Source: Actinomycetes bacterium
GTDB lineage: Bacteria; Actinomycetota; Acidimicrobiia; Acidimicrobiales; Ilumatobacteraceae
NCBI GenBank assembly: GCA_021414085.1
Contig: JAIOPC010000014.1
Coordinates: 248,001-312,000, forward strand
Reading direction: 5' to 3'
Length of the DNA: 64,000 nucleotides
Part shown: positions 1 through 64,000 of the stretch, piece after piece
How the letters are laid out: the number at the start of each line of letters is the position of its first letter
How positions within the stretch are numbered: position 1 is the first letter of the stretch
Position numbers and translations under genes: made by a program
The notes under the pieces: model-generated
Seen by the model: the letters and a program-made list of their open reading frames with translations, nothing else
What the model was told of the DNA's origin: nothing
Database searches by the model: none

Positions 1-1249
1 CGTTGCCGTCGAGCGACGTCAACTGATCGAGTAGCACTTGCATCGCTGGCACCTTGGTGCGAGCAGCGTGCGCGGCGATGCTGTTCTCCGCGGCAGGCTC
101 GTAGTCGATGTTCGCATCGTCGACACACCAGATGTTGCCGAGGTTGTTGATGATTGCCGACTGGAACATGCCGCCATCGTCGGGCACGTCTTCGATGATT
201 CGACGGCGCCGTTCGGGCTCGGCAAGCGCAACGAGTCGCTCGGGAAGCGGCAGCGCTGCCACTTCCTGATACGCGGGATGAAACATCAGCGGGTGAATGC
301 TGCCCTGCAAGCAGTACAGAATGCCGATGCTGCGACCGGCGACCTGGGCCACGATGTCGAGTCCGTCGTTGTGAGCCTCGTCGAGCAACCGCAACACATC
401 GCGCCACAGGTCGGGTGCCTTGTTCGGTTGATTCAGGTTGACGCTCACGGTGCCACCAGTCAGCGCAGCAACTTTGCGCATCCACGGCCACTCGTCCACC
501 GGCACATGCGCGTGGTCGGGCGCAAACTGGAACACCCCTTGACCGGCGGCGAGCGCGGCGGCGATTCCCATGAGTTCGCGTTCGTCGGCGTTTGTGCCCG
601 GCACCAACTCGCCGTCTTTCGCCTTATGAATCGGCGTGCGCGACGTGCTGAAACCAAATGCGCCGGCGCGCAACGCCTCCGCAACGAGTCGTGCCATTCC
701 GGCAATGTCGTCGTCGGTCGCCGTTTCGTTGGCCGCGCCGCGATCACCCATCACGTATGCGCGCAGTGGTCCGTGTCCGATCAGCGAGCCGATGTCCATC
801 ACGCGCGGCAATTGCTCGAGCACATCGAGGTACTCGGGATAGCTCTCCCAGCCCCACTTCAAGCCTTCGGTTAGCGCGCTGCCGGGGATATCTTCCACGC
901 CCTCCATCAACTGGATCAGCCACTCGTGACGATCCGGTGCCGCCGGCGCAAAGCCAACGCCGCAGTTGCCCATGATCGTCGTCGTGACCCCGTGCCATCC
1001 GGAAGGGGTGACGAATGGATCCCACGTAGCTTGCGCGTCGTAATGCGTGTGCACGTCGACGAAGCCGGGTGTCAGCAACAGCCCGTCAGCATCAACGGAT
1101 CGCTCGCTGCGCCCGATCGTTCCCGCTGGTTCGACCGCGGTGATCGTGTCGCCGTCAACGGCAACATCGGCCGCTCGGCCTGGTGCTCCGCTGCCATCAA
1201 CTAGGAACGCATTGCGGATGACGAAGTCGTTCGACTTTGCGGTGCTCAT
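1..1249 (-). CDS. N-acyl-D-amino-acid deacylase family amidohydrolase, 3' part missing
   Basis: An open frame runs from ATG at 1249 to the window edge without a stop, so about 416 N-terminal residues are present. Metal-dependent amidohydrolase of the D-aminoacylase type, which would remove acyl groups from N-acyl-D-amino acids in the cytoplasm. Visible marks are the metal motif VHTHYDAQ near residue 67, then SGWHGVTTTIMGNCG; in D-aminoacylases the cysteine of this NCG is a zinc ligand. AYVMGDRGA follows, as in the family. The ATG overlaps the hisN stop by 4 bases, so it is probably translated from the dxs-GT-hisN transcript. Exact substrate is unknown; N-substituted formamide or dihydropyrimidine-like substrates are also possible. 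Confidence 0.85.
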   Translation of the reverse strand, partial: MSTAKSNDFVIRNAFLVDGSGAPGRAADVAVDGDTITAVEPAGTIGRSERSVDADGLLLTPGFVDVHTHYDAQATWDPFVTPSGWHGVTTTIMGNCGVGFAPAAPDRHEWLIQLMEGVEDIPGSALTEGLKWGWESYPEYLDVLEQLPRVMDIGSLIGHGPLRAYVMGDRGAANETATDDDIAGMARLVAEALRAGAFGFSTSRTPIHKAKDGELVPGTNADERELMGIAAALAAGQGVFQFAPDHAHVPVDEWPWMRKVAALTGGTVSVNLNQPNKAPDLWRDVLRLLDEAHNDGLDIVAQVAGRSIGILYCLQGSIHPLMFHPAYQEVAALPLPERLVALAEPERRRRIIEDVPDDGGMFQSAIINNLGNIWCVDDANIDYEPAAENSIAAHAARTKVPAMQVLLDQLTSLDGN

Positions 1250-2031
1250 GCGAGCATCTTCGCGCAATCGTGCAGCAAGCCGTTCGACGAGATCGCAGTG
1301 TTGCTCTCGAAGGTGCGCACACCCTTGCGGTCGGTGAATGTGCCGCCGGCTTCCTCGACGACCACCATTACCGCCGCCAGGTCGTAGGGCTGCAGGCCGA
1401 CGGCGTCGACGGCCAGATCAATTGCACCTTCTGCCACCAGCATGTGCTGCCAGAAGTCGCCGAAGCCGCGCGCTCGGTACGCCTGTTGCTGCAGCTGCAC
1501 CAGCTGGTCGGTCAATCCCAACGCATCCCAACCCTTCGAGAACGTCACGCTGACCTGCGCCTCATCGATGCGGGAAACGCTCGATACCTGGCAACGGCGC
1601 CCATCGGCGAAAGCGCCCAGCCCTTTTGCTGCCCACCATTTGCGATTCATCGCGGGTGCCGACACGACGCCCACAAGCGGACCGTGGTCCGCGTGCGTGA
1701 GCGCGATCAGCGTGGCCCACACAGGAATACCGCGCACAAAGTTGGAGGTGCCGTCGATCGGATCGACAATCCAGCGCCAGGGGCTGTCTGCGGCGCCCAC
1801 CAATCCATGCTCTTCACCGAACAAGCCGTGTGCGCCGCGCTCGGCGAGCACGAGCCCCGCGATTGCCGACTCGGCATCACGATCTGCCTCGGTGACCTCG
1901 GTTTGGTTCGCCTTCCAATCAAGGTTGAACGAACGGTTCGTGTAGTGCGGCAACGTGATTGCGTCGGCGGCGTCGGCAAGCCGTAGCGCGAAGTCGAGTT
2001 CGCCAGCTGCATCGAATTCCGCGATCGTCAT
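1246..2031 (-). CDS. hisN: Histidinol-phosphatase, inositol-monophosphatase fold
   Basis: 261 residues, the usual length for the inositol-monophosphatase superfamily. The metal-binding motifs are FGEEHG (about residue 95) and WIVDPIDGTSNFVRG (about residue 107). A C-terminal PYDLAAVMVVVEEAGG supplies the remaining family signature. GFGDFWQHMLVAEGAIDLAV resembles the HisN branch, which hydrolyses L-histidinol phosphate to histidinol in actinobacterial histidine synthesis; a general inositol phosphatase cannot be excluded. The gene lies 9 bases downstream of the glycosyltransferase stop and overlaps the next amidohydrolase start by 4 bases. A TAGCCT box 6 bases before the ATG could also give it its own leaderless transcript. 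Confidence 0.78.
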   Translation of the reverse strand: MTIAEFDAAGELDFALRLADAADAITLPHYTNRSFNLDWKANQTEVTEADRDAESAIAGLVLAERGAHGLFGEEHGLVGAADSPWRWIVDPIDGTSNFVRGIPVWATLIALTHADHGPLVGVVSAPAMNRKWWAAKGLGAFADGRRCQVSSVSRIDEAQVSVTFSKGWDALGLTDQLVQLQQQAYRARGFGDFWQHMLVAEGAIDLAVDAVGLQPYDLAAVMVVVEEAGGTFTDRKGVRTFESNTAISSNGLLHDCAKMLA

Positions 2032-2040
2032 GACGGGAGG

Positions 2041-4337
<2,297 letters not shown>

Positions 4338-4341
<4 letters not shown>

Positions 4342-6281
4342 AGCAGCGCAGCGCGCGCGGCGGCGACGATGCCGTCGGCGTCGAGGCCTAGCTGGGCGAG
4401 GATTCGTTCAGCCGAGCCCTGCGGAATGAACCGCGACGGCACGCCGAGTACTCGCACCGGCACGCCGGACGCGATGGTGTGCACCTGATCGGCGATCGTC
4501 ATGCCGATGCCGCCGTCGCGTACTCCGTCTTCCACTGTCACGACCACCCCGTGGCGCGCCGCGTCGGCGATCATCAGCGGGTCGAGTGGTGCGCACGAGC
4601 GTGCATCCCACACTGTTGCTTGAACGCCGCTCGTCGCCAGTTCTTCGGCAGCCTTCGTCGCGTCGATCACCATCTTGCCGATCGCAATGATGCATACCGA
4701 GCCGTCGCCTTCGCGCACCTTGCGCCCAAGCAGACCAGTACCGACCTCGTGCTCGCCCACATGGTGTGCTGCACCGCGCGGCCAGCGGATGGATACCGGT
4801 CCTTCGTCCGCGAGGCCGATCGCGTCGTGCAACATCACTTGCAGTTCCTCAGCGCTGGAGGGTGCAAGCACACGCATGCCAGGAACTCTGGCCAGCATTG
4901 CCATGTCGTACACGCCGTGATGGCTGGCGCCATCCGGCCCGGTGATGCCAGCGCGATCAAGACAGAACACGACTGGCAGTCGGTGCATTGCGACGTCGTA
5001 CACCACTTGATCCCACGCTCGGTTCAAGAAGGTCGAATAGATCGCGACGACCGGTCGTAGTCCGGCCATCGCCATGCCAGCCGCACCTGTGACTGCATGT
5101 TGTTCGGCGATGCCAACATCAAAGAACCGGTCCGGGAAGCGAGCCTGAAATGGCAGCAGTCCGGTGGGCCCGGGCATCGCCGCCGTGATCGCGACAACTC
5201 GCGAGTCGGCCTCTGCCTCTTTGATGATCGCTTCGGCGAACGCTTGCGTGTAGCCGGTGACCACAGCCGGCGGTGGACCGACCAGCGGATCGAATACCGG
5301 CGCGTCGTGCAGATGCTTTTCGTCGTCGTCTTCGGCGGGCGAGTAGCCGCGACCCTTCTGCGTGAGCACGTGAACCACGATGGGGCCTTCGGCCGACAAC
5401 TCGATGGCGTTTCGGAACGTGTGTTCCAGCAGTTCTGTGTCGTGGCCGTCGACTGGGCCGACGTAGCGCACGCCCAACGCCTCGAAGAACGACGGTGGTT
5501 GCAGGAACTCGCGCACGGCTGCCTTGAACGCCTCGACGCTCTTCTCTGCTTGTGGGCCGACGTATGGCAGATCACGCAGAAACTGTTCGAGCCGCCGTTG
5601 CCGCCGTACGTACACCGGGTTGAGCCGAATCTTGGTCAGGCCGCTCGCCAGCTTGCCAGTGATGCGTTCCGGAAGGCTCGGGTGGTCCGCCATGGCAAGT
5701 TCGCGCTCTGTGGGCTGCGCTGCGGTGAGATTGCTGATAGTAGCCGCGTAGCTGCGGCCGTTGTCGTTGAGCACGATGATCACGCGCTTGTTGCCGTGGC
5801 CGATGTTGTTCAGCGCTTCGTAGGCCATGCCGCCAGTCATGCTGCCGTCGCCGATGACGGCGACGATGTGGCGATGGTCGTTGACGCCCGCGTCGCGCGC
5901 GACAGCGAATCCGTACGCATACGAAAGCACGGTCGAGGCATGACTGTTCTCGATGTAGTCGTGCGGGCTTTCCTCACGATTGGGGTAACCGGACAGTCCG
6001 CCGGCCTGGCGCAATTGTTCGAAGCCGGCCTGGCGGCCAGTGACGATCTTGTGCACGTACGCCTGGTGGCCGGTGTCCCACAGAATCGCGTCGGTCGGCG
6101 AATCGAATACACGGTGCAACGCCAGCGTCAGTTCGACTGCGCCAAGGTTGCTGCCCAGGTGCCCGGCGTTCTCCGCCACTGCCTGGACGATGAAATCCCG
6201 AATCTCTCCGGCTAGTTCGGCAAGCTCCGGATGCGTGAGTTCCTTCAGGTCGGCCGGTTGCCGAATTTGTTGCAGCCTCAT
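4338..6281 (-). CDS. dxs: 1-deoxy-D-xylulose-5-phosphate synthase
   Basis: 647 residues, full length for DXS. The enzyme condenses pyruvate with glyceraldehyde 3-phosphate, using thiamine diphosphate, as the first step of the MEP isoprenoid pathway. Visible signatures: HLGSNLGAVELTLALHRVF near the start, IGDGSMTGGMAYEALN for diphosphate/Mg binding, VGPVDGHD, GIAEQHAVTGAAG, and DRAGITGPDGASHHGVYD. A TAACGT box lies 9 bases before the ATG. First gene of a four-gene minus-strand run, diverging from the thiamine-diphosphate enzyme at 6339 with only 57 bases between the start codons. Confidence 0.97.
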
Positions 6282-6325
6282 GACGGAACCACGTTACAAC
6301 GGCTTGGCGGCAACCCATGTAGCGG

Positions 6326-6331
6326 TACGGT
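6326..6331 (+). promoter_or_regulatory. -10 box, probable leaderless transcript
   Basis: TACGGT followed by 7 bases and then the ATG at 6339. This places transcription start at or next to the start codon. No Shine-Dalgarno sequence is seen. Confidence 0.45.
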
Positions 6332-6338
6332 TCGTTGA

Positions 6339-7955
6339 ATGAGCACTCACATTGACGGGCATGCTGGGCAGCAGGCCATTGCCGCCATGCTGGCTTTCGG
6401 CACCGACACCATGTTCACCCTCAACGGTGGGCACGTGTGGCCGCTGTACGAGGCGGCGCGCGATCAGGGGATGCGCGTCGTCGATACCCGTCACGAGCAA
6501 ACGGCCACGTTCGCTGCCGAGGCCTACGCCAAGCTCACGCGCAAGCCTGGCCTGGCCGCTTTGACCGCCGGCCCTGGCATCACCAACGGCGTGTCGGCGG
6601 TGACCTCGGCCTGGTTCAACGGTTCACCACTTGTTGTGATGGGTGGGCGGGCGCCGGCGATGCGGTGGGGCAGTGGTTCGCTGCAGGAGTTCGACCATGT
6701 GCCGGTGATGCAGTCGATCACCAAGTCGGCGGCAACGGTGACCGACGCGGCACAAGCGGGCGCGATGGTGCACGCTGCGGCCCGGTTGGCGCTGACTGCA
6801 CACCGCGGCCCGACGTTTCTCGACTTTCCGCTCGACGTGTTCGGCCCGTCTGCCGGCGACATTCCCGACGTTGGCACGATCGGCGCAGCAGCGCCGGACG
6901 ACGACGCGATCGCGAAGTTGGCAGCGCTCATTGCCGGCGCCGAACGCCCGGCATTCATCGTTGGTGGCGACGTGTATTGGGACGGTGCGTGGGAAGCGCT
7001 GCGCGCAGCTGCCGAAAACTTGCGAGTGCCGTGCTTCTTCAACGGCCTCGGGCGCGGTTTGCTGCCCGCCGATCACGAGCTTGCGTTCCTTCGCACGCGC
7101 GGTCTGTTGAAGGCCCGGGCGGATCTTGTCGTCGTGCTTGGTACGCCCCTCGACTTCCGGCTTGGTTTTGGTCGCTTCGGCGGCGCGCAGGTAGCGCACG
7201 TTGTGGATGCCGAGAGTCAGCGCGCGCACCACGTCGATGTGCCGACCGTGGTTGGTGACTTCAACAAGGTGCTGCGCGGTCTCGCTAACTACACGGGAGC
7301 GCGTGCGGATCACGAAACTTGGATCGGCGAGTTGCGCGCAGCAGAGGAGAAGGGCCGCGCCGCTGATGCGCTGTTGCTCGCCGCCAACGACGCACCGATC
7401 AAGCCGAGCCGCATTTACGGCGAGCTCGCTCGCAGGATGGAACGCGACGCCGTCGTGATTTGCGACGGCGGCGACTTCGCCAGCTACGCGGGCAAGTTCG
7501 TTGAAGTCTTCCAACCCGGCTGCTGGCTCGACACCGGCCCATACGGCTGCCTCGGCAACGGGCCGGGGTATGCGATCGCGGCGCGCGTCGTTCGGCCGAG
7601 CAGTCAGATCGTGTTGTTGCTGGGCGATGGTGCCGCGGGTTTCAGCCTGATGGACGTCGACTCGATGGTGCGGCACAAGTTGCCGGTCGTGATGGTCGTT
7701 GGCAACAACGGCATGTGGGGCCTCGAGAAGCACCCGATGCAGGCAATCTACGGATGGGATGTTGCGTGCGATCTGCAACCGGGCCTGCACTACGACGACG
7801 TGGTGAAAGCCCTCGGCGGCGCCGGCGAAACGATTAGCGATCCGTCACAGATCGGCCCCGCGCTCGACCGCGCGTTCGCGTCGGGCGTGCCCTACATGGT
7901 CAACGTGCTCACCGACCCGACCGACGTCTACCCGCGTACCAGCAACCTTGGCTGA
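6339..7955 (+). CDS. Thiamine-diphosphate enzyme, acetolactate-synthase-like
   Basis: 538 residues with the three-domain layout of the ALS/POX family. The cofactor-activating glutamate is in RHEQTATFAAEAYAK (about residue 52). The C-terminal domain has the diphosphate motif LLGDGAAGFSLMDVDSMV followed by VVGNNGMWG (about residues 428-460). Central SLQEFDHVPVMQSITKSA is typical of ALS-like and 2-hydroxyacyl-CoA-lyase-like branches such as mycobacterial IlvX/IlvG. No small regulatory subunit or ilvC lies nearby, so a housekeeping role in branched-chain amino acid synthesis is unlikely. The stop codon lies inside the start of an MFS transporter, implying that the two act on one substrate. Substrate not predictable from sequence alone. 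Confidence 0.85.
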   Translation: MSTHIDGHAGQQAIAAMLAFGTDTMFTLNGGHVWPLYEAARDQGMRVVDTRHEQTATFAAEAYAKLTRKPGLAALTAGPGITNGVSAVTSAWFNGSPLVVMGGRAPAMRWGSGSLQEFDHVPVMQSITKSAATVTDAAQAGAMVHAAARLALTAHRGPTFLDFPLDVFGPSAGDIPDVGTIGAAAPDDDAIAKLAALIAGAERPAFIVGGDVYWDGAWEALRAAAENLRVPCFFNGLGRGLLPADHELAFLRTRGLLKARADLVVVLGTPLDFRLGFGRFGGAQVAHVVDAESQRAHHVDVPTVVGDFNKVLRGLANYTGARADHETWIGELRAAEEKGRAADALLLAANDAPIKPSRIYGELARRMERDAVVICDGGDFASYAGKFVEVFQPGCWLDTGPYGCLGNGPGYAIAARVVRPSSQIVLLLGDGAAGFSLMDVDSMVRHKLPVVMVVGNNGMWGLEKHPMQAIYGWDVACDLQPGLHYDDVVKALGGAGETISDPSQIGPALDRAFASGVPYMVNVLTDPTDVYPRTSNLG

Positions 7956-9285
7956 AGCAAGTGGCGTGCGAGTGAAGCGGTTCTCGTATCACTGGGTTGT
8001 CTTCGCGACGGCGTTCATCGTTTTGTTCGGCGCGTCTGGCGCGCGCAGCACGCCCGGCGTGCTGATCCAGCCGCTGCACGACGAGTTCGGTTGGAGCAGC
8101 GCGACGGTTGGTCTGGCCGTCAGCATCAACGTGCTCTTGTTCGGATTCATCGGACCGTTCGCGGCGGCGCTGCAGATGCGTTACGGGTTACGGCGCGTCA
8201 CCGTGGTGGCGCTCACAATCGTCGCCACCGGCGCCGCGTTGACGACGCAGATGACGCAGCCGTGGCATCTCTTCTTACTGTGGGGTCTCGTCGTCGGTAC
8301 CGGCAGCGGTTGTATGGCGACCGTTTTCGCCAGCACGGTCGCGACGCGCTGGTTCGTTTCGCGGCGCGGTGTGGTCACCGGAGTTTTGACGGCCGCAACA
8401 GCGAGCGGTCAGCTTGTGTTTCTCCCGTTGCTCACCCGTCTCGCTGATCATCACGGCTGGCGCTGGGTCGGCGCGACCGTTGCACTCTCGACACTCGCCG
8501 TTGTGCCGATCGCCCTCATCTTTCTGCGCAACAGTCCAGAAGATGTTGGCTTGCGTCCCTTCGGTGCAACGGAGGATCTGCCCCCTTCAACTTTGGTTGG
8601 CAGCCCGGTGGCGAATGCGTTCGACGCATTGCGTCGAGCGTGGAGCTCGGGCACGTTCTGGTTGTTGTGGGGCAGTTTTGCCGTGTGTGGTCTCTCGACG
8701 ACCGGCTTGGTGCAAACGCATTTCATCAACGCGGCACACGATCACGGCATCAGTGGCCCAACCGCCGGCGGCTATCTCGCGCTGATCGGTGTCTTCGATG
8801 TCGTCGGCACGATCTTCAGTGGTTGGCTCACCGACCGCTGGGATCCACGCAACCTGCTGATGGCGTATTACCTCTTGCGCGGGCTCAGCCTGTTCGTACT
8901 TGACCCGGCGCTCATGCACGGTGGCGGTGGACTTTTTGGCTTTATGGCGTTCTACGGTCTCGATTGGGTCGCGACGGTGCCGCCGACGATCGCGTTGTGC
9001 GTGCAGCACTTTGGTCGCGAACGCGGTCCGCTGGTCTACGGCTGGGTGTTCGCCGGTCACCAGGTAGGCGGTGCGCTGGCTGCCTGGGGCGCTGGCGCGC
9101 TGCATGACTCGACGGGCAGCTATCGCTCCGCGTTCATCATTGCCGGCGTTGCCTGTCTGGTGGCAGCTGGCGGTGTGTTGCGGATCCGCCGCGAACCGCC
9201 CGATCAGGTGCAGCCGCTGCCGGGCGCGGCGACCACGTTGCCGGCGGCATCGAGATCCATCGAAGCCGACTCCGTCCGCAGATAG
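7948..9285 (+). CDS. MFS transporter, monocarboxylate/oxalate-type fold
   Basis: 445 residues, about 12 hydrophobic segments, with the MFS pattern RYGLRRVTVVA between helices 2 and 3 and a second half beginning near residue 220. The N-terminal half resembles the MCT/OFA branch (YHWVVFATAFIVLFGASGARSTPGVLIQPLHD, split here only as a description of residues 14-45), which carries small carboxylates. The probable start is TTG at 7948, which overlaps the previous gene by 8 bases; in-frame GTG codons at 7966 and 7972 are alternatives. Translational coupling suggests transport of the thiamine-diphosphate enzyme's substrate or product. Its 3' end overlaps the convergent lipoprotein gene by 82 bases. 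Confidence 0.88.
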   Translation: MAEASGVRVKRFSYHWVVFATAFIVLFGASGARSTPGVLIQPLHDEFGWSSATVGLAVSINVLLFGFIGPFAAALQMRYGLRRVTVVALTIVATGAALTTQMTQPWHLFLLWGLVVGTGSGCMATVFASTVATRWFVSRRGVVTGVLTAATASGQLVFLPLLTRLADHHGWRWVGATVALSTLAVVPIALIFLRNSPEDVGLRPFGATEDLPPSTLVGSPVANAFDALRRAWSSGTFWLLWGSFAVCGLSTTGLVQTHFINAAHDHGISGPTAGGYLALIGVFDVVGTIFSGWLTDRWDPRNLLMAYYLLRGLSLFVLDPALMHGGGGLFGFMAFYGLDWVATVPPTIALCVQHFGRERGPLVYGWVFAGHQVGGALAAWGAGALHDSTGSYRSAFIIAGVACLVAAGGVLRIRREPPDQVQPLPGAATTLPAASRSIEADSVRR

Positions 9286-9494
9286 TTCGGCACCAGCAGC
9301 GACTCGGCTGTCGGATTCGCACCCTCGAGGATGTAGTACGCCTCGACGGCCTGTTCTACGAGGTGCCGTTCGGCTGCGCACGAGTTCGTCGCCGCATCCT
9401 TCACACCTTCGGTGCCTTGCTTTGGAACACATCCTGCACTGACAGCAATCAGGAAAACTCCGACTACCGAGCGAAATAGTCGTTTGTTGGTCAT
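9204..9494 (-). CDS. Small lipoprotein with pseudopilin-like C-terminal region
   Basis: 96 residues. It begins MTNKRLFRSVVGVFLIAVS and then AGC, a lipoprotein signal with the cysteine at residue 22. The mature part, CAAERHLVEQAVEAYYILEG followed by NPTAESLLVPNYLR, resembles the C-terminal part of type II secretion pseudopilins (an alternating helix then a NYPT-like turn and a LVPxYL motif). The long N-terminal pilin helix is absent and replaced by the lipid anchor. Overlaps the end of the MFS gene tail to tail. Function unknown. Confidence 0.7.
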   Translation of the reverse strand: MTNKRLFRSVVGVFLIAVSAGCVPKQGTEGVKDAATNSCAAERHLVEQAVEAYYILEGANPTAESLLVPNYLRTESASMDLDAAGNVVAAPGSGCT

Positions 9495-9597
9495 GGACTA
9501 GGTATCGGTCACCCCGTCGCAGGCCTGAGTATGCAGTGGTCAAGTTTCGACCATTTTCTGGACGCTGAGTGCCGGTCGTTGTGGGAAGGTGCGTCGC

Positions 9598-9603
9598 TAG
9601 GCT
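9598..9603 (+). promoter_or_regulatory. -10 box, probable leaderless tldD transcript
   Basis: TAGGCT, 7 bases before the ATG at 9611. It supports that ATG over an in-frame start further upstream at 9569. Confidence 0.45.
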
Positions 9604-9610
9604 GCCCCGA

Positions 9611-11002
9611 ATGATCGAGCAAGATCTGTTGCAACGAGTGCTCGCCGCCGCTGTGCGCACGGGTGCCGATTTCGCCGAGGTGTACGCCGAAGACAAGCGC
9701 TCCACGTCGGTCGCGCTGGATGATGGCCGTGTCGAACAGGTCACCAGCGGTCGCGATCGCGGCGCCGGAATCCGCGTGATTAAGGGCGACACCACTGGCT
9801 TCGCGCATACGGCCGACCTCAGCGAGGCTGGCCTTCGTGCGGCTGCCGAAGTCGCGGCTGCCGCGGCCAGCCAGGGCGATGGTGGCACTCGCACGATTGC
9901 GCTGACGCGCAGCCCCGGCCGCGTGGTCAGCCCGGTCGAGCAGTATCCCGACGAGGTGCGCAAGGCCGACAAGGTTGCGCTGCTGCAGCGCATGGACGAG
10001 AGCGCTCGTTCTGCTGGCAGCTCGATTGTGCAGGTCAGCGCTGGCTACGGCGACAGTCGCAAGCACGTGCTGATCGCCAACACCGACGGTGTGTGGGCAA
10101 CCGACGAACAGGTGCGCACGCTCATTCGCATCACCGCCGTGGCCGACGGCGACACCGGTATGCAGACCGGCTCGCAAAGTGCTGGCCACACAATGGGCTT
10201 CGAATTGTTCAACAAGATCGATGTCGATGCTTTGGCTCGCGATGCGGCCCGCCAGGCGCTCACCAAACTGAACGCGCGTCCTGCGCCCAGCGGTGCGCTG
10301 CCGGTTGTCATCAAGCAGGGCAGTGGCGGCGTGTTGTTTCACGAAGCGTGCGGCCACGGGTTAGAGGCCGACGCGATCGTTAAAGGCGCGAGCGTGTACC
10401 AAGGCAAGCGTGGCGAACTCGTCGCGTCGCCGCTGGTGACTCTCGTCGACGACGGCACGATGACCGGCGAGTGGGGCGCGATCGCTTTCGACGATGAGGG
10501 CCATGCCAGTCAGTACAACGTGCTGATCGAGAACGGCGTGCTCACCGATTACATGTGGGATTACTTGCGTGCGCGCAACGAGGGCCGCAAGCCCAGCGGC
10601 AACGGTCGCCGGCAGAGCTATCAGCACATGCCGATGGTGCGCATGACCAACACCTACGTGCTTAACGGCGCCGAAGACCCCGACGACATCGTGCGCGCCA
10701 CCGACTACGGCGTGTATGTCGCCAAGCTCGGCGGCGGCAGCGTCAACCCGGCTTCCGGCGACTTTGTGTTCGGCATGACCGAGGCCTATCTCATTGAGAA
10801 CGGCGAGATCACGGAGCCGCTGCGCGAAGGCAACTTGATGGGCAACGGCCCGCAAGTGCTCAACGACATTGATCTGCTGGGCAACGACTTCGCAATGGGG
10901 AACCCGGGCACGTGCGGTAAGGACGGCCAAGGTGTGCCGGTGGGCGATGGGCAGCCAACGCTGCGCGTGAAGTCGATGACGATTGGCGGAACCGCCGCGT
11001 GA
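9611..11002 (+). CDS. tldD: TldD metalloprotease subunit
   Basis: 463 residues. TldD pairs with TldE/PmbA to form a cytoplasmic zinc protease that degrades unfolded peptides and, in other bacteria, processes ribosomally made peptides. The zinc motif is visible as HEACGH at residues 244-249, and the C-terminal metal-ligand region includes GTCGKDGQGVPVGDGQP. The chosen ATG matches the family N-terminus and has a -10 box 7 bases upstream. Its stop overlaps the GTG of tldE by 4 bases. No precursor peptide or RiPP enzyme is nearby, so housekeeping peptide turnover is likely. Confidence 0.95.
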   Translation: MIEQDLLQRVLAAAVRTGADFAEVYAEDKRSTSVALDDGRVEQVTSGRDRGAGIRVIKGDTTGFAHTADLSEAGLRAAAEVAAAAASQGDGGTRTIALTRSPGRVVSPVEQYPDEVRKADKVALLQRMDESARSAGSSIVQVSAGYGDSRKHVLIANTDGVWATDEQVRTLIRITAVADGDTGMQTGSQSAGHTMGFELFNKIDVDALARDAARQALTKLNARPAPSGALPVVIKQGSGGVLFHEACGHGLEADAIVKGASVYQGKRGELVASPLVTLVDDGTMTGEWGAIAFDDEGHASQYNVLIENGVLTDYMWDYLRARNEGRKPSGNGRRQSYQHMPMVRMTNTYVLNGAEDPDDIVRATDYGVYVAKLGGGSVNPASGDFVFGMTEAYLIENGEITEPLREGNLMGNGPQVLNDIDLLGNDFAMGNPGTCGKDGQGVPVGDGQPTLRVKSMTIGGTAA

Positions 11003-12357
11003 GTGACGCCGTTCTCACTAAGGACCTGCTGGCACTTGCCGATCGCGTTGTTGCGCGGGCAAAGCCGGGCGAGCAGATCGAAGCCTTCGTCAGTCGCGAT
11101 CTCGAGACCGATGTTCGAATCTACGAGGGCGAGGTCGAGCACTTCGTCAGCGCGCAGAGCGAAGGCATCGGCATCCGTATCATCCGCGATGGTTGCACTG
11201 GTTTTGCATATGCCGGCACGCTGGATCCGTCGGCGATCGCCGATGTGCTGGCTGAAGCCCGCGACAACGTTGCGTTCGGCACGCGAGACGAATGGGCTGG
11301 TCTGGCCGAACCCGACGGCGTCGATGTCGTCGCACAAGAGTTGTGGAACGAGACGCTCGCTTCCTTCCCAACCGATCGCAAGATCGAGTTCGCGAAAGAG
11401 TTGGAGCGCCAGACCCTCGCCATGGATTCGCGAGTGCGCGTCGACGACTCGACGTACTCCGACGTTGCCGTCGAGCTCGCCGTTGCCACCAACACCGGCA
11501 TTCGTCGGTCGGGTCGCGAGAACGGCTGCTACGTGGCGGTCAGCACTCTTGCCACCGAGGGCGACGAAACGCAGAGCGGTTTCGGATTCAGCGTGGGTCG
11601 TTCGCCAGACGAGTTCGATGTCGCCAAAGCAGCGCGTGAAGCGTCAGATCGCGCAACTCGACTTCTCGGTGCCACCAAGCCGCCCAGCCGACGGGTGACG
11701 GTCGTGTTCGATCCGTATGTCACGGCGATGTTCCTCGGGGTCATCTCCAGCACGCTCAACGGAGAAGCCGTTGCCAAGGGACGAAGCCTGTTCAAGGATC
11801 GCATGGGTGATCAGGTCGCCAACCCGCTCGTCACGCTGATCGACGATCCCACTAACTCGCTGGCCTACACGGCGACCGATCTCGACGGCGAAGGCCTCGC
11901 GGCTCGGCGCAACTCGTTAATCGACGCCGGTGTGTTGAAGAGCTTCGTGCACAACAGCTACAGCGCGCGACGCGCTGCGACGCGCAGCACGGGCAACGCG
12001 GTGCGCGGTGGTTTCAAAGGAACGCCGGGTGTCGGTTGCTTGGCGCTGCAGTTGCAGCCGGGCAGTCGCGATCAGGCCGCGATGATTGCCGATATCGACG
12101 ACGGCGTCTTGGTGCAATCGGTGCAGGGCTTGCACAGCGGCGTCAATCCGATCAGCGGCGACTTCTCGGTCGGGGCGTCCGGGTTGATGATCACCAACGG
12201 AGCCGTCGGTGCCCCGATTCGTGAGTTCACGATTGCCTCTACGTTGCAACGCATGCTGCTCGACGTCGCCGAAATCGGCAACGACGTCGACTGGCTACCA
12301 ATGAGCGCCGCCGGCGTGACGATCGCCATCCGCGACGTAACCCTCTCAGGGGCCTAA
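10999..12357 (+). CDS. tldE: TldE/PmbA metalloprotease partner subunit
   Basis: 452 residues from GTG at 10999, coupled to tldD by a GTGA overlap. TldE shares the TldD fold but lacks the HExxxH zinc motif, as expected: the corresponding stretch reads FDPYVTAMFLGVISSTLNGE. The family C-terminus is present (GVNPISGDFSVGASGLMITN and PIREFTIASTLQ). In the characterised heterodimer TldE lines the substrate channel while TldD holds the zinc. Together the two genes form a self-contained operon between convergent neighbours. Confidence 0.94.
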   Translation: MSDAVLTKDLLALADRVVARAKPGEQIEAFVSRDLETDVRIYEGEVEHFVSAQSEGIGIRIIRDGCTGFAYAGTLDPSAIADVLAEARDNVAFGTRDEWAGLAEPDGVDVVAQELWNETLASFPTDRKIEFAKELERQTLAMDSRVRVDDSTYSDVAVELAVATNTGIRRSGRENGCYVAVSTLATEGDETQSGFGFSVGRSPDEFDVAKAAREASDRATRLLGATKPPSRRVTVVFDPYVTAMFLGVISSTLNGEAVAKGRSLFKDRMGDQVANPLVTLIDDPTNSLAYTATDLDGEGLAARRNSLIDAGVLKSFVHNSYSARRAATRSTGNAVRGGFKGTPGVGCLALQLQPGSRDQAAMIADIDDGVLVQSVQGLHSGVNPISGDFSVGASGLMITNGAVGAPIREFTIASTLQRMLLDVAEIGNDVDWLPMSAAGVTIAIRDVTLSGA

Positions 12358-12394
12358 CCGACCTCAGATTGGCGAGCCAATTGGCCCGCGGCAG

Positions 12395-12778
12395 TTACAC
12401 GCTGCGCTTGCCAATCGAATGGAGCCGACGCCATGACCACGCGTAGACCAGGGAGCCGATCACCCCGGTTGCCATCGCTGCGAGGCAGGCGTAGGCGAGC
12501 AGGTTTCTGAAGCCCCCTGGCATGAAGTGCATGAAGTAGTTGTCGATGGACAAGATGAAGAAGCCGCCGGCGATCAGCGCAAGCGATGTCCAAAATCGGT
12601 TTCGCGCGTCAGGCGCGTCCACCGCCTTCCACCCCCTTCGCCAGTACTCAGTTACGACAAACGCTGCCAGCGCCATGGCAAAGACAACGAGAGCGCTCGC
12701 AACGACATGCAGGACTAGACGAGTCGACGAGTTCGGTGCGGTCGCGATCACGGTCAAACGTTGACCTAACCCAGCCAT
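12395..12778 (-). CDS. Small integral membrane protein, unknown
   Basis: 127 residues if the ATG at 12778 is used; a GTG at 12805 is the other in-frame choice. Three hydrophobic segments are visible, around LVLHVVASALVVFAMALAAF, FWTSLALIAGGFFILSIDNY and LAYACLAAMATGVIGSLVYA. The segment between the first two is basic and aromatic (TEYWRRGWKAVDAPDARNR), and the C-terminus is also positively charged, predicting a cytoplasmic tail. No family recognised. It stands alone between tldE (convergent) and the arsR gene (divergent). Confidence 0.6.
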   Translation of the reverse strand: MAGLGQRLTVIATAPNSSTRLVLHVVASALVVFAMALAAFVVTEYWRRGWKAVDAPDARNRFWTSLALIAGGFFILSIDNYFMHFMPGGFRNLLAYACLAAMATGVIGSLVYAWSWRRLHSIGKRSV

Positions 12779-12785
12779 TCGCAAC

Positions 12786-12791
12786 AGCGTA
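12786..12791 (-). promoter_or_regulatory. -10 box for small membrane protein gene
   Basis: TACGCT on the minus strand, 7 bases before the ATG at 12778, favouring that start over the GTG at 12805. Confidence 0.4.
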
Positions 12792-12964
12792 CAACGGGTC
12801 AGCACTCGCCAGTAGGGGTGCGATTAGGAGTTGATCAGGTTGCTGGCCCACGTTTGCGATATGCCGTTGGCCTTCTGTGTCAGCGCATAGAGCGACACAA
12901 CTTCTGGGCGCTTACACAGAGGCAGGCTCGGCGTGGTTCGAAGGATTGCGTTGAGGCTTCTGTT

Positions 12965-12988
12965 ATACTGAACCATATGGCTCAGTAT
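12965..12988. promoter_or_regulatory. 24-base palindromic operator over -10 box and start codon of arsR-type gene
   Basis: The left arm reads ATACTGAACCAT and the right arm ATGGCTCAGTAT. The two match as reverse complements except for one base pair, and the centre is CATATG. The -10 element TATACT (12964-12969, preceded by TG as in an extended -10) lies in the left arm, and the ATG at 12977 is in the centre. A repressor bound here would cover the promoter, transcription start and start codon together. Confidence 0.7.
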
Positions 12989-13342
12989 CGCCAAGCACAC
13001 TTCGACGCCTCATTCGGCGCGCTCTCGGATGCCACCCGCCGCGGTGTACTTGAGCAACTCGGGCAGGCCGACGCCTCGATCACCGCCCTCGCCGAGCGGT
13101 TCCACATGACCCTTACGGGCATGCGGAAACACGTAGGTGTCTTAGAGCAAGCGGGGCTCGTCAGCACACACAAGGTTGGGCGCGTGCGCACGTGCAAACT
13201 CGGCAAGCGCGGACTAGATGAAGAAGCGGCATGGATCGAGAGATATCGCCAGCTCTGGACGGCGCGCTTCGACGAGTTGGACATCGTCGTCGAGGAATTG
13301 AAACAGAAGGAGAAAGCAAGTGGACGCAACAAACGAACCTGA
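12977..13342 (+). CDS. ArsR-family winged-helix transcriptional regulator
   Basis: 121 residues. The HTH core reads FGALSDATRRGVLEQLGQAD, then ITALAERFHMTLTGMRKHV and VLEQAGLVSTHKVGRVR, typical of ArsR-type repressors that pair with AHSA1/SRPBCC proteins. No metal-binding cysteine cluster is present, so metal sensing is unlikely. TATACT ends 7 bases before the ATG and there is no Shine-Dalgarno sequence, so the message is probably leaderless. The frame stays open upstream to 12818, but that part has no family similarity. It sits in the middle of a near-perfect palindrome (12965-12988), implying autorepression. The 3' end overlaps the AHSA1 gene by 23 bases. Confidence 0.92.
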   Translation: MAQYRQAHFDASFGALSDATRRGVLEQLGQADASITALAERFHMTLTGMRKHVGVLEQAGLVSTHKVGRVRTCKLGKRGLDEEAAWIERYRQLWTARFDELDIVVEELKQKEKASGRNKRT

Positions 13343-13814
13343 AGCCACCAGGAAAAACCCCACGGTGGTGGAGCGGACGTCCGAGCTTGAACTCGTGGTC
13401 ACACGTACCGTTAACGCGCCTGCGGCCCTCGTGTTCGAGGCGTGGACCAAAGCAGAACTCTTCCGGCGGTGGTGGGTGCCGAAGTCGTACGGGCTGAACC
13501 TGCTTTCGTGCGAGATGGATGTTCGCGTAGGCGGGCAATATCGGTTGGTGTTTGCCCACGAGGATTCGACGATGGAGTTCTTCGGCACTTACCTCGAAGT
13601 AGTGCCGCAATCGCGACTCGTTTGGACCAACGATGAAGGTGACGACGGCAGCACCGTCACCACGGTGACGTTCGAGGAAAGTGGTGGCAAAACGTTGGTG
13701 GTCGTTCACGATCGCTATCCCTCAAAGGAAGCGCGTGACTCCGGATCGGCCGATGCGATGCCCGAGGCGCTCGATCAACTCGACGAGCTTCTCGCCAGCA
13801 TGTACGAGAAGTAG
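13320..13814 (+). CDS. AHSA1/SRPBCC-domain protein
   Basis: 164 residues from GTG at 13320, overlapping the regulator gene by 23 bases. The START/SRPBCC fold of the AHSA1 type is clear: VTRTVNAPAALVFEAWTKAE, LFRRWWVPKSY, RVGGQYRLVF, and FFGTYLEVVPQSRLVWTNDE. The fold makes a hydrophobic ligand cavity. Members are very often encoded directly after an ArsR-type regulator, as here, and may bind the ligand the regulator responds to, though that role is not proven. The 3' end overlaps the convergent GNAT gene by 40 bases. Confidence 0.9.
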   Translation: MDATNEPEATRKNPTVVERTSELELVVTRTVNAPAALVFEAWTKAELFRRWWVPKSYGLNLLSCEMDVRVGGQYRLVFAHEDSTMEFFGTYLEVVPQSRLVWTNDEGDDGSTVTTVTFEESGGKTLVVVHDRYPSKEARDSGSADAMPEALDQLDELLASMYEK

Positions 13815-14284
13815 GTGTCGCGACCGAACGCGCCTTCTTCCTCGTGGTCCACACGGAAACCGCACTGACTGTAGAAATCTACGGCGCTCGTCCAATGAGA
13901 GGTCGTTTCACAAATGACTCTCTGGACCGACCATGAGCGCGCGACTTGCAGTAGTGCATCCACAATCCTGCGTCCGACGCCATCACGACGCGCGGCGGGT
14001 GCAACCGACATACGAACGATCTCGGCTGTAGTGGGATCGACCGGCACGATGATGCCGGTGCCCACGACTTGACCCCTCCGGATCGCGAGCAGGACACGGC
14101 CGGTGGCATACGACGTTGCAATGTCGTCCAGGTCCCGATTCAGGGACTCGTCCAACGTTCCCCACCGCTCGGCAAGTCCTTCCAGGATCAATGCTCGCAC
14201 CTCAGACTGGTAGTCCCGGGTGAAAGGGCGGATCTCCAAATCTTCCGGTCTTCCACCAAGGAATACCAAACCCTCCTGGCTCAT
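13775..14284 (-). CDS. GNAT-family N-acetyltransferase
   Basis: 169 residues. The acetyl-CoA-binding region is visible as VRMSVAPAARRDGVGRRIVD (about residues 90-109), the R/Q-x-x-G-x-G/A loop of the family, followed by the conserved end SAVDFYSQCGFRVDHEEEGA. The substrate cannot be read from the sequence. Monocistronic by layout: it faces the AHSA1 gene tail to tail with a 40-base coding overlap and is followed on the same strand only by gene ends. Confidence 0.85.
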   Translation of the reverse strand: MSQEGLVFLGGRPEDLEIRPFTRDYQSEVRALILEGLAERWGTLDESLNRDLDDIATSYATGRVLLAIRRGQVVGTGIIVPVDPTTAEIVRMSVAPAARRDGVGRRIVDALLQVARSWSVQRVICETTSHWTSAVDFYSQCGFRVDHEEEGAFGRDTYFSYMLARSSSS

Positions 14285-14307
14285 TGATCAGGATTCGAGG
14301 TCGTATC

Positions 14308-14670
14308 TCAGGTGGCGAGCGCCGCTGGGCGCGCCATCGGATCCTTGTTGATTGGGTGGGTCCAATCCGCTCCCGGCAGGTTGCTGCCGAGTACGAGCCG
14401 GGTGTTGGTGCCCGCCAGAGTGCGGTGCAGCCAGCCAGCAGGCGCTTGCACCCGACAGCCCGGCTGGATCAGGGTGACGTTGCCGTGCTCATCGGCGAAC
14501 GATCCGGTGCCGGAGATCACCCAGGTGACACCCTCGAATTCGTGCCAGTGCAGCGTCTCGTCCACGTCGTGGGCGTCATCGAAGGCCAACCCGTGGAGAC
14601 CCATAGCCGCGACCTGCTCGAGCGCAGCTTGCTCGGTGATCGGGTCGCCGGTGGTGAACTCGTATTCCAT
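14308..14670 (-). CDS. Cupin-domain protein
   Basis: 120 residues forming a single cupin barrel. Motif 1 contains the metal-binding-type residues in ETLHWHEFEGVTWVISGTG (H-W-H-E), and motif 2 ends with QAPAGWLHRTLAGTNTRLVL. The histidines and glutamate suggest metal binding. It could be a small-molecule dioxygenase, an isomerase or a binding protein, and nothing nearby decides which. Confidence 0.78.
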   Translation of the reverse strand: MEYEFTTGDPITEQAALEQVAAMGLHGLAFDDAHDVDETLHWHEFEGVTWVISGTGSFADEHGNVTLIQPGCRVQAPAGWLHRTLAGTNTRLVLGSNLPGADWTHPINKDPMARPAALAT

Positions 14671-14694
14671 AGCCCGATCATCGCACGTCGGGAT

Positions 14695-15477
14695 TCAACG
14701 CAGCGCCTCTTCGATCGGGCGGCAGCGAATACCCAGCGCAGCAGCGGCCGAACTATCCAGAACCACTCTTGTCGGTCTGCCCAGGCCGCTCTCGCTTGAA
14801 GTGCAGGTCGGAATCTGCGCAGTGCGGGCACCAAATCGCTCCGCAAAGAAACCGGCGAGCTCCGCCCGACTCATCGCTCGCGGACCGGCGACGTGCAAGA
14901 CACCGGTTAGATCGGATCGCTCGGCCACAGCGATGATCGCGGCCGCAAGATCGTCGGCGTGCGCCGGGCAACGAAACTCGTCGGTGAAGAAGCGCATTCT
15001 GCTGCGACCAGCGACGACAGCGGCAACATCGCGCTGAATCGGTGCCTGGTGGTCGGTGCCATATAGCAACGAGGTGCGAATGATGAGCGCATTGCCGCCG
15101 GCGCGCGCCACCATCTCCTCTGCCGCTGCTTTCCACTGGCCGTACGGCAGCTGCGCATCGGGCTGATCGCGTTCGTTGTACGCGCGATCTCGCCCCGCGA
15201 AGACGAGATCGGTCGAGAGGTGGATCAGCCGCGAACCCGCAGCGGCCGCGGCTTCGGCGACGTAACGCGTGCCGTCAACAATCGTTTCGCGGTCGTCATT
15301 GCGGTTGGCGAGGTGCACCACAACGTTTGGCTTCCACGCCATGATCTCGTCGAGCACCCGCGGCCGATGACGAACGTCGAGCAACAACTTCGAAGGTGCC
15401 AGCAACTCCCACTCAGCGGCTTCGCTAGCAGGACTGAGGTGTTGGCCGAGAAACCCAGACATGCCGGTGACCAGCAT
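14695..15477 (-). CDS. RmlD-like NAD(P)-dependent sugar reductase / epimerase
   Basis: 260 residues starting at ATG 15477 with MLVTGMSGFLGQHL, the Rossmann GxxGxxG at the very N-terminus. RLIHLSTDLVFAG and YGQWKAAAEEMV supply the Ser/Thr and YxxxK catalytic elements of extended SDRs, and HADDLAAAIIAVAER follows. The layout resembles dTDP-4-dehydrorhamnose reductases (RmlD). The other rml genes are not here, so the substrate is uncertain. It diverges from uppP, whose product carries lipid-linked envelope precursors, which fits a cell-surface sugar role only loosely. The frame is open for 27 codons upstream, but these show no homology. Confidence 0.72.
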   Translation of the reverse strand: MLVTGMSGFLGQHLSPASEAAEWELLAPSKLLLDVRHRPRVLDEIMAWKPNVVVHLANRNDDRETIVDGTRYVAEAAAAAGSRLIHLSTDLVFAGRDRAYNERDQPDAQLPYGQWKAAAEEMVARAGGNALIIRTSLLYGTDHQAPIQRDVAAVVAGRSRMRFFTDEFRCPAHADDLAAAIIAVAERSDLTGVLHVAGPRAMSRAELAGFFAERFGARTAQIPTCTSSESGLGRPTRVVLDSSAAAALGIRCRPIEEALR

Positions 15478-15536
15478 CAACCGTTTGCGTCGGGTCCATC
15501 GCACTCTTAAAGAGTACGGCAGCGAGGGTCGGCAAG

Positions 15537-15542
15537 TACCGT
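15537..15542 (+). promoter_or_regulatory. -10 box for uppP
   Basis: TACCGT with 8 bases to the GTG at 15551. This agrees with that GTG being the real start, although the frame is open further upstream. Confidence 0.42.
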
Positions 15543-15550
15543 TGCGAGTC

Positions 15551-16381
15551 GTGCCCATTCTTCATGCCATCGTGCTCGGTCTCGTTCAGGGACTCGCCGA
15601 GTTCCTGCCCATCTCGTCGAGTGGTCACCTGCTGCTCGTTCCGTGGCTCTTTGGCTGGCACGACTTCGATACGCCGTCGATCGAGAAGGCGTTCGACGTT
15701 GCGTTGCACCTCGGGACACTCACAGCCGTCGTCGCCTACTTTCGACGCGACCTCGTCGTCTACGTGCGCGATGGCGTCTTGATGGTGGTGCAGCGGCAGC
15801 GTCCGGCCACGCCGGAAGGCCGTCTCGCCTGGCTGCTGGTGCTGTCGGCGATTCCCGCAGCCGCGGTGGGAGCGCTCGCCGAGAACTACATCGACGAGAA
15901 GCTCGGCACTCCTTTCTTAATCGCCGTGTCGCTCATCGTGTTCGGTGTGCTGTTGTCGTGGGCGGATCGGCGCGCCGGGCAGCGAACACTCGCCGACTAC
16001 ACGCGCCGCGATGCACTCAGCGTCGGCGCCGCGCAGGTGTTGTCGCTGAATCCCGGTACGTCGCGCAGCGGCATCACGATCACCGCCGCGCGGTTCCTAG
16101 GGTTCGACCGCGATGCGGCGGTGCGGGCGAGTTTCCTGATGGCGATCCCCGTCACCGCTGGTGCGGTCGCGCTGAAGTTGATCAAGCTCGCCGGTGATGG
16201 TGTTCCCGAAGGACTGGGCGTGCCGATGGTGGTCGGCATTGTGACGTCGGGACTTTCCGGTTGGCTCGCCGTCTGGGGCACCCTGCGCTTGGTTCGCACG
16301 CGCACGTTCACCCCGTTTGTGATCTACCGCGTCGCACTCGGTGTCGTCGTGTTGGGCCTGTTGGCGACGGGCGTACGCTGA
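15551..16381 (+). CDS. uppP: Undecaprenyl-diphosphatase
   Basis: 276 residues, the normal length for UppP/BacA. It removes a phosphate from undecaprenyl diphosphate at the membrane to recycle the lipid carrier for peptidoglycan and other envelope polymers; overproduction confers bacitracin resistance in other species. The active-site segments are EFLPISSSGHL (residues 17-27) and NPGTSRSG (around residue 168). Multiple hydrophobic segments follow. The GTG at 15551 matches the family N-terminus (PILHAIVLGLVQGLAEF). The gene ends 4 bases before the pirin start. Confidence 0.95.
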   Translation: MPILHAIVLGLVQGLAEFLPISSSGHLLLVPWLFGWHDFDTPSIEKAFDVALHLGTLTAVVAYFRRDLVVYVRDGVLMVVQRQRPATPEGRLAWLLVLSAIPAAAVGALAENYIDEKLGTPFLIAVSLIVFGVLLSWADRRAGQRTLADYTRRDALSVGAAQVLSLNPGTSRSGITITAARFLGFDRDAAVRASFLMAIPVTAGAVALKLIKLAGDGVPEGLGVPMVVGIVTSGLSGWLAVWGTLRLVRTRTFTPFVIYRVALGVVVLGLLATGVR

Positions 16382-16385
16382 AGAT

Positions 16386-17450
16386 GTGAGTAACGACCAA
16401 GCAGTTAACGACAACGTGACTGACAGCATCATCTTGCAGCGAGTGCCGCTGGGTTTTCAGTGGCCGACAACCGATCCCTTTCTCTTCTGCGTGCATCACC
16501 TCGACCGTTACCCGAACGGCAATGGGGCGTTTGGGCCGCAGGCTTCACTCGCCGGTCGCTCGATTGGCAACGACTTCCAACCACTCGACGGCTGGCGCAT
16601 GTATCACGGCAGCACGGTGCCGGGCTTTCCGGAACATCCGCACCGTGGTTTCGAGACCGTCACGTTTGCGCGCAAAGGTTTCATCGACCACAGCGACTCG
16701 ATGGGCGCATCGGCGCGGTTCGGCCGCGGCGATGTGCAGTGGATGACGGCTGGCAAGGGTGTCGTGCACAGCGAGATGTTTCCGTTGCTCGACACCGAAG
16801 GCCCGAACACGGTCGAGTTGTTTCAGATCTGGATGAACCTGCCCGCCGTCGACAAGATGGTCGAGCCTTACTTCACGATGCTGTGGAGCGGCAACATCCC
16901 AGTGCATCACCATGTCGACGATGCAGGGATCGCTACCGATGTCACCGTGATCGCCGGTTCGTACGCGGGCATCGCAGCACCGACCCCGCCGCCTGCCTCG
17001 TGGGCGTCGCGCGCCGAAGCCGAAGTTGCGATGTGGCATGTAGTGATCGGGGCTGGTGGAACCATCACGCTGCCGCCCGCAGCAAACCCCGATACCAATC
17101 GCGTGCTGTACGTGTTTGAGGGCTCAGTTGCGATCGACGGCGAGGACGTTGCGGGAGAGACCGGCGTTGTCGTCATTGCCGATCGCGCGGCACCACTGCG
17201 CGCCGGCGACACCGGTGCGGAGATTCTCGTGCTGCAAGGTCGCCCCATCGGCGAGCCAGTCGCGCAATACGGCCCGTTCGTAATGAACACTCGCGCGGAG
17301 ATCGATCAAGCATTCACTGACTACCGGCGAACCGGATTCGGTGGCTGGCCCTGGGACACGCCCGACCCTGTGCACGGTGGCGATGCGGAACGTTTTGCGC
17401 GCCACGCCGATGGCCGCGTCGAGCAACCCGAGTCGCTAGCCCGTCCGTAG
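16386..17450 (+). CDS. Pirin-family bicupin protein
   Basis: 354 residues from GTG at 16386, 4 bases after uppP. Two cupin domains are seen. The N-terminal one carries the pirin iron-ligand motifs FPEHPHRGFETVTF and KGVVHSEMF; the C-terminal one is the family's smaller barrel ending GEPVAQYGPFVMNT. Some pirins act as quercetinases and others bind transcription factors, so the function here is open. Probably cotranscribed with uppP. The 3' end overlaps the convergent permease gene by 15 bases. Confidence 0.9.
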   Translation: MSNDQAVNDNVTDSIILQRVPLGFQWPTTDPFLFCVHHLDRYPNGNGAFGPQASLAGRSIGNDFQPLDGWRMYHGSTVPGFPEHPHRGFETVTFARKGFIDHSDSMGASARFGRGDVQWMTAGKGVVHSEMFPLLDTEGPNTVELFQIWMNLPAVDKMVEPYFTMLWSGNIPVHHHVDDAGIATDVTVIAGSYAGIAAPTPPPASWASRAEAEVAMWHVVIGAGGTITLPPAANPDTNRVLYVFEGSVAIDGEDVAGETGVVVIADRAAPLRAGDTGAEILVLQGRPIGEPVAQYGPFVMNTRAEIDQAFTDYRRTGFGGWPWDTPDPVHGGDAERFARHADGRVEQPESLARP

Positions 17451-19910
17451 TGTTTGCGCGGCGTTCGTACGCGCCGCGAAACGGCCAGGCAAGAACGCGA
17501 TCGCAATCGACAGCAGGATCGTCACCGGGATCGCAACGAGAATGGCAATGATCGGCACTTGCGGTGTCACAGAGACGCCGATGCTGTCGCTGAAACGAGT
17601 CCAGAGAGTTCTGCCACCAAGAATCCCGAGTGGCAGTCCGATCAACAGCGCGACCAGCGCAACCGTGGTCGCCTGCCACGCGGTTGTTGCCGCGACTTGC
17701 CGACGAACAAATCCCAGCGACTGAAGCACTGCGAAGTCGCGGCGACGTCGTCGCACGGAAGTGGCAAGAGTCGTTGCCAATGTGGCGACTGCCAAGAGTG
17801 CGAGGACGCCCGCGAGGACGAGTGGCGTGGAGCGCACTTCCTCGTAGTTCCGAATGCCACCAGGCTTTTGATCCGTGACTACGCAAAACAGGAATTGGCA
17901 ATCGCTGTCAATCGGCAGGAATGCGCCGCGCAGACGTTCGTTGGCAACTTGCTGATCGGTGCCTGCGCGATAGCGAACGAAGTAGGTGGTGTAGCGGCCG
18001 CCGTTCAAAAAGGGATCTTCGAGCAGGACTGGCATGACTGCCGCGCCCTCGTCGAGATCGGTGCTATCGAAGATTGCCCGACCAACTCCGGGGAACACAG
18101 CAATTCCTACGACTTCCAGCGTCGTTTTTGTGCCGCTGAGATCCTGTGTCGTGACGAAGTCGCCGACGTTTACATGTAGTCGTCCGGCTGTGTGTTGGCC
18201 GAGCACGATCTCATCCTCTTCACGAACCGCGCGACCCTTGATCACCCGTGGGTAGACGTCGCTTCCGAAAGTGTCGATACCGATCGCTGGTACGGGAAGC
18301 GCCGGGCTCTCATCGCCTTCAGCGGTCAGCCGCAGCTCTCCGATGCTGCCCGCACTCCACGCTGCAACATCAGGATCGTGGTCGAGAATCGCCTTCGACT
18401 CCTCCAGTGGCAAGCCTTGAAATCCGTTGCCCACCGCTACATCCCACTCCAGCCCGTACAGCGATGGGGTAGTGACCAAGCGTTCGAGGTTGCCGCCGAA
18501 CGTCACTGCAGCCGTCAACGCTCCCAACGCGAGTGAAGTCGCGACCAATGCACCCACCACCGGCACCGCGGTTCGTCCTCGCCCGCGCTCGAGCGCCATG
18601 CGAACTCCAACAACCGACGTTGCCGGCGCGCCGATGTTGGCGAGCATCGTTGCGATTCGGCTGGGTCGCGACGGTGAGGCAGGTCCTGGTCCGACCGCTG
18701 CGGTTCCAAAGTGAGGTAACGATCGGGCCACGGAGACACAGGCTCCCACCAGGAACAGAACGATCAAGGCAAACGCCCCAATTGCGAGCACGGCGACGTT
18801 GACGGCGATGCCGGTGTGACGTTCTGCCAATCGCGCTGGACCAATTGGGAAGTAGTTGGAGGCGAACACCGCGAAAGCGGTTGCTATCGCTGCCGCGAGT
18901 AACAACATCGCGAGGACGCGGATCGCCGCGACCACGAGCAGTTGAGCGTTGCTGAATCCGAGGCTCCACAGTTGTCGCCGGTCGCTCTCGTCGAGCAACA
19001 GATGTCGAGAAAGTAGGCGGCCAAGAACGAGAAAACCGACGAGGGCGAGAATCACTCCGAAGATCAACAACGCTTGTGCTTGTGGTTCGATCGAGCGGTT
19101 CACCTTTGCCTGCCGCGCGCCAGCGTCGATGAACGGTACGGATGTCACAGGCACGCCCAGCTCAATCAGTTGGGCGCTCAGCGTTGAGCGGAACGCGTCT
19201 ATGTCGGCCGCTCCGCCATGTAGTCGCACGTGCAGATAGCTGTAGTTGAACGCTTCGTCCGGGTGCGCCGCGTAGTACGCGGGTGTGAAGACGACGGCGG
19301 CAGTGCCATCGAACGGTGCCATCGGGACGACTTCTCCAGGCAGGACTCCGATACCCGCAACGGTGAACGTGCGAAGTTCCCCAGCGGTGTCGAGTTCTAA
19401 GGGCGCGGCGTAGTACTCGGCCTCCGTCTCGGCGCGTAGCTCGAACGTGTCGCCGACGCCAACGTCCAGAGTTTTGGCGGCGGCGACATTAAGCATCACT
19501 TCGTCGGCCCGAGTCGGGTCTGGAAGCCGGCCCGCGACCAGCTTGGGTCGATTTGTTTCGTAGAGGTACTGGCTGTCGACACCCGCTTGAAAGTCTTGGA
19601 ATTGGCGGATGCGGTCGCTTGGCACAGCGATCATGGGTGCGGTGACGGCGATGGCTTCGACCTGCGGAATCCTGCTGACCAAATCGAACGTTGCTTGAAA
19701 CTGCGGGTCGTTTGGCGCGAAGAACGCAATCATGACGTCCTCGGCGTTTGCCTCTGTGAGGTAACGGTCGTAGGCGGTCTCAGTGCGCCGAGCGCCTGCG
19801 ATCGTCGCGAACACAGTCCCGGCAACGAGACCGATTAACAATGCAAAGCCGAGAGACGCCTTCCAGTGCCGGCGCAGCTCGTTGTTCACTTGCGTCGCGA
19901 CGGCTTTCAC
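17436..19910 (-). CDS. Large FtsX-type ABC transporter permease
   Basis: 824 residues with duplicated FtsX architecture. One membrane segment near the N-terminus (SLGFALLIGLVAGTVFATIA) is followed by a large outside domain with the MacB periplasmic-core style. A first membrane bundle follows (about 275-400), a second outside domain, and a second bundle near 690-815 that includes the segments TPLVLAGVLALLAVATLAT and IPVTILLSIAIAF. Last gene of the minus-strand export operon, 87 bases after the smaller permease gene. The module has one ATPase and two permeases, so either the permeases form separate complexes or this one is a partner for the same ATPase. Confidence 0.85.
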   Translation of the reverse strand: MKAVATQVNNELRRHWKASLGFALLIGLVAGTVFATIAGARRTETAYDRYLTEANAEDVMIAFFAPNDPQFQATFDLVSRIPQVEAIAVTAPMIAVPSDRIRQFQDFQAGVDSQYLYETNRPKLVAGRLPDPTRADEVMLNVAAAKTLDVGVGDTFELRAETEAEYYAAPLELDTAGELRTFTVAGIGVLPGEVVPMAPFDGTAAVVFTPAYYAAHPDEAFNYSYLHVRLHGGAADIDAFRSTLSAQLIELGVPVTSVPFIDAGARQAKVNRSIEPQAQALLIFGVILALVGFLVLGRLLSRHLLLDESDRRQLWSLGFSNAQLLVVAAIRVLAMLLLAAAIATAFAVFASNYFPIGPARLAERHTGIAVNVAVLAIGAFALIVLFLVGACVSVARSLPHFGTAAVGPGPASPSRPSRIATMLANIGAPATSVVGVRMALERGRGRTAVPVVGALVATSLALGALTAAVTFGGNLERLVTTPSLYGLEWDVAVGNGFQGLPLEESKAILDHDPDVAAWSAGSIGELRLTAEGDESPALPVPAIGIDTFGSDVYPRVIKGRAVREEDEIVLGQHTAGRLHVNVGDFVTTQDLSGTKTTLEVVGIAVFPGVGRAIFDSTDLDEGAAVMPVLLEDPFLNGGRYTTYFVRYRAGTDQQVANERLRGAFLPIDSDCQFLFCVVTDQKPGGIRNYEEVRSTPLVLAGVLALLAVATLATTLATSVRRRRRDFAVLQSLGFVRRQVAATTAWQATTVALVALLIGLPLGILGGRTLWTRFSDSIGVSVTPQVPIIAILVAIPVTILLSIAIAFLPGRFAARTNAAQTLRTG

Positions 19911-19997
19911 CTGGCCATCTTGGCTGTTGCCAGCAGGCTTGAGAAGGGCGTCACCCGGCTAGTCGAGGTGGTGTTATCCGCACTCCAGCGCACGTTG

Positions 19998-21218
19998 TCA
20001 CACGGGGCGGATCGCCTCGGCCGGATCTAAGCGCGCGGCGCGGATAGCTGGCGACACACCGGCAAGCAACCCCACAGCCAACGCCACCCCGGCGCCACCC
20101 GCAAGCGCAGCGATTGGCACGTCGACAACCCAGCCGCGTGAGTTGGCGTAGACGGCCGTCACCACCGCCCCGAGCGTGCAACCGGCGACGCCGCCGAGCA
20201 CGGACAACAATCCCGCTTCGGCCAGGAATTGCGTGAGGATGTGGCGACGGCTTGCGCCAAGTGCGCGCCGCACGCCGATCTCGGCGCGGCGTTCGAGCAC
20301 CGAGATCACCATCACATTCGTGATGCCGACTCCGCCGACGAGCAACGCGACGGCACCAAGTGCGAGCAACAGATTGCGCAACGCCGCATCGGTCTTGGCT
20401 CGCGCCTCCAGTGCATCCGATGGTCGAGAGATGTCGACCTCATTCGGCGACTGCGGGTTCACCGTGCGCGCCAACACGGCGCGAACGTCTGGCACGCGAT
20501 CGGGATCGGCGCGCACGAAGAGCGTGCTCGGCGAAGCGGTCGTGTCGTACAACTCGTCCGCGACCCCATACCCGATCATCGCTGCGCTATCTAGTTCCGG
20601 CGCGAGAGGCGTCTTGGCGGCGATGCCGATCACTGCGAACCATTCGCCATGCCCGTCGCCCCCGGTGATCCACACACGCGGGTGGCGGTCGAGCGACGTG
20701 ATTCCCAGGCGAGCAGCCGCGTCCGCACCGAGAACCACGACTGGCACGTCGGGTGAGGTTTGGTTCAAGAACCTGCCGGAAGCGAGCGAGCCGCGCACGG
20801 TGTCGAGCAGGTTCGAATCGACTGCCATCACCGCGATCCCACCAGTGATGCCGGCGTCCACGTAAGGGCTCCGCCGCACGGTCGCGGTGGTGTACGTCAG
20901 CCCGGCGGCGGCCGTGACCGGACCGATCCTGCCCGCCGTGCGCTTTGCCGTCTCCGGCAACGTGCTTTGATCGCCGAACATGCTCTGGCCCGGCGCTGCC
21001 CGCAGGAGCCCGGTCCCCAACGAGTCGATCTCGGCAAGAAGATCAGCGCGACTAGAAGCTGAGATGCCAACGACCGAGATCATCGAGGCGATTCCGATCG
21101 CGATACCGAGGGCGGTGAGAAGCGTGCGCAGCGGGCGCGTACGTAGACCAACGAAACCTACGCGCACGCCGTCCGCCGGGCGCAGGCGACTTCGTGCTGG
21201 CGAAACGAGTTCAGTCAC
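19998..21218 (-). CDS. MacB-type ABC transporter permease
   Basis: 406 residues from GTG at 21218, overlapping the ATPase stop by 4 bases. The MacB/FtsX topology is clear: a first membrane helix (RTLLTALGIAIGIASMISVV), a periplasmic core of about 210 residues, then three helices around LLLALGAVALLVGGVGITNV, LLSVLGGVAGCTLGAVVTAV and LAGGAGVALAVGLLAGVSPA. The cytoplasmic link ERRAEIGVRRALGASRRHI is the family signature. Such proteins use ATP hydrolysis in the cytoplasm to move a periplasmic adaptor and expel or sense peptides and lipid-like molecules. Confidence 0.92.
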   Translation of the reverse strand: MTELVSPARSRLRPADGVRVGFVGLRTRPLRTLLTALGIAIGIASMISVVGISASSRADLLAEIDSLGTGLLRAAPGQSMFGDQSTLPETAKRTAGRIGPVTAAAGLTYTTATVRRSPYVDAGITGGIAVMAVDSNLLDTVRGSLASGRFLNQTSPDVPVVVLGADAAARLGITSLDRHPRVWITGGDGHGEWFAVIGIAAKTPLAPELDSAAMIGYGVADELYDTTASPSTLFVRADPDRVPDVRAVLARTVNPQSPNEVDISRPSDALEARAKTDAALRNLLLALGAVALLVGGVGITNVMVISVLERRAEIGVRRALGASRRHILTQFLAEAGLLSVLGGVAGCTLGAVVTAVYANSRGWVVDVPIAALAGGAGVALAVGLLAGVSPAIRAARLDPAEAIRPV

Positions 21219-21901
21219 GTGGCCACCACCGTCGAGTCGGCGACGATGCAGCCGTCGCGCATCGTGACTTGGCGCAGAGCCTGCGCGAGGTCGCGGTCGT
21301 GCGTGATCAACACGATGGTCCGCCCGTCGGCGTTCAACTGCTGAAGCAGCGACATGATCGCCGCTCCATTGGCGGAATCGAGATTGCCTGTCGGTTCGTC
21401 GGCGAGCACGATCGCTGGATCAGCGATCAGGGCTCGCGCGATTGCAACCCGCTGACGTTCACCTCCGGAGAGTTTTCCCGGGCGGTGAGTCGCGCGGTCG
21501 GCGAGACCCACCGCCGCCAACATTTCAGCCGCTCGGCGCAAACGTTGCCGCCGAGACACTGCGGCGTACAACAACCCGTCGGCGACGTTCTCCATCGCGG
21601 ACATACCTTCGATCAGATGGAATTGCTGGAACACGAATCCGATTCGTCGGCCCCGCACTGCCGACAACCGGCTGTCGCTGAGTGACGACGTGGCAACTCC
21701 GTCGATCTTCACCGTGCCTGTCGTCGGTCGTTGCAGTGCGCCGATCACATTCATGAGTGTCGTCTTGCCCGAACCGGACGGTCCGACGATGGCGACAAAC
21801 TCGCCTCGTTCGACGCGCAGATCGACGCCGGCGAGAGCTCGGATTGGCGGAGCACCTGGGTACTCCTTGACAACGCTGGTCAGTTCCAACACGGCGCTCA
21901 T
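21215..21901 (-). CDS. MacB/LolD-type ABC transporter ATPase
   Basis: 228 residues starting at ATG 21901, which overlaps the adaptor stop by 4 bases. All nucleotide-binding elements are intact: Walker A GPSGSGKTT, Q-loop FVFQQF, signature LSGGERQR, Walker B IVLADEPTG and the switch histidine LITHD. Sequence type is that of MacB, LolD and bacitracin-type exporters. A much longer open frame continues upstream to 22606, but it is a shadow of the adaptor gene in another frame. Confidence 0.95.
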   Translation of the reverse strand: MSAVLELTSVVKEYPGAPPIRALAGVDLRVERGEFVAIVGPSGSGKTTLMNVIGALQRPTTGTVKIDGVATSSLSDSRLSAVRGRRIGFVFQQFHLIEGMSAMENVADGLLYAAVSRRQRLRRAAEMLAAVGLADRATHRPGKLSGGERQRVAIARALIADPAIVLADEPTGNLDSANGAAIMSLLQQLNADGRTIVLITHDRDLAQALRQVTMRDGCIVADSTVVAT

Positions 21902-22947
21902 GGGACGACCACCGTGTCGCCAGGCTCGATAGCACCGGTCACGGCCACCCAGCCGTCGGCGAACTCGCCAATCTCGACGGCGACGAGGCGCGTTCCATTC
22001 GCGCTCGACGAGTCTGGTACCTCGACTGCGTAACCGCCCTCGGCGAGAGCGAGCAGCGCGTCGGCGGGAACGGCCGTCGCTGCGGCCACGAGAACGTCGT
22101 TCACCTTCACCTTCACAGAGATCCCGTCTTCGACCTCGAGAGCAGCTGTGCTGATGATGATCGGGAATGTGACCGCACCGTCCTCGGCGACCCGTGCCGA
22201 TTCGATTCTTTGCACCGTGCCCGCAACGGTCTCGCCAGTCGGGAGTTCGACGACTACTTGGTCGCCGACCTGAATCAGGCTGAGCTTGGATGATCCGACA
22301 AGTACGCGCACTGATTGTTCGAGCCCCGTCACTTCCAGGCCGGCCGTTGTCGCGGCGGCACCGAGAGCGTCGGCCACATTCGCGATGCGAACCTCGTCGG
22401 GCCAGAAGACGATCTCGCCGATTGCCAGCCGACCGTCCTCGGTCATGCCGGTCGAGCGCTGCATGCGCTTGACGGCGGCGGTGGTACTTGCCGTCCACGT
22501 TTCGTCGACCGTGACCTCGTTGGCGTCGGCGTAGCCCAGCGCGACCAGCGCAGCTTCGAGCTGGGCTACATCGGCACCCTTCGCTCCGGCGGCGAGTGGG
22601 CGCCACTGCGGTCGATCGCCCTCAAGCAACAACACCGGCTTGCCGTCGACCTCGGCCAAAGGCGCGCCAAACTCGATGACGTCGCCGACCGTCGGCAATT
22701 GCGTGATGGTGCCGTTGGCGCTCAGACCCAACTTGCGCTGATCGCCGTGGCCAACTGTTCCGGTAAACGACTCCGTGTTGACCAGGTCGCGCTGTTCTAC
22801 CACCACTGTCGACAATTCGGAGTTGGCGGGATCTGGCGACGTAACGGATGCCGCTGAACCTGCTCCGTCGGCATCGTCACGAGCCACCACGGCTATCGCC
22901 GCCACTGTGGCGACGCACACGCCGCCGATCACGATCGCGCGCCTCAT
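21898..22947 (-). CDS. Periplasmic adaptor with peptidoglycan-binding domain
   Basis: 349 residues from ATG at 22947, overlapping the upstream lipoprotein stop by 4 bases. A signal anchor lies at residues 3-21 (RAIVIGGVCVATVAAIAVVA). A barrel/lipoyl-like segment follows, then a PG_binding_1 domain (AQLEAALVALGY and TTAAVKRMQRSTGM, about residues 128-165), then the beta-barrel and C-terminal parts of an HlyD/MacA-type adaptor, with VGDQVVVELPTGETVAG and AIEPGDTVVVP. It would connect the ABC permease to the wall or an outer layer. No coiled-coil hairpin as long as in MacA is evident. Confidence 0.85.
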   Translation of the reverse strand: MRRAIVIGGVCVATVAAIAVVARDDADGAGSAASVTSPDPANSELSTVVVEQRDLVNTESFTGTVGHGDQRKLGLSANGTITQLPTVGDVIEFGAPLAEVDGKPVLLLEGDRPQWRPLAAGAKGADVAQLEAALVALGYADANEVTVDETWTASTTAAVKRMQRSTGMTEDGRLAIGEIVFWPDEVRIANVADALGAAATTAGLEVTGLEQSVRVLVGSSKLSLIQVGDQVVVELPTGETVAGTVQRIESARVAEDGAVTFPIIISTAALEVEDGISVKVKVNDVLVAAATAVPADALLALAEGGYAVEVPDSSSANGTRLVAVEIGEFADGWVAVTGAIEPGDTVVVP

Positions 22948-23657
22948 TCCTCGACTCCGTTGGCGGCAGTGAAGATGCCAGTTGAGCCGTCGCCGAAGAT
23001 TCCGCCGCACGCTTCGCTCGCCGCGTCGAACTCCTCCGAGCCGGGCCCGTCGGTGGGTGGGTTCGCGTCGTCCCCTGCCGAACCGATCTGGATGCTGATG
23101 CCGTTGCCGCCATCGGTGAAGGTGGGATCAGCGAAGTCGATGCCGTGATCGCGCATGCACTGGGCGAAGTCGAGCATCTGTTCGCGCTGCTCGGCTAGGA
23201 CCTCTGGGTCGATCTCGATCTCGCCGAATACGTCGTCGAGGATCGGCTGGCATTCCGCTTCGGCAGCCTGGTACTCGTCGCTGGACGGATCGAATGGCAG
23301 CGATCCGCTCGTGCCACCGCCTGTGACCCCGATTGCGGGTCCCTGGGCCACCACCACGCCGCCGTCCCCGGCGGAGCCCTCATCGACCGATACGACTTGC
23401 GGATCGGGAAGGTCGATGCCGTGTTCGCGCATGCATGCGGTGTAGTTCACGAATGCTTGTTCCGGATCAACGCTCGTCGGCGTGCTCGTGTCGGTGGCGT
23501 TGTCTCCGCTCGCTGGTGCGGAATCGATGCTGGCGACCTCGTCGGCGCGACTTGTCGAGTCGTTCGTTGACCCACAGGCGCCGATGGTCGCGACAATCGC
23601 GACCACTCCGAGCACGCGTAGCGGGAAGAGGATTCTTGTGGGCGATCGAAATTGCAT
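22944..23657 (-). CDS. Lipoprotein with duplicated CMR-x-HGID-x-x-DP motif
   Basis: 237 residues from ATG at 23657, preceded by AAGGAG at good spacing. The N-terminus is a lipoprotein signal (VVAIVATIGAC, cysteine at 28), then a Ser/Thr/Asp-rich linker. Two related units follow. Unit one has CMREHGIDLPDP (C75) and EYQAAEAEC (C136). Unit two has CMRDHGIDFADP (C167) and EFDAASEAC (C217). The paired cysteines suggest a disulfide in each unit, or a ligand or metal site. First gene of the five-gene export operon and thus probably the sensor or substrate-capture part. No named family is certain. Confidence 0.82.
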   Translation of the reverse strand: MQFRSPTRILFPLRVLGVVAIVATIGACGSTNDSTSRADEVASIDSAPASGDNATDTSTPTSVDPEQAFVNYTACMREHGIDLPDPQVVSVDEGSAGDGGVVVAQGPAIGVTGGGTSGSLPFDPSSDEYQAAEAECQPILDDVFGEIEIDPEVLAEQREQMLDFAQCMRDHGIDFADPTFTDGGNGISIQIGSAGDDANPPTDGPGSEEFDAASEACGGIFGDGSTGIFTAANGVEE

Positions 23658-23720
23658 GGTGCAGCTCCTTGGGAAGTCGGTTTCTTGTTCCGATGTCGGG
23701 AGCATCTTGAGCACCGCCGA

Positions 23721-23757
23721 CTGAGTTGCACCTGAGCGGTACTGAGAGCCGGCTGAG
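23721..23757. promoter_or_regulatory. Four helically phased CTGAG direct repeats, likely response-regulator binding site
   Basis: CTGAG starts at 23721, 23732, 23742 and 23753, spacings of 11, 10 and 11 bases, one helical turn each. A weaker TTGAG lies at 23707. They sit between the divergent export operon (start 23657) and the response-regulator gene (start 23812). OmpR/PhoB-type regulators bind direct repeats with this spacing, so the site probably binds the neighbouring regulator. Confidence 0.68.
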
Positions 23758-23773
23758 AAGTGGCGCCGACGCT

Positions 23774-23793
23774 GCCTTTCCTTTGCGAAAGGC
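23774..23793. promoter_or_regulatory. Inverted repeat upstream of response-regulator gene
   Basis: GCCTTTC, six bases, then GAAAGGC: a perfect 7-base inverted repeat that ends 18 bases before the ATG at 23812. It may be an operator, or a hairpin if transcription starts upstream of it. It is not followed by a T-run, so it is not a terminator. Confidence 0.45.
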
Positions 23794-23811
23794 AAACACC
23801 ACACTGTGTGG

Positions 23812-24522
23812 ATGCGTGTTCTGTTGGTCGAAGACGAGGAACGCCTCGCCGAGGCAATCGCAAGAGGCCTCGCCGTCGAGGGCTTCGAGGTCGACATCGC
23901 CCATACCGGCCCCGACGGACTGTGGCGCGCGGCCGAGGGAACCTACGCGGCCATCGTGCTGGACATTCTGCTGCCCGGCATGAACGGCTTCGCGGTGTGC
24001 CGCGAACTGCGCGGTCGCGGAGATCGCACGCCGATCCTGATGCTCACTGCCAAGCAAGGCGAGCACGACGAAGCCGAAGCGCTCGATCTCGGTGCCGACG
24101 ACTTCTTGCGGAAGCCGTTCAGTTTCGTCGTGCTCGTCGCTCGGTTGCACGCATTGATCCGACGCAATGCTGGAGCGCCGGACGGTCTGCTCAGTGTCGG
24201 CGATCTATGCATCGACACCAAACGTCGGCTCTGCTGCCGGGGCGACGTCGAGATTGCTCTCACGTCGCGCGAGCTGGACCTCCTGATCGCGCTCGCCCGG
24301 CGTGACGGCGGCGTAGCAGCCAAGAACGAGCTGCTCGCCGAGGTGTGGGGTTTCGATTTCGAGGGCGACCACAACATCATCGAGGTCTATGTGCGATACC
24401 TACGCAACAAGATCGATAAGCCGTTCGAGCGGGGCAGTCTGCAAACGATTAGAACGCTCGGCTATCGCTTGGTAAACGACACGGCGAACATCGTCACGGT
24501 CGACGAACCGGTAGCGACATGA
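23812..24522 (+). CDS. OmpR-family response regulator
   Basis: 236 residues from ATG at 23812; a GTG six bases earlier is the alternative. The receiver domain has acidic pocket VEDEE (residues 6-10), phospho-acceptor D51 in IVLDILLPGMNG, the Thr/Lys switch LMLTAK and RKPFS. The C-terminal winged helix ends with IIEVYVRYLRNKID and TIRTLGYRL. It overlaps the kinase ATG by 4 bases, so the two form a two-component pair. Divergent orientation and the CTGAG repeats suggest that it activates the export operon from 23657, and possibly its own gene. Confidence 0.96.
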   Translation: MRVLLVEDEERLAEAIARGLAVEGFEVDIAHTGPDGLWRAAEGTYAAIVLDILLPGMNGFAVCRELRGRGDRTPILMLTAKQGEHDEAEALDLGADDFLRKPFSFVVLVARLHALIRRNAGAPDGLLSVGDLCIDTKRRLCCRGDVEIALTSRELDLLIALARRDGGVAAKNELLAEVWGFDFEGDHNIIEVYVRYLRNKIDKPFERGSLQTIRTLGYRLVNDTANIVTVDEPVAT

Positions 24523-25970
24523 TCCTGCGATCCTTGCGCCGTTTGGTGGGTTCGGTCCGCGTGCGCGTTGCCGTCGTTGCCGGCCTTGCGTTCGCGCTCG
24601 TGATGGTCGTTGCTTCGTTGTTGCTCTTGCACATGCTCGAGTCCCGCCTGATCAAAGACATTCGCGCGGCGAACGAGCGGGCGCTGCAAACCCAAGCCAC
24701 CAATCTGATGATTAACGGTCTTCCGCCCATCGCCGAAGCGCCGACATTGGTCGACGTAGGCAACGGTGTCGTCGCTTTCACAGTTGGTGCTGGCACCGGG
24801 CAGGTTGTGGTCGCGGCGGCGGACGGCGAGTCGCAGCCGATTGTTCCCGATCAAGTCTTTGAGGCCAGCGCGATCCCGGTGAGTGCTGTATTCGTTGAGA
24901 GTCTGAACGGCGCGCCGATGACTCAGTACTCGGTCGCCGTTCCTCTTGACCCGGCATCGGCCCGCCTGCTTGGTGTCGCGGGGCAAGAAGGACCGTTCCT
25001 CACCTCGTCGGTTCAGGTGTCTCCGGGACTCTCGCTGATCACCGCCGCGTCGTTGGCGGAAGTCGACAGCACACTGTCGACCACGCGCACGCTGCTGTGG
25101 TATGTGGTGCCAGTGCTTGTGCTGCTTGTGAGCGGGTTGGCCTGGATGCTGGTGGGTCGCGCGCTGCGCCCCGTGCACGCACTGACGGCGAGGGCAGCAA
25201 CGATCAGCGCGCGTTCCCTACACGAACGCGTGCCTGTCCCTTCGGCCGACGACGAGGTCGCGGAATTGGCCACAACCATCAACTCCATGCTCGACCGGAT
25301 TGAAACGTCTGATCGCGCGAGTCGTCGGCTGGTCTCGGATGCGTCGCACGAGTTGCGAACCCCGATCACGGTGATGCGCACCGAACTTGAGGTCGCTCGT
25401 CGCGACCCGCACACGACGTGGGACGTTGTCAGCGAGAACGTTCTAACGGAAGTGGATCGGCTGCAGACGCTCGTCGACGATCTGCTGCTGCTTGCTCGAA
25501 TGAGCGAGCAGGGCACGACCTCGGCGCAGTTCTCGCTGCTCGACATTGTGCGCGATGTCACCTCACGCCGCCGACGCGTCGGTGTGAGGCTCGCTAACGC
25601 CGACATCGCTGACGTGCTCGTCGTTGGCGACTCGTCTGCCGTGCAACGCGCAATTGATCATGTCGTAGCAAACGCCGCGCGCCACGCCGACACTCGTGTG
25701 GATATCCACATCGCGGCCGATCCAGATGCGGGTAAGGCAGGCAGCGCTGTCGTGCACGTCGACGACGACGGCCCGGGAATCGATCCCGCCGATCGCGAGG
25801 GTGTCCTGCAACGGTTCGTTCGTCTCGACGAGGCGCGCAGCCGCGATGGCGGTGGTTCTGGCCTAGGCCTGGCCGTAGCGCGCGACGTGATGGTTGCCCA
25901 CCATGGCAGCGTGACGATTTCCGAGTCGCCGTTGGGTGGTGCCCGCGTGTCGCTCCGATTCAACGCGTAG
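24519..25970 (+). CDS. HAMP-domain sensor histidine kinase
   Basis: 483 residues. One membrane segment lies at about 17-39 and a second near 190-212 (WYVVPVLVLLVSGLAWMLV), enclosing an extracytoplasmic sensor of about 150 residues. A HAMP linker follows (LTARAATISARSLHERVP). The phospho-acceptor is H277 in SDASHELRTPITVM. The ATPase domain shows VVANAARHADTRVDI (N-box), HVDDDGPGIDP (G1) and DGGGSGLGLAVARDVM (G2). Partner of the preceding regulator. The sensor region lacks an obvious named domain, so the stimulus is unknown; the envelope transporter suggests a peptide or wall-active compound. The 3' end overlaps the convergent SAF gene by 11 bases. Confidence 0.95.
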   Translation: MILRSLRRLVGSVRVRVAVVAGLAFALVMVVASLLLLHMLESRLIKDIRAANERALQTQATNLMINGLPPIAEAPTLVDVGNGVVAFTVGAGTGQVVVAAADGESQPIVPDQVFEASAIPVSAVFVESLNGAPMTQYSVAVPLDPASARLLGVAGQEGPFLTSSVQVSPGLSLITAASLAEVDSTLSTTRTLLWYVVPVLVLLVSGLAWMLVGRALRPVHALTARAATISARSLHERVPVPSADDEVAELATTINSMLDRIETSDRASRRLVSDASHELRTPITVMRTELEVARRDPHTTWDVVSENVLTEVDRLQTLVDDLLLLARMSEQGTTSAQFSLLDIVRDVTSRRRRVGVRLANADIADVLVVGDSSAVQRAIDHVVANAARHADTRVDIHIAADPDAGKAGSAVVHVDDDGPGIDPADREGVLQRFVRLDEARSRDGGGSGLGLAVARDVMVAHHGSVTISESPLGGARVSLRFNA

Positions 25971-26526
25971 TCGCGGCGAGCACGATTGCATCGGCGGCGA
26001 TTTGCGCGCTGGCAGCGCTGGCGCACTCTGGTGGCACGCCCACCTCGATGGACTCGTCGCCGAGCGCGACGACAACTCCCTCGCACCAGCGCTGGCCGCT
26101 CCCGAACAGCGCTACATCGTTGCCCGGGCGAAGCGCAGGCGAGTCTTCGATCCCGAGTGCGAACACGACCCAATCTGATGGCAGTGTCCGCTCGCTGGTT
26201 GCGGCGACATCGGATGCAACGAGCACTTCCCCGGCAGCGATGAGGGTTGTGGCGATTGCATCAACGGGTGCTTCGTCGATCGCGCTTGGCGCGACCATCG
26301 CGATCGGATAGTCGCGCCCGACGGCATGTATGACGTCGCCTGGCGCAACATCGACTGTGGCGACCCACACGCGACGGGTTTCACCCCATTGGTCTCGTTG
26401 CTCGTGCAGTCGCGTTTGCGCGCTCGCCACCATCGACCACACGATCGCCGCGCACACAGTGACGAACAACCAGTACAACCATGGCCGGCGCGCCAGGGCG
26501 AAGCGAAGACGGGGCAACAGCAGCAT
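25960..26526 (-). CDS. Membrane-anchored SAF-domain protein, CpaB-like
   Basis: 188 residues. A basic N-terminus and one membrane helix (WLYWLFVTVCAAIVWSMVAS) precede an SAF-type domain: RVWVATVDVAPGDVIHAVGR, then IAAGEVLVASDV, the pattern seen in CpaB of Flp pili and in other export proteins. GGGAG lies 6 bases before the ATG. No pilus genes (cpaA, tadA, flp) are in the window, so the protein may serve a pilus encoded elsewhere or be an orphan. It ends inside the last codons of the kinase gene. Confidence 0.7.
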   Translation of the reverse strand: MLLLPRLRFALARRPWLYWLFVTVCAAIVWSMVASAQTRLHEQRDQWGETRRVWVATVDVAPGDVIHAVGRDYPIAMVAPSAIDEAPVDAIATTLIAAGEVLVASDVAATSERTLPSDWVVFALGIEDSPALRPGNDVALFGSGQRWCEGVVVALGDESIEVGVPPECASAASAQIAADAIVLAATTR

Positions 26527-26602
26527 GCGAATCTCCCAGCGTGGGAATCAAGCTCGGGGGAAGCCGCAGTGCGCACCATATCGGTGCAGTCAGAAAGTCG
26601 GC

Positions 26603-26941
26603 CTAGTCGCTGGACGTGCTTGCCGCAGGCGTACTTGCCGCCGGGGCCTTTGCAGCTGAAGTGCTGCTGTCGGTGCTTGCGGGTGTGCTGGCGGCAGCGG
26701 ACTTATCGGCAGTCGAGCTCTCGCCGCCTGTCGACTTGCTCTTGCCGCCCGAACCGCGACTGTCGTTCTTGTAGAAGCCGCCGCCACGGAACGTCACGCC
26801 AACGGGAAGGAAAACCTTCTTGACCTGCATCGTGGCACCCGTTGTCGGGTGGACAGCCTCGGTGAGCGCATCGTCGCTGAAGGCCTGCTGAACCTCGATG
26901 GTTTCGCCGGTTTCGATGAATCTGTAGACGTAGGTCGGCAT
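26603..26941 (-). CDS. FmdB-like protein without zinc-ribbon cysteines
   Basis: 112 residues. MPTYVYRFIETGETIEVQQAF followed by VHPTTGATMQVKKVFLPVGV and FRGGGFYKND matches the order of FmdB-type putative regulators, which normally open with a CxxC zinc ribbon (MPxYxYxCxxCG). Here no cysteine occurs anywhere in the protein. Residues 60-112 are a Ser/Ala/Thr/Lys-rich low-complexity tail. Divergent from galU with only 35 bases between the starts. The role of FmdB proteins is poorly known, and loss of the ribbon means this one cannot bind zinc in the usual way. Confidence 0.8.
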   Translation of the reverse strand: MPTYVYRFIETGETIEVQQAFSDDALTEAVHPTTGATMQVKKVFLPVGVTFRGGGFYKNDSRGSGGKSKSTGGESSTADKSAAASTPASTDSSTSAAKAPAASTPAASTSSD

Positions 26942-26963
26942 CGAGGAATTAATGCTAGCTGCG

Positions 26964-26969
26964 TAGAGT
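26964..26969 (+). promoter_or_regulatory. -10 box for galU
   Basis: TAGAGT with 7 bases to the ATG at 26977. GGAG also lies within those 7 bases but would be too close for a normal ribosome binding site. This favours 26977 over the in-frame GTG at 26968. Confidence 0.42.
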
Positions 26970-26976
26970 GGAGAGC

Positions 26977-27840
26977 ATGCGGGCTCGAACGGCAGTGATT
27001 CCGGCGGCGGGCATGGGTACTCGCTTCCTTCCGGCCACCAAGGCCGTGCCCAAAGAACTGCTGCCGATCATCGATACCCCCGCGCTGCAACTGATCATCG
27101 ACGAAGCCGTCGGCGCCGGTTTCGATCACATCGTCGTTGTGACCAGCCATGCCAAGCCGGCGATCGAGGCGTACTTCCAGCCCGCGCCGGAAGTGATGGC
27201 CAAGCTGCGCAGCTCGGGGCGTGGCGCGCTCGCCGACCATCTCGAGCGCACCGCCGACACGGCGCGCATCACGTTTGCGTACCAGGACGACCCTCATGGC
27301 CTCGGGCATGCCGTCGGTTGCGCGCGCGAGGCAGTCGGCGACGAACCGTTCGCCGTTTTGCTACCTGACGAGATCATGGGCGACAGCTCGCTGCTTGCGC
27401 AGATGGCCGATGTTGCGGCCGCCTCCGGTGGCAGCACCGTCGGCTTGAAGCGCGTCCCGCCTGGCGAGCTCAGCGCCTACGGGGTTGTCGAGCCGATCGG
27501 CGATGTTGACGCCGACGGAGTGGTGCAAGTGCGATCGATGGTGGAGAAGCCGGCGATGAACGAAGCACCCAGCGATTTGATTCTCATCGGTCGCTACGTG
27601 CTCGCGGCCGATGCGTTTCAGGCCATCGACCGCGTCGTGCCCGGTGCGAACGGCGAGATCCAGCTGACCGATGCCTTGAAGATGCTTGCCGCGGCCGCGC
27701 CGTTCCACGGTGTTGTCAGCAAGATCAGTCGTTACGACACTGGCACTCCTTTCGGATGGCTGACCGCCGTTGTCGATCTTGCGCTCGTCGACGAGCAGAT
27801 CGGCGCGCAATTCCGCGACTGGCTGGACGGACGCATCTGA
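26977..27840 (+). CDS. galU: UTP-glucose-1-phosphate uridylyltransferase
   Basis: 287 residues. Makes UDP-glucose from UTP and glucose 1-phosphate for envelope polymers, glycolipids and compatible solutes. The nucleotide-binding N-terminus is TAVIPAAGMGTRFLPATK followed by VPKELLPI; EKP and NGEIQLTDAL appear further on as in bacterial GalU. UDP-glucose or related sugars also feed GpgS, encoded 10 kb away. In actinobacteria galU commonly precedes the glp/moeA and SepX/GlpR genes, which occur 3-6 kb downstream here. Confidence 0.96.
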   Translation: MRARTAVIPAAGMGTRFLPATKAVPKELLPIIDTPALQLIIDEAVGAGFDHIVVVTSHAKPAIEAYFQPAPEVMAKLRSSGRGALADHLERTADTARITFAYQDDPHGLGHAVGCAREAVGDEPFAVLLPDEIMGDSSLLAQMADVAAASGGSTVGLKRVPPGELSAYGVVEPIGDVDADGVVQVRSMVEKPAMNEAPSDLILIGRYVLAADAFQAIDRVVPGANGEIQLTDALKMLAAAAPFHGVVSKISRYDTGTPFGWLTAVVDLALVDEQIGAQFRDWLDGRI

Positions 27841-27863
27841 ACGCGACGGAAGTCGCCGAACTG

Positions 27864-28583
27864 TTGCATCGGCAACTCGCGTCGGCCGGCACTCCGGAAC
27901 GAGCGGCCGGCGAACGCGCGTACCTGAAGAGTGACTTACAGCATCTCGGTACGACAGTTCCCGCAATGCGCGCAATCGTCAAGGCGTGGTTGCGCTCTCA
28001 CGAAGCTGCGCACGGCAAGCTGACCCACGACGAGTTGTTCGCCCTCGCTGACGCGTTGTGGGCACAACCAGTACACGAGCGGCGCATGGCTGCCGTGGAG
28101 TTGTTGGTCGCCAAGCCGTCGTTGATCGCCCTCGAAGATGTGCCTTGGCTCTTCAACACGTTGCGCGATTGCCGAACGTGGGCGCTGCTCGACCCCATCG
28201 CCGGATCTGTCGTTGCCGACCTCGCGGCGCGTGAGCCCGACGACGTGCTTGAGCACCTCGACCGCTGGGTCCACGATGGCGACTTCTGGATTCGTCGATC
28301 GGCTGTCCTCGGTTTGCGCACCCTGTTACGGCACGATGAACAGCTCGATCGGTTCTTCTCTTACGCAACCGAGCTGCTTCCCGAGAAGGAGTTCTTCATC
28401 CGCAAGGTGATCGGCTGGGTTGCGCGCGAGGTCGCGGCACGACACCCCGCTCTCGTTTCGCGCTGGTTGCGCGACAACATGGCATCGATGAACTTGGTGA
28501 CGTTGCGCGAACCGATGCGCCGGCTCGCAGACGCGGCCGAGTTGCGCGCCCTCTACGACAAGCGGCGGAACAACGCGGGGTAG
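27864..28583 (+). CDS. DNA alkylation repair protein, AlkD-type HEAT-repeat fold
   Basis: About 239 residues. The family pattern is present: LASAGTPERAAGERAYLKSD, the HEAT-like helices LVAKPSLIALEDVPWLF and the glycosylase-region features DCRTWALLDPIAG and WIRRSAVLGLRTLLR. AlkD-type enzymes remove alkylated purines without base flipping. The start is uncertain. TTG at 27864 is the first normal start after galU, but a CTG at 27837, overlapping the galU stop as CTGA, would give MNATEVAELL, a natural-looking N-terminus. The 3' end overlaps the convergent gene by 31 bases. Confidence 0.85.
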   Translation: MHRQLASAGTPERAAGERAYLKSDLQHLGTTVPAMRAIVKAWLRSHEAAHGKLTHDELFALADALWAQPVHERRMAAVELLVAKPSLIALEDVPWLFNTLRDCRTWALLDPIAGSVVADLAAREPDDVLEHLDRWVHDGDFWIRRSAVLGLRTLLRHDEQLDRFFSYATELLPEKEFFIRKVIGWVAREVAARHPALVSRWLRDNMASMNLVTLREPMRRLADAAELRALYDKRRNNAG

Positions 28584-29131
28584 TCGACGACGAGACCGAA
28601 CTCGTCGACCTCGAACTCTGCGGTTGGTCCGTTGTCGCGTTCGTGCTGCCACCGATGAGCGTCGACTCGGGTGTAGCGATGCAAGTCGGATCGCACTTCG
28701 AGCGTGTCTGGGTCGACCGTCACTACCGGCAATTCTGCGGTGTCGCCATCGAGCAGCGGCAGTCTTCGGATCGGCAACGTTTGCGTCATCGGAGTGCACG
28801 CCATGTCGATGTCGTAGCAACCATCGAGCTCTGTGCGATGTGCACCGTTCATCTCGCCCCAACGACCGCTGCCATCGGTGGCTAGCCACAGGTCGGGTTC
28901 TTCAAGGTCCCGGAACAGTAGGAACTGGCGAACCTGCCACGAGGCGCTGAGCCGTAACACGTACTGAATGTGCTCGCGCCCGGGCGCATCGCCGACCGCG
29001 CCACTGATGGTGAACCCTTCGTTCTCCCACCGGATGGTCGCCGTCTCAAGCCCGTCGCCGGCCCAAGTCGTCCACTGCACCTGGTGCCCTTCCGGGCTGT
29101 GAGCGGCCGTTGGTGCAATGTATGAACTCAC
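28553..29131 (-). CDS. Putative glycolipid-binding protein family
   Basis: 192 residues from GTG at 29131. The pattern VQWTTWAGDGLETATIRWEN, then YVLRLSASWQVRQFLLF and DLWLATDGSGRWG, fits the bacterial putative glycolipid-binding family (Pfam Glycolipid_bind type), whose members begin with a W-x-G/L-E-x-A motif. No signal peptide is present. It starts 9 bases after the amine oxidase stop on the same strand and is probably cotranscribed with it. Biochemical role unknown. Confidence 0.72.
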   Translation of the reverse strand: MSSYIAPTAAHSPEGHQVQWTTWAGDGLETATIRWENEGFTISGAVGDAPGREHIQYVLRLSASWQVRQFLLFRDLEEPDLWLATDGSGRWGEMNGAHRTELDGCYDIDMACTPMTQTLPIRRLPLLDGDTAELPVVTVDPDTLEVRSDLHRYTRVDAHRWQHERDNGPTAEFEVDEFGLVVDYPALFRRLS

Positions 29132-29140
29132 GGCCGCGAC

Positions 29141-30571
29141 CTACCAACCCGCGTCGATGAACTTTTGAAGCTGGGCCAATGCCGCCATCTTCACGTCGGC
29201 ATCAGGTCGTTGCGCCCATTCGCGGGCAACGGGACCACCGACGAGTGAGAGCAGAACCGGTCGACCAATCAACGGCAGCAAGTTGAACCACTCGCGGTAG
29301 GGCGCGCCTGGGTCGCCCGCGATGTTCCACATCAGTGAGTCCTCGGTCCAGAAGGCCTCTTCGAACACGAACCAGACCTTGTCGAGCAACCCGAAGCCGA
29401 TGCTGTCGATTGCCTCGTTCTTTGAGTCTGGCAACGGCGGCTCGAACTCGATCGACCCTGACTTCAGCACACCCAGCGGCACTGTGATGACGACGCGATC
29501 GCCTTCAACTTCGTTGCCGTTCTCGTCGAGGACGTGCACCCCGTTGGTGCCCCATTCGATTCGGCGCACGGGCCGCAACGTCTCGATGTTGAGGCCCTCG
29601 GCCATTTCCTGAACGATCGCGTCGTACCCGCCAAGCACGATGAGATCGTCGCCTTCTGTCCCTTCCTCTTGACCCCACCATGTCGACAGTTCGGAAGCAT
29701 CCGCACCGTATTCCGCTGCGATTTCGCTTGCGTCGACGTGGTCGAGTGCTTCGGGGTCGACGTCCTGCGCCGCGCCACTGCGCTCGATTGCAGCCGCCAG
29801 TGAAAGATCGAACTCCTCATCTTCGGCCCAATCGATTGCCGCAGCGATCGCTTCCGTGGCCGGTTGCACAAAACCTTCGATGTCGTCAATCCGCTGACCG
29901 TCGGCTGCGAGGACCGATTGCTCGTCGTAATCAAACGGCGCTACAGCGACGGCGAGTTCGGCGAGTTGATCGGCAAGGTCACTTGCAGTGACGTCGTGAA
30001 CCCACGATGCACCCAATTCGACGATCAGATCGTCAACCGCGGTCACGCTGTGCACTCGTCCGCCGACCCGATCCCGTGCTTCGATCACCACGACATCGAA
30101 TCCATCGTCGGCGAGCTGTCGGGCGGCGGCAACTCCGGCAGCGCCTGCGCCGACGACTACGACCCGCTCACCATCGCTGGCTTCCGCTCGCACCTCCGCA
30201 GCGACTCGTCGCCCCGACTCTTGCGCGCCATGCACCGTTGCCGGACTGTCGGACGCTGTCGCCTCACCAGCGAAGAAGACTCTCTTGCTGCCTGCCGGGT
30301 CGCTCAACGGGGCAGCGAGCACGACTCGCATTTCCGGCGTAGCCCCGACGGCCATATAGCTGTACGAGCCGAGGGCGAATGGATCGCCCGACCACGAAGT
30401 TCGAATCATGGCGAGCGGCTGCGGTACCGGCTTGCTGCCGCCTTCGACTCCGGCAGTGACCGCGGAATCGTCGTCGGAATCCTCAGTGCAAGCTGCAACG
30501 GCGGCGATCGAGGCAGCGCCCCAAAACGCTTGTCCCAGTAGCCGTCGCCTCGAAGTGTGCTCGCCATTCAC
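29141..30571 (-). CDS. Flavin amine oxidase with circularly permuted domain order, Tat lipoprotein
   Basis: 476 residues from GTG at 30571. A twin-arginine signal SRRRLLG is followed by lipobox AVAAC with cysteine 28, predicting a folded, lipid-anchored exported protein. In ordinary amine oxidases the dinucleotide fold comes first and the FAD-contact tail last. Here the tail comes first: TSWSGDPFALGSYSYMAVGA (about 58-77) and FFAGEATASDSPATVHGAQE (99-118), closing at about residue 127. The dinucleotide fold then starts: RVVVVGAGAAGVAAARQLAD (136-155) and EARDRVGGRV. The protein ends FIDAGW, exactly where the tail segment would normally begin. One uninterrupted frame carries all of this. Substrate unknown; probably an FAD-linked amine or polyamine-like oxidation outside the membrane. 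Confidence 0.9.
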   Translation of the reverse strand: MNGEHTSRRRLLGQAFWGAASIAAVAACTEDSDDDSAVTAGVEGGSKPVPQPLAMIRTSWSGDPFALGSYSYMAVGATPEMRVVLAAPLSDPAGSKRVFFAGEATASDSPATVHGAQESGRRVAAEVRAEASDGERVVVVGAGAAGVAAARQLADDGFDVVVIEARDRVGGRVHSVTAVDDLIVELGASWVHDVTASDLADQLAELAVAVAPFDYDEQSVLAADGQRIDDIEGFVQPATEAIAAAIDWAEDEEFDLSLAAAIERSGAAQDVDPEALDHVDASEIAAEYGADASELSTWWGQEEGTEGDDLIVLGGYDAIVQEMAEGLNIETLRPVRRIEWGTNGVHVLDENGNEVEGDRVVITVPLGVLKSGSIEFEPPLPDSKNEAIDSIGFGLLDKVWFVFEEAFWTEDSLMWNIAGDPGAPYREWFNLLPLIGRPVLLSLVGGPVAREWAQRPDADVKMAALAQLQKFIDAGW

Positions 30572-30579
30572 GACCGTTC

Positions 30580-30585
30580 AACCTA
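30580..30585 (-). promoter_or_regulatory. -10 box for amine oxidase gene
   Basis: TAGGTT on the minus strand, 8 bases before the GTG at 30571. It supports leaderless expression from that GTG. Confidence 0.35.
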
Positions 30586-30640
30586 CTGGCGTGGCGCGCC
30601 GAGGTACCTGGCGCGGAGGGAGGCACCCACACCTTCGCTG

Positions 30641-30646
30641 TACCGT
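30641..30646 (+). promoter_or_regulatory. -10 box for glp/moeA
   Basis: TACCGT, 6 bases before the GTG at 30653. It supports that start over an in-frame ATG at 30557, which lies within the divergent amine oxidase gene. Confidence 0.4.
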
Positions 30647-30652
30647 GGGAAC

Positions 30653-31885
30653 GTGATCGACATCGGCGAGGCGCGGGCGTACGTACTGGCCCGTTGTCCT
30701 GCCGCGACGGCGATCGCGGTGCCGTGCCGCGAAGCGACTGGGCTTGTTCTCGCGACGCCGGTGGTGGCAGCTGAAGACGTGCCACCGTTTGCGAACAGTG
30801 CTGTCGATGGTTACGCCGTGGTCGCCGATTCCGTGGCGACCGCGACCGACAGTGCGCCGGTCGAACTGCCGGTCGTGGGCGAGGTCGCAGCTGGAGCCTT
30901 CACCGACCGCGTCCTGAAGTCCGGCGAGGCAATCCGCATCATGACGGGTGCGCCGGTGCCCGCCGGAGCAGACGCCATTGTGATGGTGGAAGACACCGAG
31001 CGCATTGACAACGGCGAGCGCGTTGCCATCCGCCGCAGCACCTCGGCTGGCGCAGCTGTTAGGCCGCGCGGCGACGACGTGCAAGCTGGCACAGCGCTGT
31101 ACCCGGCGGGCACCCTTGTGTCGCCAGCAGTCGCCGGTGTGCTGGCCAGTGTGAATGCTGCCACCGTGCACGTCATCCCACGGGTTCGGGTGGCGGTGCT
31201 CTCGACGGGCGACGAGCTAATCGACGACGGATCACCGCTGCAGCCGGGTCAGATTCGCGAGAGCAACCGCACAATGCTGCTGGGCCTAGTTCGGGCTGCC
31301 AGCTGCGACGCGGTCGACTTCGGAGTGGTGCGCGACGACGAGGCCGAGCTGGAGCGGGTGCTGCATCAGGCAGCCGTCGAGTGCGACGCGATCGTGACCA
31401 GTGGCGGCGTCAGCATGGGCGACTACGACGTCGTGAAGGCGGTCCTGTCGCGTATCGCCGACATGCGCTGGATGCAGATCGCAATTCGACCAGCCAAGCC
31501 GTTCGCGTTCGGACTGCTGGGCGCTGGTGGTCGCAACGTTCCGGTGTTTGGCCTGCCCGGCAACCCCGTGAGTTCCATCGTCAGCTTCGAACTGCTGGCC
31601 AGGCCAGCCTTGCTGCAGATGATGGGCCATGTGGCTCTCGATCGTCCGCTCGTGCAGGCCATCGCCGACGGCGGCCTGCCGCGTCGACCCGACGGCAAGA
31701 CGCATTACGTGCGCGTCTTCGCCAAATTCGGCGCCGACGGCCGAGTGCACGTCGCGTCCGTCGGATCCCAGGGCAGCCATCAACTCGCGGCGACTTCGTT
31801 GGCCAACGCGATCGCGGTGGTCGCCGATGGCGACGGAGTGCAGCCTGGCGCCCCGGTGCCCACGATGCTGCTCTCGGTAGGGTGA
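30653..31885 (+). CDS. moeA: Gephyrin/MoeA-like protein, candidate Glp
   Basis: 410 residues with full MoeA organisation: DVPPFANSAVDGYAVVADS (domain III/I), RIMTGAPVPAGADAIVMVED, the core VLSTGDELID and SGGVSMGDYDVVK, and FGLPGNPVSSIVSFELLARP. MoeA inserts molybdenum into molybdopterin. In Corynebacterium the homologue encoded near galU (Glp) instead binds FtsZ and the membrane receptor GlpR in cell division. The SepX/GlpR-like gene at 33548 lies in this same gene run, so a division role is plausible. The adjacent moaA and moaC genes support a cofactor role. Sequence alone does not decide. Confidence 0.9.
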   Translation: MIDIGEARAYVLARCPAATAIAVPCREATGLVLATPVVAAEDVPPFANSAVDGYAVVADSVATATDSAPVELPVVGEVAAGAFTDRVLKSGEAIRIMTGAPVPAGADAIVMVEDTERIDNGERVAIRRSTSAGAAVRPRGDDVQAGTALYPAGTLVSPAVAGVLASVNAATVHVIPRVRVAVLSTGDELIDDGSPLQPGQIRESNRTMLLGLVRAASCDAVDFGVVRDDEAELERVLHQAAVECDAIVTSGGVSMGDYDVVKAVLSRIADMRWMQIAIRPAKPFAFGLLGAGGRNVPVFGLPGNPVSSIVSFELLARPALLQMMGHVALDRPLVQAIADGGLPRRPDGKTHYVRVFAKFGADGRVHVASVGSQGSHQLAATSLANAIAVVADGDGVQPGAPVPTMLLSVG

Positions 31886-32910
31886 ATCCCGTGGACTTGA
31901 TCGATTCCTTTGGCCGCACAATTCGCGACCTGCGCCTTTCGGTCACTGATCGCTGCAACTTTCGCTGCACGTACTGCATGCCAGAAGAGGGCATGCAATG
32001 GCTGCCGCGCAGCGAAGTCCTCACCTTCGAGGAGTTTGAGCGACTGGCGCGTATCTTCGTCGAGCGTTTCGGCGTCGATGGGTTACGCCTGACGGGCGGC
32101 GAGCCGACGGTGCGCGCTCATCTTCCGGTGTTGGTGCGCAAACTGGCGCAACTGCGCGTGCCCGCCGATTCCGCCTCGCCGCTGGCCGGGCACAAGCCCG
32201 ACCTGTCGATCACCACCAACGGCGCCACGTTCCGCCTGCTGGCCCACGAATTCCGCGACGCCGGCCTTGATCGCGTCAACATCAGCCTCGACACGTTGCA
32301 GCCCGAGAAGTTCCTGCGCATCACCCGTCGCGACGACCTGGCACGCGTGCTCGACGGCATCACCGCCGCCCAGGAAGCTGGCTTTTCGCCGGTCAAGATC
32401 AACGTGGTGGTCGAGCGCGGGGTCAACGACGACGAGATCGTCGACCTGGCTCGGTTCGGGCGCGAAATCGGTGCCGAAGTTCGCTTCATCGAGTTCATGC
32501 CGCTCGATGCGTCGGGCCACTGGCTGAACGAGAAGGTCGTCGGCCAGGACGAGATCGTGGCCAAAGTGGCCGCGGCGTTTCCGCTGGAACCGATTCCGAG
32601 TCGTGGCGCGGCGCCGGCCGATCGATGGCGCTACCTGGACGGCGGGGGCACCGTTGGCGTCATCCCTTCGGTCACCAAACCGTTTTGCGGCGACTGCGAC
32701 CGCGTGCGACTGACCGCGGAGGGCCAGTTCCGGACGTGCCTTTTCGCCAATGACGAGTTCGATCTGCGGGCGATGATGCGCGCCGACGCCGATGACGATC
32801 AACTGGCGGCCGAGATCCAGCGGGCCGTCGGTCTGAAGTGGGCCGGCCATCAGATCAACCAGGTCACCTTCGTGCGCCCCAGTCGCACGATGAGCCAAAT
32901 CGGCGGTTAG
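31882..32910 (+). CDS. moaA: GTP 3',8-cyclase, molybdopterin synthesis
   Basis: 342 residues from GTG at 31882, overlapping the glp/moeA stop by 4 bases; GTG at 31891 is also possible. Radical-SAM enzyme that makes 3',8-cyclo-GTP, the first step of molybdopterin synthesis. The N-terminal cluster motif is CNFRCTYCMP, followed by RLTGGEPTVR and ISLDTLQPEKF. The C-terminal cluster has FCGDCDRVRLTAEGQFRTCL, giving three more cysteines. The usual C-terminal GG is present (IGG). Acts with MoaC, encoded 40 bases downstream. Confidence 0.96.
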   Translation: MNPVDLIDSFGRTIRDLRLSVTDRCNFRCTYCMPEEGMQWLPRSEVLTFEEFERLARIFVERFGVDGLRLTGGEPTVRAHLPVLVRKLAQLRVPADSASPLAGHKPDLSITTNGATFRLLAHEFRDAGLDRVNISLDTLQPEKFLRITRRDDLARVLDGITAAQEAGFSPVKINVVVERGVNDDEIVDLARFGREIGAEVRFIEFMPLDASGHWLNEKVVGQDEIVAKVAAAFPLEPIPSRGAAPADRWRYLDGGGTVGVIPSVTKPFCGDCDRVRLTAEGQFRTCLFANDEFDLRAMMRADADDDQLAAEIQRAVGLKWAGHQINQVTFVRPSRTMSQIGG

Positions 32911-32950
32911 CCAGCCCATTCGCAGCCCGTGGACTACAGTCCCGTGACGG

Positions 32951-33466
32951 ATGAGTGACATGGCCTTCACACACCTGGACCCACTGGGTCGGGCCCGAAT
33001 GGTCGATGTGACGCCCAAAGAACCCACCCACCGCAGGGCCACGGCTCGCGGGAAAGTGTTCATGCAACCCGCCACCACGGTCGCCGTCGCCAACCGTGAG
33101 GTCAACAAAGGCGACGTTTTGGCGGTCGCTCGGGTAGCTGCGATTCAGGCCGCCAAGCGCACCAGCGACATGATTCCGCTCTGTCATCCCCTATTAGTAG
33201 GGTCTGTAAACGTCAATTTCGAGATTGGCGACGATTTCATCGAGATCGAGGTGACAGTCGACACAGTCGATCGCACCGGGGTGGAGATGGAAGCCCTTCA
33301 TGCCTGCGCAATTGCTGGGTTAACCATCTACGACATGTGTAAATCGGCCGACCGGGGCATGGTGATCGGCGAAGTCGCCCTGTGGGAAAAGACTGGAGGT
33401 CGCTCAGGTACCTACCGAAGAACAGGTAACGTTGCGTCCGTCGTTACGAAAGTAGTAGAATCGTAA
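32951..33466 (+). CDS. moaC: Cyclic pyranopterin monophosphate synthase
   Basis: 171 residues. Converts the MoaA product into cyclic pyranopterin monophosphate. Family signatures: RMVDVTPKEPTHRRATARGK, AKRTSDMIPLCHPLLVGSV, EMEALHACAIAGLTIYDMCK. A TACAGT box lies 10 bases upstream of the ATG, so it may also have its own promoter. The remaining molybdopterin genes (moaB/mog, moaD, moaE) are absent from this window. Confidence 0.95.
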   Translation: MSDMAFTHLDPLGRARMVDVTPKEPTHRRATARGKVFMQPATTVAVANREVNKGDVLAVARVAAIQAAKRTSDMIPLCHPLLVGSVNVNFEIGDDFIEIEVTVDTVDRTGVEMEALHACAIAGLTIYDMCKSADRGMVIGEVALWEKTGGRSGTYRRTGNVASVVTKVVES

Positions 33467-33547
33467 CAATCGTGTGAGCATCCGTTTTGGACACCATCCA
33501 AGACGTTAAGCAGATAGTCACCTTATAGAAACTGGGAATTAGAGCTG

Positions 33548-34165
33548 ATGCAATCTTTCGTACTTCTTGCAGTCGCAGCCGTGTGGTTGGCGGTCATTGT
33601 TCCGCCTCTCTTGCGGTCGCGGGTCGAGAACCGCCCGAACTCATCGGTCACTGACTTCCGTCGCCAGCTGTCCACCCTGCAGCGCGCCGTGCCTACCCGC
33701 ACGATGGTGCCGATGCGTGGGATGGCTCGCCAGTTGGCCCAATCGCCCCAGCAGCAGCAGCGTGCGCACACGATGCACGGCAGCCCCGGCGATCTGCGCC
33801 GCTCGGCAGTGCTCGAACAGCATTACCGCGACGAAACTGCTGGCCACCCTCGCCAGCGCATGCACGAAGGTTCGCTGCAGCGTCGCCACGGTGCCGAGTC
33901 CGCCAGGGGCCATCGCCAGACGCACATGCACAAGGTGAGCCAGCGCGAGCTCGTCCGTCGTCGTCGCTCGAACATCCTGTTCGTCCTCGTTCTCACGGTT
34001 GGCATCAGCGCCTTCTTGGCCGCCACCACGCACAACAGCTTCATGGTCTTCACGTTTGCCGTGTCGTTCGTTTCGCTGTGCGGCTTCTGCTACAAGCTGG
34101 TACAGCTGCGCAACTTCGACACGAACAGTGCGTACAGCCAGCAGAGCTGGTTCAACGCCGCCTGA
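33548..34165 (+). CDS. SepX/GlpR-like membrane protein, candidate cell-division receptor
   Basis: 205 residues. Topology: one N-terminal membrane helix (SFVLLAVAAVWLAVIVPPLL, residues 3-22), then a basic hydrophilic region of about 115 residues rich in Gln/His/Arg. A pair of helices follows at about 142-160 and 163-184, and then a short tail. The start (AVWLAVIVPPLLRSR followed by an acidic-polar stretch and FRRQLSTLQR) resembles Streptomyces SepX and Corynebacterium GlpR. Those proteins have the same one-plus-two helix layout and bind the gephyrin-like Glp. Here glp/moeA lies 1.7 kb upstream on the same strand. GGGA lies 10 bases before the ATG. Similarity is by topology and N-terminal pattern, not a strong motif. 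Confidence 0.65.
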   Translation: MQSFVLLAVAAVWLAVIVPPLLRSRVENRPNSSVTDFRRQLSTLQRAVPTRTMVPMRGMARQLAQSPQQQQRAHTMHGSPGDLRRSAVLEQHYRDETAGHPRQRMHEGSLQRRHGAESARGHRQTHMHKVSQRELVRRRRSNILFVLVLTVGISAFLAATTHNSFMVFTFAVSFVSLCGFCYKLVQLRNFDTNSAYSQQSWFNAA

Positions 34166-34205
34166 GCCGCACGCTCGCTGTTTCGCTACACTCGGTTCTT
34201 CCTTC

Positions 34206-34278
34206 GGGGGTGTAGCTCAGTTGGTAGAGCGCAACAATCGCACTGTTGAGGCCAGGGGTTCGATTCCCCTCACCTCCA
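34206..34278 (+). tRNA. tRNA-Ala, anticodon CGC
   Basis: A 73-base cloverleaf. The 5' acceptor strand GGGGGTG pairs with CACCTCC and includes the G3-U70 wobble that specifies alanine. The D arm is GCTC/GAGC. The anticodon stem CAACA/TGTTG encloses loop ATCGCAC with anticodon CGC at 34239-34241, reading GCG codons. The T arm AGGGG/CCCCT encloses TTCGATT. The discriminator is A, followed by CCC, so the CCA end is not encoded. Confidence 0.97.
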
Positions 34279-34290
34279 CCCGGTCGTATC

Positions 34291-34318
34291 GAGGCCCTTC
34301 CCGCTTGGGAGGGGTCTT
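34291..34318 (+). terminator. Rho-independent terminator after tRNA-Ala
   Basis: GAGGCCCTTCCC, loop GCTT, GGGAGGGGTCTT: a 12-pair stem with three G-T wobbles, beginning 12 bases after the tRNA. TCTT closes the stem and TTTT follows 6 bases later. Its 3' arm overlaps the candidate start of the next coding region. Confidence 0.75.
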
Positions 34319-35228
34319 GTGCGTTTTCGCCTTGGTGTGGGCCATGGCCGGCTGCTCCGACTCGCCAACCACGACGGCATCAACGACGGCGGCACCAACG
34401 ACAACGTCGTCGGTGCCCGAGCCGGTGATTGAGATCCCGCCGGGCATCCTTGCGGCGATGCCGTTTCAGAACCGGCTCGACGTCGCCAAGGGCATCTTCC
34501 AAATCAAGATGTATAACGGCACCGACGAGGATCTGGCGATCGTTGGCGTGCAGTTGGTGTGGGCCGGGCTGACGACGCCTGTCTCAGACAGAGCAAACAT
34601 GCTGATCGCCAGCGACCGCTTGGACTACCCAGTGTCGTTGGCGCCCGCGACGTGCGTCGGCGACGGCACCATCGCCGAGATGCCCGATCTGGGCGAGGCC
34701 CACGTGCGCGTGCTGCTGGCCGACGGCCGGGAACTGCAAGCGCCTGTGTTCGACGTGTTGCACTTCGCCCGCAAGCTGTATCTCGCCGATTGCGAGCGCC
34801 AATACATCGGCACGCAGGTCGCGATCGAATGGGCCGACCTTCACGAAGCGATGCTTGAGGGGCGCCCCGTGACGGAGGGAACTCTGCGGGTTACCCGGCT
34901 CGCTGGCGCAGGCGAAGTGACGATCGAGTTGATTCGCGCGACCATTATCTTCAGCTTCAAGGTGCTGGAAGCCACTGGCGATGTGGTGGCGGTGCTGCCC
35001 GAGGGTTCAGCCAGCCTCGACGTACCGATTCGATTTCTCGAGGGTCGATGCGATGCGCACGCCGCGTCGGAAGTGAGCCAACCGTTCGAGTTCAGCGCAA
35101 CGCTTGATTTGGGTGATGGAGTGGAGCGCGGCTACGCGCTACCGATTCCGCAGGCGGATCAGGTCGCCATGCGCGAACGCCTCGATGTTGCGTGCGAATA
35201 CCTCGGCCTGACCGGTGCGCTTGGCTGA
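34317..35228 (+). CDS. Lipoprotein of unknown function
   Basis: About 303 residues. The signal ends FALVWAMAGCSD with the lipid cysteine, followed by a Thr/Ser/Pro linker (TTTASTTAAPTTTSS). The mature part is mostly beta-structured and shows no recognised domain; it includes MPFQNRLDVAKGIFQIKMYN and AHVRVLLADGRELQAPVF. Three cysteines (in APATCVGDG, ADCERQYIG and EGRCDA) may pair. The start is uncertain: TTG at 34317 lies in the 3' arm of the tRNA terminator, and TTG at 34305 or GTG at 34335 are alternatives. No charged n-region is available without starting further upstream. Confidence 0.7.
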   Translation: MCVFALVWAMAGCSDSPTTTASTTAAPTTTSSVPEPVIEIPPGILAAMPFQNRLDVAKGIFQIKMYNGTDEDLAIVGVQLVWAGLTTPVSDRANMLIASDRLDYPVSLAPATCVGDGTIAEMPDLGEAHVRVLLADGRELQAPVFDVLHFARKLYLADCERQYIGTQVAIEWADLHEAMLEGRPVTEGTLRVTRLAGAGEVTIELIRATIIFSFKVLEATGDVVAVLPEGSASLDVPIRFLEGRCDAHAASEVSQPFEFSATLDLGDGVERGYALPIPQADQVAMRERLDVACEYLGLTGALG

Positions 35229-35248
35229 CGACTGCACGGTGATCGCGA

Positions 35249-36085
35249 CTACACGGTGATCGTCAATGCCACGGTCCAGCCGGTCTCGTTGCTGCCGGTC
35301 GCGGCGCCGAGTTCCTGGTCCCATCCGTCGCTGAAGACGTTGTCGGTTGCGAGTGACACTCGAGTCAGGTTGGAGACGCTTGCCTCGTAGCCGCTCGCCG
35401 CGTAAACGAGCTTGCACTCGGCTTCTGGCATCGCAATTTGCGAGGTCTTGATGAGGTGGGCGGTACCGAGCGCGTCGTCGATGCTGGGGTAGACCTCGAA
35501 GTGGATGTGCGGCCAGCGGCCGTCGTAGCAGCCCGGCCAGATGCTCTGGAACGTGACGGTGCCGTTTGCGTCGGCTTCACCAACGCCACGCAAGTAGTTG
35601 GCGTCGGGGGCGGTGTACATCGAGTAGCGACCGTCCTTGTCGGCGTGCCACAGATACACCGCGCCGCCGGCTAGAGGCTGACAGCCGTTCGCTGAATCGA
35701 GCACGGTCAATTTGATGGTGGTCGCAACTCCCTGGGCGACGCCGACGAAGTCGCCGAAGCTGCCCGTGATGTCTTCGCGAATAACGGCGGGGTCGGCGAG
35801 AGCGTTCGGGCCATTTGAGCCGTCGCCCGGGAAAGGGCCACCAGTCTCCGACGGCACCGCGGTCGTGCACTCCGTGGTGCCAGTCGTGTCGCCTGTCGTG
35901 GCCGCTGTCGTGGCCCCTGTCGAAGGACTGGTTGTGGCGGTCGAGTCCTTCGAAGACGCCCCGCAAGCGGCGAGGAATGCGAGCGCGCATCCGCCAGCGA
36001 GCATCTTCAATGCCTGGCGGCGCTGCACAACGCGGCCAATGTCGAAGGCAAGTCCGCGGTCGAAGTCTTCAAGTGTGTGATCCAT
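35249..36085 (-). CDS. Exported intradiol-type dioxygenase, Tat lipoprotein
   Basis: 278 residues from ATG at 36085. A twin-arginine-like signal (QRRQALKML, residues 21-29) leads to FLAAC, a lipobox with cysteine 41, then a Ser/Thr linker. The catalytic domain opens SETGGPFPGDG. It has the iron-ligand pattern of intradiol dioxygenases: a tyrosine in LWHADKDGRYSMY, then CYDGRWPHIHFEVY with the second tyrosine and two histidines. Such enzymes cleave catechols between the hydroxyls, but exported relatives have few proven substrates. TAGCGT lies 7 bases upstream. Divergent from folK with 58 bases between the starts. Confidence 0.88.
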   Translation of the reverse strand: MDHTLEDFDRGLAFDIGRVVQRRQALKMLAGGCALAFLAACGASSKDSTATTSPSTGATTAATTGDTTGTTECTTAVPSETGGPFPGDGSNGPNALADPAVIREDITGSFGDFVGVAQGVATTIKLTVLDSANGCQPLAGGAVYLWHADKDGRYSMYTAPDANYLRGVGEADANGTVTFQSIWPGCYDGRWPHIHFEVYPSIDDALGTAHLIKTSQIAMPEAECKLVYAASGYEASVSNLTRVSLATDNVFSDGWDQELGAATGSNETGWTVALTITV

Positions 36086-36092
36086 ACATCGA

Positions 36093-36098
36093 ACGCTA
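36093..36098 (-). promoter_or_regulatory. -10 box for exported dioxygenase
   Basis: TAGCGT on the minus strand, 7 bases before the ATG at 36085. It supports that ATG over an in-frame upstream ATG at 36205, which would also hide the Tat signal. Confidence 0.42.
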
Positions 36099-36143
36099 TG
36101 CCGACGATCACAGGGCGAGATTTGGCACCGGTAAGAGGCAGGT

Positions 36144-36635
36144 GTGAAAGCGCTCGTTAGCGTCGAAGGGGTGAAGCATGTGGCATTTCTGGCGCTCGGG
36201 AGCAATCTGGGTGAACGCGAGCACTACCTGCGATTCGCGGTGAGCGAGCTCGGTGGTGTGGTCGCGATGTCGCAGGTGTTCGAGACCGAGCCCGTTGGAG
36301 GCCCCGACGGTCAGGACGCGTACCTCAACATGGTCGTGAAGGTGGAAACCGCACTCGATCCGTACGAGCTGATTCGTCATTGCCAGCGTATTGAGGAAGA
36401 CGCGCAGCGTCAGCGGGTGGTGCACTGGGGCCCGCGCACGCTCGACATCGACTTGTTGTTCTTCGACGACCTGCACATCGACAGCGACGCGCTGACGATT
36501 CCGCATCCGCGAATCTTCGAACGTCGCTTCGTGCTGGCCCCACTCAGCGAGGTGGCGCCGGAATTGTGCCCTCCCGACTGGGAATCGACTCTTCCGCCCG
36601 CCGAAATCACGCCACGTGGTGCGTTACGCCCGTGA
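36144..36635 (+). CDS. folK: 2-amino-4-hydroxy-6-hydroxymethyldihydropteridine diphosphokinase
   Basis: 163 residues. Transfers pyrophosphate from ATP to hydroxymethyl-dihydropterin in folate synthesis. Family marks: FLALGSNLGEREHYLRFAV, QVFETEPVGGPDGQDAYLN, and the signature GPRTLDIDLLFFDDL. The GTG at 36144 is preceded by AGAGG; a GTG at 36171 would begin at the conserved KHVAFLALGSN and is a fair alternative. Ends 8 bases from the convergent FolP-like gene, a folate-like pairing, although that protein may not act in folate synthesis. Confidence 0.95.
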   Translation: MKALVSVEGVKHVAFLALGSNLGEREHYLRFAVSELGGVVAMSQVFETEPVGGPDGQDAYLNMVVKVETALDPYELIRHCQRIEEDAQRQRVVHWGPRTLDIDLLFFDDLHIDSDALTIPHPRIFERRFVLAPLSEVAPELCPPDWESTLPPAEITPRGALRP

Positions 36636-36643
36636 AACGCCGA

Positions 36644-37402
36644 TCAGGCTGCGCGGCCTTCGAACGCACGAATCTTCGCGGGATAGTGCGCACGCCCGAA
36701 CTCGGGCCGGTTGCGAATGACGATCTCCAACAGCTCGTTGTGCTGATCGGTTTCTTTCCATGGCAGCGCGATGTACAGCGGCAAGCCGAACACGCGCAGC
36801 GCACCGAGGTTGCTGTACACCCGCTTCTGGTACAGGTAGCGCTCTTCCCATGGCCAGTTCGACGGCGCAAAGCCAGTGCCCGGGTCCACTATGCAACGCT
36901 GCCGCAGCCCGTAACGGTCGGCGTCGCGCAACCGATCCTCGAAGAATTCAAGAATGACTTCGATCGGATCGCGGCGAACCATCGCCAACGCACGCGGGTT
37001 CAGTCCACTGAGAAACGGAATCACGATCGGCACGTCAAACTCAGTCGCGACCTGCCACATCTCGTCGGCTTGCATGCCGTCGGCAGCGTTAATCACGGTC
37101 GCGCCACTCTGCAGCGCGCGGCGCAGCACCTCCGGGCGCCAAGTGTCGACGCTCAACGGCACAGCCAGCTGTGCCAGCGCGGGAACCAACTCGCGAATGC
37201 GTTCCCACTCGGCCTCCCACGGAACCACGCTCGCCGCATCGGTGCTGCCTTGTCCGCCGAGGTCGAGCCCGTTGGCGCCATCGGCCAGCAGATGACGAGC
37301 GCGCGCCAAAGCCTGCTCGGGTGTCGACACGATCGACTCGGTGTTCAACGAGTCGGGGCTGGCGTTGATGACTCCATAAAGAAACATTTCGCTCAACGCC
37401 AT
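36644..37402 (-). CDS. Dihydropteroate-synthase-like protein, FolP2-like and probably not a true FolP
   Basis: 252 residues from ATG at 37402. The TIM-barrel pattern of DHPS is recognisable: LYGVINASPDSLN, GANGLDLGGQGST, VPLSVDTWRPEVLRRAL, TVINAADGM, DPGTGFAPSNW. Important residues differ. The usual GGESTRPG is GGQGSTDAA, with Asp in place of the Arg, and the C-terminal R-x-H-D motif is absent. Mycobacterial FolP2, which also sits beside gpgS, likewise lacks DHPS activity. That neighbour here starts 23 bases away on the other strand. A role linked to glucosylglycerate or methylglucose polysaccharide is possible but unproven. Confidence 0.78.
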   Translation of the reverse strand: MALSEMFLYGVINASPDSLNTESIVSTPEQALARARHLLADGANGLDLGGQGSTDAASVVPWEAEWERIRELVPALAQLAVPLSVDTWRPEVLRRALQSGATVINAADGMQADEMWQVATEFDVPIVIPFLSGLNPRALAMVRRDPIEVILEFFEDRLRDADRYGLRQRCIVDPGTGFAPSNWPWEERYLYQKRVYSNLGALRVFGLPLYIALPWKETDQHNELLEIVIRNRPEFGRAHYPAKIRAFEGRAA

Positions 37403-37425
37403 GTTGCGGAGGATACTGAGCTGCG
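37403..37425. promoter_or_regulatory. 23-base divergent promoter of FolP-like gene and gpgS
   Basis: Both start codons face away from only 23 bases. Rightward, GATACT (37412-37417) lies 8 bases before the gpgS ATG. Leftward, CAGTAT (the same bases read backwards, 37413-37418) lies 10 bases before the other ATG. The two -10 elements overlap, so the two promoters should compete. Confidence 0.5.
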
Positions 37426-38307
37426 ATGAATTCAGCGATTCGTTCGTTTGAAATGAATGCGAGCACCATCGAGTCGGTCGTCTTTGCCAAGGCGGGGCGC
37501 ACTGTGTCGTTGTGTATCCCGTGCCGCGATGAAGCGGCAACGATCGGTTCGCTGGTTTCAGCGATCCGTCACGAGCTCGTCGAGCGCGTGCCACTTGTCG
37601 ACGAATTGATCGTTCTCGACGATCGCAGCACGGATAACACCGCGGTGGTCGCGGCTAGTGCGGGTGGAACCGTCGTTCCGATCGAGGACATGCATGCGCG
37701 CTACGGCGAGGGGCACGGTAAGGGAAATGCGCTGTGGGCGAGCCTGGCGGCCAGCACGGGCGATTTCGTGGTGTGGCTGGATGGCGACATCACGAGCTTC
37801 GAACCGCATTGGATCTCGCGCTTGCTGAGCCCGATGCTCGACGACGAGTCGGTGGCCCTGGTGAAGGCGGTTTCGCATCGGCCGACGCAAATGGGTGGTG
37901 GTGGGCGCACGACCGAGTTGGTCACGCGGCCCCTGATGTCGCTGTATTACCCCGAACTCACTGGCTTGTACCAACCGCTTGCGGGCGAATACGCCGGCCG
38001 CCGTACGGTGCTCGAGCAACTGCCGTTCGTGCAGGGCTGGGGTGTCGAGATCGCAATGTTGATCGACGTCGCGCGTCGGCACGGGCCGAGCTCGATTGCG
38101 CAGATCGATGTCGGCACTCGCGAGCACCGTCATCGCTCGCTGCACGCGCTGTCGGTACAAGCCGCCGAGGTGATGGCGACGATGTTGGCGCGCGTCCCCG
38201 ACGGAAGCCTGTTGCAGCACGACGCGCCAGCCCTCCGCCGCGCCGACGGCTCGGTGGTTCCACTCAATCTCTCCGAACGCCCACCCCTAGCGTGGCTTAC
38301 AGAGTGA
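37426..38307 (+). CDS. gpgS: Glucosyl-3-phosphoglycerate synthase
   Basis: 293 residues, GT81 family. Joins glucose from a nucleotide donor to 3-phosphoglycerate, the first step toward glucosylglycerate and the mycobacterial methylglucose lipopolysaccharide. The GT-A core is seen: LCIPCRDEAATIGSLVSAI, ELIVLDDRSTDNTAVVA, HGKGNALWASLAASTGDFVV and the metal-binding LDGDI. The family acceptor region is YYPELTGLYQPLAGEYAGRR followed by LPFVQGWGVEIAMLIDV. The stop overlaps the following GNAT start. Adjacent to a FolP2-like gene as in mycobacteria. GpgP and MGLP genes are not in the window. Confidence 0.93.
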   Translation: MNSAIRSFEMNASTIESVVFAKAGRTVSLCIPCRDEAATIGSLVSAIRHELVERVPLVDELIVLDDRSTDNTAVVAASAGGTVVPIEDMHARYGEGHGKGNALWASLAASTGDFVVWLDGDITSFEPHWISRLLSPMLDDESVALVKAVSHRPTQMGGGGRTTELVTRPLMSLYYPELTGLYQPLAGEYAGRRTVLEQLPFVQGWGVEIAMLIDVARRHGPSSIAQIDVGTREHRHRSLHALSVQAAEVMATMLARVPDGSLLQHDAPALRRADGSVVPLNLSERPPLAWLTE

Positions 38308-38828
38308 TTCGGCCCGAGACCGTCGACGACTACGAAGCGATTGCACGAGTAGTCGCGGCGGCGTTTGGTTCGCGGGTTGAAGCGGATCTCGTGGACCGCA
38401 TTCGTGCGTCGCCCGACTACGTGCCGGAGACGGCGTTGGTCGCCGAACTCGGTGGCGAAGTCGTTGGTCATGTGATGATCAGCGGCGCGACGCTCCGTAA
38501 CGACAATGGCAGTCGCACGATTGCGATGCTGTCGCCGCTTGCTGTCGATCCGGCACATCACCGGCTCGGTATCGGAAGCAAACTTGTACGGGCAGCGGTC
38601 GCTCTCGCTGCCGAACGAGGTGAGCCGCTGGTCATCCTGCAGGGCGACCCCAAGTTCTATACGCGATTCGGATTCGAGTTCTCTGTGCCCCACGGAATCG
38701 AGATGAAACTTCCCGAGTGGTCCATACCCGAGGCCGCACAGGTCATCCTTCTCGATGCGTACGACGCCACCGACCCGACGTTGAAGGGAACGGTCGTCCT
38801 GCCAAAGTCCTTCGACGGGATCGACTGA
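38304..38828 (+). CDS. GNAT-family N-acetyltransferase, YhbS-like
   Basis: 174 residues from GTG at 38304, overlapping the gpgS stop by 4 bases; an in-frame GTG at 38292 is the other choice. IRPETVDDYEAIARVVAAAF at the start, LSPLAVDPAHHRLGIGSKLV as the acetyl-CoA loop, and VILQGDPKFYTRFGFE toward the end match the YhbS branch of predicted acetyltransferases. Probably translated with gpgS. Substrate unknown. Five bases separate its end from the convergent hrpA end. Confidence 0.88.
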   Translation: MIRPETVDDYEAIARVVAAAFGSRVEADLVDRIRASPDYVPETALVAELGGEVVGHVMISGATLRNDNGSRTIAMLSPLAVDPAHHRLGIGSKLVRAAVALAAERGEPLVILQGDPKFYTRFGFEFSVPHGIEMKLPEWSIPEAAQVILLDAYDATDPTLKGTVVLPKSFDGID

Positions 38829-38833
38829 AGTGA

Positions 38834-41800
38834 TCAGCCGCCTTGCGCGGTTAGATCCTTTGTCAGTCGTTGAATGCTCACCGACCTCGCGGTGCCGAGC
38901 TGTTGGGCGAAGAGGCTTACTCGTAACTCTTCGAACAACCAGCCGAGGTCGATCACGTCGGGAGTGATCTCGTCGTGATCGAGTCGCTTCAGCAGCGCTA
39001 CGTAACGCTTCTCCAGCGCGACGATCGAGCGCAGGGTCGTCGCATCGCGCGCAGGGTTCTCGGGCAACTTGTTCAGGCGCACGTCGATGCCCTTCACGTA
39101 GCGCAGTAGATCGGCCAGGCGGCCGACGCCGGCAGCGGTGACAAAGCCGGGGCGCACAAGGCGGCTGAGTTGCTGGCGTGCATCTTCGGCGCCAGCGATC
39201 ACCGCGGGCGCGACGAGGCGACTCAGTCGTTCCTTCACAGTGTTGGCCGCGGCGAGGATGGCACAAGCATCGTGCAGTGCAGTCGCGGCCCGATCGGCGA
39301 GATGTTCGTGCGCGGCAGCAACGACGCGGTCGAATTCGGTGGCGGTAAACGGCAACGCGCCGAGGTCGGCAATCACCCGGTCGGCGGCCGCGGTCAGCGC
39401 GTCGTCGGCAAGCTGCTCCAGCGAGACTGATCCGTAGCGAGCTACTGCCAACCGGGTCGCACCGGTGAGATCGCGTTCGAGGGCGCGCTTTGAAACAGGA
39501 GTAGCCAACAGCATCAACCGGCGTACGCCATTGCGCATCACCTTCGCTTGCAGGTCCGCCGTCGTGAACACCCGAATGCTCACGCTGGTGCCGTCGTCCA
39601 GCAGCGCGGGATAGCCGAGCACCGGTACCTCGCCCCGCATGGTGTTGACTTCGCGCGGCAACTCGCCGAAGTCCCACTTGGTGATCCCAGTTCGTTCGTC
39701 AATCGGTGCCTCGCGCGCGATCGCCACGCGCAGTCGCTGCGTCAACTGTTTGCGCAACGCCAGCAAGTCCTTGCCAAACGCGAGCGGAGTGCCATGTTCG
39801 TCGTCCACCGAGAAGGTGACGCGCAGGTGCGGCGGCGCTTTCTCGAGGTCAAACGCATGAGGCGGCACGTCGATACCGGTGGAGTCGCGCACCGTTGTCG
39901 TGAGCGCCGCCGCCAAGGTCGTGTCGGCTTCCCATGACGCTGGCGTGCCGATCGCGCCGACCACGCGCTCGATCACGTCTGCCATGGGAACGAGTTCGCG
40001 ACGAAACTCCTTGGGTAGCGACTTCAGCAAAGCACCGATCAACTCTGCGCGAAAGCCTGGGACTCCCCAGTCGAACCCGACGGGCTCGATCTGATTCAGC
40101 GCAGCGATGGGGATGTGCACGGTTGCGCCGTCTAGCACCGTCCCTGGCTCGAAGCGATAGGTAACGGTGAGGTTCAACGCGCCGTACTGCCAGACGGTGG
40201 GGAAGTCCTCATCGCTCACTGGACTATTCACGAAGTGCTCAATCCGCATCGTCAGCAGGTCGGGCTGTTGCGCGCGTTCGCGCTTCCACCAACGATCGAA
40301 GTGCCGAGTGCTCACTACCTGCGCGCCGACGCGTTGTGCGTAGAACTGGTACACCGCTTCTTCGTCGATCAGGTCGACGCGCCGAACCCGATCGCCCCAT
40401 CCCTTCAGGTCGGCGAGAAAGCGTTGATTGTGCGCCCAGAACTCGTGATGCGTCGTCCAATCACCTTCCGCCAGCGCGCAGCGGATGAAGAGCTCGCGCG
40501 CCTCGATGGCGTTGACGCGGTCATAGCCGATCGTTCGACCGGACACGATCGGCAACCCATACAGCGAGACGCGTTCGACGCACACGGCCGCGCCACGTTG
40601 CGAATCCCAATGTGGCTCGCCGTATGAGTACTTGGCCAGATGGCCGCCCAACGACTCCGCCCACTCCGGCTGCACGGCGGCAACCATGCGGCCCCACAGT
40701 CGGTTGGTCTCGACCAACTCGGCGGCGATAACCCAGCGGGGCAACAGCTTGCCGACCACAGAACCCTGTCCGATCATGAACTTGGAACCGTGCGCTCCAC
40801 GGTATTCACGGCCATTGCCGTTTGGGTCGCGGCTGTCGCGCGTCGCTCCATCGCGAAAGCCGAGGTGACTGAGCAGCCCGGCCAGCAGCGCTTGGTGCAC
40901 GCGATCCGGGTGCCCGGCCGCAACTCCCGATGAATCGTTGCCGGTCGTGGAGGCTTTGGGGCGAACACCAATCTGCCCAGCAACCTGGCGTAGCTGGCTG
41001 AACAAGTCTTGCCACTCGCGCACGCGCAGGTAGTTGAGGAACTCCGTGCGACACAGCTTGCGAAACTGACTGCTGCTCAACGCGTGCTGCCGCTCGCGCA
41101 GGTAGTCCCAAAGCTTGACGAGCGTGAGGAAATCGCTGCCGGCGACATCGAACCGGCGGTGCGCTTCGTTGGCCGCGTCGCGATGCTCGGCGGGTCGCTC
41201 GCGCGGGTCCTGAATGCTGAGCCCGGAAGCGATGATGGTCACCTCACGTACACATCCGTGACGGGCGGCCTCCAACACCATGCGACCCAACCGCGGATCG
41301 ATCGGCAATCGCGCCAGCTGCGCACCGATAGCGGTCAGCTGTCCGGCTCCCGGCTCGATGGCACCCAGCTCTTCGAGCAGTGCGAATCCGTCGCGTACTG
41401 AGCGTGAGTCCGGTGGATCGAGGAACGGGAAGGCGGCGACATCGCCGAGGCCGAGTGCCGTCATCTGCAAAATCACCGACGCAAGGTTGGTGCGCAGAAT
41501 CTCGGGTTCGCTGAACTCCGCCCGGGCGGCAAAGTCGTCCTCGTCGTACAGCCGAATGCAGATGCCTGGTGCCACGCGTCCGCAGCGACCGGCGCGTTGG
41601 TTGGCGGACGCCTGCGACACGGGCTCGATCGGCAAGCGCTGCACCTTCAGGCGGTGGCTATAGCGCGACATGCGCACCGAGCCGGCGTCGATTACGTAAC
41701 GCACACCGGGCACCGTCAGCGACGTCTCGGCGATGTTCGTGCTGAGCACCACTCGTCGCTCGTTGTGCGGCTGCCAGATGCGGTGTTGCTCGACCGCCGA

Positions 41801-42574
41801 TAGCCGCGCATACAAAGGCAGCACCGTTGTGGACCGCGCGGCGTGCGTCGCCCGCGCAGCAAAGTGGCGACGCAGCGCATCGGCGGTGTCGTGAATTTCT
41901 CGCTCGCCCGAGAGAAACACGAGCACGTCGCCATCGCCCTCATGCTCTAACTCGTCCAGCGCTCCGACAACGGCCTGCACCTGATCGCTGTCGCTGGGTA
42001 GTGGTCGGTACCGCAGTTCGACCGGATAGGCGCGGCCGGTGACCTCGATGACCGGTGCTGGCTCGCCGTTGGCGTCAGCAAAGTGTTCGCTGAAACGTTG
42101 CGTGTCGATGGTTGCTGAGGTGACGATCAACTTCAGGTCTCTTCGCTTCGGCAGTAGCTGTGCGAGATAGCCGAGCAGGAAGTCGATGTTGAGGCTGCGT
42201 TCGTGGGCCTCGTCAATGATCAATGTGTCGTACCGGCGCAGCATGCGATCGCGCTGGATCTCGGCCAGAAGAATGCCGTCGGTCATGACTTTTACGAGTG
42301 TGTTCTCGCCAACCGTGTCGGTGAAGCGAACCGTGTAACCGACGGCATCACCTAATTGGGTGCCCAATTCCTCGGCAACTCGCTCGGCAATAGTGCGAGC
42401 CGCGACGCGTCGTGGTTGCGTGTGACCGATGAGGCCACTCACCCCGCGTCCTAACTCCAAGCACAGTTTTGGAAGTTGGGTGCTTTTACCGGAGCCAGTT
42501 TCTCCGGCAACGACGACTACTTGGTGATCGCGGATCGCGGCCAGCAGATCGTCGCGCCGAGCGGCGAGCGGCAA
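38834..42574 (-). CDS. hrpA: ATP-dependent RNA helicase HrpA
   Basis: 1246 residues, near the usual 1300 for HrpA. A DEAH-box helicase: GETGSGKST (motif I, about residue 20), LIIDEAHERS (motif II), VTSATID (III), and QRAGRCGRVAPG (VI). OB-fold and long C-terminal HrpA-specific domains follow, ending SIQRLTKDLTAQGG. Bacterial HrpA resolves stalled ribosomes and remodels RNA. The annotated start is TTG at 42574. The reading frame continues upstream 47 codons without a stop, and those codons read like family N-terminus (VAERRAAIVTQLRDDGK), but no ATG, GTG or TTG occurs there. The real start is therefore unsettled. Confidence 0.95.
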   Translation of the reverse strand: MPLAARRDDLLAAIRDHQVVVVAGETGSGKSTQLPKLCLELGRGVSGLIGHTQPRRVAARTIAERVAEELGTQLGDAVGYTVRFTDTVGENTLVKVMTDGILLAEIQRDRMLRRYDTLIIDEAHERSLNIDFLLGYLAQLLPKRRDLKLIVTSATIDTQRFSEHFADANGEPAPVIEVTGRAYPVELRYRPLPSDSDQVQAVVGALDELEHEGDGDVLVFLSGEREIHDTADALRRHFAARATHAARSTTVLPLYARLSAVEQHRIWQPHNERRVVLSTNIAETSLTVPGVRYVIDAGSVRMSRYSHRLKVQRLPIEPVSQASANQRAGRCGRVAPGICIRLYDEDDFAARAEFSEPEILRTNLASVILQMTALGLGDVAAFPFLDPPDSRSVRDGFALLEELGAIEPGAGQLTAIGAQLARLPIDPRLGRMVLEAARHGCVREVTIIASGLSIQDPRERPAEHRDAANEAHRRFDVAGSDFLTLVKLWDYLRERQHALSSSQFRKLCRTEFLNYLRVREWQDLFSQLRQVAGQIGVRPKASTTGNDSSGVAAGHPDRVHQALLAGLLSHLGFRDGATRDSRDPNGNGREYRGAHGSKFMIGQGSVVGKLLPRWVIAAELVETNRLWGRMVAAVQPEWAESLGGHLAKYSYGEPHWDSQRGAAVCVERVSLYGLPIVSGRTIGYDRVNAIEARELFIRCALAEGDWTTHHEFWAHNQRFLADLKGWGDRVRRVDLIDEEAVYQFYAQRVGAQVVSTRHFDRWWKRERAQQPDLLTMRIEHFVNSPVSDEDFPTVWQYGALNLTVTYRFEPGTVLDGATVHIPIAALNQIEPVGFDWGVPGFRAELIGALLKSLPKEFRRELVPMADVIERVVGAIGTPASWEADTTLAAALTTTVRDSTGIDVPPHAFDLEKAPPHLRVTFSVDDEHGTPLAFGKDLLALRKQLTQRLRVAIAREAPIDERTGITKWDFGELPREVNTMRGEVPVLGYPALLDDGTSVSIRVFTTADLQAKVMRNGVRRLMLLATPVSKRALERDLTGATRLAVARYGSVSLEQLADDALTAAADRVIADLGALPFTATEFDRVVAAAHEHLADRAATALHDACAILAAANTVKERLSRLVAPAVIAGAEDARQQLSRLVRPGFVTAAGVGRLADLLRYVKGIDVRLNKLPENPARDATTLRSIVALEKRYVALLKRLDHDEITPDVIDLGWLFEELRVSLFAQQLGTARSVSIQRLTKDLTAQGG

Positions 42575-42715
42575 GCCCTCAGGACACTGCAGTTTGCCGT
42601 CGTCGCGCAGCTGCGTAACGATTGCCGCTCGACGTTCAGCGACCTCGTTGGTCGTGCCGGAAGGCGTGCGGGAAGTGTGCTTGGTGGCGATGCCATCAAG
42701 TATTGCGGCGCAGTG

Positions 42716-43681
42716 TTACGTCTGCGGCACCAATACTGCGCCGAGCACGTGGATGACTCCGTTGGTTGCTCGCACGTTCTGCACCAGGATCGGGTTGCCA
42801 TCGATGTAGGTAACGCCGTCCTTCTTGGTGATCGTCAGATCCACACCAGCCACCGTGGTCAGTTTGCCTTCCGTCAGCATGTCGGTGGTCAACGCACCAG
42901 CCACAACGTGGTAGGTCAGCACGGTCGTCAGCAGCGCCCGGTCGGCGAGCACGGCATTCAAAGTGGCCGAGGGCAACGCTTCGAACGCGGAGTCTGCCGG
43001 AGCGAAGACGGTGAACGGGCCCTCGCTCTTCAAGGTATCGATGAGATCCGCTGTGGTCACCAGGTCGGCAAGCGTTGCGAAGCCGGGAAGAGTGGTGGCG
43101 ACATCGATGATGTCGCCGAGTGCGGGGACCAGCACATCGCTCATCACGTACACGTAGCCGTTGGTGGCCTCAACCCCTGGGCCAACCGCATTGCCTTCCA
43201 CGTAGAAGGTGCCGTCGACTTCGGTAACCGTGAGCGTCGTGCCAGCGACAGTCGTCAGTTCGCCTGCGGCGAGTTGATCGGGTGAAATGGATCCGGCAAC
43301 CACGTGGTGGGTCAAGACGGTGGCGAGGATCGCCGGGTCGTCCTGCACAAAGTGCAACACGTCGAGCGGCAACTTGTCGAAGGCCGCATCGGTGGGTGCA
43401 AACACGGTGAACGGCCCACCACGGAGTGTTTCTACCAGGCCCGCATCGACAGCGAGTCCGGCGAGCTCGGTGAACACGTGGTTGGTCAGCGCCGTAGCAA
43501 CGATGTCGCCCATCGGCAGTGGCGTCTCGGTCGTTTCCGTGGGCGAAGTCGTCGCGCTATTCGCGATTGTCGTATCGGCAGAATCGCTCGCATCGGCGGC
43601 GCAGGCACCGACGGTGAACATCAGCCCAGTCGCGAGGACGGACAGGGTGCGAGGAAGGCGCGGTGCAAGGTGTGCAGACAT
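42716..43681 (-). CDS. Fasciclin-domain lipoprotein, two domains
   Basis: 321 residues from ATG at 43681. The lipoprotein signal ends LMFTVGAC, with a Thr/Ser linker after it. Two fasciclin (FAS1) domains follow, each with the GGPFTVFAPTDAAFDKLP / EGPFTVFAPADSAFEALP start and the VLTHHVVAG / VLTYHVVAG core, at about residues 55-185 and 195-320. FAS1 domains mediate adhesion and are typical of exported bacterial proteins. The domain pair is nearly duplicate, pointing to internal duplication. TAGCGT lies 7 bases upstream of the start. Its stop falls just upstream of hrpA on the same strand. Confidence 0.92.
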   Translation of the reverse strand: MSAHLAPRLPRTLSVLATGLMFTVGACAADASDSADTTIANSATTSPTETTETPLPMGDIVATALTNHVFTELAGLAVDAGLVETLRGGPFTVFAPTDAAFDKLPLDVLHFVQDDPAILATVLTHHVVAGSISPDQLAAGELTTVAGTTLTVTEVDGTFYVEGNAVGPGVEATNGYVYVMSDVLVPALGDIIDVATTLPGFATLADLVTTADLIDTLKSEGPFTVFAPADSAFEALPSATLNAVLADRALLTTVLTYHVVAGALTTDMLTEGKLTTVAGVDLTITKKDGVTYIDGNPILVQNVRATNGVIHVLGAVLVPQT

Positions 43682-43688
43682 GTGACTG

Positions 43689-43694
43689 ACGCTA
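43689..43694 (-). promoter_or_regulatory. -10 box for fasciclin lipoprotein gene
   Basis: TAGCGT on the minus strand, 7 bases before the ATG at 43681. The same hexamer and spacing occur before the exported dioxygenase at 36085. Confidence 0.42.
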
Positions 43695-43769
43695 CGCAGG
43701 CGGCATGGGAGCGGGCAGGGGCGGCGGACCCTCGGTACCAGGACTAAAGGCCCTACTGCCGACTGGTCG

Positions 43770-45161
43770 CTAAAGGTGAATGGTGTACGCCGAAATAGGC
43801 GCGCCCGGCAATGGGCTGAGCTCCATGTAGATGCGAAACGGCTTGCCCGCGCCTCGAACGTCGAAGTCGCCATTTGCGGCCGAGGTCGGCCGTGTAGCGC
43901 CCAGTTGCACGCGGCCGTGAGACGCCACAAGCGCAGCGGCCTGGGCCCGACGGCGATCGAGTGACTCGTCGAGTGCGACGTTGTCCTCGAACAGATCGAA
44001 CGCGACGGCGTCGTCCCAATCGTTCAGCAGGTCGACCAAACGCTGCGCTGCTGATTCCCAAGCAGGCGCTGCGATCGCTGGCTTCGATGGGATAGCACCA
44101 TGTTCGTGCAACGCAGCCAGCAGTCGCATCGTCAGCACGCTCATCGGCGCGTAGAACGTATTCGACAGGGCGATCACCCCCACGCCGCGACCCGCAATCC
44201 AGCGCATGCTGCTGCCGTAGCCGGGCAGTCCGCCGGCGTGAGACACGATGGTTCCCAACGTCGGATCGTCGCGAATGTTCAGCCCGAAGCCGTAGCCGGC
44301 GGGGCACGCTCGGCCGGCCACGGTGTTGATGCCGATGTAGGTGTGCATGCGCTGCATCTCGCGACGCGAGGCAGTCGACAATCCGACAACGGCGTCACCT
44401 TGGTCGGGCTGGCTGTTTGCTGAATCCAACCACGCCACCCACTTCGCCAAGTCGGCGACGGTGGTCCACAATCCGCCCATCGGCGCCAGGTCGCCGTCAC
44501 CGATCGGATCGGGTGTGTCGCGAGTGATCTCGCCGTCTTGCACCCGGTATGGCCGCGCCCAGTTGTCATGCGCTGGTTGTACCCACGTTGTGTCGCGCAT
44601 CGCTAGCGGCGCCAAGAAGCGTTCGTCGATGTGCTGTTGTGCACGGGTGCCGGTAGCCCGCTCGATCGCGCGACCGATCATCGCGTAGCCCAGGTTGCTG
44701 TACTCGTAAGCGCTGTTAGGAAGATGTGCAAACGTCGGGCCGCCGGCGTAGATCGCGTCGATGTCGTTCGGGCTGATATCGAGATGGCGGTCGGCCCATG
44801 CGTCGTCGGTGGCCAAGCCAGACGCCATCGACAGCAGCTGCCGCAGCGTGATCGCTGCTGAACCTGGCGGCCCTACGACGGAGGCCAACTCGGGAGCGTG
44901 GCGTGCGACCGGGTCGTCGAGCAACCACACGCCTTCGTCGCGCAGTGCAAGGACCGTCGCGGCGGTGAAGCTCTTCGTCATCGACGCGATGCGAAAAACG
45001 GACTGTGCAGAAGGAGCAGACCCATCGTCGAGGTTTCCAACGCGACCGTGGTGCACCAGCGCACCCTCGGCGACGACGCCCCACGAGACAGAAGGACAGG
45101 AACCCTCCGCAGCGACGTCCTCCGCTATTCGCTGGAGTTCGGCGATGCAGTCAGGCTTCAT
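43770..45161 (-). CDS. Class C beta-lactamase-like serine hydrolase
   Basis: 463 residues from ATG at 45161, overlapping the thrH stop by 4 bases. Serine-dependent hydrolase fold shown by SMTKSF (S-x-x-K nucleophile, about residue 60), YEYSNLGYAMIG (Y-x-N) and VSHAGGLPGYGS (the KTG-equivalent HxG). No signal peptide, so probably cytoplasmic; a peptidase or esterase role is more likely than drug resistance. The coupling to thrH has no evident metabolic reason. Confidence 0.88.
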   Translation of the reverse strand: MKPDCIAELQRIAEDVAAEGSCPSVSWGVVAEGALVHHGRVGNLDDGSAPSAQSVFRIASMTKSFTAATVLALRDEGVWLLDDPVARHAPELASVVGPPGSAAITLRQLLSMASGLATDDAWADRHLDISPNDIDAIYAGGPTFAHLPNSAYEYSNLGYAMIGRAIERATGTRAQQHIDERFLAPLAMRDTTWVQPAHDNWARPYRVQDGEITRDTPDPIGDGDLAPMGGLWTTVADLAKWVAWLDSANSQPDQGDAVVGLSTASRREMQRMHTYIGINTVAGRACPAGYGFGLNIRDDPTLGTIVSHAGGLPGYGSSMRWIAGRGVGVIALSNTFYAPMSVLTMRLLAALHEHGAIPSKPAIAAPAWESAAQRLVDLLNDWDDAVAFDLFEDNVALDESLDRRRAQAAALVASHGRVQLGATRPTSAANGDFDVRGAGKPFRIYMELSPLPGAPISAYTIHL

Positions 45162-45787
45162 TGGTTTGCGAGGGCATTGCTGATGGCTGCGAACAAGTCG
45201 TCGTAGTTGTTGGTTGGCGGGAACTTCGGGAACTGTGCGGCGATGCTGTCCGGCGCGTGAAACCAGAAACCAGCGTCGGCTGCGCCGAGCATGGCCGCGT
45301 CGTTGTAGGAATCACCAGCCGCAACCACTCGGTAGCGCAGGCTTCGAAAGGCTTCCACCGCGTGCCGTTTCTGGTCGGGCATGCGCAGCGCGTAGTCGAC
45401 GATTCGGTCGTCGCGAACGATGAGCTGGTGGCACAGAATTGCTGGCATGCCCAGCTGCGCCATCAGTGGCGCGGCGAACTGTTCGAACGTGTCGCTGAGG
45501 ATGATCACCTGTGTGCGCGCCTGCAGCCTGTCGAGAAAGTCGCGCGCGCCTTCCATCGGCGCGAGGCCACCGATCACCTCGTGGATCAGGCTCAGCGTCA
45601 GGTTGTGCTCGGCGAGAATCGCCAGCCTGCCCTTCATCAAGACGTCGTAGTCAGGCTCGTCGCGTGTGGTGCGGCGCAAGGCCTCGATGCCGGTGCGTTC
45701 GGCGACTGCAATCCAGATTTCGGGTACCAACACACCCTCCAGGTCGAGGGTCACGATCGTCTGCTGCGGGGTGCTGGCGGTGGTCAT
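45158..45787 (-). CDS. thrH: ThrH-type phosphoserine phosphatase / homoserine phosphotransferase
   Basis: 209 residues. HAD-fold enzyme with nucleophile motif TLDLEGVLVPEIW, DEPDYDVLMKGRLAIL as in ThrH, motif II VIILSDTFEQFAAPLM, the Lys region DQKRHAVEAFRSL and motif III AAGDSYNDAAML. ThrH in Pseudomonas hydrolyses phosphoserine and can transfer the phosphate to homoserine. Here the serine route is the likely one. It diverges from the acyl-CoA ligase with 41 bases between the starts and is coupled to the downstream serine hydrolase. Confidence 0.93.
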   Translation of the reverse strand: MTTASTPQQTIVTLDLEGVLVPEIWIAVAERTGIEALRRTTRDEPDYDVLMKGRLAILAEHNLTLSLIHEVIGGLAPMEGARDFLDRLQARTQVIILSDTFEQFAAPLMAQLGMPAILCHQLIVRDDRIVDYALRMPDQKRHAVEAFRSLRYRVVAAGDSYNDAAMLGAADAGFWFHAPDSIAAQFPKFPPTNNYDDLFAAISNALANQ

Positions 45788-45828
45788 GGTCGCCTATTCT
45801 TCACGGTCTGGACGAGGGGGAGCGAACC

Positions 45829-47460
45829 ATGTTGCAAAGCACGATGCAGGACGACTATCAGCTGGCACTGCTGCCGCTGTTTCGCTATGGGCGGCAAGTG
45901 CATGCGAACAGCAAGATCATCACGTTCACCGGCGACGGCCCCCCGAGCAACGGCTACGTAGAGAGCACGTTTGCACAGGTCGCTGATCGAGCCGATCAGC
46001 TGGCAGCCGCCCTGGCCCGCCTGGGTGTGAAGCAGGGCGACCGGGTCGGCACCTTCATGTGGAACAACCAGACGCACATGGAGGCGTACTTCGCGATCCC
46101 GTGCATGGGTGCCGTGCTGCACACGCTCAACATTCGGCTGTTCCCCGAGCAATTGGCGTTTGTCATTAATCACGCCGACGACAAGGTGATCATCGTCGAT
46201 GCATCGATTGCACCGCTGCTCGCGCGCGTGCGCGACCAGCTACCGAACGTTCAACACATCATCGTCAAAGGTCCCGGCGACGCATCGAGCCTCGGTCCCG
46301 ACATTCTGGATTACGACACACTGCTCGCCGCGGAGAAGACCGGCTACGACTATCCAGAGGTTGCGGAGAACTCTGGGGCGGCCATGTGCTACACGAGTGG
46401 CACTACGGGGAACCCGAAGGGTGTGATGTACAGCCATCGCAGCAGCTATCTGCATGCGCTGATGGTCACCACCACCGCCAACATCGCAATCAGTGAGCGC
46501 GACCGAATGCTGGTGATCGTGCCGATGTTTCACGCCAACGCATGGGGCAGCCCATACGCAGCGTGGATGGTGGGCGCCGACTTGGTGTTTCCGCAGCAGT
46601 TCCTTCAGGCCGCGCCGATTTCACGCATCATCCACGACACGCGGCCAACGCTCACCGGTGCCGTGCCGACGGTCCTCAACGATCTATTGCACAACGCCCC
46701 CGATACCGACATGAGTTGCTTCCGTCTGGTGATGTGCGGTGGCTCGGCTGTGCCGCGTGGTCTGATCGAGGGCTACCGCGATGTCTTCCATGTTCCGATC
46801 GTGCAGGGTTGGGGAATGACCGAGACCAGCCCGGTCTGTGCAATTGCACACCCGCCGAAAGACATGGGTTCGCTCTCGGAAACCGATTGGCGCGTGATGA
46901 CGGGTCGTGTGTTGCCCGGTGTGGAGCTGCGCATCACCGACGACAGTGGCGCGGTGCAACCGTGGGACGGCGTCGCGCTCGGCGAGATCGAAGTTCGTGG
47001 CTCGTGGGTGACTGCCAGCTACTACAACGTCGACGACCCGGCGAAGTTCCACGACGGTTGGCTGCGCACCGGCGATGTCGCCAGCGTGCTGCCCAACGGC
47101 TACGTGATGATCACCGACCGAGCAAAGGACGTCATTAAGTCGGGTGGCGAATGGATCAGCTCAGTCGATCTCGAGAACACGCTGATGGGTCATCCTTCGG
47201 TGCTCGAGGCTGCTGTGTTCGGTGTGCCCGACGATCGATGGGACGAGCGGCCGCTGGCCTGCATCGTGCTCAAGCCGAATGCGGCGGCCAGCGCGGACGA
47301 GTTGCGCACGTGGCTCGCCGACCGCACGGCCAAGTTCTGCGTACCCGAGCGGTGGGCGTTCATCGGCGAAGTGCCCAAGACCAGCGTCGGCAAGTTCGAC
47401 AAGAAGGTGCTGCGCGCACGCCACGGCGCTGGCGACCTAGAGGTCGAGAAGATCGCTTAA
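45829..47460 (+). CDS. Long- or medium-chain fatty-acid-CoA ligase
   Basis: 543 residues from ATG at 45829, with GGGGGAG as ribosome binding site 7 bases upstream. Acyl-adenylate-forming enzyme: P-loop [16 protein letters not shown] (about residue 188), [10 protein letters not shown] (A5-type motif), the hinge [21 protein letters not shown], and the catalytic-lysine region [11 protein letters not shown] near the end. Activates a fatty acid to its CoA ester; chain length cannot be read. Ends 4 bases from the convergent paiB-like gene. The frame is open further upstream but only as a shadow of thrH. Confidence 0.94.
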
Positions 47461-47464
47461 TCGT

Positions 47465-48064
47465 TCAGAGCGAACGCATCTGCTGCGCGACTAGTTGCTG
47501 TTGCGGGTCGCCCAGCCCGAGCGCGTTGCGCACGCCATCCAGATTGTCGCCGCTCTGGTTTTGGCTCAGCTTGCGCTTGCCTTCGACCGCTAGGTCGACC
47601 AGCTCGATCCCGACGATTCGGCCCATCAGCGCGGCTGTGTAGTCCGCGGGTGCGTCGGCGACGCGCCACGGCCGCGGTTGCGCTGCCTCAAACGTGTCAG
47701 TGAGCAGCGTCACAACGGCGAGCTTCCAGTCGTCGTCATCGTGAATCTGCAGCGTGCCGTGCACGTGAACCGTTGTGTAGTTCCAAGTCGGAACCACGCG
47801 ACCGTGTTCCGCCTTACTCGGATACCAGTTCGGGCTGACGTACGCGTTTGGACCGGTGAAGATGGCGAGCGCGCCGCCTGGGTGCTGCCAAAGTTGGTTT
47901 GGTCGCGCAACGTGCCCCACCAGGCTGCTGCCTCGGCGAATCATCGGTACGGGTGTTGCGAACAACCCATCAGGCGTTGCGACGACAATCTGCGCCAGCG
48001 GATTTGCATCGATAATCGCTTGCGACTCCGCATCGTCGGCCTCGAAGTCGGGCTTGTTGTACAT
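47465..48064 (-). CDS. PaiB-type FMN-binding protein
   Basis: 199 residues from ATG at 48064. The family signature is MYNKPDFEADDAESQAIIDA at the N-terminus, then LVGHVARPNQLW, SPNWYPSKAEHGRVVPTWNY and the C-terminal IVGIELVDLAVEGKRKLSQN. Members bind FMN in a split-barrel fold. Bacillus PaiB was described as a negative regulator of sporulation and degradative genes, but a flavin-reductase or heme-related role is also proposed. It begins 2 bases after the pepN stop, so the two are probably one operon. The frame stays open into the pepN gene, but that is a shadow. Confidence 0.9.
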   Translation of the reverse strand: MYNKPDFEADDAESQAIIDANPLAQIVVATPDGLFATPVPMIRRGSSLVGHVARPNQLWQHPGGALAIFTGPNAYVSPNWYPSKAEHGRVVPTWNYTTVHVHGTLQIHDDDDWKLAVVTLLTDTFEAAQPRPWRVADAPADYTAALMGRIVGIELVDLAVEGKRKLSQNQSGDNLDGVRNALGLGDPQQQLVAQQMRSL

Positions 48065-48066
48065 CC

Positions 48067-50613
48067 TCAGTGATCGCTGGCAAGCGCGGTGGCGAGTCGT
48101 TCGTTCTCGCGTTCGCGCAGCGCCGAATTCACGCGCTGGCGTTCCAGGATCTGATCGAGTGTCTTCGCGCCTTGCGGGATCGGATGCTCGCTGAAGAAGC
48201 TCTGCACGTCGGCGACCGTGGCGGGGGCAGTCAGCGTTTTCACCGGATCGATCATGCGCACGATCGTGTTGCCGGGGAATTTGTCGTTGGCTGTTTGCCA
48301 TTCGCGCCGCACCTGACCCCACGCCATCTCGCCGTGGCGACGATTGGCGATGCAACGGTTCAGCAGGAAGGGAGCATTCTGCGTCTTGACTTCGCCCGAG
48401 AAGGCAAGATCGATCGTGCGTTGCACTTGCGCGGCCTGCGGAAAGTCCGCCAGCGCGTACATAAACCGCAACTCCTCTTGCGGTGTCGTGGCAGTGCGGA
48501 AGTTGGAGAGGTACTGCTCGTAGTCGGCGTCGGTGCCTACGGCGGCGATGGCATTCGTCGCGCTGGCAACCAACTCCGCGTCGGCTGCTGCAGCGCCGGC
48601 ACCCTGCGCAAGAATCGTGCGGCACCGGGCCTGCGCGTCGGGATCGTTGCCCAGCACGGCCAACGTGTTCAGCAGCAGACCGCGCAACTTGGCGCGTAGA
48701 TCGCCTTCGCCGGCGACCGGGTTCCAGCCAATGTCGGTAATCACCGGTCCCACGAGCGCTGCGACGCGACGCTGCAGCGCGACTTCGGCGTCGCCTTCCA
48801 CCAAACGACTCACACCCTTGAGCCCGATCACGATCGCCTGCCACACCGCTAGCTCGCGATCGGCGGCGAAACCTTCGGCAAAGGTCAGGAAGTCGGCGGC
48901 AGCCAGGCGCCCGGCGACAACTTCGTTCCATGCATCGTCGACCAGGTTGTACCGATCGATGATGGTGAGCTTCGGCAACTCGCGCTGCAGGCGCGCCCGC
49001 AACGCATCGTCGTAGGCGACGCGCATGAAGCCATGCCCGCCGGCGTTTACGACGACCGAGCTTTCCGACGACGGCAGATCGACGCGCAGTTGCGGACTGT
49101 CGAGCAGCACCTTCGAGTTCACGCCATCGATGCACAGATGGACAGGCACGACGAACACCGTCGGGTCATCCGTTTCGCCGTAAGCGAAGCGTTGTTGGGC
49201 AAGCACAAGCGTGTTGCCATCGAGGCGCGCCGCGACGAGTGGGTACCCGGGCTGCCAGATCCAGCTGTCCATCAGTTTGCGCACGGGTGTGGCGGGGTTG
49301 GCTTCTTCGATCGCGTCCCACAAGTCGCCCGTTTCGGTGTTGCCGTACTCGTGCTTGGACAAGTAGTGGCTGACACCCGCGCGAAACTCCGGCTCGCCGA
49401 GGTACTGCTCGAGCATGCGCAGCAGCGAGCCGCCCTTTTGGTACGTGAGCACATCGAACATGCCGTCGCAATCAGCGGGAGCTTCGACGGGGAACTCGAC
49501 GCTGCGGGTGCTGGCGAGCGAATCGACTTCGAACGCCGCGCTGCGCTCGAGACTAAACGTGGTCCAGCGCAACCAGTCGGGGCGATACGCCTCGCAGCAA
49601 GCAATCTCCATGAACGTGGCGAAGGCTTCATTCAGCCAGATGCCATTCCACCACTTCATCGTCACTAGGTCGCCGAACCACATGTGCGCAACTTCGTGGG
49701 CAACAACGTCGGCGAGCGTTTGCAACTCGTACTGCGTGGCAGTGGCCGGATCGGCAAGCAACAGGCTTTCCCGGAACGTGATGCACCCGAGGTTTTCCAT
49801 CGCGCCGGCAGCAAAGTCGGGGAGCGCGAGCATGTCGCACTTCTGGGTCGGGTACGGGATGCCGTAAAACTCTTGGTACCACGTGATCGAGAAGGCGCCG
49901 ACGTCGAGCCCGAACGCGGTGAGGTCGCCCTTGCCGGGAACATGGATGATGCGCAACGGAATCGGGTTGTCGGCGTCGCCGGTGCGCGGCACCATCACCG
50001 GTTCGGTGGCCGACAACGGGCCGACCACGAAGGCCACGAGGTAGGTGCTCATCGGCATCGTTTCCGCGAAGCGCACCGCAACCTTGGCTGGCCCTTCGCC
50101 GACATGCTCGGCACGCTCGATCTCGGGCCCGTTTGATACGGCCAGCAGGTGTGGCTCGATGATCAACGTGATGTCAAACACCGCTTTGAAATCGGGTTCG
50201 TCGAAGCACGGAAACGCACGTCGACAATCGGTGGCTTGCATCTGCGTGGTCGCGATTACCTGCTCGACGCCGTCAGCGTCGAGGTAGGTACTGCGATACC
50301 AACCGTGCAGCTTGTCGTTCAGAATTCCCGAGAAGGTGATCTCAATCGCGGTCGCGCCTTGTTCTTGTGCCGCGAGAATCTCCAGGCGCTCGGTGGCCTC
50401 ATGTAAGGCGAAGGGCACTGATTGCCCGTCGAGCTTGACCTCGCTGACTTCGAGCTCGATTGCGTTGAGAACGATGCGCTCGACGGCTTCATTGACGGTG
50501 GCATCGATGATCACGTGGCCAACGAAGGTGGCCGCCGCGAGGTTCGGCTCTAGCGCCAGCGTGTAGCGGTGGGGCACAACGGCGCGTGGCAGGCGGTAAG
50601 GGTTGTCATTCAC
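48067..50613 (-). CDS. pepN: Aminopeptidase N, M1 family
   Basis: 848 residues from GTG at 50613. Removes N-terminal amino acids from peptides in the cytoplasm using zinc. The exopeptidase motif GAMEN is at about 268-272 and the zinc site HEVAHMWFGDLV starts at residue 306 with the third ligand in NEAFATFMEI. A C-terminal ERAP1-like domain completes the fold. A TACGCT box lies 8 bases before the GTG and no Shine-Dalgarno is seen, so the message may be leaderless. An in-frame extension to 51645 exists but lies wholly inside the divergent pfkB-type gene. Confidence 0.95.
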   Translation of the reverse strand: MNDNPYRLPRAVVPHRYTLALEPNLAAATFVGHVIIDATVNEAVERIVLNAIELEVSEVKLDGQSVPFALHEATERLEILAAQEQGATAIEITFSGILNDKLHGWYRSTYLDADGVEQVIATTQMQATDCRRAFPCFDEPDFKAVFDITLIIEPHLLAVSNGPEIERAEHVGEGPAKVAVRFAETMPMSTYLVAFVVGPLSATEPVMVPRTGDADNPIPLRIIHVPGKGDLTAFGLDVGAFSITWYQEFYGIPYPTQKCDMLALPDFAAGAMENLGCITFRESLLLADPATATQYELQTLADVVAHEVAHMWFGDLVTMKWWNGIWLNEAFATFMEIACCEAYRPDWLRWTTFSLERSAAFEVDSLASTRSVEFPVEAPADCDGMFDVLTYQKGGSLLRMLEQYLGEPEFRAGVSHYLSKHEYGNTETGDLWDAIEEANPATPVRKLMDSWIWQPGYPLVAARLDGNTLVLAQQRFAYGETDDPTVFVVPVHLCIDGVNSKVLLDSPQLRVDLPSSESSVVVNAGGHGFMRVAYDDALRARLQRELPKLTIIDRYNLVDDAWNEVVAGRLAAADFLTFAEGFAADRELAVWQAIVIGLKGVSRLVEGDAEVALQRRVAALVGPVITDIGWNPVAGEGDLRAKLRGLLLNTLAVLGNDPDAQARCRTILAQGAGAAAADAELVASATNAIAAVGTDADYEQYLSNFRTATTPQEELRFMYALADFPQAAQVQRTIDLAFSGEVKTQNAPFLLNRCIANRRHGEMAWGQVRREWQTANDKFPGNTIVRMIDPVKTLTAPATVADVQSFFSEHPIPQGAKTLDQILERQRVNSALRERENERLATALASDH

Positions 50614-50621
50614 AGACCGGG

Positions 50622-50627
50622 AGCGTA
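50622..50627 (-). promoter_or_regulatory. -10 box for pepN
   Basis: TACGCT on the minus strand, 8 bases before the GTG at 50613. Confidence 0.4.
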
Positions 50628-50677
50628 CCCGGGCGAATTGACCTGGATCGGAGCCGATTAAGGGCTTGCTGGCCTTG

Positions 50678-50683
50678 TAGGGT
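50678..50683 (+). promoter_or_regulatory. -10 box for PfkB-family kinase gene
   Basis: TAGGGT, 8 bases before the GTG at 50692. Together with the pepN box it leaves about 50 bases between two divergent -10 elements. Confidence 0.4.
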
Positions 50684-50691
50684 TTCTCAAC

Positions 50692-51690
50692 GTGCCTGCC
50701 CCCAAGCCCGGCGTTGCCTCGTTGTACGACGTAGTTGGCATCGGCAATGCCTTGGTCGACGTAATCAGCCACGCCGACGACGGTTTCATTGCTCGCCACG
50801 AGTTGGCGAAGGGCTCGATGACCCTGGTCGACACTGATCGTGCGCTGTACCTGTATCAGGCGCTCGGGACGGCCATTGAGATGAGCGGCGGATCTGCTGC
50901 CAACACGGTGACAGGCGTCGCGTCTTTCGGTGGTCGTGCTGCCTACATCGGAAAGGTGAGCGACGACGAACTCGGTCGCGTGTTCGGCCACGACATGCGG
51001 GCCGTCGGCGTACAGTTCCGACCTGGCGCGGCGGTGGAAGACACGCCGACCGGGCGCTGCATCATTGTCGTCACGCCCGATGCCGAGCGAACGATGAACA
51101 CATACCTCGGTGTGTCGTCGTTGCTCTGCCCGCCCGACATCGACCTGCCAACGGTGGCCGCTGGCAAAGTGCTGTACATGGAGGGTTACCTGTTCGACCG
51201 GCCGCATGCAAAGGCTGCATTCCGTCTGGCCGCGGCGACAGCCCACGAGCACCATCGGCAAGTTTCGCTCACGCTCAGCGACTCGTTCTGTGTCGATCGC
51301 CATCGCGACGACTTCCGCTCGTTGGTCGCCGACGAGGTCGACATCCTGTTCGGCAACAGCGACGAGCTGATGTCGCTCTATCAGGTGAACACGTTCGACG
51401 AAGCCGTGCAGGCAGTGCAGAAGGACTGCGACTTGGCGGTCATCACGGTCGGCCCCGAGGGTTGCTACATCGTGCAGCGCGACGCCGTGCTGACGGCACC
51501 TGCGGAAGACGTGAAGGAAGTGCTGGACACGACGGGTGCAGGCGACCTGTTTGCCGCTGGCTTCTTGTTCGGGTACACCCGCGACTATCCACTGCACCAT
51601 TGCGCCAAGCTGGGCGCCATCGCGGCGGCCGAGGTGATTTCGCACGTCGGCCCGCGTCCATTGGTCGAGCTGAAGTCGCTGCTGCCGTGA
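50692..51690 (+). CDS. PfkB-family sugar/nucleoside kinase, adenosine-kinase-like
   Basis: 332 residues from GTG at 50692. Ribokinase-fold kinase: VVGIGNALVDVISHADDGF at the start, SGGSAANTVTGVASFGGRAA, the anion-hole motif DTTGAGDLFAAGFLFGYTRD near residue 281, and VISHVGPRP at the end. The nucleoside-salvage neighbours (pmmB-type mutase, upp, add, nucleoside importer) make adenosine kinase, or ribokinase, the best guesses. Its stop overlaps the mutase GTG by 4 bases, so the two are one operon. Confidence 0.88.
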   Translation: MPAPKPGVASLYDVVGIGNALVDVISHADDGFIARHELAKGSMTLVDTDRALYLYQALGTAIEMSGGSAANTVTGVASFGGRAAYIGKVSDDELGRVFGHDMRAVGVQFRPGAAVEDTPTGRCIIVVTPDAERTMNTYLGVSSLLCPPDIDLPTVAAGKVLYMEGYLFDRPHAKAAFRLAAATAHEHHRQVSLTLSDSFCVDRHRDDFRSLVADEVDILFGNSDELMSLYQVNTFDEAVQAVQKDCDLAVITVGPEGCYIVQRDAVLTAPAEDVKEVLDTTGAGDLFAAGFLFGYTRDYPLHHCAKLGAIAAAEVISHVGPRPLVELKSLLP

Positions 51691-53276
51691 GCGACGTTGC
51701 CAGCAGAGCGGCGGCGTGGCTGGCAGCCGAGCCGGACGGCGACATGCGCGAAGAACTTGCTGCGCTGCTGAAAGGTCCTGCCGACGAGTTGCAAGCGCGG
51801 TTCACCGGTCGACTCCAATTCGGTACGGCTGGTCTGCGGGGCGCGGTGGGTGCTGGCCCGCTACGCATGAACCGCCTCGTCGTTCAACAAGCCGCTGCCG
51901 GGCTCGTGGACTATCTGCTTGCGCACGTTCCCAACGCCGCTGAGCAAGGTGTGATTATCGGCTTCGACGCGCGCCGTAAGAGCGATGTGTTCGCCAGTGA
52001 CACCGCCCGCGTCTGCGCAGCTCGTGGTGTGAAGGCGATGTTGTTTCCGCACATCGTCCCAACTCCAGTGCTGGCGTGGAACGTCACCGAAGTAAACGCC
52101 GCGGCCGGTGTGATGGTGACCGCGTCGCACAACCCGCCCGCCGACAATGGATACAAGGTGTATCTCGGCACCGGTTCCCAAATCGTGTCGCCGGTCGACA
52201 GCGAGATCACCGCCTTCATCGACAAAGTCGACCCTTGTGCAGTTCAGTTGTCCGCCGTCGACGATCCGCTGATCACCACGCTGGGCGACGATCGTGTCGC
52301 CGCCTACCTGGCGTTCGTGCCGACAGCCCGCTTGTGCCCACAGGTTCCTGGGGTTCAGGTCGCGTACACCGCGATGCACGGTGTCGGCGGCGCGACCTTG
52401 CTCGCAGCTTTCGAAGGTGCCGGGCTACCGGCGCCGGCGGTGGTTGCCGAGCAGCAACAACCCGATGGAACGTTCCCGACGGTCCCGTTCCCAAACCCGG
52501 AGGAACCGGGCGCGATGGATCTGCTGATGGCACGCGCCGCAGCGGTTGGCGCACAAGTTGCGCTGGCGAACGATCCCGACGCCGATCGACTTGGCGCCGC
52601 CATTCCGACTGCGGACGGCGGATGGCGTCGGCTCGGAGGCGACGAGATCGGCTGGCTGCTCGCCGATCACATCTTGCGTCACACATCGGGCGACGATCGA
52701 CTGGTCGTGACGACGCTCGTGTCGTCGTCGCTGCTTGCGCGAATGGCTGCTGCGCACGGTGTGGCATGCGAGGAGACGTTCACCGGTTTCAAGTGGATCG
52801 CGCACACGGTGCTGGCAAACCCGACTCGCCGATTTGTGTTTGGTTACGAGCAGGCGCTCGGCTACCTCGTGTGCGGCCAACCGCTCGACAAGGACGGCAT
52901 TACAGCCGCGGTGATGATGGCCGAAGTCGCCGCGCTTGCCGCTGCTGAAGGCGTGACCGTGCAAGACCGACTCGACGAGATCGCGGCGACCTACGGGCGC
53001 CACATCATGGCCGATCGTTCGGTACACATGCCGCCCACCGACGGCGCCGCGGCCGTAGCGCGCCTACGGGCCGCCCCGCCTACGGAGGTCGGTGGCAGCG
53101 CCGTGACCTCGGTGCGATGGTTTGAGGAGGCGGGGTTGTTACGCCTTGAGTTGGGCGAGAACCTGCGTCTGCAAGTGCGCCCAAGCGGCACCGAGCCGAA
53201 GGTCAAGCTCTACGGCGAAGGAATCGCTGTCGATCCAGCGCCGTTGCTCGAGCAGCTGGCCGCCCTGCTCGCCTGA
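51687..53276 (+). CDS. pmmB: PmmB/PGM2-type phosphomutase, likely phosphopentomutase
   Basis: 529 residues from GTG at 51687. Alpha-D-phosphohexomutase fold: FGTAGLRGAVGAGPLRMN, the phosphoserine loop TASHNPPADNGYKVYLGTG, the metal loop LANDPDADRLGAAI, the sugar loop FGYEQALGYLV and the phosphate loop VRPSGTEPKVKLY. Members of this PGM2/PmmB branch can act on ribose 1-phosphate as phosphopentomutases. That fits a nucleoside-salvage region: in mycobacteria pmmB also lies beside upp and add. Phosphomannomutase activity remains possible. The 3' end is 6 bases from upp (convergent). Confidence 0.9.
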   Translation: MSDVASRAAAWLAAEPDGDMREELAALLKGPADELQARFTGRLQFGTAGLRGAVGAGPLRMNRLVVQQAAAGLVDYLLAHVPNAAEQGVIIGFDARRKSDVFASDTARVCAARGVKAMLFPHIVPTPVLAWNVTEVNAAAGVMVTASHNPPADNGYKVYLGTGSQIVSPVDSEITAFIDKVDPCAVQLSAVDDPLITTLGDDRVAAYLAFVPTARLCPQVPGVQVAYTAMHGVGGATLLAAFEGAGLPAPAVVAEQQQPDGTFPTVPFPNPEEPGAMDLLMARAAAVGAQVALANDPDADRLGAAIPTADGGWRRLGGDEIGWLLADHILRHTSGDDRLVVTTLVSSSLLARMAAAHGVACEETFTGFKWIAHTVLANPTRRFVFGYEQALGYLVCGQPLDKDGITAAVMMAEVAALAAAEGVTVQDRLDEIAATYGRHIMADRSVHMPPTDGAAAVARLRAAPPTEVGGSAVTSVRWFEEAGLLRLELGENLRLQVRPSGTEPKVKLYGEGIAVDPAPLLEQLAALLA

Positions 53277-53282
53277 ACGGCC

Positions 53283-53918
53283 TTAGGCCGGCGAGCCGAA
53301 TTGGCGGTCGCCCGCGTCGCCCAGGCCGGGCACGATGAACGCCGTCTCGTTCAGACGCTCGTCGAGCGACGCGGTATAGACCGCGAGATCGAGGTTCGCG
53401 GTGCGCAGCATTTCGATACCTTCTGGTGCTGCCAGCACGCACACGACGATGATGGTGCCGGTTGCGCCACGCTCGACCAGTAGCTGACACGTGTGGGCCA
53501 GCGAACCACCAGTGGCGAGCATCGGATCGAGGACGATGCATTGACGACCCGCCAGGCTTTCGGGCAGCTTGTTGACGTACGGCATTGGTTGATGTGTCGC
53601 TTCGTCGCGCGCGACGCCGATGAAGCCAACATCGGCGTTCGGAAGCAGCTCCTGCGCGGCGTGAAGAAAACCGAGCCCGGCGCGCAACACAGGAACCACA
53701 ACTGGTTGTGTCGTTAACTGGCGGCCGTCGGTCTCGGTGAGCGGAGTCTGTACGCGCACGGGATGTGTGGTCAGACCGCGTGTCGCCTCACCCATCAGCA
53801 AGATGCCGATGCGTTCGAGCTCCTGACGAAACATTGCGTTCGGGGTCGTCTTGTCACGAACGCGAGTCAGTGAATCAGCGATGAGTGGATGATCAACAAC
53901 GTGTAGTGCGACGGGCAT
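53283..53918 (-). CDS. upp: Uracil phosphoribosyltransferase
   Basis: 211 residues from ATG at 53918. Makes UMP from uracil and PRPP. Marks: HVVDHPLIADSLTRVRDKTT, VVPVLRAGLGFLHA, PYVNKLPESLAGRQCIVLDP followed by LATGGSLAHT (the PRPP motif), and IVPGLGDAGDRQFG at the end. TAATCT lies 7 bases before the ATG. The frame is open 19 codons further upstream, which is not part of the protein. Transcribed toward and ending near pmmB. Not coupled to add: 28 bases separate add's stop from this start. Confidence 0.95.
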   Translation of the reverse strand: MPVALHVVDHPLIADSLTRVRDKTTPNAMFRQELERIGILLMGEATRGLTTHPVRVQTPLTETDGRQLTTQPVVVPVLRAGLGFLHAAQELLPNADVGFIGVARDEATHQPMPYVNKLPESLAGRQCIVLDPMLATGGSLAHTCQLLVERGATGTIIVVCVLAAPEGIEMLRTANLDLAVYTASLDERLNETAFIVPGLGDAGDRQFGSPA

Positions 53919-53925
53919 GCCGTTG

Positions 53926-53931
53926 AGATTA
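53926..53931 (-). promoter_or_regulatory. -10 box for upp
   Basis: TAATCT on the minus strand, 7 bases before the ATG at 53918. It sits in the 28-base gap after add, giving upp its own promoter. Confidence 0.45.
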
Positions 53932-53946
53932 GACGCTGCCGTGAGA

Positions 53947-55005
53947 TCAGAGCGCAGCCGCGCGAGCGGCGGCATACCGCGGCTTGATCAGACCGTTGAT
54001 CAACTTCAAGCGCTCCGGGAAGGGAGCGAACGCACTCTTCATCGCGTTGATCGTGATCCACTCGAAATCGTCGATTCCCCATCCGAACGCATCGCGCAGC
54101 TCTTCCATTTCGAAGGTCATCGAAGTTGCGCTCATCAGACGGTTGTCGGTGTTCAGCGTGACGCGAAAGCGCAGGCGCCGCAGCATGCCGATGGGGTGCT
54201 CGGCGACGCTGGCGCATACCCCGGTGCCCACATTGCTCGTCGGGCACAATTCGAGAGGGATACGCCGGTCGCGGATGAACGCCGCCAGCCGGCCCAGCTG
54301 TTCCTCGCCTGCTGGGCCCTTGATGTCGTCGACGATGCGCACCCCGTGCCCAAGCCGCTCGGCACCGCAAAACTGCACGGCCTCCCAGATGCTCGGGAGA
54401 CCGAACGCTTCGCCAGCGTGAATGGTGGTGTGAAAGTTCTCGCGCTGCACGTACTGGAACGCGTCGAGATGGCGAGTGGGCGGATAACCCTCCTCAGCGC
54501 CGGCGATGTCGAAACCGACGCAACCTGCATCGCGCCAACGCACGGCCAATTCGGCGATCTCGTGACTGCGTGCTGCGGTGCGCATCGCCGAACAGATGAG
54601 ATAGATCGTCAGATCAGTTCCGGCGGCGCCGCGGCGGAAGCCATCGAGAATCGCTTCCACGATCTCATCGAGCGTCAGTCCCTTTTCGGTGCACAACTCG
54701 GGAGCCATGCGCACCTCGGCGTAGATGACTCCGTCGGCGGCCAAGTCGACAGCGCACTCGTAACTGACGCGCTCGATTGCATCGCGATCCTGCATCACGC
54801 CGACCGTGTGCGCGAACGTCTCCAGATACAACACGAGGTCGTTGCGCTTGGCGCCGCGGTTGAACCAGGAGGCGAGTTCCGCCACGTCGTATGACGGGAG
54901 GTTCTTGTAGCCGTACTCCTGTGCAAGCTCGATGACACTGGCGGGTCGCAGGCCGCCGTCGAGGTGATCGTGCAACAGCGCCTTCGGAAGTTCTTTGATG
55001 TTCAT
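53947..55005 (-). CDS. add: Adenosine deaminase
   Basis: 352 residues from ATG at 55005, overlapping the phyH stop by 4 bases. Deaminates adenosine to inosine. Zinc-site and catalytic motifs: [12 protein letters not shown] (H-x-H), [22 protein letters not shown], and [12 protein letters not shown] followed by [11 protein letters not shown]. Length and order are normal. Works with Upp, the PfkB-type kinase and PmmB in nucleoside salvage fed by the importer at 56914-62103. Cotranscription with a phytanoyl-CoA-dioxygenase-type gene is unexplained. Confidence 0.95.
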
Positions 55006-55865
55006 GCTGCAAGTGCCCGCAATGGCATGTTCGCCGGTCGTTGCAGCCAATTCCACGACGGATACTCAGCCGCTGCCGAAATGCAATGCACGCTGTACGC
55101 ATGGCGGCTCTTCGGTGAACGGTTGACGTCGCTCCAGTGTGGCAACAACCCGTGCAGCACGACGAGTGTTCCGGCCGGGACCTCGAGAGGTACCAACTCG
55201 CTCGGCGACGGCAGCGGAGTCGGGTCGAGCTCCGCGAACAGGGTGCCTGCCTCGTCGCTTTGCGCGGCACGCTTGAACAGTTTGCGCAGCGCAGTGTTGT
55301 GCCCACCCGGTGCGGCCCACAAGCAGCCGTTATCGAGGGTCGCGTCTTCGATGGCGAACCAGAAACCTGTCACCGTGATCGGGTCGGTGTAAAGGAACGT
55401 GGCGTCTTGATGGCAGCCGACCTCGCCGCCGATGTGAGGCTGCTTGAAGATGTACATGCTCTGCAGTGCGAGCGCATCGGCCAAGCCGATGTCGGCGGCG
55501 ACGCTGGCGAGTTCGGGCGTGTACGTGAAGCGTTCGAACTCGGGATGCAGGTCGTGCATTGCATGGCCGATCTTGTTGATGCTCAGCGCTTTCTCCGTCC
55601 GAAGCTTGCCGTCCTGGCCAAAGGCGTCAGCCTCGAAGAAGCACGACACCCCACCGCCCGATTGCAGGAACTCGCGGTCGCTCACCCGTGTCTGCTCGTC
55701 GGTGCGAAACACACTCGGTCGCGTGGGTGGCCGAAACTTGTCGACGATCTCCTCAGCCGCCGCTTTCAGCGCGGCGCAGGATTCCTTGCTGGCGAAGTCT
55801 TCAACGACCAAGTAACCATCACGATGAAACGTGGCGACTTGCTGGTCGTCGAGAACGCTGCCCAT
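55002..55865 (-). CDS. Phytanoyl-CoA dioxygenase (PhyH) family protein
   Basis: 287 residues from ATG at 55865. Fe(II)/2-oxoglutarate oxygenase fold: [20 protein letters not shown] at the N-terminus, the H-x-D iron ligands in [14 protein letters not shown], and the distal histidine region [20 protein letters not shown] with the arginine that would bind 2-oxoglutarate. Members hydroxylate fatty acyl-CoAs, osmolytes or natural products, so the substrate is not predictable. A TACGCT box is 6 bases upstream. The stop overlaps add, and it diverges from queF across 47 bases. Confidence 0.88.
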
Positions 55866-55871
55866 TCACAC

Positions 55872-55877
55872 AGCGTA
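55872..55877 (-). promoter_or_regulatory. -10 box for phyH-add transcript
   Basis: TACGCT on the minus strand, 6 bases before the ATG at 55865. Confidence 0.4.
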
Positions 55878-55898
55878 GGCGCCGTGGGTATCAACCCA

Positions 55899-55904
55899 TA
55901 ACCT
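55899..55904 (+). promoter_or_regulatory. -10 box for queF
   Basis: TAACCT, 8 bases before the ATG at 55913. It supports this start over the frame that stays open upstream to 55688. Confidence 0.42.
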
Positions 55905-55912
55905 GTGAGTCC

Positions 55913-56305
55913 ATGACATCGGAGCCGTCGACCGAGCACCTGACAATCCTCGGAAGCACGGTGCGCCACGCAGTGGAGCACGTGGAGGTGTTCGCGGCGC
56001 CGGCCAATGTGACCCAGGTCCGGTTCACCAACGACGAACTGAACTCGATGTGCCCGGTCACCGAGCAGCCCGATCTTTCCACCGTGGTGATCGAGTACGT
56101 GCCCGATCAATGGTGCATTGAGTCGAAGAGCCTGAAGCTGTACCTGTGGGGTTTCCGCAACCGCGCCGTGTTCGCGGAAGCGTTGGCGGCAGAGATCGCC
56201 GGTGAAGTCATGCTCTCCGCCAAGCCAAAGCACGTGCGGGTCACCCTGACGCAACGCCCACGCGGCGGAATAGAAGTGCAAGCAATCGCCGAGCTGAGTA
56301 GTTAA
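55913..56305 (+). CDS. queF: NADPH-dependent 7-cyano-7-deazaguanine reductase
   Basis: 130 residues, the short unimodular QueF type. Reduces preQ0 to preQ1 in queuosine synthesis. The thioimide-forming cysteine is C47 in LNSMCPVTEQPD, with the catalytic Asp at 54, and the NADPH-binding ESKSLKLYLWGFRNR is intact. No queC, queD, queE, tgt or queA gene and no preQ1 riboswitch is seen in the window; the partners must lie elsewhere or preQ0 must be imported. Ends with a 4-base overlap with the convergent DUF4262 gene. Confidence 0.94.
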   Translation: MTSEPSTEHLTILGSTVRHAVEHVEVFAAPANVTQVRFTNDELNSMCPVTEQPDLSTVVIEYVPDQWCIESKSLKLYLWGFRNRAVFAEALAAEIAGEVMLSAKPKHVRVTLTQRPRGGIEVQAIAELSS

Positions 56306-56874
56306 CGCCCCCGGGCTGAGCGGCGACGATCCGCCCGAGATGCCTTTCGCGGATAGTCCACCGGATTGTCGGCTAACACCGGCTGCAACTCGCGGATTGC
56401 TGGGTCGCACGCTGGATCATCGGGAAAGCGGCCAGCCGCATCGGCCCACACCAGTTGCGTTACGTACGGGAGAGTCAGTGCTTTGCGGCCGGGACCGTAG
56501 TGCTGCACCCAAAGCGCCATCCGCGAGGGGTCGGTTGCCAACCAGTCGCCCGGAACCTCGACCAACTTGATTCGCACCGAATCAAGTTCGTACTCGACGC
56601 CGGATTCGAGCGGATTGCCGAACCGCGCCCGCTCGTACGCCCGAGTCATCACGCTGTGTGCCGCTTCGGGCGGCAAGCCCATCACCACTAGCTCGGGATG
56701 TTGCAGCTCGCTGAGCCCAATCGTGTAACACCACGGCTGGGGCTCGGGCGTGCAACAGCACCCGGGCACGGCACAGCGGCCAGAGCCCACCGACACGACG
56801 AAGAATCCACGGCGAGCGATACCGCTCGCAATCTGCAGCATGAGCTGCCCATTGTTTGTTGTCTGCGTTGTCAT
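56302..56874 (-). CDS. DUF4262 protein
   Basis: 190 residues. WCYTIGLSELQHPELVVMGL followed by HSVMTRAYERARFGN matches DUF4262, a small family of unknown function. A Cys-rich insert, CAVPGCCCTPEPQPWC, precedes it near the N-terminus and could bind metal; I cannot say whether that insert is standard in the family. The C-terminus is basic (SRADRRRSARGR). GAGGGA sits just before the ATG, closer than usual for a ribosome binding site. Confidence 0.8.
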   Translation of the reverse strand: MTTQTTNNGQLMLQIASGIARRGFFVVSVGSGRCAVPGCCCTPEPQPWCYTIGLSELQHPELVVMGLPPEAAHSVMTRAYERARFGNPLESGVEYELDSVRIKLVEVPGDWLATDPSRMALWVQHYGPGRKALTLPYVTQLVWADAAGRFPDDPACDPAIRELQPVLADNPVDYPRKASRADRRRSARGR

Positions 56875-56913
56875 TCCCTCACCATGCGGCAGGGGTCTGA
56901 CATTGTTCGAGCG

Positions 56914-58239
56914 TTAGTGGCCTTCGCCGGGTCGGTACTTCACGCCCGCTTGCGCTGGTGGGCGCAACCGCTTGCTTGCTGTTGCCAGAACAACCAACGT
57001 GGCGACGTACGGCACCGACTGGGTCAGCGACTCAGGAACTTCTTTCACCGTCAGATAGGCGGTGAAGAACAAGGCGCCCGTCACAAATGCGGTGATGACC
57101 GTGATGGTCCGTTTGCGCACGAGCGAGACAATGACCATCAGTCCCGCGACCAGCGTGACGAACAAGAACAGCGCTGGCAGGCTGGAGCTGGCAACAAGCT
57201 TGACGCCGTCGGAGTAACCGAACACAGCCGCGCCGCCGGCGATGCCTAGTGGGCGCCAGTTGCCGAAGATCATCGCCGCCATACCGATGAAGCCGCGACC
57301 ACCGGTTTGACCCTGGCGGTAGTACGACGAGGCAACGATCGCCAGCGTGGCTCCGCCGAAACCGGCGAGCGCCCCGCTGATCAGCAAGCCGGCATAGCGC
57401 AGCGGGATGACCTTGACACCGAGACTCTCGGCAGCCGACGGCGCTTCGCCCGACGAACGCAGACGCAGACCGAAACGCGTGCGCCACATGATCCAGAACG
57501 TCAGCGGCACCATCAGCACCGCGAGGACTGTCAGCCACGACAGATTGACGGTGAGGCCCTTGCCGATGCCGCCGATATCGCCGACGAGGAACCAACGCTT
57601 CTTCTCCAGCCAGCCAAAGAAGTCCGGCGACTTCCAGCCGAACAAATCGCCACCAGCGAGGAACGGCGTGTCGAACTTCGGAATTCCCGACTTCTGCTGA
57701 GGCGACTGGCTGACGCCGCCACCTTGCTCGCCAACGAAGATCAGGTCGCTGAGGTAGCGCGCGCCGAAGAAGCCGAAAATGTTCAGCACGACACCGGAGA
57801 TGACTTGATCGACGTTGAAGCGCACGGTTGCAACTGCGTGGATGAGACCACCCAACATGCCGCCGAGGATGCCTAGGCCCAAGCCGACCCACGCTCCCCA
57901 CTTCCAGGCACCGAAGCCAGCGCCCCAAGTGCCGAGGATCATCATTCCCTCGATGCCGATGTTGAGCACGCCGCATCGTTCTGCCCACAGGGCGGCGAGA
58001 CCGGCGAGCATGATCGGCACCGTGAGCCGCAGCGCGGTTCCGATCGTGCCCGAGCTGGTGAGCGGGTGCTCGCCAGTCCACAGACGGGTGATGCTCATCA
58101 GCGCTAGCAAGATGCCGCCGACGGTGAGAATCGTGTTGCGGCGCACGGCAAGGAAACGGCCGAGGCTCGTGGTGGTGATGGGCCGGCGTTCGCCGATTGG
58201 TGCCATCGTGGGTGCTGAACTTGGGGTGACGGTGCTCAT
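56914..58239 (-). CDS. Nucleoside ABC transporter permease, second subunit
   Basis: 441 residues from ATG at 58239, overlapping the first permease by 4 bases. BPD_transp_2 fold as in YufQ/NupQ: RCGVLNIGIEGMMILGTWG, an intracellular-loop region FRSSGEAPSAAESLGVKV (reading RLRSSGEAPSAAESLGV) and GGRGFIGMAAMIFGNWRPLG. About nine membrane segments. Last gene of the importer operon bmp-ATPase-permease-permease. Longer than the typical 300-residue subunit because of a loop near residues 170-230 containing Gly/Phe/Trp-rich sequence. Confidence 0.92.
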   Translation of the reverse strand: MSTVTPSSAPTMAPIGERRPITTTSLGRFLAVRRNTILTVGGILLALMSITRLWTGEHPLTSSGTIGTALRLTVPIMLAGLAALWAERCGVLNIGIEGMMILGTWGAGFGAWKWGAWVGLGLGILGGMLGGLIHAVATVRFNVDQVISGVVLNIFGFFGARYLSDLIFVGEQGGGVSQSPQQKSGIPKFDTPFLAGGDLFGWKSPDFFGWLEKKRWFLVGDIGGIGKGLTVNLSWLTVLAVLMVPLTFWIMWRTRFGLRLRSSGEAPSAAESLGVKVIPLRYAGLLISGALAGFGGATLAIVASSYYRQGQTGGRGFIGMAAMIFGNWRPLGIAGGAAVFGYSDGVKLVASSSLPALFLFVTLVAGLMVIVSLVRKRTITVITAFVTGALFFTAYLTVKEVPESLTQSVPYVATLVVLATASKRLRPPAQAGVKYRPGEGH

Positions 58240-59425
58240 GCCGAAGCTCCTTCTACCTGAACGCCGGATACCTGAACACCGGACTCGACGAGCCGGGCAG
58301 CAGTTCGTTCAGACGTTCGCTTGTTCAGCCACCGGATAGTGGCCTCGTTAACGATCACGACCGTGAACACGATTACCGCCTGGATCACCTTGACGATCGA
58401 GCTGGGAATCTCGGCCAACTGCAACTGCGCCGACGTTGAATCGAGGAAGCCGAACAACAACGCGGCCGTGATGATGCCGATTGGGTGATGGCGACCCAAG
58501 AGGGCGACGGTGATGCCCGCGAAACCGAGCTGGGTGGGTGTGGCGTTCGGCCCGTAGCCGTACACCTCGCCGAGGATGTTCTGCATCGCGACCAAACCGG
58601 CGATGCCACCCGAGATGAGCATCGCGATCACGATCATGCGATTCGCGCCGATGCCAGCGGTACGTGCCGCACCGGCGTTGAGACCCGACGCGCGCAGTCG
58701 GAACCCGAAGCGGCTCTTGAAGACCAAAACCCAGTAAAGGAAGACCACGAACAAGGCGACGATGAACATTCCGCCCAACCGATCCTTGACGATGTCGGGC
58801 ATGCGGCCGCTCACGGGCAGCGCCTTGGTCTTGATGTTGAGCTCAAGCGAGTTGTCGCGGAACCAGTTCTCGAAGAGCCACTGAATCACAGAGAGCGCGA
58901 TGTAGTTCAGCATGATGGTGGAGATGACCTCATGGACGCCGCGTGTGACTTTCAGGATTGCAGCGATGCTCGCCCAGACGGCACCCGAGATGATGGCGAG
59001 CAGCAGTATGACCGTCACGTGCAGAACGGCTGGCAGGCTGAGCTGGGTGCCGATAGCGGAAGCCATCAACGCGGCGAACAGGTACTGACCTTCAACACCG
59101 ATGTTGAACAGGTTCATTTTGAAGCCGACCGCGACGGCAGTCGCCGACAGCATCAGCGGTGTTGCGCGCTTCATCATTTCCAAGAGTTGGTTGCTCTTGG
59201 TGCCGGTCTTGAGGATCTCGGTGTAGGCGGCCCACGGGTCCTTGCCGGTGATGGCCAGCAAGATGGCGCAAATACCCAACGCGATGAGAACCGCCGCAAG
59301 CGAGCTGGCAAGCGTGAACAGGCCAGTGGTCAGACCGCCCGCCTGACTCTTGGTGGTGATCTTCTTGACCAGTCCGGCGAACCCGGTTGCGACTGGCGGG
59401 GTAGTGGTGTCCTTTGTTTGCTCGT

Positions 59426-59429
<4 letters not shown>
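58236..59429 (-). CDS. Nucleoside ABC transporter permease, first subunit
   Basis: 397 residues from GTG at 59429, overlapping the ATPase stop by 4 bases. BPD_transp_2 fold of the YufP/NupP type: ATPLMLSATAVAVGFKMNLF followed by NIGVEGQYLFAALMA, THE-loop RLRASGLNAGAARTAGIG, and GFAGITVALLGRHHPIGIIT. About ten membrane segments. Pairs with the 56914 permease to import nucleosides, using the BMP lipoprotein as receptor. Confidence 0.92.
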
Positions 59430-60958
<1,529 letters not shown>

Positions 60959-60996
60959 TCCAGTCCCCCTGAATGATTCGGTGCACCGTTTATAGC

Positions 60997-61028
60997 AGAG
61001 TGCCCGGGGGCGAACCCCCGGGCACTCT
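60997..61028. other. Strong 14-pair hairpin between receptor and ATPase genes
   Basis: AGAGTGCCCGGGGG, loop CGAA, CCCCCGGGCACTCT on the plus strand. All 14 pairs are Watson-Crick. On the transcribed minus strand it is not followed by a T-run (TGCTATAAACGG), so it is more likely a partial terminator or a 3' stabiliser that raises receptor over transporter expression than a full stop. On the plus strand TTT follows, but no plus-strand gene ends here. Confidence 0.85.
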
Positions 61029-61065
61029 TTCACTGCTTCTTCAGTTCAATCAAACGCGAACGAAA

Positions 61066-62103
61066 TCAGGGTGCGGTTGGCACCACGATGTCGCCAGCGA
61101 CGATTTGTGCCTTGAGGTCGTCGAGCTGCGTAACGAACTCGTCGAGGTATCCACCGGAGGTGGAGTAGCCGACGCCGTCAACGCTGAGGTCGAACACCTT
61201 GAAGCCACCGGTGAGGTCGCCATCCTGGATGGCCTTGGCGGTCTGGAACACAGCCACGTCGACGCGCTTGAGCATCGAGGTGAGGATGTGTGCCTGCTGC
61301 TCCGGAGTAGCGGTCAGGTACTGATCGCTGTCCACGCCGATGGCCCACTTGTCGGCCTCGACGGCTGCGTCGATGGTGCCGGCACCCGAACCGCCAGCGG
61401 CGGTGTAGATGACCTCAACACCGTCGGCGTACCAACCGAGGGCGATTTCCTTGGCCTTGTCGGGCGAGCCCCACGCAGCGTTGTCGCCAGCAGCGCCGAG
61501 GTACTGGACCTCAACGGTGATGTCGGGGTTGATCTGCTTGGCACCAGCGGTGTAACCGGCCTCGAACTTCTTGATGAGGTCGATCTCCTGGCCACCAATG
61601 AAACCGATGTGATCGCAACCGCACGCGAGCGCAGCAGCGGCACCGACCAGGAACGAGCCCTGCTCTTCAGCGAAGCTGAGGGTCTTCACGTTCGGAAGAT
61701 CGAGGTAACCGTCGACCCAGCCGTAGATGGTGTCGGGGTTGGCAGCTGAAACAACTGAGATCGCGTCGCCGAAGGCGAAGCCCACTGCGATGACCGGGTT
61801 GTTACCGGCGGCGGTGAGGGCCTCGAGGTTCGGCTGACGGTCGTCTTCGACCGTTGCCTCAAGCTCTTGCTTGGTGGCGCCAAGATCGCAGACGGCCTGA
61901 TCGGCGCCGCGGCCAGCGGAGTCGTTGAAGGTACCGTCGCCACGGCCACCCGTGTCGAAGGCAACGCCGAGCTTGAGTTCGCCAGTTTCGACGCAGCTTG
62001 ATGTCGTGTCGGTGCTCTTCTTCTCGTCGTCACCGCATGCGGTGGCTACGAGACCGAAGGTTGCAACGATGGCCATCGCTGCGAAGCGCTTGGTATTGCG
62101 CAT
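61066..62103 (-). CDS. BMP-family lipoprotein, nucleoside receptor
   Basis: 345 residues from ATG at 62103, with GGGGGAG upstream. Lipoprotein signal FAAMAIVATFGLVATAC. Type I periplasmic-binding fold of the BMP (Basic Membrane Protein) family: GVAFDTGGRGDGTFNDSAGR, ALACGCDHIGFIGGQEIDLI, VEVIYTAAGGSGAGTIDAAV and AIGVDSDQYL. Members such as TmpC/PnrA bind purine or pyrimidine nucleosides. First gene of the importer operon, followed by a hairpin and the ATPase gene. Nearby upp, add and PfkB-type genes agree with nucleosides as ligand. Confidence 0.95.
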   Translation of the reverse strand: MRNTKRFAAMAIVATFGLVATACGDDEKKSTDTTSSCVETGELKLGVAFDTGGRGDGTFNDSAGRGADQAVCDLGATKQELEATVEDDRQPNLEALTAAGNNPVIAVGFAFGDAISVVSAANPDTIYGWVDGYLDLPNVKTLSFAEEQGSFLVGAAAALACGCDHIGFIGGQEIDLIKKFEAGYTAGAKQINPDITVEVQYLGAAGDNAAWGSPDKAKEIALGWYADGVEVIYTAAGGSGAGTIDAAVEADKWAIGVDSDQYLTATPEQQAHILTSMLKRVDVAVFQTAKAIQDGDLTGGFKVFDLSVDGVGYSTSGGYLDEFVTQLDDLKAQIVAGDIVVPTAP

Positions 62104-62200
62104 TTGTTCTCCCCCTTGGAGTGTTGGATTTGGGCGGATGGATATCCGTCCGGAAGTGTAACCCGCTGTGCTGGCCAAGGTTCCATCGCTTTCGCGGGAC

Positions 62201-62776
62201 CTAGCGGATATCGGCCAGCTTTACAAGGGTCGCCGCGATCCAGCCGCCTAGCGCACCGAGATGCTCGTCGAGTTGTTGGCTGGCGCCGTCGGCGAGAGCG
62301 TCTTCGGCCAGCTCGTACATGCCCTCGAAGGTGACCTCTACTGCGTGTTCGGGCGTGGCGGCGTCTTCAGAAGAACTTGCTTCCAGGGTGACACCCGCAC
62401 GCTCCAGCCGATCGTTGCCGATCAGCGGACTGGTCGGCTCGGTCAGCTGAAAGACGACAGCGGGGTCGGCGGCGGCGATGAGGTTCTGCACTCGGAACAC
62501 GATCTCGATCTCGATTGCAGGCAGACGATCGAGAATCTCGTCGACGTACCACTGGCGGTAGGCGGTCTGGCTCCACGATGGCCAATCGAAGGTGATGTGT
62601 GCAACGACGTGCGGCGGAAGCCCTTCGCCCGGCAAGCCGTACGTGGTTTCCCATGTGAGGTCGCCAAGCAGCACGTCGGATTGGAAGTGTTCCTCGAACG
62701 GCTGCCGCTCGAGAAAGGCTGCGTCGAACGCATCGCGCAGCGCGCTGATGGCGTCGATGAAGGCGTGGTCGAGCAT
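62201..62776 (-). CDS. Conserved-looking protein of unknown function
   Basis: 191 residues from ATG at 62776. Acidic, soluble and without signal peptide or membrane helix. Notable stretches are DLTWETTYGLPGEGLPPHVV, ITFDWPSWSQTAYRQWYVDE and AIEIEIVFRVQNLIAAADP; the first half is aromatic-rich and the last 40 residues look helical (YELAEDALADGASQQLDEHL). I do not recognise the family. It diverges from the crotonase gene with 46 bases between the starts. Confidence 0.65.
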   Translation of the reverse strand: MLDHAFIDAISALRDAFDAAFLERQPFEEHFQSDVLLGDLTWETTYGLPGEGLPPHVVAHITFDWPSWSQTAYRQWYVDEILDRLPAIEIEIVFRVQNLIAAADPAVVFQLTEPTSPLIGNDRLERAGVTLEASSSEDAATPEHAVEVTFEGMYELAEDALADGASQQLDEHLGALGGWIAATLVKLADIR

Positions 62777-62809
62777 GGGAATGTGACGGTAGTGGGTTTG
62801 TCGTCGGTT

Positions 62810-62815
62810 TAGAGT
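62810..62815 (+). promoter_or_regulatory. -10 box for crotonase gene
   Basis: TAGAGT, 7 bases before the ATG at 62823. The same hexamer and spacing occur before galU. Confidence 0.45.
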
Positions 62816-62822
62816 CGACCAC

Positions 62823-63575
62823 ATGTCGCTCGTACTCACCTCCATTGTCGACGGCGTTGCCACGTTGACGCTCAATAACCCCGCCGAACGCAACACGCTC
62901 ACGGCGCCGATGGTCGAGGGAATTCTCGAGGCAATGGATCGCATCGAGGCCGATTCGGCGGTCGGTGCGCTGGTTGTGACGGGCGCGGCGCCCGCCTTCT
63001 GTGCCGGAGCCAACCTGGGCAATTTGGCGGAGGCCACGAAGGAAAGCTTGGGTGTGATCTACGAAGGGTTCCTGCGTGTTGCTCGCAGCCCGCTTCCTAC
63101 GATCGCCGCGGTCAACGGTGCCGCGGTCGGCGCCGGCATGAACCTCGCGCTCGGATGCGATGTGCGCTTGGCAGCGAGGCGGGCGAAGTTTGATTCGCGC
63201 TTCTTGCAGATCGGAATCCATCCTGGCGGCGGGCACACGTGGATGCTGCGTCGCGCGGTTGGTCCGCAGGCCACGTTTGCGTCGGTTGTTTTTGGGGAAG
63301 TGATCGACAGTGCCGAAGCGGAACGAATCGGACTTGTCCATCGCTGCTACGACGACGACCAATTGATGGGTGCAGCGCAGGAAATGGCCGCCCGCGCAGC
63401 GGCCGCTCCGCGCGAGTTGTTGATTGAGATGAAGAAGACCATCCAAGACATGGCCGACGTGCGCACGCACCCGGCTGCGGTTGACCGCGAGCTGACCCCG
63501 CAGGTGTGGAGCACCCGCCAGCCGTGGTTCGCCGAACGACTCGCCGCGCTGCAGGCCAAGATCACCTCCCGGTAG
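62823..63575 (+). CDS. Enoyl-CoA hydratase/isomerase-family protein without the usual catalytic glutamates
   Basis: 250 residues, crotonase fold. ERNTLTAPMVEGILEAMDRI and FCAGANLGNL (oxyanion loop, residues 60-68) are typical, as is NGAAVGAGMNLALGCDVRLA. In rat mitochondrial enoyl-CoA hydratase two glutamates do the chemistry. Aligning on the G-x-x-P-G-x-G loop (IGIHPGGGHTWMLRRAVG), the positions equivalent to both are Phe and Ala here. It is therefore unlikely to be a standard hydratase. Isomerase, decarboxylase, thioesterase or hydrolase activities are possible for the fold. Probably leaderless. Confidence 0.85.
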   Translation: MSLVLTSIVDGVATLTLNNPAERNTLTAPMVEGILEAMDRIEADSAVGALVVTGAAPAFCAGANLGNLAEATKESLGVIYEGFLRVARSPLPTIAAVNGAAVGAGMNLALGCDVRLAARRAKFDSRFLQIGIHPGGGHTWMLRRAVGPQATFASVVFGEVIDSAEAERIGLVHRCYDDDQLMGAAQEMAARAAAAPRELLIEMKKTIQDMADVRTHPAAVDRELTPQVWSTRQPWFAERLAALQAKITSR

Positions 63576-63689
63576 AAACGCGCACAACTGTTACCGAAAG
63601 TCCCTACCGCGGTTTGCGCACGAGGCGTACCGTTCACCTCACATAGGCCGTCGCCCAGACGAGCCGTCTACCTGACTACGGAGGCATTA

Positions 63690-64000
63690 ATGAGCCAGCG
63701 TCATCGCAACCAGGAAGCGGCCCCTCCACCGAAGATGGATCTGCGAGCACACGCCCACAACGAGCGACATCGCATACACAGCGAATTGCACGCGGTGGTG
63801 CAACAGGTAGGTGCGGGCTACGAGCCCGACGAGGTGCACGAGCCGGGCCGAGCCTGGGTGCCGACCCACCACCACGACGCTGAGAAGGCGAAGAAAGAGA
63901 CGGAGAAGGCGAAGGGCTCCAAGCTCCGTCACTGGAAGGTGAAGGATTGGAAGCGCCGCTCTGGAGTGCGCAAGGCCAAGGCGCAAGCAACGCGAATGGC
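63690..64000 (+). CDS. Basic hydrophilic protein, 3' part missing
   Basis: An open frame starts at ATG 63690, with GGAGG 5 bases upstream, and runs past the window end, giving at least 103 residues. The product is rich in His, Lys, Arg and Glu: MSQRHRNQEAAPPPKMD at the start, THHHDAEKAKKETEKAKG in the middle and VRKAKAQATRM at the visible end. No signal peptide or helix bundle can be judged from this fragment. Family not recognised. The 114 bases upstream, after the crotonase gene, hold no other gene. Confidence 0.6.
   Translation, partial: MSQRHRNQEAAPPPKMDLRAHAHNERHRIHSELHAVVQQVGAGYEPDEVHEPGRAWVPTHHHDAEKAKKETEKAKGSKLRHWKVKDWKRRSGVRKAKAQATRM

Follow-up and report, generated by a model that had tools for sequence, protein, structure and literature searches.

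The locus and its predicted lipoprotein leader

The window, that is the whole stretch of 64,000 nucleotides analysed here, carries on its reverse strand a gene for a flavin amine oxidase of 476 residues. This open reading frame starts with GTG and has no internal stop between 29141 and 30571. Reading from the N-terminus of its product, we found a twin-arginine motif, a hydrophobic stretch, a lipobox, the tail, the joint, the GAGAAG motif and the remaining oxidase, the C-terminus being FIDAGW. The N-terminal part contains TSWSGDPFALGSYSY, FFAGEAT and ATVHGA, residues that usually end flavin amine oxidases. The features of the locus are the following:

29141..30571 (-): permuted flavin amine oxidase gene, 476 aa (ORF reading, Pfam and HMMs)
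30488..30571 (-): Tat signal with lipobox, residues 1-28, from SRRRLLG to VAAC, Cys28 (sequence reading and regular expression)
30191..30409 (-): former C-terminal FAD-contact tail, now N-terminal, residues about 55-127 (Pfam positions 368-442; tail HMM, residues 56-127)
30167..30190 (-): joint between the old C-terminus and the old N-terminus, residues about 128-135 (8-residue gap between the matches of the normal-order HMMs)
30134..30151 (-): GxGxxG dinucleotide motif GAGAAG, residues 141-146 (sequence)
29156..30166 (-): Rossmann start and substrate domain, the former N-terminal and middle part, residues 136-472 (Pfam positions 2-366; main HMM; structure match to LSD1 277-736)
29378..29380 (-): Lys398, aligned with the lysine of LSD1 GFGNLNK (2hko alignment)
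28553..29131 (-): gene of the PF06475 glycolipid-binding family, 9 bases downstream of the oxidase

In LSD1, this residue of GFGNLNK is K661, the flavin-site lysine. The positions of GAGAAG and of the terminal FIDAGW are those given by a previous sequence-only reading of this DNA. That reading had also placed the tail ahead of the dinucleotide fold, which is correct, and had limited it to residues 58-118, which is too short, since HMM and Pfam matches give about 55-127. Likewise, the short linker proposed between the old C- and N-termini is present, but the gap between HMM matches moves its bounds from about 127-135 to about 128-135.

The order SRRRLLG, hydrophobic stretch and lipobox VAAC at Cys28 corresponds to the pattern of Tat lipoproteins. 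Both elements previously reported on the new N-terminus, the twin-arginine signal and the lipobox, can be read in the sequence and support the prediction that the oxidase is a Tat-exported lipoprotein. Among its relatives, a regular expression for Tat plus lipobox matched 26 of the 39 permuted and 12 of the 42 normal-order ORFs; this comparison is rough, as the 13 permuted ORFs lacking the pattern include L013, which fits by eye, and L063, which is cut by a contig end, while several normal-order leaders are missed (e.g. L066, L078 and L095) and the match in the normal-order L001 is probably spurious. Six permuted copies (L016, L018, L019 and L021-L023), as well as L067, are devoid of a Tat-lipobox leader. 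In the normal-order L025, L068-L070, L072 and L083, a similar leader precedes the Rossmann strand at a short distance. As leaders of this kind also occur in close relatives with the normal order, the leader is a shared trait and export is not the novelty. What changes in the permuted form is the part of the oxidase that bears it.

Another gene of the window, at 35249-36205 (-), apparently encodes a further exported lipoprotein: its product has a leader resembling a twin-arginine signal, LAAC as a lipobox-like element and a weak match to PF00775 (dioxygenase C-terminal domain, 4.3e-08).

Neighbors of the oxidase gene in the window include moeA, moaA, moaC and genes for a nucleotidyl transferase, a DNA alkylation repair protein and the glycolipid-binding protein. 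Comparison of 20 regions surrounding permuted copies, each some 10 to 17 kb long, indicated that the flanking genes of the window are common to the region of G001 only, setting aside an unspecific match of the ORF 21215-22606 to four regions; the PF06475 neighbor is likewise present only in that region. An ATP-binding-cassette-like ORF family links seven regions, including that of the window, and aldehyde-dehydrogenase-like ORF families are found in three (both named by eye). No conserved operon was found around the permuted oxidases in these 20 regions and, therefore, the neighbors indicate no substrate.

Order of the two blocks, cut and joint

The PF01593 profile recognizes the 476-residue protein with 241.5 bits, against a curated cut-off of 19.8. 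On the coding strand, positions 368-442 of this 443-position model precede positions 2-366, which reverses the linear order usual for the family, where the tail is C-terminal. The profile is covered once: nothing is duplicated, one interior position is uncovered and the cut lies between positions 366 and 368. GxGxxG, the acidic end of strand 2 and GGR are motifs with assigned roles in FAD binding; all are kept here as G141, G143 and G146, E164, and G170-G171-R172. Alignments with two LSD1 chains (2hko) also gave a swapped order, residues 136-200, 298-450 and 38-127 of the query corresponding to residues 109-172, 380-542 and 559-654 of the chain.

In order to avoid circularity, the HMMs used to test the order (tail and main block) were built from the 42 normal-order ORFs alone. 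Positions 2-68/69 of the tail HMM match residues 56-127 (78 bits) and positions 2-337/338 of the main HMM match residues 136-469 (309 bits); neither HMM detected a second significant copy of its block in the window protein. Taken alone, the tail scores 84 bits, and the highest score reached among 2000 shuffles was 12.9. Each block is complete, single and swapped, the former termini are linked by an 8-residue joint and there is one cut point, as expected for a circular permutation. Together with the intact FAD motifs and the many normal-order homologues, this single and complete coverage supports a true circular permutation, as had been proposed from the sequence.

The same organization is conserved in the 39 permuted ORFs. 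According to the normal-order HMMs, the joint has 5-12 residues in all of them. The tail starts at HMM position 1-3 in 38, the exception being the truncated L063, and the main block stops at position 334-338 of 338 in 37, the exceptions being L054 (stop) and L026 (contig end); 2-23 residues trail the end of the main block in 37 of the 39. Furthermore, the 36 copies that are intact at both ends all share the cut, which agrees with the earlier proposal that the new ends fall at one point. By eye, normal-order relatives read ...LRxIYG-xxIPDP-xxxxTRW across the cut region, and in several permuted relatives the chain stops close to LRxIYG and begins again close to PxPxxxxxTxW. All 39 permuted ORFs have G141, G143, G146, E164, G171, R172, A101, G115 and A116; W60 and G170 each occur in 38 of them. 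Position 103 is a glutamate in 34 of them and an aspartate in five; position 398 is a lysine in 31, the other eight including two gaps.

The AF2 model of the full-length protein is weak (mean pLDDT 60.7, pTM 0.57), with pLDDT values below 50 for residues 1-75, including the first part of the tail, and averages of 92-96 for residues 81-100 and 121-140 and of 73-74 for residues 101-120. For the mature chain, the mean pLDDT is 69.3 and the pTM 0.69; within its tail, residues 15-28 (including the GSYSY stretch) and 62-64 are below 50, and the remaining tail blocks average 55-87. The input alignments were shallow (13 and 11 rows, mostly pieces) and had no paired signal between blocks, because tail and main pieces sat in separate rows. 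Residues 86-426 of the mature model align with LSD1 277-736 (Z 18.5, rmsd 4.2, 331 aligned) and residues 88-428 with maize PAO (1b37) 5-380 (Z 18.4, rmsd 4.7, 332 aligned), and the Foldseek query-normalized TM ranges from 0.57 to 0.62 among the best 50 matches listed. Mature residues 81-428 make up most of what these structural alignments span; the tail lies outside them, presumably because such programs follow sequence order, and we infer that it would pack on the dinucleotide fold. When a profile of 15 permuted proteins was compared with the PDB, LSD2, LSD1, spermine oxidase, maize polyamine oxidase and acetylpolyamine oxidase took the top ranks. Alignments in which MAFFT misplaced tail or main blocks were left out.

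Relatives, trees and GNAT fusions

A relative was considered as permuted if its match was collinear through tail, joint and main block, since a normal-order protein is unable to give such a match. Sixteen of 61 relatives have the permuted order: 15 with a collinear match (own genome of the window included) and G028, which is cut by a contig end. Permuted copies were also found in at least 22 of 395 genomes of the class (E <= 1e-25) and at least nine of 396 genomes of the phylum (E <= 1e-60), these counts being lower bounds as four candidates were scored per genome; among the nine, G577 was recognized from a shorter match and the order of its ORF. The searches overlap, and the distinct genomes with the permuted order amount to 40, all from the phylum. 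The order sought in related genomes, as the sequence-only reading had advised, is present in dozens of them. Fetched ORFs with both blocks comprise 39 distinct permuted and 42 normal-order ones according to the HMM order test, a split that is not a frequency because ORFs were fetched as best matches. Sixteen further fetched ORFs without a tail match were left out of the order classes, and the fortieth permuted copy, L140 (G264), lies outside the set of 39. One permuted oxidase, L054 (G236:C42), has an internal TAG and is either a decaying copy or the result of a sequence error.

The search was extended to the phyla of L039 (a Bacteroidia genome; Bacteroidota) and L045 (a Clostridia genome), with 4 to 11 candidates scored per genome, so that counts are again lower bounds. 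In the former, matches at E <= 1e-40 came from at least 13 of 198 genomes; each of the 14 matches starts at profile position 67 or beyond, and the six that were fetched all have the normal order. In the latter, none of 149 genomes matched in a search run without a positive control. Among eight mixed genomes or records, six matched: the best oxidase match has the normal order in three plasmids, G787 and G791, and the sixth, G788, was left out of the order classes. Seventeen plasmid records matched, and the three that were checked have the normal order. Phage records gave no oxidase match, and two further scans of viral contigs for extra homologues gave nothing new. Pseudomonadota were sampled by one plasmid, and the permuted order is known from one phylum within this sampling.

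Permuted and normal-order copies are intermingled in trees. The permuted label needs 11 changes in a 79-row tree from which the short L026 and L054 were left out. It needs nine in a 65-row tree, without 14 distant or long-branched normal-order rows, where 0% of bootstraps have a single change and a minimum of two is imposed by well-supported branches. A tree of 36 rows chosen by hand needs six changes, and 0% of its bootstraps have one. In AU tests, a single clade of permuted copies was not rejected (p 0.107 with the same 14 rows left out; p 0.176 in the 36-row set). The common cut fits either one origin or a strong structural preference.

Moreover, a GNAT acetyltransferase domain is encoded in frame ahead of the permuted oxidase in four copies:

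L020:973-2754: GNAT-permuted oxidase fusion
L024:1318-3057 (-): GNAT-permuted oxidase fusion
L026:3-1238 (-): GNAT-permuted oxidase fusion
L140:7020-9047: GNAT-permuted oxidase fusion

The GNAT domain is supported by Pfam PF00583 in three of them, and the fourth was found with an HMM made from those three. A search of the 395 genomes of the class with the fusion alignment (E <= 1e-60) gave matches covering GNAT and oxidase in G022 (2-581) and G264 (5-364). The own genome of the window carries a lone GNAT gene (L147, G000:C13:110583-111089) that is homologous to the fused GNAT and ends at the fusion joint. In animals, acetyltransferase and acetylpolyamine oxidase are separate proteins; the fusion is possibly a polyamine acetylation-oxidation enzyme. 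A broader scenario, which we put forward tentatively and regard as rather doubtful, would be that the permuted branch, large in the phylum, was made several times or switched to and fro, and that its freed N-terminus became a docking point for modules, a lipid anchor in most copies and GNAT in one subgroup. One chain could then acetylate and oxidize the same (poly)amine.

Interpretation and comparison with known flavoproteins

Our data make it likely that the gene encodes a natural circularly permuted FAD amine oxidase of the LSD1/polyamine-oxidase type, whose pieces would reassemble within one chain and which would be loaded with FAD, exported by Tat and anchored at Cys28. Judging from the usual route of permutation, a normal oxidase was probably first duplicated in tandem or fused and then lost its outer halves; no intermediate was seen. 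The old C-terminal tail comes first, a linker of about eight residues leads to the Rossmann strand and the chain stops at the former start of the tail. Tail and main block most likely reassemble as an ordinary two-domain oxidase, and with two complete blocks and a short joint the permuted chain should still be able to enclose FAD. The Tat system exports folded proteins. From this and from the leader, FAD would probably be loaded in the cytoplasm before export of the folded enzyme and lipid anchoring at Cys28. The sequence-only reading further conjectured that permutation might free the anchored end from the vicinity of the active site. The enzyme could oxidize an amine or polyamine to an aldehyde, ammonia or an amine, and hydrogen peroxide, a polyamine or another amine being our best guess for the substrate because of the similarity to LSD1 and polyamine oxidases.

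Alternatively, neighboring oxidase genes may have been fused, the two blocks complementing each other between chains in a domain-swapped dimer, where the FAD site of a chain is closed by the tail of its partner; a fusion of tandem copies would produce the same order of tail and main block, and Tat is able to export oligomers. However, this appears unlikely, since a joint as short and as nearly constant in length as that of all 39 permuted ORFs is expected if the old termini adjoin in one chain, and the model with a pTM of 0.69 was obtained with a single chain. We consider it very improbable that the protein is a decayed or non-catalytic derivative that kept the fold for another role. The absence of lysine at the flavin-lysine column in eight of 39 permuted copies and the internal stop of L054 would fit such a decay, but the FAD motifs of both blocks are near-invariant across deep divergence, and the window protein retains Lys398, GSYSY and FFAGEAT. 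Finally, a rearrangement at about 30180-30220, named beforehand as the case that would undo the permutation, was checked and rejected: the same junction occurs in 40 distinct genomes, with flanks that differ in 19 of 20 regions. Since independent genomes share the junction, an assembly or sequencing artefact swapping the halves has a negligible probability.

A one-chain permuted oxidase would be of interest since flavin amine oxidases (MAO, LSD1 and polyamine oxidases) are a heavily studied family. Permuted and normal-order relatives, side by side, constitute a test bed for folding, FAD loading and Tat export, and the GNAT fusions offer a concrete hypothesis of a one-chain polyamine acetylation-oxidation enzyme. 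The swap is hidden wherever domain searches give 'Amino_oxidase' alone. In agreement with the sequence-only reading, which knew of no such arrangement, neither permuted flavin amine oxidases nor GNAT-amine oxidase fusions were found described in the literature searched, whose coverage leaves out most subscription papers and preprints; the search also covered Tat-lipoprotein amine oxidases. As far as this literature goes, a permuted chain is apparently undescribed in the family.

The oxidase domain of LSD1 and LSD2 (2hko, 4gu0) gives the best sequence match and is among the best structure matches, sharing the FAD motifs, the GSYSY stretch and the aligned lysine. However, these eukaryotic proteins have the normal order, and they carry extra domains that are absent from the window protein. 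Polyamine oxidases (1b37, spermine oxidase 7oxl, acetylpolyamine oxidase 5lae and Fms1 1rsg) are the same two-domain flavin oxidases but, unlike the window protein, have the normal order with a C-terminal tail; to our knowledge, maize PAO, spermine oxidase, acetylpolyamine oxidase and Fms1 are not Tat lipoproteins. Normal-order bacterial Tat-lipoprotein amine oxidases (L025, L039, L068-L070, L072 and L083), mostly from the phylum of the window, share the domain and a Tat plus lipobox leader of this type, and some of them group with permuted copies in the tree. They differ from the permuted form by a leader placed on the Rossmann strand and a C-terminal tail.

LucY belongs to a protein family other than amine oxidases. 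Engineered circular permutants of this FAD protein have been described and show that such a flavoprotein can withstand permutation (PMC4408115). Furthermore, the sheets of monoamine oxidase and electron transfer flavoprotein are described as mutually permuted, a case that concerns two folds compared and not a permuted amine oxidase (PMC2916828). Whereas the LucY permutants are artificial, the permutation of the window oxidase is natural.
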